Positions 1-23,840 of a stretch of DNA of 23,840 nucleotides are shown here, one piece after another. Made by a program: the position numbers and the translations under genes. The notes under the pieces are model-generated. The model ran no database searches. It was not told the DNA's origin and saw only the letters and a list, made by a program, of their open reading frames with translations. The first letter of the stretch is position 1, and every line of letters starts with the position of its first letter. Location: IMG/VR virus record IMGVR_UViG_3300037882_005329, positions 1 through 23,840 of that record; one strand, written 5' to 3'. Origin of the DNA: a virus.

Positions 1-252
1 AAGGATGGGTATAAGCAGTATAATTTTTCGATTTGTTCTACTAGAGCTTTTTGCACCAAGCTTTCTAAAATTCTAAGAGAGGATTTAGATATATACTCCT
101 TTATTGATAAACCAGCGCCCAATCTAGCTATAGAAATAACGAAGGTAAAAATCTCTGGCAGAAAGCAAATTTATAAATTCCTTGATTGGATCTATGAAGG
201 GGCCAGTCTTTTTATAGATAGAAAATATAACAAATATTTACAGGAAAAATAA
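1..252 (+). CDS. LAGLIDADG-type homing endonuclease, C-terminal part
   Basis: The reading frame is open from the left edge of the window to a TAA at 250-252, giving 83 residues without a start. The last part, reading FLDWIYEGASLFIDRKYNKY followed by LQEK, closely resembles the usual end of LAGLIDADG endonucleases (hydrophobic-W-L/I-Y then a basic RKY-K stretch after the second DNA-binding half). Both catalytic LAGLIDADG motifs would lie outside the window, so activity cannot be judged. It ends one base before the dehydratase start (TAATATG). Two other endonucleases here sit against gene ends, so this one may be the same kind of insertion at the 5' end of the dehydratase gene. The family call rests on the C-terminal pattern only. 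Confidence 0.6.
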   Translation, partial: KDGYKQYNFSICSTRAFCTKLSKILREDLDIYSFIDKPAPNLAIEITKVKISGRKQIYKFLDWIYEGASLFIDRKYNKYLQEK

Positions 253-253
253 T

Positions 254-1357
254 ATGAACTTTACAACTTCCGACAATACGAGTTCCTCGCCAATCACTGA
301 ATTACCAAAAGTAGCCGTTATCACGGGAACGGGCCAGGATTCTAAAACCCTTACCCACCTCCTTCTCACTAAAAACTACCAAATCATTCTTACTTACCGT
401 CGAAACACATCTTTCAACCCAACTCTTTTACTCGATTTATTCGGTAATACAACAAGAGTAGACCTTTTAAATTTAGATCATTCAGACCAAACATCCGTAA
501 AACTCGGCTTGAATAAAGTAATAGAAAAGTATGGAAAAATTAATGAAATTTACCACCTCGGGGCCGATTCAATGGTAGGTGATTCGTTCCTTAGTCCCGA
601 GAGACAAATCCAAAATAACGGACAATCAGCATTCTATATTTTGGAATGGATTAAATGCAACTCATCTCAAACAAAATTTTATTTTGCAGCTACATCCGAA
701 TGTTTTGGTGGCGACCCTTCTCGTGTTCCTTTTAATGAGAACTCAATATTAGAACCGAGGAGCCCATACGGAGTTAGCAAAGTACTTGGTTATAATTGGA
801 CAACTTTTTACAGACAAACTTATGGACTATACGCATGTTCGGGCTTTCTTTTCAATCATAGCAATCATTATCGGCATCCTAGCTTCTTTATCAGAAGAAT
901 TACCCAATCGGCTGCTCGTATTTCCGCTGGAAAACTAGATAAAATCACTCTAGGTAATATAAACTTTTGGCGCGACGAGACTTACGCTGATTTTATGGTG
1001 GAAATGATGTGGAAAATGTTAAATAATCCACTTGGCGCGAAAGATTATGTAGTTGGAAACGGATGCTGTTATTCTGGAGAAGAATTTCTTATCCATGCTT
1101 TTTCATATTTTAATTTAAATTGGAAGAAATATGTAGTTATTGATAAGGATAGGTTTAGGCCAAATGAAGTCGTGAAATTAGCGGCAGATCCATCCTCGGT
1201 AATGAAAGATTTAGGATGGGCTCCAAATAGGATTTCTTTTAAGGATCACATTGGCGCGATGTGCTATGTTGACGCTCAATTAGAAGCTGGAATTAGCTTG
1301 ACAAATATCCAGAAAAAGAATCTACTTAACTCAGAAATTAATGGAGAAAACGATTAA
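254..1357 (+). CDS. GDP-mannose 4,6-dehydratase-like SDR enzyme
   Basis: This 367-aa protein belongs to the extended short-chain dehydrogenase/epimerase superfamily and is closest to GDP-mannose 4,6-dehydratase, which makes GDP-4-keto-6-deoxymannose, the precursor of GDP-fucose and GDP-rhamnose. The NAD(P)-binding glycine motif appears as TGTGQDSKTL near residues 24-33, matching the family's TGxxGQDxxxL. A YHLGADSMVGDSF stretch matches the YNLAAQSHVxxSF region. The catalytic Thr-Ser-Glu is in AATSECFGG, and YxxxK is in SPYGVSK. The substrate-site stretch LFNHSNHYRHPSFFIRRIT and the later RPNEVVKLAADPSSVMKDLGW also fit. One departure is WRDETYADFMVEMM where the family usually has KRDWGHAxDYVxAM, so the substrate may differ. 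A phage copy probably helps modify surface or DNA-linked sugars together with the glycosyltransferases at 17291-20663. Confidence 0.85.
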   Translation: MNFTTSDNTSSSPITELPKVAVITGTGQDSKTLTHLLLTKNYQIILTYRRNTSFNPTLLLDLFGNTTRVDLLNLDHSDQTSVKLGLNKVIEKYGKINEIYHLGADSMVGDSFLSPERQIQNNGQSAFYILEWIKCNSSQTKFYFAATSECFGGDPSRVPFNENSILEPRSPYGVSKVLGYNWTTFYRQTYGLYACSGFLFNHSNHYRHPSFFIRRITQSAARISAGKLDKITLGNINFWRDETYADFMVEMMWKMLNNPLGAKDYVVGNGCCYSGEEFLIHAFSYFNLNWKKYVVIDKDRFRPNEVVKLAADPSSVMKDLGWAPNRISFKDHIGAMCYVDAQLEAGISLTNIQKKNLLNSEINGEND

Positions 1358-1508
1358 AATAGTTGAAGATATTGGTGATGGAAATGAAAAAACCGTATTT
1401 AATGGATTGGTTAGTCACGAAAAAGTAAACAAAACTATTTCGGAAATTTTTGTTTACTCATCTAAATACAAAGATAATCGCTTCTCCTGGAAAATAAAAG
1501 ATAAGTAA
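1341..1508 (+). CDS. Small hypothetical protein (55 aa)
   Basis: An ATG-started frame of 55 codons overlaps the end of the dehydratase gene by 17 bases and stops at TAA 1506-1508, six bases before the next start. The product (starting MEKTIKIVEDIGDGNEKTV) is charged and has no motif I recognise. The tight fit between two genes and the lack of any other use for this stretch support it being translated. It is too short for certainty. Confidence 0.5.
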   Translation: MEKTIKIVEDIGDGNEKTVFNGLVSHEKVNKTISEIFVYSSKYKDNRFSWKIKDK

Positions 1509-1513
1509 AAAGC

Positions 1514-1897
1514 ATGTCTCAAATTCCACTTCCTGGTTTTGCGGAAGACGATTTGGTATTAGATTTAACGAAAAAGGTTAATACTAAGCACGAAGCCGCC
1601 AAATTCGTAATAAACAAGTTTTTAAAGGAAAAGCCTAAAAATTGGGCTAGAGAAATCAAAATAGCTCAAACTGTTATCACTAAATTTCCTGAAATACTCA
1701 ACTTAGAAATACCGTTTAAACTTAACTCGTTAGCATGGCTTTTAACGGATGACGGAAAAAGATGTGTTAATAAATTTCTATACCAAGAAAAAGCTTGCAT
1801 TCCAAACGAAAAAGAATACAATATACGAACTGAAAAATTTGGAGAAGATAAAGTTATCGAAAGTAAAGCGAAAACAATAAGAGACTTTTTATCTTGA
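1514..1897 (+). CDS. Hypothetical protein (127 aa)
   Basis: A 127-aa protein starting MSQIPLPGFAEDDLVLDLTKK. The middle looks mainly alpha-helical (about residues 22-85) and the C-terminal third is lysine- and glutamate-rich. I see no catalytic motif, signal peptide or membrane segment and do not recognise the family. It begins a tightly packed run that leads into the RecA-like gene. Its stop overlaps the next start as TTGA, which suggests translational coupling. A replication accessory role is possible from position only. Confidence 0.7.
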   Translation: MSQIPLPGFAEDDLVLDLTKKVNTKHEAAKFVINKFLKEKPKNWAREIKIAQTVITKFPEILNLEIPFKLNSLAWLLTDDGKRCVNKFLYQEKACIPNEKEYNIRTEKFGEDKVIESKAKTIRDFLS

Positions 1898-2115
1898 AAA
1901 ACATTTTTCCAAATATGGTAGTTGGAGATACGGTTTACAGATATTTTGGTGACGATAATATTCCGGCGATGGAATTAAAAATTACTAAAATTACTGACGA
2001 CTGGATTGTTTGTGGTGACTATACCTTTTTTAAGGTAACTGGATTAGAATTTGACGACTATTTGGAATGGAACTGTTTTAGTTCCGGTTCTTACATTAAA
2101 TCAAAAAAAATATGA
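1894..2115 (+). CDS. Small hypothetical protein (73 aa)
   Basis: The frame starts with TTG at 1894 inside a TTGA overlap with the upstream stop. An in-frame ATG lies at 1915 (seven codons later), so the start is not certain. The product is acidic and aromatic-rich, with a repeated hydrophobic/acidic pattern (MVVGDTVYRYFGDDN, ITDDWIVCGDYTFFKVTG) suggesting a small beta-barrel or SH3-like fold. No family is recognised. Its stop overlaps the next start as ATGA. Confidence 0.6.
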   Translation: MKNIFPNMVVGDTVYRYFGDDNIPAMELKITKITDDWIVCGDYTFFKVTGLEFDDYLEWNCFSSGSYIKSKKI

Positions 2116-2432
2116 AGCTTAAAAAATTTAATAACAATCTTCTTTACACTTACAAAGATTTATGTTTTGCTTTAGACCAGGAAGTTGAACAAGTTAAAAA
2201 ACAAACGGCCTATCTCAAAGATTTTTTTAAAAAAAATCCAATAAAAGAAGGGTACTCTGGTCGAAAACTTAATGAGATAAACTGGATAGTTGAAATGAAT
2301 GGAAAGCTAACGCGCCCCATTAAACGCCCTGGAAAAGATAGAGCTGTTTTTGTAAAAGAATCTTTCTATCATTGGCTTTTAATGTATCAAGACGTTCAAA
2401 ATGGAAAACGTTATCCAACTTTAAAAAATTAA
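2112..2432 (+). CDS. Hypothetical protein (106 aa)
   Basis: A 106-aa basic protein beginning MKLKKFNNNLLYTYKDLCFAL. Residues about 12-45 could form helices of a DNA-binding fold (TYKDLCFALDQEVEQVKKQ). The lysine/arginine-rich middle (LTRPIKRPGKDRAVFV) fits nucleic-acid contact, but no named domain can be assigned. It is coupled to the gene before it by an ATGA overlap and ends two bases before the RecA-like start, so it is probably cotranscribed with the recombinase. Confidence 0.65.
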   Translation: MKLKKFNNNLLYTYKDLCFALDQEVEQVKKQTAYLKDFFKKNPIKEGYSGRKLNEINWIVEMNGKLTRPIKRPGKDRAVFVKESFYHWLLMYQDVQNGKRYPTLKN

Positions 2433-2434
2433 TC

Positions 2435-3562
2435 ATGGCACCAAAGAAAAAAATAGACACAGAAGATGTTAAAGAAAGTGGTTCTCAAGATATCTTAGCC
2501 GCATTTCTTAAAACTAATAAAGACGATCACCACAATTTTGCTGAAAGAGTGGATTATACGGTTTCATCTGGGAGTATGTTGTTAGATATGGAGCTTGGTG
2601 GAGGTTTTAAACCAGGGATTGTTAGGATGTCTGGGATTAGCGAAGGTGGCAAAACATCCTGCGCCCTTCTTACGTTAGGAAACCACTTAAAAACAACTCC
2701 AAACAGCAAGGGTTTAATTATTAAAGCCGAAGGGCGGTTAAGTGAAGAAATGAAAAGTCGTTATGATTACAAATTTGTTTATACGGCTGAAGAATGGGTT
2801 GTGGGAACGGTTTTCGTTTTTGAAACGAATGTTTACGAAGCCGCGATTGATTTAGTCAGACAATTAGTGAAAAATAACCCTGAATCTATTCGTTATTTCG
2901 TTATTATTGATTCGATGAACGGATTGTGTAGAAGAGAAGATTTGGTAAAAGATTCCGGATACAATGATAAAGTAGCTGGGTCCGCGTTACTTACGTCAAT
3001 CTTTTTACAAAAAATGGGTGCAGCTTTAGGTAGACTTGGCCACATCTGTATATTTATTTCTCAAGTCCGTTCTTCTGTAAAAATAGATCCTTATGCTAAA
3101 GTTGACCCAAAAATTACAAATGCAAGTGGTGGAAATGCTTTGAATCACTATTCTGATGTAACTCTTGAATTTCAAGAAAGATTTAAAGGGGATATTATAG
3201 AAAGAACTGAAGGCGGAAAAGAAAAAACGGTAGGACATTATTGTAAAATTATTTTTCGTAAATCTGGTAATGAAAAGACAAATACGTTAGTTAAGTATCC
3301 GGTTAAATACGGAAGGAAGTTGGGCAAGTCTGTTTGGGTCGAATTGGAAGTTTTTGATATGTTGCTTGCTTGGGGATTATTGAGTAAAGGCGGTGCTTGG
3401 TATCATCTAACGCCGGAATTAACAACTATGTTAACCTCATTAACCAAAGACGAATTACCAACAAAATTTCAAGGTCAAGACGCCGTTCTTAATTGGTTAG
3501 AAAGTAATCCGGCTATGGTTGAATTTTTAGCGAAAGATTTTAAACAAAAAATTTCGGAGTAA
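2435..3562 (+). CDS. RecA/UvsX-like recombinase
   Basis: This 375-aa protein is a RecA-family strand-exchange ATPase. Walker A is GISEGGKT at residues 67-74. The SGSMLLDMELGGG stretch before it matches RecA's GSLxLDxALGxGG. The glutamate that activates water in RecA is present at residue 99 (KAEG). Walker B is FVIID at 155-159. The glutamine switch is Q210 in ISQVR, followed by SGGNALNHYSDVTLEF, which corresponds to RecA's TGGNALKFYAS. I chose ATG 2435 because an upstream in-frame extension to 2372 lies inside the previous gene and would precede an obvious MAPKKK start. In the phage it should support recombination-dependent replication and repair. It is followed after two bases by a nuclease gene. 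Confidence 0.9.
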   Translation: MAPKKKIDTEDVKESGSQDILAAFLKTNKDDHHNFAERVDYTVSSGSMLLDMELGGGFKPGIVRMSGISEGGKTSCALLTLGNHLKTTPNSKGLIIKAEGRLSEEMKSRYDYKFVYTAEEWVVGTVFVFETNVYEAAIDLVRQLVKNNPESIRYFVIIDSMNGLCRREDLVKDSGYNDKVAGSALLTSIFLQKMGAALGRLGHICIFISQVRSSVKIDPYAKVDPKITNASGGNALNHYSDVTLEFQERFKGDIIERTEGGKEKTVGHYCKIIFRKSGNEKTNTLVKYPVKYGRKLGKSVWVELEVFDMLLAWGLLSKGGAWYHLTPELTTMLTSLTKDELPTKFQGQDAVLNWLESNPAMVEFLAKDFKQKISE

Positions 3563-3564
3563 TT

Positions 3565-3972
3565 GTGAAATGGCTCAATCATAAAGGTAAGGAGTTTACC
3601 TTTTTTGATAAAAAATACTTAATTAATTGGTCTAAAAAAGCTCCTAGCAAAGGGAGTCAAGAAGTAAAGGAATTTTTAGCCACTAATTACAAGTTCTGGG
3701 CTTGGTATGAAGAGTATAGACTTCCTCAAACCAGATTAAGAGTAGATTTTTTAACAACAACCGTTAAACTAGCCATAGAATTTCACGGAAGACAACACGA
3801 AGATTATATTCCGTTTTTACACGGTTCTAGATCGGGGTTTCTTTCACATATAAAAAGAGATGTGAAAAAAGAAGAAATCTTATCTAAAAACGGATTTAAA
3901 TTAATCGAAATATACGAAGATGATTTAGAACTATTAAGCCGTTCTTGGTTTGAAGAGAAAATGCGGAACTAG
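3565..3972 (+). CDS. PD-(D/E)XK / Vsr-like small endonuclease
   Basis: A 135-aa protein starting with GTG at 3565, six bases after a good GGAG ribosome site that lies inside the recA end. The core reads LRVDF, then AIEFHGRQH, then RDVKKEEILSKNGFKLIEI. This has the shape of Vsr/DUF559-type PD-(D/E)XK nucleases: an acidic residue in the first strand, an E-x-H or E-x-x-Q centre, and a helix ending in a hydrophobic strand with E/D. It could be a recombination nuclease (Holliday-junction resolvase or nicking enzyme) working with the adjacent RecA-like protein, or a small free-standing homing endonuclease. It lacks the AGTGTAAT leader seen before the clear homing endonucleases, which favours a housekeeping role. 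Confidence 0.6.
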   Translation: MKWLNHKGKEFTFFDKKYLINWSKKAPSKGSQEVKEFLATNYKFWAWYEEYRLPQTRLRVDFLTTTVKLAIEFHGRQHEDYIPFLHGSRSGFLSHIKRDVKKEEILSKNGFKLIEIYEDDLELLSRSWFEEKMRN

Positions 3973-3994
3973 TGTAATATTAGTAAGCTATAAT
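3950..3994 (+). promoter_or_regulatory. Promoter region with AGTGTAAT motif and TATAAT box
   Basis: The octamer AGTGTAAT lies at 3971-3978, just after the stop of the nuclease gene. Read as a -10 element, TGTAAT (3973-3978) has TTGAAG at 3950-3955 exactly 17 bases upstream. A second box, TATAAT, is at 3989-3994, 15 bases before the ATG at 4010. Either could drive the 4010/4268 pair. The octamer recurs before other genes in the window. Confidence 0.5.
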
Positions 3995-4009
3995 AAAAAA
4001 TAGCCAACT

Positions 4010-4258
4010 ATGAAGAAAGAAAAACCTGGACACCAGTTTCCTCAAAATCTTCTAATGCAGATTAACGAAAACACCGCTGGATTTGTTTTGTTTACAATAG
4101 ACGGAAACGGCCACCCATGCGTTTATTCTAAATTGGATAACCAGATTAACGAAATAGGTTTACATAACTTCATACGTCATTACGCCGAAACAATTGAAAC
4201 CGCTCACAGCAATTCGGTTTATACTTCGGTTATGGGCCAAGAGCCTGATGACGAATAA
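4010..4258 (+). CDS. Small hypothetical protein (82 aa)
   Basis: An 82-aa protein with no recognised family. It has a polar, proline-containing start (MKKEKPGHQFPQNL), a central strand-rich part (AGFVLFTIDGNGHPCVYSKL) and an acidic end (GQEPDDE). It is preceded by a probable promoter and followed nine bases later by the phosphoesterase, so the two are likely one transcription unit. No ribosome-binding site is obvious; the leader is A-rich. Confidence 0.6.
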   Translation: MKKEKPGHQFPQNLLMQINENTAGFVLFTIDGNGHPCVYSKLDNQINEIGLHNFIRHYAETIETAHSNSVYTSVMGQEPDDE

Positions 4259-4267
4259 ATAAAAAAA

Positions 4268-5527
4268 ATGCTAAAAATAAAAGAAATCGAGTCGGATATA
4301 CAAAATTTACTCAAGACGGGTTGTTCAAAAATAGATTTAGCTAACTTTATAAGAGAAAAAACAAAGCTAAAAGAAACTCAAGTTCGTTTTTATACTCGAC
4401 ATTTTTGGGGGCCGGACGAAAGCAAGGAAGGTATTAAAATAGAAAAGAGTTCAACCGAGCAAACATTACAATATGCGGGCGACGACCTAATTAATGTCGA
4501 AAATCTGTTAAAAAAGTGTAATGTTGATAGTAAAAAATGGGAAGTATCCAAGTTCACCTTAGAGGAAAAACACATAACCAAAAAAATTGGAGATAGTATA
4601 GAGTTCGTACCGAAATATGACGTTCGGGCTTGGCTTGAGAAGAAAGTGGTGGATCAGGATGAGTTATTAAAAGAATTCATACAAGAGGCGGCGAAACATA
4701 GTCCCACCAATTTTGAATACAAAAAACTGACTGAGGATAAAACGCGAAAATATCTTTTGGAGCTGGCTATTTTAGATCTTCATTTAGCAAAGCTCGCGCA
4801 AAAACGTGAAACGGGATGGGATAATTATGATATCAAGATAGCTGTTGATTTGTATAGAAAAGCTGTTAATGATTTATTGAGTAAAGCGCCGCTAGATGAA
4901 ATCTCAGAAATTGTTTTTCCGGTTGGAAATGACTTTTTTAATTCAGATAACGAACTATATACAACAACTTCTGGAACCCCACAACATGATGATTCACGGT
5001 GGCATAAGTCTTTTACGGTCGGTTGTAATCTAATGACCGAAACGATTGAGCGGTTAACTACTATTTGCGATAAAGTAACTGTATTGATTGTTGCTGGGAA
5101 CCACGATAGACAAAAGGTTTTCTACTTGGGGGAATATTTGAGTGCTTGGTTTAAAAACAACAAACGTGTTATTGTTGAAAATTCCCCAAATAATAGAAAA
5201 TATTTTACATTTGGTCGTTGTTTATTAGGCTACGCTCATGGATGTGACGAAAAACATGCGGATCTCCCTCTAATAATGGCTCGTGAGCAACCTAAAGCCT
5301 GGGGGGAATGCAAGCATTATAGGTGGGCCATTGGACATTACCACCATATTACAACAAAAGATTATAAAGGGGTTATGGTGGACATCTTACCATCTCTTTG
5401 CGCGAGCGATTCTTGGCATTCTCGTAAAGGTTTCGTGGCGAACTGGCGCGGCTCTCAAGCGTTTTTATATGATGGGGAAGAGGGATTGACAGCAGTTTAT
5501 TATCACAGAGTGAATCAACCTTCTTGA
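4268..5527 (+). CDS. Calcineurin-like metallophosphoesterase
   Basis: A 419-aa protein whose C-terminal 255 residues carry the metallophosphoesterase signature in order: D-x-H at 170-172 (LDLHL), G-N-D at 220-222 (usually GD), GNHDR at 277-281, H324 in GYAHG, and GHYHH at 356-360. These residues bind two metal ions and hydrolyse phosphodiesters or phosphomonoesters. The first 50 residues look like a small helix-turn-helix (SKIDLANFIREKTKLKETQV). The substrate is not evident; a DNA-processing role is plausible from its place between recA and dnaB. The last 20 codons are of special interest. A diverged second copy of them lies at 6598-6651, beyond the endonuclease gene, so the present C-terminus appears to have been supplied during an endonuclease insertion. 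Confidence 0.85.
   Translation: MLKIKEIESDIQNLLKTGCSKIDLANFIREKTKLKETQVRFYTRHFWGPDESKEGIKIEKSSTEQTLQYAGDDLINVENLLKKCNVDSKKWEVSKFTLEEKHITKKIGDSIEFVPKYDVRAWLEKKVVDQDELLKEFIQEAAKHSPTNFEYKKLTEDKTRKYLLELAILDLHLAKLAQKRETGWDNYDIKIAVDLYRKAVNDLLSKAPLDEISEIVFPVGNDFFNSDNELYTTTSGTPQHDDSRWHKSFTVGCNLMTETIERLTTICDKVTVLIVAGNHDRQKVFYLGEYLSAWFKNNKRVIVENSPNNRKYFTFGRCLLGYAHGCDEKHADLPLIMAREQPKAWGECKHYRWAIGHYHHITTKDYKGVMVDILPSLCASDSWHSRKGFVANWRGSQAFLYDGEEGLTAVYYHRVNQPS
5462..5515 (+). repeat. Phosphoesterase 3'-end repeat, copy 1 (in the intact gene)
   Basis: These 18 codons encode FLYDGEEGLTAVYYHRVN. They align without gaps to 6598-6651, which encode LLYNKDDGLVSVFYHGVK. Eight residues are identical and most others are conservative. 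Many base changes are at third codon positions, so both copies seem to have evolved as coding sequence. The two form an imperfect direct repeat flanking the endonuclease at 5591-6592. Confidence 0.7.
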
Positions 5528-5572
5528 TAGTTTGTATGAACTAAAGTTTCTTTCCCCCAAAAATATGAGTTA

Positions 5573-5599
5573 AGTGTAATAAGTAGCATCATGGCTACT
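5573..5599 (+). promoter_or_regulatory. AGTGTAAT motif and start-codon hairpin of the Vsr-like endonuclease
   Basis: AGTGTAAT is at 5573-5580, ten bases before the ATG. A perfect 6-bp stem, AGTAGC (5582-5587) with GCTACT (5594-5599), encloses the loop ATCATG, so the start codon at 5591-5593 lies in the loop. This could block translation from long upstream transcripts. No Shine-Dalgarno is visible. Confidence 0.5.
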
Positions 5600-6592
5600 A
5601 AACTTAACTTGAGCAAAGAGACAATAGACGAAATCTGCAAATTATATACCGAAAGAGTAAGAATATTTGAAATAGGTAAGCGTTTTGGGATAATACCTAA
5701 GACTATAGAATTTTACTTAAAAAAGAGAGGGATGTTTGTAAAAGGGCAGCATAAGGTCTCGGAAGAACAAAAACAGGAAATAATAAAAGATTACTATAAT
5801 AATGTTCCGCTCGAACAAATAGCGAAGAAATTCGATACTACCGTCTGGACGATTTGTGACAGAATGAAACGGTGGGGACTTAGATTAAATGGACCAGAAC
5901 GAAGAATATTCATTAATAGATTGGGAATTCCCGAAGAAGACGTTATAGCGAAACATTTAGAATTTAAAAAAGATATTAATGAGACAGCTAAATTCTACAA
6001 AGTCACTAGAGAAACCGTAAGAAAAATACTAAAAAAACATAACATTAAGAGTCCTAATGATGATTTAATTGAATATATTAATTCTAAAAAAGATTATATT
6101 ATAGATAAACATAAAAATGGATATAGCATGGCGGAAGTTCGGGTGGAATTAGGTATTGGTCAGACAACAATGTATAATTTCTGCCATAGATGGGGCTTGG
6201 AACTCAAATATCCAATAATTACTTCCATAGAAAGAAAAATTGGTGAATTATTAACAGAACTGGGATTTAAATATGAAAGACAATTTGAGGTTCGTAGAAA
6301 AAGATTCGATTTCTATCTTTTTGACTTAGGATTATTTATTGAAACCAACGGTAATTACTGGCATGGCAACCCGAAACTTCACAAAACATTAGATTTAACA
6401 CAACTTGATGCTCAACTCAGGGATATCCGTAAAATCCGTTTGGCGGCCAAACTCAAAAAGAAACTCATTTTCATTTGGGAAGATGAAATCAACAATAAAT
6501 GGGACCAAGTAAAATCCATCATAACTAACCTCTCAAACCGCATTCCAACTCAAAAGAACCAATTTGACTTTATTACAGAACAAACGATATGA
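5591..6592 (+). CDS. HTH-array / Vsr-like (PD-(D/E)XK) homing endonuclease
   Basis: A 333-aa protein made of four tandem helix-turn-helix units (about residues 8-48, 57-97, 115-152 and 167-203) followed by a nuclease domain at 205-320. The units resemble each other in the pattern I/L-x-x-Y/F...I-A-K-x-F-x-x-x-x-x-T-I...R-W-G-L. The nuclease has KRFDFYLFDLGLFIETNGNYWHGNP, then an R-D-I-R-K helix, then FIWEDEI. This fits Vsr-like EDxHD homing nucleases such as the I-Bth0305I group. It is not inside a gene but is wedged between the phosphoesterase and dnaB, with a duplicate of the phosphoesterase 3' end after it. The expected role is to cut an endonuclease-free allele and spread by repair. Confidence 0.8.
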   Translation: MATKLNLSKETIDEICKLYTERVRIFEIGKRFGIIPKTIEFYLKKRGMFVKGQHKVSEEQKQEIIKDYYNNVPLEQIAKKFDTTVWTICDRMKRWGLRLNGPERRIFINRLGIPEEDVIAKHLEFKKDINETAKFYKVTRETVRKILKKHNIKSPNDDLIEYINSKKDYIIDKHKNGYSMAEVRVELGIGQTTMYNFCHRWGLELKYPIITSIERKIGELLTELGFKYERQFEVRRKRFDFYLFDLGLFIETNGNYWHGNPKLHKTLDLTQLDAQLRDIRKIRLAAKLKKKLIFIWEDEINNKWDQVKSIITNLSNRIPTQKNQFDFITEQTI

Positions 6593-6675
6593 AAAACCTC
6601 CTATATAATAAAGATGATGGGTTAGTATCGGTATTTTATCATGGTGTCAAGAAAAACTTGACAACTGACTTTTAA
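6589..6675 (+). pseudogene. Orphan 3' end of the phosphoesterase gene
   Basis: A 28-codon frame (ATG 6589, TAA 6673-6675) overlaps the endonuclease stop as ATGA. Its codons 4-21, LLYNKDDGLVSVFYHGVK, match the C-terminal 18 residues at 399-416 of the upstream phosphoesterase. It is best read as the original 3' end of that gene, cut off when the endonuclease and a replacement end were inserted. It may still be translated as a short peptide. Its last part also carries the -35 box of the dnaB promoter, which may explain why it has been kept. Confidence 0.65.
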
Positions 6676-6686
6676 ATCTTCATATT
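6658..6686 (+). promoter_or_regulatory. Sigma70-like promoter before the dnaB-like gene
   Basis: TTGACA at 6658-6663 and CATATT at 6681-6686 are 17 bases apart. The start codon at 6694 is only seven bases after the -10 box, so the transcript would be leaderless or nearly so. The AAAGGA just before ATG is too close to act as a normal ribosome site. Confidence 0.5.
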
Positions 6687-6693
6687 TAAAGGA

Positions 6694-8190
6694 ATGATAG
6701 AATCCATTCATAGTTTGGAGACGGAGCAGCATTGTCTTGGCGGCCTATTCAATAATTCAGATATTCTTCCAGAAATAGATTTTTTTGTTAAGGAAAGTGA
6801 TTTCTATGAAAAAATCCATCAAACAATATTTTTGGTATTGAGAGGGATGTTGTTAGCTGGAGAAAGAGTTGATGCTGTTTTATTGGCTAATAAAATCATT
6901 TCATTCGGCACGAAACATTATGGAGACTTAAGTATTTTCGAATACATTGAAATTCTTAGTTATAAGAAGCCGACAAAAGAAGCAACAATTGAAAGCTTTA
7001 AACAACTTATTGGTTACAGAATAAGAAGGGACGCTATTGAAAAACTCCGTTCTATGGCAAAAATAGTCCAAAAACCTGGAGAAATTTCTACATCTCAATT
7101 AATAGAAAAGCTAGACCAAACCTATGGAGATTGGTCTAACTCCGTCCTTAAAACTCACTCTAAACCAACAATAGAGATTTGTGAAGGTATTGAGTCCTTA
7201 ATAGAAGGAACTAGAAACAATCCGCCAAAAGAATCGGATGTTTTGCTAGGGCCATTTCCTACCGTTAACTCTATAATCGGTTCTCTTAGTCGTCCTGGAA
7301 ACATTACTGTAGTTGGAGCAAGATCTGGAGCTGGAAAAAGTTCTTTATCAATGTTTTATCAAGTAAATCTTGCTGTAAAGTATAACCGTCCTATAATTTG
7401 GATGGACAGCGGAGAAATGAGGCCAGAGGAATTAAGGTTTCGCGCCGTTTGTATGTTGACTAAAGGAGCCGTCCCCTTATGGGCTTTGGAATCCGGTGAG
7501 TGGGCTAAGAATGAAGAGTGGTCAATTCTTACACGAGAAGCCATAAAAACAGCTAAAAAAATAAAGATTTATTACGAACAGGTTTCCGGATTGAAGGCTA
7601 CTGACATTATTACTATTTTAAGGAGATACTATTATAAGCTTGGTAAAAGTAATGAGTTTTTAGTTTGTTTTGATTATTTAAAGGCTTTGGATGGTGAAAA
7701 TACTAGAACGACAGAATGGGCGGCTATGGGTTCCTTCATCCAAGATATAAAAACATTTATTACTGATGAAATTCCACTTCCATTTTGGACATCTTTGCAA
7801 TTAAATAGATCTGGTATCGTTACTAATAAAAAATCCGATGAAATAGCTGATAACGAAGGCGCTTTTAGTATTTCAGACCGAATCTTACAGCAATCAAGCC
7901 ATAGCGTCCTTTTGCGTTTTAAAACCGACGACGAAATAGCCGAAGAAAACGGCCAATTTGGCAACATGAAAATGCATTTTCTTAAAACAAGGTTTTTAGG
8001 TAAAGAACACAGGTTAGTTAATAAACCGATTAAACTTCCTAATGGAAAGTATGCGCGAAACTACATCAACGTAAATCACGAGTCATTTTGGTTTGACGAT
8101 AAGGGTTCTCTACTTGATATGACCATAAAGATGAAGAATATGTATAAAATCAGCAAGCCAAACGAATCCGAAACTGGAGAAATAGTTTGA
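6694..8190 (+). CDS. DnaB-like replicative helicase
   Basis: A 498-aa hexameric helicase of the DnaB/RecA-like family that unwinds DNA at the phage replication fork. The N-terminal part (residues 1-110) has the DnaB-type helical domain beginning with a conserved-looking ETEQHCLGGLF, where DnaB has EAExxVLGxll. Walker A is GARSGAGKSS at 208-217. The D-x-G-E-M at 238-242 corresponds to DnaB motif H1a (SLEMs). Walker B is FLVCFDYLK at 322-330. SLQLNR at 367-372 matches the SQLNR motif. A C-terminal tail of about 60 residues after the core is unassigned. It ends one base before the Dam gene. Confidence 0.88.
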   Translation: MIESIHSLETEQHCLGGLFNNSDILPEIDFFVKESDFYEKIHQTIFLVLRGMLLAGERVDAVLLANKIISFGTKHYGDLSIFEYIEILSYKKPTKEATIESFKQLIGYRIRRDAIEKLRSMAKIVQKPGEISTSQLIEKLDQTYGDWSNSVLKTHSKPTIEICEGIESLIEGTRNNPPKESDVLLGPFPTVNSIIGSLSRPGNITVVGARSGAGKSSLSMFYQVNLAVKYNRPIIWMDSGEMRPEELRFRAVCMLTKGAVPLWALESGEWAKNEEWSILTREAIKTAKKIKIYYEQVSGLKATDIITILRRYYYKLGKSNEFLVCFDYLKALDGENTRTTEWAAMGSFIQDIKTFITDEIPLPFWTSLQLNRSGIVTNKKSDEIADNEGAFSISDRILQQSSHSVLLRFKTDDEIAEENGQFGNMKMHFLKTRFLGKEHRLVNKPIKLPNGKYARNYINVNHESFWFDDKGSLLDMTIKMKNMYKISKPNESETGEIV

Positions 8191-8191
8191 T

Positions 8192-8884
8192 ATGCAATAC
8201 ATGGGTTCCAAAAATAGAATAGCTAAATTTCTATTACCAATAATACTAGAGAAAAAAGAACTAGCCAAAAATTACATCGAGCCATTTGTAGGGGGTTGCA
8301 ATATGATCGATAAGGTTTCCGGTATAAGAAGAGTTGTAAACGATAGTAATTCTTACTTAATAAGTATGTGGAAAGCTCTGCAGGAAGACTGGATTCCGCC
8401 AGAGATTGTCTCTAAAGAACTTTATTACTTTATTAAAAGTAATCAAAATATGCTTTTGGATAGGTCAGTTGGATTCGTTGGTTTTAACTGCTCCTTTGGT
8501 TCTAAATGGTTTGGCGGTTATGCGTCTAATGCTGATGGCCGAAACTATGCTTTAGTAGCCAAAAATCATCTAAAAAAACAAATTACGAAATTGAAGGATG
8601 TAGTTTTCACAAACACCGATTATAAAAACCTTATTTTTGAGTCTCCATCTATTATCTATTGTGATCCTCCGTATAAGGAAACCGTTAAATACAAAGATGG
8701 TTTTGATCATGATGCTTTTTGGAAATGGGTTAGAGAAAAATCTGTTGATAATTTTGTTTATGTTAGTGAATACTCTGCGCCGAATGACTTCGAGTGCTTG
8801 ATAGAGATCCCTCTAAAAACTACATTAAACAAAAACAAAAAAGAAAACCGAATAGAGAGACTTTTTAAGCTTAAAACATCTTGA
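8192..8884 (+). CDS. Dam-like DNA adenine N6-methyltransferase
   Basis: A 230-aa protein of the D12 class. The start MQYMGSKNRIAKFLLPII matches the family's YxGSKxxxxxxIxxxI. The AdoMet-binding motif is YIEPFVGGCNM at 28-38. The catalytic motif is DPPY at 158-161 (IIYCDPPYKETVKY). The family methylates adenine, often in GATC, but the target here cannot be read from sequence. GATC sites are present in the window and not obviously avoided. In a phage it protects DNA from host restriction or times other genes. It starts two bases after the helicase stop, so the two are probably coexpressed. Confidence 0.88.
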   Translation: MQYMGSKNRIAKFLLPIILEKKELAKNYIEPFVGGCNMIDKVSGIRRVVNDSNSYLISMWKALQEDWIPPEIVSKELYYFIKSNQNMLLDRSVGFVGFNCSFGSKWFGGYASNADGRNYALVAKNHLKKQITKLKDVVFTNTDYKNLIFESPSIIYCDPPYKETVKYKDGFDHDAFWKWVREKSVDNFVYVSEYSAPNDFECLIEIPLKTTLNKNKKENRIERLFKLKTS

Positions 8885-8899
8885 CAAAAACACTATAAT
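8871..8899 (+). promoter_or_regulatory. Sigma70-like promoter
   Basis: A perfect TATAAT at 8894-8899 has TTAAAA at 8871-8876, 17 bases upstream and inside the end of dam. A perfect TTGACA also occurs at 8881-8886, but at 17 bases it is paired only with a poor TAAAAA. A variant of the recurring octamer, GGTGTAAG, follows at 8910-8917. Any of these would serve the small membrane genes downstream. Confidence 0.5.
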
Positions 8900-8920
8900 A
8901 CAATAAAAAGGTGTAAGAAA

Positions 8921-8995
8921 GTGGAAATAAATTTATTTATAATATTAGTAGTAATAACATTAATGATGATAATGTGCAGGAGAAACTACAAATAA
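8921..8995 (+). CDS. Tiny single-span membrane peptide (24 aa)
   Basis: A GTG-started frame encodes 24 residues: a short polar start, a hydrophobic run INLFIILVVITLMMIM, then the basic end CRRNYK. This is the layout of a one-helix membrane peptide with a cytoplasmic positive end. It follows the promoter at 8871-8899, with AAGG about nine bases before the GTG, and overlaps the next gene by 22 bases. It could be a small holin-like or regulatory peptide, but it is short enough that chance cannot be excluded. Confidence 0.4.
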   Translation: MEINLFIILVVITLMMIMCRRNYK

Positions 8996-9219
8996 CTTGT
9001 ATAGATATACAAAAAGCGTCGTTTGTGGTTTTTATTAGTATTATTATTGCTTTTATTTTAGGTTTTGTATCTGGGATGATGATGACTAAGACAACGGTTG
9101 ATGAAACCGAGTATTATGACGCTATAATACCGATAGATATCCCAATAGGAAAACTCTCAAAAGAAACGGCTGAATTCTTTAAAAATGGACATACAGAACC
9201 ATACACAAATAAATTCTGA
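8974..9219 (+). CDS. Small membrane protein (81 aa)
   Basis: The frame starts with GTG 8974 and encodes one strong membrane helix, ASFVVFISIIIAFILGFVSG, at about residues 15-34, followed by MMMTK and a soluble acidic tail of roughly 45 residues. The layout fits a one-span inner-membrane protein with the tail on one side. It might be a holin, spanin-like part or superinfection factor, but nothing specific supports one of these. It overlaps the next gene by 35 bases. An alternative later GTG near 9025 would cut into the helix, so 8974 is preferred. Confidence 0.55.
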   Translation: MQEKLQITCIDIQKASFVVFISIIIAFILGFVSGMMMTKTTVDETEYYDAIIPIDIPIGKLSKETAEFFKNGHTEPYTNKF

Positions 9220-9598
9220 GTCTTTTATAGGGACTGTAAAGCCTTTAGATAAAAATAAAGAGAAAATTGCGCTTTTTCTACTTAAAAAACACAAAGAGTT
9301 AGAAGAGCTGTTTGAAATGGAGTGTGGAACGGGATATATGGTTTTTGTAAAACCTAAAGATAATGTAATTGGTGGAATCTTTATGTCAAAAGAACAGTGT
9401 GAATTAAGATATTTGGCGCACGAATGTTCTCACGCCACCTATGATTACATGAAAATTGTAAATCCAAAATTTAGACTAGGAAAAATATACAAAAACCTAT
9501 CAAAAACAAGTATTAACGAAGAGAGATTTTGTGTTGTAATAGGGCAAATGATTCAAGCGACTATGGATTTATACAAAAATAATATAAAAACCAGTTAA
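9185..9598 (+). CDS. Small zincin-like protein with HExxH motif
   Basis: A 137-aa protein with H79-E80-C-S-H83 in the sequence LAHECSHATYDYM, the zinc-binding and catalytic HExxH motif of metallopeptidases. A possible third ligand is E112 or E113 in NEERFCVVIGQM, about 30 residues on, as in gluzincin-like folds. There is no signal peptide or membrane span. Small HExxH proteins of unknown substrate occur in phages. It could process a phage or host protein or attack the wall, but it has no wall-binding part. It overlaps the small membrane gene, so the two are likely made together. Confidence 0.65.
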   Translation: MDIQNHTQINSESFIGTVKPLDKNKEKIALFLLKKHKELEELFEMECGTGYMVFVKPKDNVIGGIFMSKEQCELRYLAHECSHATYDYMKIVNPKFRLGKIYKNLSKTSINEERFCVVIGQMIQATMDLYKNNIKTS

Positions 9599-9650
9599 TA
9601 GTATCCATTTTAAATAACTGAGATTTTCCTTAAAAAAAAAGATAGATTTT

Positions 9651-10337
9651 ATGTGCGTAGGTAGTTTAAATGATAAAACGCTAACCTCCCAGGTTGGAGT
9701 TGAAGGTTCGAATCCTATCTCTACGCTCCACTTTGAAAGATGCGAATTAAAAGAGGTGTCAAATTTCGTAAAAAGTAATCATTATTCTCGCACGCATCCT
9801 GGTGGTATAGATTACTCCTTTAAATTAATATACAAAAACCAAGTAATGGGAGCATGTTTATTTGGATATATGGCTGGAAATCCAAAGGCAATGTGTTTAA
9901 TAGACGAACAAGATAATCCAAAACTATATAGAGAATTAATGAGGTTAGTCTTATTAGATGAAGTTCCTAAAAACTCCGAAAGTAAGTTTATAGGATGGTG
10001 TTTAAGATGGTTGAAGAAAAATACAGATTTAATAGCTTTAATAAGTTTTGCCGATCCAAAATTTGGACATTCTGGAACAATTTATAAAGCTAGTAATTGG
10101 AAGTATTGTGGTTTACAAAAACAAGATAGACCAAGAATAATAATAGATGGTAAAGAAGTCCATCCAAAATCTTGCTACAATCTTTACGGCACTTCATCTA
10201 TAAGTAAATTAAAAGAACTAGGAATGAAAGTAGATCTGAAAGAAAGAGAGCCTAAACATAGATACGTTTATGTTTTAAGAGATGAGTTAAAAGGTAAGTT
10301 AAAAACAAGATTATTTAGTCAACAACATCTAGGCTAA
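9651..10337 (+). CDS. Mom-like DNA-modification protein (GNAT fold)
   Basis: The product from about residue 28 on resembles the phage Mom family, which modifies adenine in DNA to block restriction. The shared marks are SNHYSRTHPGG, a strand-rich middle with GACLFGY, then ELMRLVLLDEVPKNSESKFIGWCLRWLKKNT, ISFADPKFGHSGTIYKASNWKYCG and a final KHRYVYVL. This order (HYS, RL-L-D-PKN-ES, SYADP-GH-GTIY-AxN) is typical. The start is unclear. The only in-frame ATG (9651) is four bases before the tRNA-Gly, so the first 26 codons would be read through the tRNA. The next standard in-frame start candidate is GTG 9756. The true product probably begins after the tRNA. Confidence 0.75.
   Translation: MCVGSLNDKTLTSQVGVEGSNPISTLHFERCELKEVSNFVKSNHYSRTHPGGIDYSFKLIYKNQVMGACLFGYMAGNPKAMCLIDEQDNPKLYRELMRLVLLDEVPKNSESKFIGWCLRWLKKNTDLIALISFADPKFGHSGTIYKASNWKYCGLQKQDRPRIIIDGKEVHPKSCYNLYGTSSISKLKELGMKVDLKEREPKHRYVYVLRDELKGKLKTRLFSQQHLG
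9655..9730 (+). tRNA. tRNA-Gly (anticodon CCC)
   Basis: A full cloverleaf ends in an encoded CCA. The acceptor is GCGTAGG with TCTACGC (one G-T), followed by U73 as is usual for glycine. The D stem is GTTT/AAAC. The anticodon stem is CTAAC/GTTGG with loop CTCCCAG, giving CCC. The T loop is TTCGAAT. The T stem pairs fully only if one A on its 3' side is bulged. The sequence resembles bacterial tRNA-Gly(CCC). It lies inside the 5' end of the open frame of the Mom-like gene. Confidence 0.85.
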
Positions 10338-10374
10338 AGCCATAGATGCTTGTAAGCTACCGAAGCCTACGATT

Positions 10375-10410
10375 GGCGAGTTGACTTTCGCCTACCACGC
10401 ATAATAATTA
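10375..10410 (+). promoter_or_regulatory. Hairpin-embedded promoter before the dCMP deaminase gene
   Basis: The 91-base gap from 10338 to 10428 is GC-richer than its surroundings. It holds a hairpin at 10375-10392 with stem GGCGA/TCGCC, whose loop side contains TTGACT (10381-10386). Read as a -35 box, TTGACT has ATAATT at 10404-10409 (17 bases) or TAATAA at 10402-10407 (15 bases) as -10. The hexamer GCCTAC occurs twice (from 10365 and 10390). A structured RNA is an alternative reading. No complete tRNA could be folded here. Confidence 0.4.
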
Positions 10411-10428
10411 CTTAGTAAGAGAAATTTT

Positions 10429-10875
10429 ATGAAAAGATTAACTAAACCGGAGTACGCTGTTTTATTAGCTTTAGCCGCTTCATATCGTTCTGAAGATCCT
10501 GTAACTCGTGCTGGAGCCGCTATTTTTGATGAAAACTTCAATACTCTTGGTACCGGCTTTAATGGTTTAGCTCCAGGAATGGAAGTTCCGGAATGGATGA
10601 AATTAGAGGAAAATCGAACTAAAAAAGCTCTATTATTTACTCACGCCGAAGCAAACTGTCTCATTAAATCTAATTGGTTAAAAAAACCGTTTTACATGGC
10701 AACGAATATCAATCCGTGTTCAGGCTGCGCCAAATTGATAGCGGCGGCTGGAATTAAACAAATTTATTATATTTCGGATTATGAGAGAGGCGGAAAGGAA
10801 TGGATGGAGATTTTAGATTTTTATTCTGTAAAATACGAAAAAGTTAATCTACCTATAATAATTTCTTATTTATGA
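10429..10875 (+). CDS. dCMP deaminase-like zinc enzyme
   Basis: A 148-aa protein of the cytidine/deoxycytidylate deaminase family. The catalytic THAEAN has H72 and E74. The zinc cysteines are C97 and C100 in NPCSGCAKLIAAAGIKQIYY. An upstream GAAIFDENFNTLGTGFNG matches the family's GAxIVxxxxxIxxxGYNG strand and loop. dCMP deaminase makes dUMP for thymidylate synthesis, which suits a phage that also carries its own ribonucleotide reductase at 12139-15526. The nucleotide-binding insert found in some phage dCMP deaminases is reduced here, so free cytidine or another substrate cannot be ruled out. Confidence 0.8.
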   Translation: MKRLTKPEYAVLLALAASYRSEDPVTRAGAAIFDENFNTLGTGFNGLAPGMEVPEWMKLEENRTKKALLFTHAEANCLIKSNWLKKPFYMATNINPCSGCAKLIAAAGIKQIYYISDYERGGKEWMEILDFYSVKYEKVNLPIIISYL

Positions 10876-10885
10876 ATCTTATATT

Positions 10886-10915
10886 TTTATTTTAGTTTTT
10901 TTTTAGTAAAATAAA
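10886..10915. other. AT-only inverted repeat with T-rich loop
   Basis: TTTATTTTA (10886-10894) and TAAAATAAA (10907-10915) are perfect inverted repeats of 9 bp with a 12-base loop that is mostly T. The place, just after the deaminase stop, fits a transcript end. With no GC pair in the stem, it is weak as a terminator. Confidence 0.25.
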
Positions 10916-10947
10916 TTTTGTTCACCTGCAATGTTACTGTTAAATTT

Positions 10948-11310
10948 ATGGATGACTTAAATAAAACGAAATTAGTAGAACTTATAAGTATATGGTTTAA
11001 AGAAAGTAATCTTTACGAAAATATTGATGAAGATATAGTTTTTCAAACTTTAAAAAAAGAAGTAAAAAAACGATTGACAAAACCAACCAAAACACCTATA
11101 ATAAACACAATAGAAAAACAAATGAAGACAAAAAATACACCAAATAGGTTCCTAGCCGAAATCGTCCTTGGAACACCATCTAACCCAACCAAGGTTACTC
11201 GCGTTCACCAAATCGTTGGATTGGATAAAACTGGAACCCCAAAGCTAAAGCGAGTTGATGCACGAACCTTTAGTCGCGGACTTAATAATTCTCGATTAGT
11301 AATTAGTTAA
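10948..11310 (+). CDS. Hypothetical protein (120 aa, start uncertain)
   Basis: From ATG 10948 the product begins MDDLNKTKLVELISIWFK, a helical and acidic first part, then a lysine/threonine-rich link (KKRLTKPTKTP), then a basic C-terminal half (RFLAEIVLGTPSNPTKVTRV... LKRVDARTFSRGLNNS). No family is recognised. The frame is open further upstream to a TTG at 10918. A perfect consensus promoter lies in the middle (11074-11102), with an in-frame ATG at 11121 just after it, so a 63-codon C-terminal product may be made separately. It ends 32 bases before the putative ssDNA-binding gene. Confidence 0.55.
   Translation: MDDLNKTKLVELISIWFKESNLYENIDEDIVFQTLKKEVKKRLTKPTKTPIINTIEKQMKTKNTPNRFLAEIVLGTPSNPTKVTRVHQIVGLDKTGTPKLKRVDARTFSRGLNNSRLVIS
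11074..11102 (+). promoter_or_regulatory. Perfect consensus sigma70 promoter
   Basis: TTGACA (11074-11079), 17 bases, TATAAT (11097-11102). Both boxes and the spacing are exact consensus. Transcription would begin near 11109, ahead of the in-frame ATG at 11121 and of the putative ssDNA-binding gene at 11343. Confidence 0.75.
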
Positions 11311-11342
11311 AAAAATTGGTCAAAAAAATAATAAAAGAAATT

Positions 11343-11978
11343 ATGAGCCAAGCTTTTTTCGCTCCAAATAAATCAATGACTGGAGGAGCAATTTTAGCGT
11401 CCTTCAATAGTAAGGATGCAAACGTTTACTTTAAAGCCGCTAAACAGGTAAACAACAATCCTGATAAGAAAAACTTTGATTTTCAGAATGCCGTAAATTT
11501 TAAATTTTCGGCGGATGAAGCGGCGGGGATTTTTCGCGCTATAAGGACATGTTCTGAGTTTAAGTTTATTCATTCCTTTACGGACCAATCAAACGTAAAG
11601 CATACAACGTCTGGATCTTTCCGCTATTATAATATTCCATCCAAAACAGAGGGTGTGCCAAACAAAGAGGGGTATGGGTTTACGGGAAACAAGGATGGAA
11701 ACACTTATAAATGCGGATTTACTCTTGATAGCGCAGAACGATTAGCTCAATACTTACAGTTTGCCTTAAATCACATCTTTTCGGCTGACTATTCAGAAGA
11801 TAAAAAGAGAGCTGAAGAATTCGCGGCAAAAAAGAACGCCGAAAGTAAACCTACTCAAAAGCCAACGGCAAAATCATCCACCAAAACACCTCCAAAAGTT
11901 GAGGTCAAACAGGATGCTTCAGAAGATGAAGCGCCTTCTGAAGTAGGCGGCGATTCAACAGAAGAAGAGTTGTTTTAA
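11343..11978 (+). CDS. Putative single-stranded DNA-binding protein
   Basis: A 211-aa protein (MSQAFFAPNKSMTGGAILAS...). Residues 1-150 are rich in strands and aromatic residues with an even spread of lysine. Residues 155-195 are a flexible lysine/alanine/proline/threonine linker. The end is acidic with an aromatic tip, DSTEEELF. This three-part plan (nucleic-acid core, disordered linker, acidic tail) is shared by SSB and T7 gp2.5-type proteins, whose tails recruit replication partners. No OB-fold signature could be confirmed by eye, so the call is inferred from layout and from the replication neighbourhood. The ATG at 11343 is preferred to TTG 11316, which only adds a lysine-rich leader. Confidence 0.5.
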   Translation: MSQAFFAPNKSMTGGAILASFNSKDANVYFKAAKQVNNNPDKKNFDFQNAVNFKFSADEAAGIFRAIRTCSEFKFIHSFTDQSNVKHTTSGSFRYYNIPSKTEGVPNKEGYGFTGNKDGNTYKCGFTLDSAERLAQYLQFALNHIFSADYSEDKKRAEEFAAKKNAESKPTQKPTAKSSTKTPPKVEVKQDASEDEAPSEVGGDSTEEELF

Positions 11979-11983
11979 TCATT

Positions 11984-12063
11984 AGAGTCTAGGCTGACTG
12001 AGTTAGCAGCGAAAGTATAAAAACTTTCTCTATAGACTGGTTTGATTCCAGTAGACTCTGCCA
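11984..12063 (+). tRNA. tRNA with atypical anticodon arm (isotype uncertain)
   Basis: The acceptor stem is perfect: AGAGTCT (11984-11990) with AGACTCT, then G73 and encoded CCA (12061-12063). The D stem is GCTG/CAGC. The T stem is ACTGG/CCAGT with loop TTTGATT. The anticodon stem pairs well only as GAAAG/CTTTC, which leaves an eight-base loop TATAAAAA and a seven-base variable region, 80 bases in all. With U33 at the second T the anticodon would be AAA; other registers are possible. It starts five bases after the ssDNA-binding gene and is followed by a terminator. Confidence 0.7.
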
Positions 12064-12075
12064 TTGTTTGTGTGT

Positions 12076-12108
12076 AGAGCTGTTAAGTTTTTAACGGCTC
12101 TTTTTCTT
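12076..12108 (+). terminator. Rho-independent terminator
   Basis: Stem AGAGCTGTTAA (12076-12086) pairs with TTAACGGCTCT (12091-12101) over 11 positions with a single T-G wobble. The loop is four bases, followed by a T-rich run TTTTCTTAT. It ends the unit containing the ssDNA-binding gene and the tRNA. Confidence 0.85.
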
Positions 12109-12117
12109 ATCTATATA

Positions 12118-12125
12118 AGTGTAAT
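12118..12125 (+). promoter_or_regulatory. AGTGTAAT motif before nrdB
   Basis: The octamer starts ten bases after the terminator and ends 13 bases before the nrdB ATG. As the terminator stops upstream transcription, a promoter is needed here, and TGTAAT is the only -10-like hexamer in the 30-base gap. No -35 box is visible at 17 bases. Confidence 0.5.
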
Positions 12126-12138
12126 TCTTTAATTGACG

Positions 12139-13125
12139 ATGAGTAAAAAAAGACCATTAATTTTCGACGAACAGATTTCTAGAAAACCGGATTATTATCC
12201 GTGGACTCGGGACCTGATTAAGGCTATGCATAATGGGTTTTGGACTAGTGATGAGTTTACTTTTAGTAGTGATATTCAAGATTTTAAAGTTAAGTTAAAT
12301 GAGCAGGAAAAAGAGGTAGTCGTCAGAAGTTTATCTGCTATTTCGCAAATAGAGGTGGCGGTAAAGACGTTTTGGGGTAAATTAGGAGATAATCTCCCTC
12401 ACCCTTCTATTAGGGATCTTGGTTACGTATTATCTAATGTAGAAGTTATACATAATACAGCTTACGAACGGCTTCTTGAGGTTTTGGGGCTAGAGGATAT
12501 CTTTGAGGAGAATCTTAAACTTGATTGGATTCAGGGAAGGGTTAATTATCTAAGAAAATATACCCATAAATACTATAAAGACAGCAAGAAACAGTTCGTT
12601 TACGCTATCATCCTCTTTACACTTTTCGTTGAGAACGTCTCTCTTTTCAGTCAATTTTATGTTATTAACTGGTTTGGTCGTAAAAATTTACTAAAAGACA
12701 CTAATCAGCAGACAAGCTACACCCTCCAAGAAGAAACTTTACACGCCTTGGCCGGGATAAAAATAATTAATACAATCAGGGATGAGTATCCAGAGTTATT
12801 CGATAAAGAGTTGGAGGAGAAGGTTTTACAGGAAGCTCAGGAGGCATTTAGCGCAGAATCTAAAATTATTGACTGGATGGTGAACGGGATTTCTCAAGAA
12901 TTTTTATCGGCGGCCATTCTAAAAGAGTTTATTAAGTCTAGAATTAACGATTCTTTAAAAAGTATCGGATTTTCTCAGGTGTTTGAGGTGGATCAAGGGG
13001 TGTTAGAGAAGACAAATTGGTTTAATGAGCAAATCTATGCTAATGGTCACGCCGATTTTTTTCATTCTCGCCCCGTAGATTATTCTAAAAAATCTAAATC
13101 ATTTGATGAATCTGATTTATTTTAA
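12139..13125 (+). CDS. nrdB: Ribonucleoside-diphosphate reductase, small subunit
   Basis: A 328-aa class I R2 protein that makes the radical used to reduce ribonucleotides. From ATG 12139 the metal ligands are E72, E102, H105, E165, E199 and H202, in the stretches SQIEVAVKTF, NVEVIHNTAY, LFVENVSLF and EETLHALAG. The radical tyrosine is present at residue 109 (E102-V-I-H-N-T-A-Y), so this looks like a standard tyrosyl-radical enzyme. The end DESDLF can serve as the tail that docks to the large subunit. A TTG two codons earlier (12133) is a possible start, but ATG is preferred. The large subunit lies at 13877, separated from it by an endonuclease gene. Confidence 0.92.
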   Translation: MSKKRPLIFDEQISRKPDYYPWTRDLIKAMHNGFWTSDEFTFSSDIQDFKVKLNEQEKEVVVRSLSAISQIEVAVKTFWGKLGDNLPHPSIRDLGYVLSNVEVIHNTAYERLLEVLGLEDIFEENLKLDWIQGRVNYLRKYTHKYYKDSKKQFVYAIILFTLFVENVSLFSQFYVINWFGRKNLLKDTNQQTSYTLQEETLHALAGIKIINTIRDEYPELFDKELEEKVLQEAQEAFSAESKIIDWMVNGISQEFLSAAILKEFIKSRINDSLKSIGFSQVFEVDQGVLEKTNWFNEQIYANGHADFFHSRPVDYSKKSKSFDESDLF

Positions 13126-13141
13126 TATTCAATAGGTCTTT

Positions 13142-13173
13142 AGTGTAATGTAAGGAGTGAACACGAAAACTCC
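13142..13173 (+). promoter_or_regulatory. AGTGTAAT motif and start-site hairpin of the GIY-YIG endonuclease
   Basis: AGTGTAAT is at 13142-13149. GGAGT (13154-13158) and ACTCC (13169-13173) form a 5-bp stem with a ten-base loop. The stem contains the only Shine-Dalgarno-like AAGGAG and the first two bases of the GTG start. As a folded leader it would hide the start site. Confidence 0.4.
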
Positions 13174-13873
13174 ATATTTTTATATCATAAGACACAAACC
13201 GAGCCAAAAGTATTACGCAGGATGCAAAATAAATTTAAAAGCTGATTCAACTAATTTGATGACTAAAGGCGGATACCAAACAACCTCCAAGATTATCAGG
13301 AAAATCATAAAAGAAGATGGACTAGACTCTTTTGAGATTTTGAGGATTAAGCATTTTGAGTTTCCAGAACAAGCTTTAGATTACGAAACTAGATTTTTGG
13401 TAAAAGTTGACGCATCTAATAATGACAAATTCTTTAATCGCCATAATGGAGGCAAACACTTCAATAATAAGGGCGGATACAGACTTTCTGAAAATACCAA
13501 ACGAAAAATGATGAAGCCGAAGTCTAAGGAGACTGTTGAGAAGCAAAAAATCGCGTCAAATAATCGTCCTAAAGATTTCTATGAAAGGATAGTAGAAACT
13601 CGTAGAAAAAATAATCCTGTTTGGCATAGTAATGAGATGGGAGAGAAGATTAGAAGGAAAAATATAGAGAGATTTTCAGATGAAAATGTCAGGGAAAAAC
13701 ACTCTGAGTTAATGAAGGAATATTATAAAAACAATCCAGTTTCCGACGAAATTAAAAGAAAGAAGAGCGAAACTAGTTCCGGCGAAAGTAATCCTATGTT
13801 TGGAAAGAATCATAGCGAAGAGACTAGAGCTAGAATGAAAGCCGCATGGGTGGAAAGGAGAAAGAAACTTTAA
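13157..13873 (+). CDS. GIY-YIG homing endonuclease (Seg-like)
   Basis: A 238-aa protein with the GIY-YIG nuclease core at the N-terminus: YFYII at residues 7-11, KYYAG at 18-22 in the YIG position, and an E-T-R helix (LDYETRFLVKVDA). Its second half carries NUMOD3-type DNA-binding motifs, the clearest being GESNPMFGKNHSEETRARM near residues 209-228, with an earlier SENTKRKM copy. The plan matches T4 Seg proteins, which sit between phage genes and spread by cutting endonuclease-free relatives. The start is unclear: GTG 13157 overlaps the AAGGAG and no ATG follows before the core. It separates nrdB from nrdA, a common endonuclease site in phages. No duplicated gene end is seen here. Confidence 0.85.
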   Translation: MNTKTPYFYIIRHKPSQKYYAGCKINLKADSTNLMTKGGYQTTSKIIRKIIKEDGLDSFEILRIKHFEFPEQALDYETRFLVKVDASNNDKFFNRHNGGKHFNNKGGYRLSENTKRKMMKPKSKETVEKQKIASNNRPKDFYERIVETRRKNNPVWHSNEMGEKIRRKNIERFSDENVREKHSELMKEYYKNNPVSDEIKRKKSETSSGESNPMFGKNHSEETRARMKAAWVERRKKL

Positions 13874-13876
13874 TTT

Positions 13877-15526
13877 ATGTATAAAAATTATTACTGGTTG
13901 AACGAGGAATCTAGGATTTTTCTTAAAAGAGATTACCTTTCTAAAGGTGAGACTCCTGAACAAAGGATTAGAGATATAGCGGAAAATGCAGAGAAAATAC
14001 TCAAAATAGATGGGTTTGCGGATAAGTTCGAGGGCTTCATGAAAAAGGGTTATTATTCTCTTGCTACCCCGTGTTGGGTAAATTTCGGGAATAAAAGGGG
14101 CTATCCCGTCTCTTGTTTTGGGAGTTTTATTGAGGACGATACAGAATCTATTTTTGATAAATTGTCCGAGATAGGAGTTATGACCAAGGGTGGAGGGGGG
14201 ACCTCAGCTTATTTTGGCGAATTGCGACCAAGAGGGTCTAAGATTAGTTCTGGAGGGGAGTCAGATGGCCCAGTTCGTTTCATGGAAATGTTTGATTCTG
14301 TAACTAAAATTATTTCACAAGGATCGGCTCGCCGAGGCACAATGGCTGCTTATCTTCCGATAGATCATCCAGACATTAAAGAATTTTTAGCTATCAAATC
14401 TGATGGACATCCAATTCAAGCATTAAATATTGGCGTTACGGTTTCTGATGAATGGATGAAGTCGATGGTTGATGGCGATTCCGATAAGAGGAAAGTTTGG
14501 GGTAAAGTTATCCAAAAACGGTTTGAGAGCGGTTATCCTTACATCTTTTTCAGTGATACGGTCAATAAGAATAAGCCGCAAATCTATAAAGATAGAGATC
14601 TGAGAATTTACGCTTCAAATGTTTGCTCCGAAATCACCTTACCATCGACTTCAAAAGAATCGTTTGTTTGCGTTCTTTCTTCTATTAATTTACTCCATTG
14701 GGATGAGATTAAGAAAACCGATGCTGTAGAAACATTATTATATTTTCTTGACGCCGTGAATGAAGAGTTTATTGTTAAGACAAGTGATAAGAAATTCATG
14801 GAAGCCCCCCATAATTTTGCTAAGAACCATCGGGCTTTAGGTTTGGGTGTTTTGGGCTGGCATTCTTTGCTTCAGTCTAAAAGCATTGCTTTCGAATCAA
14901 TGGAAGCCAAATTTCTCAATACCGAAATTCACAAAACTATCAAGGTGAAATGTGACATAGCAACTAGAGAATTGGCGCAAAAATACGGGGAAACCCAACT
15001 TTTGAAAGGAACTGGGCGTCGGAATGCAACGGTAATGACATTGGCTCCCACAACAAGTTCTTCTTTCATTCTTGGTCAGGTCTCTCAGTCGATAGAACCC
15101 TTAAACTCTAATTATTTTGTTAAAAAACTAGCCAAAGGTAACTTTACCTACAAAAATCCTCATCTTAAACAACTATTGATAGAAAAAAATAAAGACACAA
15201 AAGAAGCCTGGGAGGAAATTCTCAAAAATGGCGGCTCGGTCCAAAAGCTAGATTTCCTATCCGAGCATGAGAAAGATGTGTTCAAAACCTTTGTGGAAAT
15301 CAGCCAAAAAGAAATCGTTATCCAAGCAATCCAACGACAAAAGTATATTGATCAGTCTCAGTCCCTCAATCTGATGATACACCCTAAAACTTCTCCCAAG
15401 GAAGTTAGTCAATTATTGATTTATGGATGGGAAAACGGAATCAAGACATTCTACTACCAACGTGGTTGCAACCCCGCACAGGAACTTGGTCGAAATTTGC
15501 TTCAATGCAAATCTTGCGAAGGGTAA
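13877..15526 (+). CDS. nrdA: Ribonucleoside-diphosphate reductase, large subunit (compact form)
   Basis: A 549-aa class I R1 protein, the catalytic subunit that turns ribonucleotides into deoxyribonucleotides. Every key residue is visible: redox cysteine C80 (YPVSCFGSF), the N248-C250-E252 active site (SNVCSEITLPS), partner cysteine C265, the radical-path tyrosines Y526-Y527 (KTFYYQ), and the C-terminal CKSC pair (544 and 547) that receives electrons from thioredoxin or glutaredoxin. It is much shorter than the usual 700-760 residues. It begins right at NEESRIFLKRDYLSKGETPE, so the N-terminal ATP-cone that gives dATP inhibition is absent. Loss of that switch suits a phage that needs unchecked dNTP supply. 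Confidence 0.92.
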   Translation: MYKNYYWLNEESRIFLKRDYLSKGETPEQRIRDIAENAEKILKIDGFADKFEGFMKKGYYSLATPCWVNFGNKRGYPVSCFGSFIEDDTESIFDKLSEIGVMTKGGGGTSAYFGELRPRGSKISSGGESDGPVRFMEMFDSVTKIISQGSARRGTMAAYLPIDHPDIKEFLAIKSDGHPIQALNIGVTVSDEWMKSMVDGDSDKRKVWGKVIQKRFESGYPYIFFSDTVNKNKPQIYKDRDLRIYASNVCSEITLPSTSKESFVCVLSSINLLHWDEIKKTDAVETLLYFLDAVNEEFIVKTSDKKFMEAPHNFAKNHRALGLGVLGWHSLLQSKSIAFESMEAKFLNTEIHKTIKVKCDIATRELAQKYGETQLLKGTGRRNATVMTLAPTTSSSFILGQVSQSIEPLNSNYFVKKLAKGNFTYKNPHLKQLLIEKNKDTKEAWEEILKNGGSVQKLDFLSEHEKDVFKTFVEISQKEIVIQAIQRQKYIDQSQSLNLMIHPKTSPKEVSQLLIYGWENGIKTFYYQRGCNPAQELGRNLLQCKSCEG

Positions 15527-15531
15527 TCTCC

Positions 15532-15537
15532 TATAAT
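15532..15537 (+). promoter_or_regulatory. TATAAT box before the orphan glycosyltransferase start
   Basis: CTATAATATAG just after nrdA holds a perfect TATAAT, eight bases before the orphan ATG. The same CTATAATA lies in front of the intact gene at 17277-17284, so the duplication includes the promoter. No good -35 box is seen in either copy. Confidence 0.45.
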
Positions 15538-15545
15538 ATAGTTAA

Positions 15546-15635
15546 ATGAAGCGCAAAATTCTCTTCCTTACGAATTACTGTGGTCTTTATACTGGTTTTG
15601 GTCGCCATACCTGTTTAGACATCAATAGTAGGTGA
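15546..15635 (+). pseudogene. Orphan 5' end of the glycosyltransferase gene
   Basis: The frame from ATG 15546 encodes KRKILFLTNYCGLYTGFG after the initial M, matching RRKILFVTNYCGLFTGFG at the start of the intact gene (from 17300) in 15 of 18 residues. By eye about 44 of 56 bases agree, ending with a run of 11 identical bases (ACTGGTTTTGG). After 15602 the match stops, and the frame runs a few more codons into the end of the - strand endonuclease gene. It is best read as the original gene start, cut off by the insertion. A 29-aa peptide could still be made. Confidence 0.75.
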
Positions 15636-17201
15636 GATTATTTGAGTTCTTGGGTCTACGTATGGTGTATTTAGCAAGTCATGGAATTTGGTTCGGAGTT
15701 CTATTTGGATGATGAGAGCTTTTTCTAATTCACCTTTCTCTTCTAGAGTTTGATCTTTAGCAATCTTTTTGTATTCTATAAGATCTTCGTAGATTAGGAA
15801 TTTCCTTTTCATTAGGAATGGAGCGTCCTTGAAAAGATAGTTGCATATTTTAAGAACTTGGTGAGCACCACTCCATCCAATTCTCTTACTTTCGCCATCA
15901 TTACATTTAGTAAAACTACCACGAACGCCTAACACCTCTTTTAGTTTAAAAAAACATCCTTGCAAAAACTTTTCTGTTCCTACCATTCCAATATGGAACC
16001 CCCCTTTATTAAATTGATTCGGTTTAGTTATCCATCCATCACCAAAAATACACCCCAAAAGGAAAGAGTTAAAATATTCATCTTTAATCCAATTCGGATA
16101 CTCTAATAAATGACTTTTATCCTCTATACATCCCAAACTCTTAAGATCCATAGAGATTGTTTTATTTGTTATTGTAGAAACCCAAAAATTCTTTTTAGGA
16201 TTATAAACTGGTGGCCTGTTAAACTCTAATTGGTCTGTAAAGTACTTAACTGTAGCAATATCTTCACCAGTTAATCCTAAAGCGGTGCAATACTTTCTTT
16301 TCGAATAAGCGTTTGACCCATCTGTAAGCAAAAGACCCATAATAAAATGCTTTTCTCGCGCGCCAACATCTTTGAAATAATTTTCATTTAAAGAGTATCG
16401 TTGATTATGGATGCGACTATCATGTAATTTACCTAATTTTTTCTTTAAAATCCTAACAATAATAACCTGAGTAGAATTAAACTTTTTACACAAATCGCTA
16501 ACAGAATAGTTCTTGGTTTTATATAAAACTACTAACTCATCTATTTTATCCAATGGAAACGTTGTTGTGAACTGTTTTGGTAGAGGAGGTTTTAAATAGT
16601 TTTGAATAATTCTTTTTGCAGTTGTGAACCGAACTAATTTCAATATTTCATTGATATAGTAAAGAGTTTTTCCTTCTAAAAAATATTGATATAGAACATT
16701 TGTTTTTTTGATTTCTGTCACCGTCTCTTTCCTGGGAAAATCCTCTCTTTTTATCCCCATTTTTCTCAAGTGATAGGTTATAGCATGGTTGTGGACACCA
16801 AATTTTTTAGCTATTTCTGATAAACTACATTTATTCACGAACATTTCTTTGATTTTTTCTTTATCCAAAAACTTCCTATTATTAGCTTCGCTTATTGATC
16901 TAAATTGAGCGCAGTTTCTTTTTAGAATGCTCATGATAGCACATCTATCACATTCGTAGTCTCTGGATAATTTTCTCACAGATTCATTAAGGGTTGTATA
17001 TCTATGAACAACATCTCTCTCAATTTCCTTATCCAAACTCCTTTTCAACTCTGTTGGCTTTCTTCGAGGAATATTATTTTTAATAAATTCTTTTCTTAGT
17101 TCGTTTCTAGATACGTTTAGTTTTATACCTATAGCCTCAAGGCTCATCTTATCGTTTTCATAAAGGTTTTTAGCTAGCTGTATTAGATCCTGTGTTATCA
17201 T
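15615..17201 (-). CDS. HTH-array / LAGLIDADG homing endonuclease
   Basis: A 528-aa protein on the opposite strand to all its neighbours. The first 260 residues hold about five helix-turn-helix units (near 3-45, 57-97, 112-150, 165-203 and 218-257), for example SLSEIAKKFGVHNHAITYHLRKMGI. The nuclease half has two LAGLIDADG motifs, FIMGLLLTDG at 286-295 and FLLGCIFGDG at 380-389, with the catalytic aspartates D294 and D388 intact, so one chain could form the full active site. It lies between an orphan 5' end and the complete copy of the same glycosyltransferase gene. The start ATG is preceded by AGTGTAAC on the same strand. No intron core is visible around it. Confidence 0.85.
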   Translation of the reverse strand: MITQDLIQLAKNLYENDKMSLEAIGIKLNVSRNELRKEFIKNNIPRRKPTELKRSLDKEIERDVVHRYTTLNESVRKLSRDYECDRCAIMSILKRNCAQFRSISEANNRKFLDKEKIKEMFVNKCSLSEIAKKFGVHNHAITYHLRKMGIKREDFPRKETVTEIKKTNVLYQYFLEGKTLYYINEILKLVRFTTAKRIIQNYLKPPLPKQFTTTFPLDKIDELVVLYKTKNYSVSDLCKKFNSTQVIIVRILKKKLGKLHDSRIHNQRYSLNENYFKDVGAREKHFIMGLLLTDGSNAYSKRKYCTALGLTGEDIATVKYFTDQLEFNRPPVYNPKKNFWVSTITNKTISMDLKSLGCIEDKSHLLEYPNWIKDEYFNSFLLGCIFGDGWITKPNQFNKGGFHIGMVGTEKFLQGCFFKLKEVLGVRGSFTKCNDGESKRIGWSGAHQVLKICNYLFKDAPFLMKRKFLIYEDLIEYKKIAKDQTLEEKGELEKALIIQIELRTKFHDLLNTPYVDPRTQIISPTIDV

Positions 17202-17203
17202 CT

Positions 17204-17219
17204 TGTAATTAGTTACACT
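17204..17219 (-). promoter_or_regulatory. AGTGTAAC motif and short hairpin before the LAGLIDADG endonuclease
   Basis: On the - strand, AGTGTAAC (17219 to 17212) ends ten bases before the ATG at 17201. TGTAA-CTAA-TTACA (17217 to 17204) is a perfect 5-bp inverted repeat with a four-base loop that includes part of the motif and ends two bases before the start codon. Confidence 0.4.
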
Positions 17220-17277
17220 TTTTCAATTCCGGTGGTTAACGTCATCAACTTAGTGCTTGTAAAATTACAAACTCAGC

Positions 17278-17283
17278 TATAAT
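17278..17283 (+). promoter_or_regulatory. TATAAT box before the intact glycosyltransferase gene
   Basis: TATAAT lies eight bases before ATG 17291. TTGTAA at 17257-17262 is the nearest -35-like hexamer, with a short 15-base spacer. The surrounding CTATAATA repeats the sequence before the orphan start at 15546. Confidence 0.45.
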
Positions 17284-17290
17284 AAACGAT

Positions 17291-19216
17291 ATGGGTAAAA
17301 TGAGAAGGAAAATTCTATTTGTTACAAATTATTGCGGTTTATTTACTGGTTTTGGAATGAATATTCGCGCTCTCATGTCTTATATTTATCAAAATTATTC
17401 AGATAAGTATGAAATAGCCTTAGCTGCCGGTGGTCAATACAATTATAATCCAGACTTTTCCCGCTATCCTTGGAAAATTTTTGGTTTGCTTCCAATAGAT
17501 CAACACAGTCAGGAAAAAATGGAACTCGATAAAGTTTTTGCACAAAAAGCTGCTTATGGAGAGTTTACATTAGATTTAATAGTTCAGGATTATCGCCCTG
17601 ATATTGTGTGTCTCCAAGAAGATGTTTGGGGCGTCAGTTACGCAAAAAATATGGAATTTTCCAAATATATTCCTACGATTTACCATACAACAATAGATAG
17701 TTTGCCAATTTTAGATTTGGCTTATGAATTGGCGGCCTCAACTAAGTATTTTTGGGCTTGGTCTACCTTTGCCTCTAAAGAGATGAATAAAAGAAGCGGG
17801 CTCCAACATGTAACCTATCAATACCCATGTATTCCGACAAATAATTTTTTTCAATTACCCTCAAAAAAGAAACTAGAAATTAGGAAACGATTTAATATTC
17901 CAGAAGACGCCTTGGTTTTTGGTTATGTTTTTCGCAATCAACCTCGAAAACTTGTTCATAAACTAATCGAAGGTTTTAAAATATTTAGAGATGAAAAGCC
18001 AGACAAAAAAGCTTTTTTATTACTCCACACATCGTATAGGGAAGGATGGGCTATAAACAAATTCCTAGAACAGTATGGTGTTAATCCAAACGAAGTTCTT
18101 TGTTCCTATATATGTAGGGCTACAAAAGAGTACTATGTTGCACCATATCAAGGTGAGGGACTTCCAAATCCTTTTAATAACAACGAAAAGACGCTTTTTA
18201 CCATTGATGTAGCTAATGGATTAAATTTAAGTCAATTAAATGAAGTTTACAATTTAATGGATTTATATTTTTGTCCAAGTTCATCAGGTTCGACAGAAAT
18301 TCCTTCAATCGAAGCCGCCTTAACTTCTCTTCCCGTAGTCGTGCCAAACTATTCCTACGGCGAAGATATCATCCAATTTAACATTGGGGGTTCATTTTCC
18401 ATGCCTTTCGATTTTTATACCGAACCAAATACTCAATTCTTAAAAGCTAATCCTCGGCCTGATGGTATCGCAAAAATAATGGAAGATTTTTGTAACCTTC
18501 CATCCAAACAAAAAGAAGAAATGAGTGCAAAAAGCCGCGAATGGGCTCTCAAAAACTACGACGTTAAGGTTAATGCCGAAAAAATACTTAAAGCAATCGA
18601 TGAAATTCCACAACATACCTGGGATTTTAAAATAAATTTGAAACGAAAGAAAAACCAAGACTATCCATTTCCAGAAGGAATTGTTGATGATGTAGATTTT
18701 ATTCTTGATTTGTATAAGAACATTCTTTACTCTTACGAAGAGACGAGAGATACGAAGGGGTGTATGGATTGGCAAGCTTCACTTAAAGGTGGAGTTAGCC
18801 GCCAAAAGGTTTACGAGTTCTTTATAAATGTCGCTAAAAATGACAATCGAAATTTAGGCGATCAACAAACTTTTGCGGATTTACTAGAAGAAACTGGGCG
18901 ACCGAAATTACTTTTTGTGCTTAAGGAAAGCGCGGGAGATATTCTAAATTCCACGTCATTACTACCTTCATTAAAAAAACAGTATCCAAATCACGACGTT
19001 TATTACGCTTGTGATCCGAAATTCGCAGGAATTCTATTGGCAAATCCAAATATCCATGCTATTCTTCCCTACGATCCAATAATGGAAAACGAATTACAAA
19101 TGATTGGTGCAGGCTCACATAAAGGTTGGTTTGATATTTATATTCATGCTGGAATTAGTTGCCAAAGACAACTTAACTACTTGAGCCACAAAAACTTAGG
19201 ATTGGAGGTTAAATGA
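17291..19216 (+). CDS. Glycosyltransferase fusion: GT4-like, DUF4214-like, GT9 N-terminal half
   Basis: A 641-aa cytosolic protein. Residues about 5-440 are a GT-B glycosyltransferase of the GT4 type: an N-terminal RKILFVTNYCGLFTGFG strand and loop, a donor-domain start at VFGYVFRNQPRKL, and near residues 330-350 STEIPSIEAALTSLPVV, the E-x-x-x-x-E-A motif that binds the sugar nucleotide. Residues about 468-515 (FILDLYKNILYS...GCMDWQASLKGGVSRQKVYEFF) match the DUF4214 pattern. From about residue 537, RPKLLFVLKESAGDILNSTSLLPSLK is the N-terminal half of a GT9 (heptosyltransferase-like) domain that stops at the stop codon. ATG 17300 is an equally good start, since the orphan copy aligns from there. 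It may glycosylate phage or host surface structures. Confidence 0.82.
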   Translation: MGKMRRKILFVTNYCGLFTGFGMNIRALMSYIYQNYSDKYEIALAAGGQYNYNPDFSRYPWKIFGLLPIDQHSQEKMELDKVFAQKAAYGEFTLDLIVQDYRPDIVCLQEDVWGVSYAKNMEFSKYIPTIYHTTIDSLPILDLAYELAASTKYFWAWSTFASKEMNKRSGLQHVTYQYPCIPTNNFFQLPSKKKLEIRKRFNIPEDALVFGYVFRNQPRKLVHKLIEGFKIFRDEKPDKKAFLLLHTSYREGWAINKFLEQYGVNPNEVLCSYICRATKEYYVAPYQGEGLPNPFNNNEKTLFTIDVANGLNLSQLNEVYNLMDLYFCPSSSGSTEIPSIEAALTSLPVVVPNYSYGEDIIQFNIGGSFSMPFDFYTEPNTQFLKANPRPDGIAKIMEDFCNLPSKQKEEMSAKSREWALKNYDVKVNAEKILKAIDEIPQHTWDFKINLKRKKNQDYPFPEGIVDDVDFILDLYKNILYSYEETRDTKGCMDWQASLKGGVSRQKVYEFFINVAKNDNRNLGDQQTFADLLEETGRPKLLFVLKESAGDILNSTSLLPSLKKQYPNHDVYYACDPKFAGILLANPNIHAILPYDPIMENELQMIGAGSHKGWFDIYIHAGISCQRQLNYLSHKNLGLEVK

Positions 19217-19425
19217 CTATTGGAGAATTCTTAAAAAGAAAACTTGAGGAAACCTATTCTGGAGAAGTAGTTAATGATTTTCTTGGAAAACCACATCAAA
19301 TCCATAGTTTTGAAGTTAAAGATGGCGGAGTTGATCCGCAATGGGAGATTTCAGCAAAAACATCTGATGGAAAAGTGATTATTTACTGCTCATTTGTGGA
19401 CGATGAACTTCCAAAAATCTTATGA
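19213..19425 (+). CDS. Small hypothetical protein inserted in a split GT9 domain (70 aa)
   Basis: A 70-aa acidic, strand-rich protein starting MTIGEFLKRKLEETYSGE; it is not similar to any glycosyltransferase part. It overlaps the gene before it by ATGA (19213-19216) and the gene after it by ATGA (19422-19425). Its position is exactly between the N- and C-terminal halves of a GT9 domain. I do not recognise the family. It may be a late insertion into an originally continuous gene, or a small partner that holds the halves together. Confidence 0.6.
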   Translation: MTIGEFLKRKLEETYSGEVVNDFLGKPHQIHSFEVKDGGVDPQWEISAKTSDGKVIIYCSFVDDELPKIL

Positions 19426-20663
19426 ATTTATTAGAACGAGCCGCCTTAGATACCGGTTTAAAAATCGCCAAACCATCAATAACCGAACATTTTTTTCCTC
19501 TTCCTTTTGATAAATACATAATCTTACAGGCGGACGCGAGATTTGAGAGTCGAAAATACGAATACTGGCCAGAAGTTCTTAGTTTAATTGTTCCAGAACT
19601 ATCAAAAAATAATATTCAAGTTGTTTCGGTTGGTGCTCCAGGAGAACAATCTGTAAGCGATACTTACAACTTGGTTGGTCAAACCACGCTAAATCAACTA
19701 GCTTATCTAATTAAAAACGCTAAATTAGTAGTTGGCCCCGACTCGTTTTGCTGTCATTTGGCCGGGACGTATGATGTTCCATTAGTTGGATTATATCCAA
19801 ATATGTATCATGAACAGAGCCAACCATATTTTGGCGATAAAGAAAAGCAAATTTTCTTAGAACCGGATAGAAAAGATTTGAAGCCTAGCTACTCAGCCGT
19901 CGAACAACCTAAAACAATCAACTGGATAAAACCTGAAGTTATCGCAGAATCAATTCTTAAACTACTTAACCTTACTCGTATTGAGTTCGATAAAACGCTT
20001 TATATCGGACAATATTACGTAAAAAAACTTATAGAAAACGTTCCAGATCAAGTAGTCGCACTAGACGGTCTTGGAGTTGATAGTATCATTGAGAGAATGG
20101 ATTTTCTTCATAATGAAGATAACTTAGCTGAACAATTAAAAATTGGAAAAGCCAGTATCATTACAAAGCGACCAATTAATTTTGATTTAATTAAAGCGTT
20201 GAAAGGGAATATTGTTGAAGTTATTTATGAAATAGATGAAGAACACGATATTTCTTTTGTTGACTGTTTACAAAAAAATGGTGTTAACTATATTTTGTTT
20301 ACCTATAAGAGTAAGGAATGGTTAGATCCAATAAAATTAAATTACTTTGATTACAAAATGATTAATCTAAAAACCCCCATTACAAAAGAATCTATCCCTG
20401 AAGTAAAAGAAATAAACTCCGATGAATTAATCTTCAAAAGTAACAAGTTTACTTTAAGTAAAGGAAAAATTTACTTATCAAAAGCGCATTGGTTAATAGA
20501 TCGTCCAACAACGCATTTTCAAAAAAATATGGATAGGGTTATTGACTCTGGAGAGTTTTGGAACGAATCCGAATCGTTTTATTTTTTAAAAGGAAGTGGA
20601 AATAATGAATTAAACTCAACAAACAATGTAAAACAATTTAAGTTAGAAGATATTGTTCTATGA
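19422..20663 (+). CDS. GT9 C-terminal half with unknown C-terminal domain
   Basis: A 413-aa protein. Residues 1-185 form the donor-binding half of a GT9/heptosyltransferase-like enzyme: YIILQADARFESRKYEYWPEVLSLI, then LVGQTTLNQLAYLIKNAKLVVGPDSFCCHLAGTYDVPLVGLY around residues 85-126, the usual VGPDSGxxHLAxxxxxPxVxLY signature. It lacks the N-terminal Rossmann half, which is encoded at the end of the gene at 17291. Residues 186-413 are not recognised, though strands such as DQVVALDGLG and NGVNYILFTYKS suggest another alpha/beta domain. The two gene products probably meet to form one active enzyme, unless this half is inactive. Confidence 0.75.
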   Translation: MNLLERAALDTGLKIAKPSITEHFFPLPFDKYIILQADARFESRKYEYWPEVLSLIVPELSKNNIQVVSVGAPGEQSVSDTYNLVGQTTLNQLAYLIKNAKLVVGPDSFCCHLAGTYDVPLVGLYPNMYHEQSQPYFGDKEKQIFLEPDRKDLKPSYSAVEQPKTINWIKPEVIAESILKLLNLTRIEFDKTLYIGQYYVKKLIENVPDQVVALDGLGVDSIIERMDFLHNEDNLAEQLKIGKASIITKRPINFDLIKALKGNIVEVIYEIDEEHDISFVDCLQKNGVNYILFTYKSKEWLDPIKLNYFDYKMINLKTPITKESIPEVKEINSDELIFKSNKFTLSKGKIYLSKAHWLIDRPTTHFQKNMDRVIDSGEFWNESESFYFLKGSGNNELNSTNNVKQFKLEDIVL

Positions 20664-21439
20664 CGCATATTTGCACCTTTTCTGGAGGTGTAGGTTCATT
20701 TTTTGCCACAAAAAGAGTTGTAGATAAAGTTAGGTTAAAAAATAATAACGATAAAATAATTGCTTTATTTGCCGACACGCTCATAGAAGACGAAGATCTT
20801 TATAGATTTTTAAAAGATACTATAAATTACCTTAATATAGACCTTATAACATTAAGGGATGGAAGAACTCCGTGGCAAGTATTTTTTGACGTTAAATTTC
20901 TAGGAAACTCTCGTGTAGATAGTTGTTCTAAATTCCTTAAACGAGATCTTTTAAACAAATGGATAAGAGAAAATTATAAACCATCTGAATGCATTGTTTA
21001 CTTAGGGATAGACTGGACGGAAGATCATAGGATAGAGAAAGTTGTAAAGAAAAATTATCCATACGTGTATGAAGCTCCTTTATGTGATCCGCCATTCATA
21101 GATAAAAATCAAATGCTAGAAGATTTAGAAAAAGTCATTGGAATAAAGAAACCAAGGCTTTATGATTTGGGTTTTTTTCATAATAATTGTTCTGGGTTTT
21201 GTATCAAGTATGGAACAGCTCAATTTAAACTTTTATTAGAAAAATTTCCAGATAGATACAGATATCATGAGGAAATGGAAGAGAAGATTAGGTTATTCTT
21301 AAATAAAGATGTAACAATATTGAGAATTCAAAGAAATAAAAAGAAAGTAAATATTACATTAAAGGAATTTCGAGAACATATTGAAAGTGGCGGAAATTTT
21401 GATAAATTTGATTGGGGCGGGTGCGGTTGTGGCGTGTAA
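20660..21439 (+). CDS. PP-loop ATPase / PAPS reductase-like protein
   Basis: A 259-aa protein beginning THICTFSGGVGS, the SGGxxS PP-loop of N-type ATP pyrophosphatases and PAPS reductases, which activate a substrate by adenylation. Further family marks are ALFADTLIEDEDLYRFL and VYLGIDWTEDHRI. It is rich in cysteine: C90 in RVDSCSKFLKR, two in HNNCSGFCIKYG, and GGCGCGV at the very end. These could bind a metal or iron-sulphur cluster. Such proteins occur in phages, mostly with unknown substrate; sulphur transfer, base modification and nucleotide-sugar chemistry are all possible. Its start overlaps the glycosyltransferase stop (ATGA). Confidence 0.7.
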   Translation: MTHICTFSGGVGSFFATKRVVDKVRLKNNNDKIIALFADTLIEDEDLYRFLKDTINYLNIDLITLRDGRTPWQVFFDVKFLGNSRVDSCSKFLKRDLLNKWIRENYKPSECIVYLGIDWTEDHRIEKVVKKNYPYVYEAPLCDPPFIDKNQMLEDLEKVIGIKKPRLYDLGFFHNNCSGFCIKYGTAQFKLLLEKFPDRYRYHEEMEEKIRLFLNKDVTILRIQRNKKKVNITLKEFREHIESGGNFDKFDWGGCGCGV

Positions 21440-21453
21440 AAACGGAAAAGGTA

Positions 21454-21482
21454 TTGACAAAACCACAAAAATCATTTAATCT
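21454..21482 (+). promoter_or_regulatory. Sigma70-like promoter
   Basis: TTGACA (21454-21459), 17 bases, TAATCT (21477-21482), in the 64-base gap before the gene at 21504. The six bases following TTGACA (AAACCA) are the same as in the perfect promoter at 11074, so the two may be related. Confidence 0.6.
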
Positions 21483-21503
21483 AGAAGATATAAGGTTATA
21501 AAA

Positions 21504-21812
21504 ATGGATTTCGCTCCACAGTATTGTTTAAAAAAACTACAACAAGACTATTTTAATTTCGCCATCCAATATAAGTTGTGCCTTGCCCATTATGGAAAAT
21601 CCGCCACAGTAACGCAAACTACATTAAAAAATACTAAGGATGGCGTTAGAATCTTCCTCGAATTAAGAGGTATTTTACGAAAATACGAATTATATAGAGA
21701 TATTCTCTCACGAATAAAAAGCGCAAGAATCGGAATGAATCATGAAGCTATTATGAAACAGCTACTTAGAGTTGATAATCTCTTTAAGTATAAAGATGAT
21801 TTCGGAAATTAA
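21504..21812 (+). CDS. Hypothetical protein (102 aa)
   Basis: A 102-aa helical, basic protein starting MDFAPQYCLKKLQQDYFNFA. The pattern of leucine and isoleucine in LRGILRKYELYRDILSRIKSARIG suggests a helical bundle or coiled coil. No family is recognised. It is the first gene after a good promoter and lies 16 bases before the putative annealing protein, so it is likely expressed early with it. Confidence 0.65.
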   Translation: MDFAPQYCLKKLQQDYFNFAIQYKLCLAHYGKSATVTQTTLKNTKDGVRIFLELRGILRKYELYRDILSRIKSARIGMNHEAIMKQLLRVDNLFKYKDDFGN

Positions 21813-21828
21813 AAATAATAAAAGAAAT

Positions 21829-22926
21829 ATGGCAAAAACTAAAAAACACATAGCGGTTCAAAACGAGTTTGATTTCGTTGAAGAGTCCTCAAAGCAGATA
21901 AATACAATGACGAATACAGAACAGAAGCCAATCGACGCCACAAATTATCATAGAGTTCAAAATGACCCATCAGTGAAAAAAAGTGATTGTACTGAAACAA
22001 CTCTAACCTATAGTTCAATGCAAATAGCGGAAAGCGGTGTTATTACCCCCTTAGACACTCCAACAACAAGCGTTGGAACTCTTATTGAAACACCCACGTT
22101 AAATCCAGGTAAAAAATGTATTCCACCTAAAATATTCTCAAGGAACGAGTACGGATTATTCGATCATATTGATTACCTTTTCAAAGACGATGGATATGTT
22201 AATTGGCGAGCAATGATTCCAAAGGAGTATCTTTATGTTGGTGACAATATTAAGAATAATCCGGTTCGTCGCGAAATGTTTGAAAAGAAATACGGAAAGA
22301 AGCCGGAAAAAATTGACTTAAGCCTTGATAAAGTGGAGGACGATGATTTGCTAATTACTCTTGCTGGAATACGATACTTAGCTACCTTACGAGGTTATGA
22401 ATATGTGGAGTTTAAAACCTTAGAGTCATCCAATCAAGCATATGCGGTTGTTAATTGCTCTATTGCCTGGTTCAATAATTACGAAACTATTTTTGATAAA
22501 GATAAAAAGTATTATGATACAACTAGGTTTGATGCGGTTGGGTGCGCGTCTACCGATAATACAAGTGGTCATTTCAGGAATTATCTTCCAGAAATAGCCT
22601 CAAATCGCGCATTTTGTCGCGCTGTTAGAAATTTCTTAAATATTAATGTTGTTTCCGATGAAGAGGTTCACGAGAAAAAAGACGAACCAAAGCCACAAAC
22701 ATCTACTGGAGTTACTCCTTATGGTAATCCAGTGGAATTACTAACGGCTAAATTACAAGAAAAAGGCATTTCTTTCCAAAAACTAAAAGAACTAATGGTC
22801 AAAAAAGATAAAGAGTGGTCGTCTTACGAAGCTGTATTAGACGTTCCAAATGTAAAAATATTCGATGTTTTAGGGCGAATGAAGAAAAAAGAAAAACAAC
22901 AAGCTGAAGGGCCGGTAGAAGAATGA
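21829..22926 (+). CDS. Possible Rad52-like ssDNA-annealing protein
   Basis: A 365-aa protein from ATG 21829; an in-frame extension back to 21772 lies within the previous gene and is not favoured. The first 100 residues are polar and probably disordered. The core (about 105-285) includes YVNWRAMIPKEYLYVGDN, DDLLITLAGIRYLATLRGY, a strand-rich YAVVNCSIAWFNNYETIF, and NYLPEIASNRAFCRAVRNFLNINV. The core order, strands followed by an A-x-N-R-A-x-x-R-A-V-R-N-x-L helix, recalls Rad52/Sak-type phage annealing proteins and their accessory proteins. The tail is charged (MKKKEKQQAEGPVEE). The family call is by pattern only. A partner role to the RecA-like protein is inferred. Confidence 0.45.
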   Translation: MAKTKKHIAVQNEFDFVEESSKQINTMTNTEQKPIDATNYHRVQNDPSVKKSDCTETTLTYSSMQIAESGVITPLDTPTTSVGTLIETPTLNPGKKCIPPKIFSRNEYGLFDHIDYLFKDDGYVNWRAMIPKEYLYVGDNIKNNPVRREMFEKKYGKKPEKIDLSLDKVEDDDLLITLAGIRYLATLRGYEYVEFKTLESSNQAYAVVNCSIAWFNNYETIFDKDKKYYDTTRFDAVGCASTDNTSGHFRNYLPEIASNRAFCRAVRNFLNINVVSDEEVHEKKDEPKPQTSTGVTPYGNPVELLTAKLQEKGISFQKLKELMVKKDKEWSSYEAVLDVPNVKIFDVLGRMKKKEKQQAEGPVEE

Positions 22927-23102
22927 CTCCTACAAAAAAGTATCAAACCGATAAAAAGAGAATTGATTGGTTGGCTACATTAACAGTCGATCAAAAAAAC
23001 GAAATATTAAAACTGTCTAACGCAAAGAAGCCAAAATTCTGGAAAAACCCACAAAAAGCATTTAGAAACCTAGTGGACGAAGCGATGTCAAAATATGCCT
23101 AA
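22923..23102 (+). CDS. Small hypothetical protein (59 aa)
   Basis: Starts at ATG 22923 in an ATGA overlap with the gene before it and stops at TAA 23100-23102. The 59-aa basic product (MTPTKKYQTDKKRIDWLATL...) is helical and rich in lysine, a composition common in small phage DNA-contact or host-takeover proteins. It is first in a chain of four overlapping small genes. Confidence 0.55.
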   Translation: MTPTKKYQTDKKRIDWLATLTVDQKNEILKLSNAKKPKFWKNPQKAFRNLVDEAMSKYA

Positions 23103-23256
23103 ATACAAAGATGATGAGATCACACAATTCCTAAAAAAACTTGAGGAACTATGTTTCGTTCTCTATATGGCTAAGAAAACCATTACGGAAGAGGAATTTG
23201 CTAAGAAAACCTCTGAGATTCTTAAATTTGTAAAAGATTTCAAGAAAGACAAATGA
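23095..23256 (+). CDS. Small hypothetical protein (53 aa)
   Basis: ATG 23095 lies inside the end of the previous gene, and the frame stops at TGA 23254-23256. The 53-aa product is nearly all charged helix (MPKYKDDEITQFLKKLEELC, then KKTITEEEFAKKTSEILKFV). No motif is recognised. It overlaps the next start as ATGA. Confidence 0.5.
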   Translation: MPKYKDDEITQFLKKLEELCFVLYMAKKTITEEEFAKKTSEILKFVKDFKKDK

Positions 23257-23417
23257 AAACACTAAACTTAACAGATAACCAAATTAGAATTATTTATCAC
23301 TCTATTGGAGTATGTTCCTGCTTCCTTCAAATGACTGGTATAAAAAATAAAAATACAAAGTCAGACATAGAAGAAATAGAGTCAATAAAACTTTTGTTAA
23401 AAAATGAAGAAAACTAA
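23253..23417 (+). CDS. Small hypothetical protein (54 aa)
   Basis: Starts in an ATGA overlap and ends at TAA 23415-23417. The product MKTLNLTDNQIRIIYHSIGV continues with a CSC pair and a lysine/glutamate-rich helix. The LTDNQIRIIYHSI start resembles a short helix that packs against a partner. No family is recognised. Confidence 0.5.
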   Translation: MKTLNLTDNQIRIIYHSIGVCSCFLQMTGIKNKNTKSDIEEIESIKLLLKNEEN

Positions 23418-23583
23418 AAGCTTAGGGCAAATAGCTTACGAGGCTGATAAAAACGGCGGTCAACAAAACTTCGGTAAATGGAGCAACGCACCACAGGTAG
23501 TTAAGGATATCCACGAAAAAATGGCAAAAGCTGTTCAAAAAGAAACTTTAAAAAGATTAGTAGACTTTTTCGCCGATAAATAA
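23404..23583 (+). CDS. Small hypothetical protein (59 aa)
   Basis: ATG 23404 overlaps the previous gene by 14 bases, and the stop is TAA 23581-23583. The product has a polar glycine/asparagine middle (DKNGGQQNFGKWSNAPQ) followed by a charged helix (VVKDIHEKMAKAVQKETLKR). No family is recognised. It ends one base before the zinc-ribbon gene. Confidence 0.5.
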   Translation: MKKTKSLGQIAYEADKNGGQQNFGKWSNAPQVVKDIHEKMAKAVQKETLKRLVDFFADK

Positions 23584-23584
23584 T

Positions 23585-23827
23585 ATGACTTTACTTAAAG
23601 AGTTTCAATGCAAAAAATGTGGAGGAAGCAAATTTGAGATCATTGTTTCTGGTAAAGTTTGTGAGTCTTGTTGTGTTAAATCCGCAAATAGAGCTAGAGA
23701 AATTCATTTTAAAAAACTAGAAGACTTAACTCTTGAAAATCGAGTAAAAAGGATAGAACAAACTCTTTACGATTTAAAAATAGATAAAAGACTGAAGTCT
23801 CTAGAAGCTAAAAATATTATTTATTAA
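23585..23827 (+). CDS. Small zinc-ribbon protein (80 aa)
   Basis: An 80-aa protein with two cysteine pairs, CKKC at residues 9-12 and CESCC at 27-31, separated by a short strand region. This is the layout of a zinc ribbon. The remaining 48 residues are a charged helix (RVKRIEQTLYDLKIDKRLKS) that could be a coiled coil. Small zinc ribbons of this kind in phages may bind nucleic acid or host RNA polymerase, but nothing here decides between these. It is complete, ending 13 bases before the window edge. Confidence 0.65.
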   Translation: MTLLKEFQCKKCGGSKFEIIVSGKVCESCCVKSANRAREIHFKKLEDLTLENRVKRIEQTLYDLKIDKRLKSLEAKNIIY

Positions 23828-23840
23828 AGTTTTAATTAAC

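Follow-up and report, generated by a model that had tools for sequence, protein, structure and literature searches.

The endonuclease gene described here lies in IMG/VR record IMGVR_UViG_3300037882_005329, a single 23.8-kb metagenomic contig that was analyzed as one window (positions 1 to 23,840). Downstream of the ribonucleotide reductase gene nrdA, the endonuclease gene is flanked on one side by a full-length glycosyltransferase gene and on the other by an orphaned piece of that gene's 5' end:

13877..15526, plus strand: nrdA, ribonucleotide reductase large subunit, 549 aa (Pfam PF02867, E = 1.2e-99), the upstream neighbor of the orphan
15527..15545, plus strand: 19-nt spacer between nrdA and the orphan, with the -10-like sequence CTATAATA at 15531-15538 (from the sequence)
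15546..15611, plus strand: orphan glycosyltransferase 5' end of 22 codons (MKRKILFLTNYCGLYTGFGRHT), with 77% nucleotide identity to the resident start; its last three codons fit the family and the next codon does not
15612..15614, no strand: 3 nt from the end of the orphan homology to the endonuclease stop, the putative left insertion junction and cut site (from the sequence)
15615..17201, minus strand: LAGLIDADG homing endonuclease, 528 aa (PHROG 4645, E = 1.5e-36)
17202..17290, no strand: 89-nt spacer between the divergent endonuclease and glycosyltransferase starts, with CTATAATA at 17277-17284 (from the sequence; leader L097-like)
17291..17365, plus strand: functional glycosyltransferase 5' end, codons 1-25 (MGKMRRKILFVTNYCGLFTGFGMNI), a putative donor-derived replacement (alignment and family profile)
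17366..19216, plus strand: remainder of the glycosyltransferase from codon 26 on, probably the recipient's own at least in part (Pfam PF00534, 3.1e-6; phrog_2170, 1.5e-17)

The two glycosyltransferase starts form a direct repeat of 61 nt (15541-15601 and 17295-17355; spacing, 1754) in which 47 bases (77%) are identical, confirming the first-pass annotation of this DNA, which had noticed the start twice around an inverted LAGLIDADG endonuclease. This is the longest repeat in positions 15400-17500 (blastn E = 1.4e-7 within the 23.8-kb record), and in a flank comparison run identically on 85 endonuclease loci it scored 41 bits, against a best score of 27 for shuffled flanks. At the protein level (MKRKILFLTNYCGLYTGFG versus MRRKILFVTNYCGLFTGFG), 16/19 residues are identical; 8 codons are the same, 8 differ silently and 3 carry replacements, all of them conservative. 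The divergence of the two starts (14 in 57 nt, with 8 of 11 changed codons silent) is thus mostly silent or conservative, as had been claimed. Their longest exact match is 11 bp, and loss of the endonuclease via recombination between the two copies is possible. Beside the window's three other nuclease genes, no gene-end duplication was found. The earlier suggestion that the promoter was also duplicated fared less well: CTATAATA stands upstream of both starts, but 8 nt out of register, and the same -10-like motif occurs ahead of other genes (3989, 8894, 11097), which leaves a promoter duplication unproven. In its leader (TATAAT..GATATGG), the resident copy is similar to the closest relative, L097.

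Homology of the orphan to the glycosyltransferase family covers 22 codons (to 15611), including CGC CAT ACC (RHT) beyond 15602, near which the break had originally been placed; it therefore runs 9-10 bases further. The break is set at 15611/15612 by two conserved positions: TGFG is followed by K or R in 78/79 distinct family members, and the orphan has R, while the eighth motif residue is K or R in all 79, and the orphan has C. This point is separated by 3 bases from the stop codon of the endonuclease gene (TTA, 15615-15617). Beside the putative cut the resident start carries M, where 78/79 relatives have K or R, and the junction codons are GGA ATG AAT ATT in the resident copy versus GGT CGC CAT ACC in the orphan. 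When the orphan was joined to resident codon 26, the family pattern returned in exact register. Scored against a profile of 79 family N-termini, this join reached 64.7 bits versus 61.5 for the resident start, a lead of only 3 bits, and it was the best of seven offsets (51.9-58.7 bits for joins shifted by 1-3 residues). GC3 was 0.41 in the orphan and 0.18 in the resident start (22 codons each), with base composition separating no donor and recipient parts.

The endonuclease matched the phrog_4645 profile over residues 174-476; with Pfam LAGLIDADG models, sister copies reached 1e-3 and the window copy missed it. The protein consists of N-terminal HTH modules and a C-terminal two-motif LAGLIDADG domain, and the acidic residues D294 and D388 are invariant in a 37-sequence alignment. 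The closest PDB folds to its AlphaFold model (mean pLDDT, 80) are those of I-LtrWI, I-PanMI and I-Tsp061I. The gene is intact, and in the model its product has the entire LAGLIDADG fold, both catalytic acids included. A single-protein search with this endonuclease in IMG/VR gave no match. A group I intron at the locus was rejected, with no Rfam intron found in 15300-17600 at E values up to 5 (intron-like sequence in the endonuclease loci L258 and L267 was also missed by Rfam). An in-frame intein is impossible because the endonuclease is antisense to the glycosyltransferase gene.

Relatives of the locus were sought in IMG/VR with a single protein, two alignments and a degenerate DNA pattern of the gene start, and in GTDB contigs with one alignment. 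No endonuclease-free close relative of the glycosyltransferase locus was found by these searches, the closest being L097 (42% aa); the window glycosyltransferase shares 31-42% identity with full-length family members. A second start was absent from all 88 family loci (up to 5 kb of upstream sequence), and one glycosyltransferase gene was found per record where present (49 records searched). None of 80 nrdA relatives (38-69% identity) had this glycosyltransferase or the endonuclease directly downstream. In the family, the glycosyltransferase often follows ssb.

Besides the window, only 3 of 98 tested endonuclease relatives (84 + 14) have the arrangement, and many others lie in intron-like split genes; the arrangement is a minority mode among relatives of the window endonuclease. 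Repeats around the L258 and L267 endonucleases look like repeated intron-like sequence and were rejected as gene ends. The endonucleases of the three sister elements, L256, L243 and Jada (L284), are all phrog_4645. L256 has the order orphan helicase start (cut at the P-loop), endonuclease, second diverged start. Its endonuclease-free relatives have one start, with 79-80% nucleotide identity to the orphan versus 72-75% to the functional start. Compared with L269, identity of the L256 gene rises from ~72% to ~97% near codon 155, the diverged tract ending ~490 nt inside the gene; divergence also affects the left flank, and the orphan-endonuclease-start unit may have arrived whole instead of being created by the insertion. 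In L243 the 3' end is concerned, and the orphan overlaps the endonuclease stop; endonuclease-free close relatives of its gene were looked for and not found. Jada, also a 3'-end case, is a Streptomyces phage with a finished isolate genome. The endonuclease-free phages Gilson and Emma1919 match its orphan at 57/57 positions and the copy across the endonuclease at 37/57, with a single switch point (25/27 match just before it), and native sequence resumes immediately past the endonuclease stop with nothing lost. At the level of sequence, this comparison shows the Jada orphan to be the native end and the other copy to be foreign. In the sister elements, endonuclease-free relatives thus have the single, orphan-type gene end that had been expected, exactly so for Jada (3') and in tendency for L256 (5'). 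The window, L243 and Jada share one polarity (replacement end, endonuclease 5' to 3', orphan), which accounts for the "inverted" orientation of the endonuclease.

We consider it probable that a free-standing homing element breaks the gene and then restores it with a replacement end of its own. The genomes themselves establish the anatomy, the intact endonuclease, the conserved gene ends and the recurrence of the architecture; cleavage, resistance and donor/recipient polarity at the glycosyltransferase locus we infer from sequence comparison, with the orphan as the likely original start of the recipient and the resident start as donor derived. Besides the endonuclease gene, the element would carry a divergent promoter region plus a diverged homolog of the gene start, and it would have inserted after codon 22, within the gene's most conserved N-terminal motif (TGFG-K/R). 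During co-infection, the endonuclease of a donor phage would cut the recipient gene at this motif and the break would be repaired from the donor locus. The original recipient start would remain beside nrdA as an orphan of 22 codons; after it would come the endonuclease gene and the donor start, joined in frame to the body of the recipient gene. The predicted cleavage substrate is the orphan end GGTTTTGGTCGCCATACC joined to the codon 26 sequence CGCGCTCTCATG. Because the resident start (GGTTTTGGAATGAATATTCGCGCT) differs from the orphan at the junction, the resident gene is predicted to be no longer cut. The orphan junction is also predicted to be resistant. For Jada, the predicted cut lies in the 3' end of Gilson gp204 around ATGGAAGTGCGTGGC, and the foreign copy in Jada should be uncut. 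The first-pass annotation had already proposed that the endonuclease entered with a start from another lineage and left the gene intact, which is supported by the break at the stop codon, the in-register join and the silent changes.

Among other explanations, ordinary recombination fares best, although it remains unlikely: the donor's endonuclease and a complete glycosyltransferase operon would have replaced the downstream region, making the orphan a scar and the endonuclease a passenger. Nuclease genes of phages are often found where regions of genetic exchange meet their limits (PMC10448857), in L256 the diverged tract runs ~490 nt into the gene, and in the window gene donor sequence may reach beyond the start. 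However, the break falls at the endonuclease stop and within the most conserved N-terminal motif, the orphan joins codon 26 in register, and in Jada native sequence continues directly after the endonuclease stop without loss.

It is improbable that the first of two tandem glycosyltransferase paralogs was invaded and then lost everything beyond codon 22. The two starts have diverged (77% nucleotide identity) by mostly silent changes, as expected of two working genes, yet none of the 88 family loci has a second start, the 49 records searched hold one gene each where present, the deletion must end 3 nt from the endonuclease stop, and similar accidents would be needed independently in L256, L243 and Jada, the last with an orphan identical (57/57) to its relatives' single gene. 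We regard as just as doubtful a duplication during break repair, in which the start was copied from the same genome at insertion and the copies then drifted. The few replacements are statistically compatible with it (P ~0.07 when half of the changes are taken as neutral in the orphan), but 14 changes in 57 nt, falling in 8 silent and 3 conservative codons, suggest two selected lineages, and in Jada it is the foreign copy that has diverged, the orphan being the same as in relatives, whereas decay of the orphan would give the reverse. An assembly chimera of two strains is very improbable, even though the window is one metagenomic contig with no second assembly found: the junction coincides with the endonuclease gene boundary and has no long stretch in common with the resident copy through which an assembly graph could be bridged, and the same anatomy recurs at three other loci, one of them in the finished genome of Jada.

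According to the general view, free-standing homing endonucleases are confined to intergenic sites, because insertion within a gene would destroy it unless an intron or intein carries the endonuclease. Replacement of the broken gene end would give phages a third way into genes. On balance, there is probably a class of gene-end-replacing homing elements peculiar to phages. Based on a family of intron-type LAGLIDADG endonucleases but free of any splicing element, they would insert at conserved motifs of protein-coding genes and supply a foreign, cleavage-resistant copy of the 5' end (including a start and leader of its own) or of the 3' end. Such a class would account for orphaned gene ends and for chimeric phage genes, would involve homing directly in the mosaic evolution of genes at conserved active-site motifs, and would extend to phages a mechanism known only from fungi. 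Jada and Gilson form an isolate pair in which it can be tested in the laboratory. Our literature search found no report of gene-end-replacing homing elements in phages, nor of a 5' version.

Intron-type members of PHROG 4645 (I-MsaII in rec of Staphylococcus phage MSA6, Bacillus phage Goe21 gyrA, and crAss-like cr6_1 and cr114_1) belong to the same family and are likewise inserted at conserved motifs such as P-loops, but they split their genes in sense and without duplication, consistent with splicing introns, whereas the window has a duplicated end and no intron was found. To our knowledge, the free-standing endonucleases of T4 leave no orphan gene end. Like SegF, SegG and MobE of T4, which perform intronless homing, the window endonuclease is free-standing and lies beside the gene thought to be cut, and T4 homing involves co-conversion of flanks (PMC2988022). 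The T4 genes, however, are located between genes that remain intact, and their cut sites are at least hundreds of bases distant (PMC2988022), in contrast to insertion at the putative cut inside coding sequence; T4-type intronless homing was rejected for this locus, where an orphan gene fragment abuts the endonuclease. The first-pass annotation rightly held that the arrangement is not the usual intron or intein solution, but it has precedent in yeast WHO elements and fungal mitochondrial mORFs. In the mORF gene hybrids of Allomyces (atp6) and Glomus (atp6, atp9, cox2 and nad3), a LAGLIDADG or GIY-YIG ORF likewise accompanies a foreign, silently diverged end, with the native end orphaned (PMC3630166); these are mitochondrial and carboxy-terminal, with the ORF co-transcribed with the gene, and the window case is amino-terminal and in a phage. 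WHO elements of Torulaspora and Lachancea place an endonuclease between a chimeric host gene and its orphan old end, with resistance arising from the allelic difference in the supplied end (PMC7282813), and the window shares with them an orphan fragment plus full-length gene without intron or intein. They are yeast nuclear elements, affect the FBA1 3' end only and encode an intein-like endonuclease with a zinc finger whose cleavage was shown experimentally (PMC7282813), whereas in the window cleavage is only predicted, the endonuclease is antisense, and the element is in a bacteriophage and supplies a 5' end that brings its own start and leader.

The 5' end of the glycosyltransferase gene is present twice around an inverted LAGLIDADG gene, as the first-pass annotation had proposed, in the following arrangement:

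Upstream: nrdB, a NUMOD3-bearing (GIY-YIG type) nuclease gene and nrdA
15546-15611 (+): orphan, a glycosyltransferase 5' end without gene body, directly after nrdA
15615-17201 (-): LAGLIDADG endonuclease gene (PHROG 4645)
17291 (+): resident, functional glycosyltransferase start
17366-19216 (+): glycosyltransferase gene body from codon 26
Downstream of the endonuclease: the glycosyltransferase, a GT9-type gene and others

The copies form a direct repeat (15541-15601 and 17295-17355; 47/61 bases identical; blastn E = 1.4e-7 within the 23,840-base linear record), and 16 of 19 residues are the same counted from the start codon. Eight of the 19 repeat codons are identical, eight differ silently and three carry conservative replacements. 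Since about nine replacement codons would be expected if all differences were neutral, yet three are within reach if half were (P = 0.07), the proposal that both copies evolved as working gene starts is favored but not proven. TATAATA occurs at window positions 3989, 8894, 11097, 15532 and 17278, in some cases with a suitably spaced TTGACA and in some just 5' of starts; these are probable sigma70-type phage promoters.

In the glycosyltransferase family, TGFG is followed by K or R (78/79 distinct members); after two variable residues, position eight is again K or R (79/79). The orphan reads TGFG-R-H-T-C, keeping this pattern through codon 22 (15611) and losing it at codon 23, and the endonuclease stop codon starts just beyond, at 15615. 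The breakpoint originally placed near 15602 is therefore 9-10 bases too short. The resident start has M in the K/R place after TGFG, found in 0/79 members. Joined to resident codon 26 (R of RALMSYIY), the orphan gives MKRKILFLTNYCGLYTGFGRHT-RALMSYIY, which scores 64.7 bits against the family profile versus 61.5 for the resident start, and all shifted joins score lower (51.9-58.7 bits). Because the in-register join outscores the resident start and every shifted join (a small gain, supporting only), orphan and gene body look like the two pieces of a single gene split by insertion of the endonuclease and a second start.

The window gene is a member of a large glycosyltransferase family of environmental phages, whose other copies are 31-42% identical to it (locus L097 being nearest) and often have ssb upstream and the same GT9 gene plus another conserved ORF downstream. 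No second start was found in 88 family loci, over up to 5 kb of sequence upstream of the gene, and neither this glycosyltransferase nor the endonuclease lay directly after nrdA in any of 80 nrdA loci. In L097, a TnpB-like gene (by eye; 3344-4744) sits between ssb and the glycosyltransferase. The window holds three more nuclease-type genes among replication and nucleotide genes (3565-3972, Vsr-like; 5591-6592, HTH plus Vsr-like; 13157-13873, GIY-YIG/NUMOD3), with no gene-end duplications around them; another locus, L006, likewise has a related GIY-YIG gene between nrdB and nrdA. An Rfam tRNA match (9655-9726, 36.6 bits) overlaps the start of the mechanically listed ORF 9651-10337, so this ORF probably begins further downstream.

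The window endonuclease is intact (528 aa): helix-turn-helix modules occupy its N-terminal part and a LAGLIDADG domain with two motifs its C-terminal part. D294 and D388 do not vary among 37 aligned sequences, and its AlphaFold model (mean pLDDT 80) matches the solved LAGLIDADG endonucleases I-LtrWI, I-PanMI and I-Tsp061I. No recognizable intron RNA was found at its locus. Its known named-phage relatives lie in sense orientation inside split genes, without duplication (e.g. in gyrA of Bacillus phage Goe21, an ATPase P-loop in cr6_1 and a rec gene in Staphylococcus phages [I-MsaII]), and the family is thus intron-type and tends to sit in conserved motifs. At two loci, noncoding repeats flank the endonuclease (L258, 3320-3520 and 4821-5024, host gene terminase-like by eye; L267, 582-917 and 2926-3260); they resemble two successive group I-like introns and are unrecognized at Rfam gathering thresholds.

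With the endonuclease-family alignment as query, 80 IMG/VR loci were retrieved. When the two flanks of each of 85 endonuclease loci were compared with each other, with shuffled flanks as controls, three loci (the window, L256 and L243) proved to carry the end of a protein-coding gene on both sides of the endonuclease; Streptomyces phage Jada was a fourth case, from 14 additional loci of named phages. The sister elements are built as follows:

L256: orphan helicase start MTKQDELQKEMVKKSIEFYKTKNRGYLDLAMRFGK, broken at the P-loop; endonuclease in sense, its stop overlapping the second helicase start MINAKQRLLQEQVVKKTIEFFKTNKAGYLNLAMRFGKT
L243: primase gene with C-terminus; endonuclease; orphan C-terminus WADLAKVHGLQAIENYLKTKNLL overlapping the endonuclease stop
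Jada: short C-terminal copy VRGYWLWQSRRNTPEMGS; endonuclease gp204; VRGYWYWQSRRNSPEMGS abutting the endonuclease stop

All four share a plan of replacement gene end, endonuclease and orphan gene end. In three of them (the window, L243 and Jada), the endonuclease gene ends at the orphan and has its start on the side of the replacement end; L256 shows the opposite polarity. Seen in this way, the "inverted" orientation of the window endonuclease mirrors that of the 3' cases.

Which copy is native can be read most directly in Jada. Gilson and Emma1919, which are related to Jada but lack the endonuclease, each have a single intact gene for a NADAR-domain protein (PF08719, E = 1.2e-25), the 3' end of which is identical to the Jada orphan (57/57), with identity running on downstream (288/300), versus 37/57 for the other copy (25/27 over the bases just before the switch). 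By these alignments, the orphan is thus clearly the native end and the other copy foreign. Insertion was at a single point with no native base missing on the orphan side, and between the foreign copy and the orphan 11 codons differ silently and two by replacement. Jada has since lost the body of the NADAR gene, its foreign end now being part of a fusion with a neighboring small gene (2282-2461 of the Jada locus) that is annotated as hypothetical gene 203 (gp203). Phage Forrest, ∼99% identical in the Jada flanks, has neither the endonuclease nor either copy of the gene end. The single helicase start of two endonuclease-free loci, L269 and L270, is nearer the L256 orphan (79-80% nucleotide identity, MTKQ.ELQK...GYLDLAMRFGK) than its functional start (72-75%). 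Compared with L269, the L256 helicase gene (2124-3203) shows ∼72% identity as far as about codon 155 and ∼97% over the remainder, and so reads as a mosaic, as expected from co-conversion. Direction appears less clean than in Jada because diverged DNA lies on both sides of the endonuclease, left flank included.

Most likely, the endonuclease would cut an empty allele at a conserved motif, and break repair from a donor locus would insert it together with the donor's gene end; we infer cleavage, resistance and transfer for these phage elements. For intron homing in phage T4, repair that is one-sided and partly illegitimate has been documented (reviewed in PMC2988022). An orphan already present could later act as a second homology arm, by analogy with yeast WHO elements, for which this was proposed (PMC7282813). 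Anatomy at the window locus and the direct test in Jada support the original reading that the endonuclease entered with a homologous replacement start; the process would then be gene-end-replacing homing, in a phage and at a 5' end.

Endonucleases at phage recombination boundaries (PMC10448857) and intronless homing in T4 (PMC2988022) are already known; no description of orphan gene ends was found in either literature. Nor did the open-licence full-text literature, a partial coverage, yield a report of gene-end-replacing elements in phages or of any replacing a 5' end. Yeast WHO elements swap the 3' end of FBA1 at every integration (PMC7282813), and the mORF hybrids in mitochondria of Allomyces and Glomus have carboxy-terminal ends of foreign origin that differ mostly silently (PMC3630166). 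Their architecture and logic match those of the phage elements; however, WHO elements replace a 3' end and mORF hybrids a carboxy-terminal end, whereas the element in the window would replace a 5' end, in a phage.
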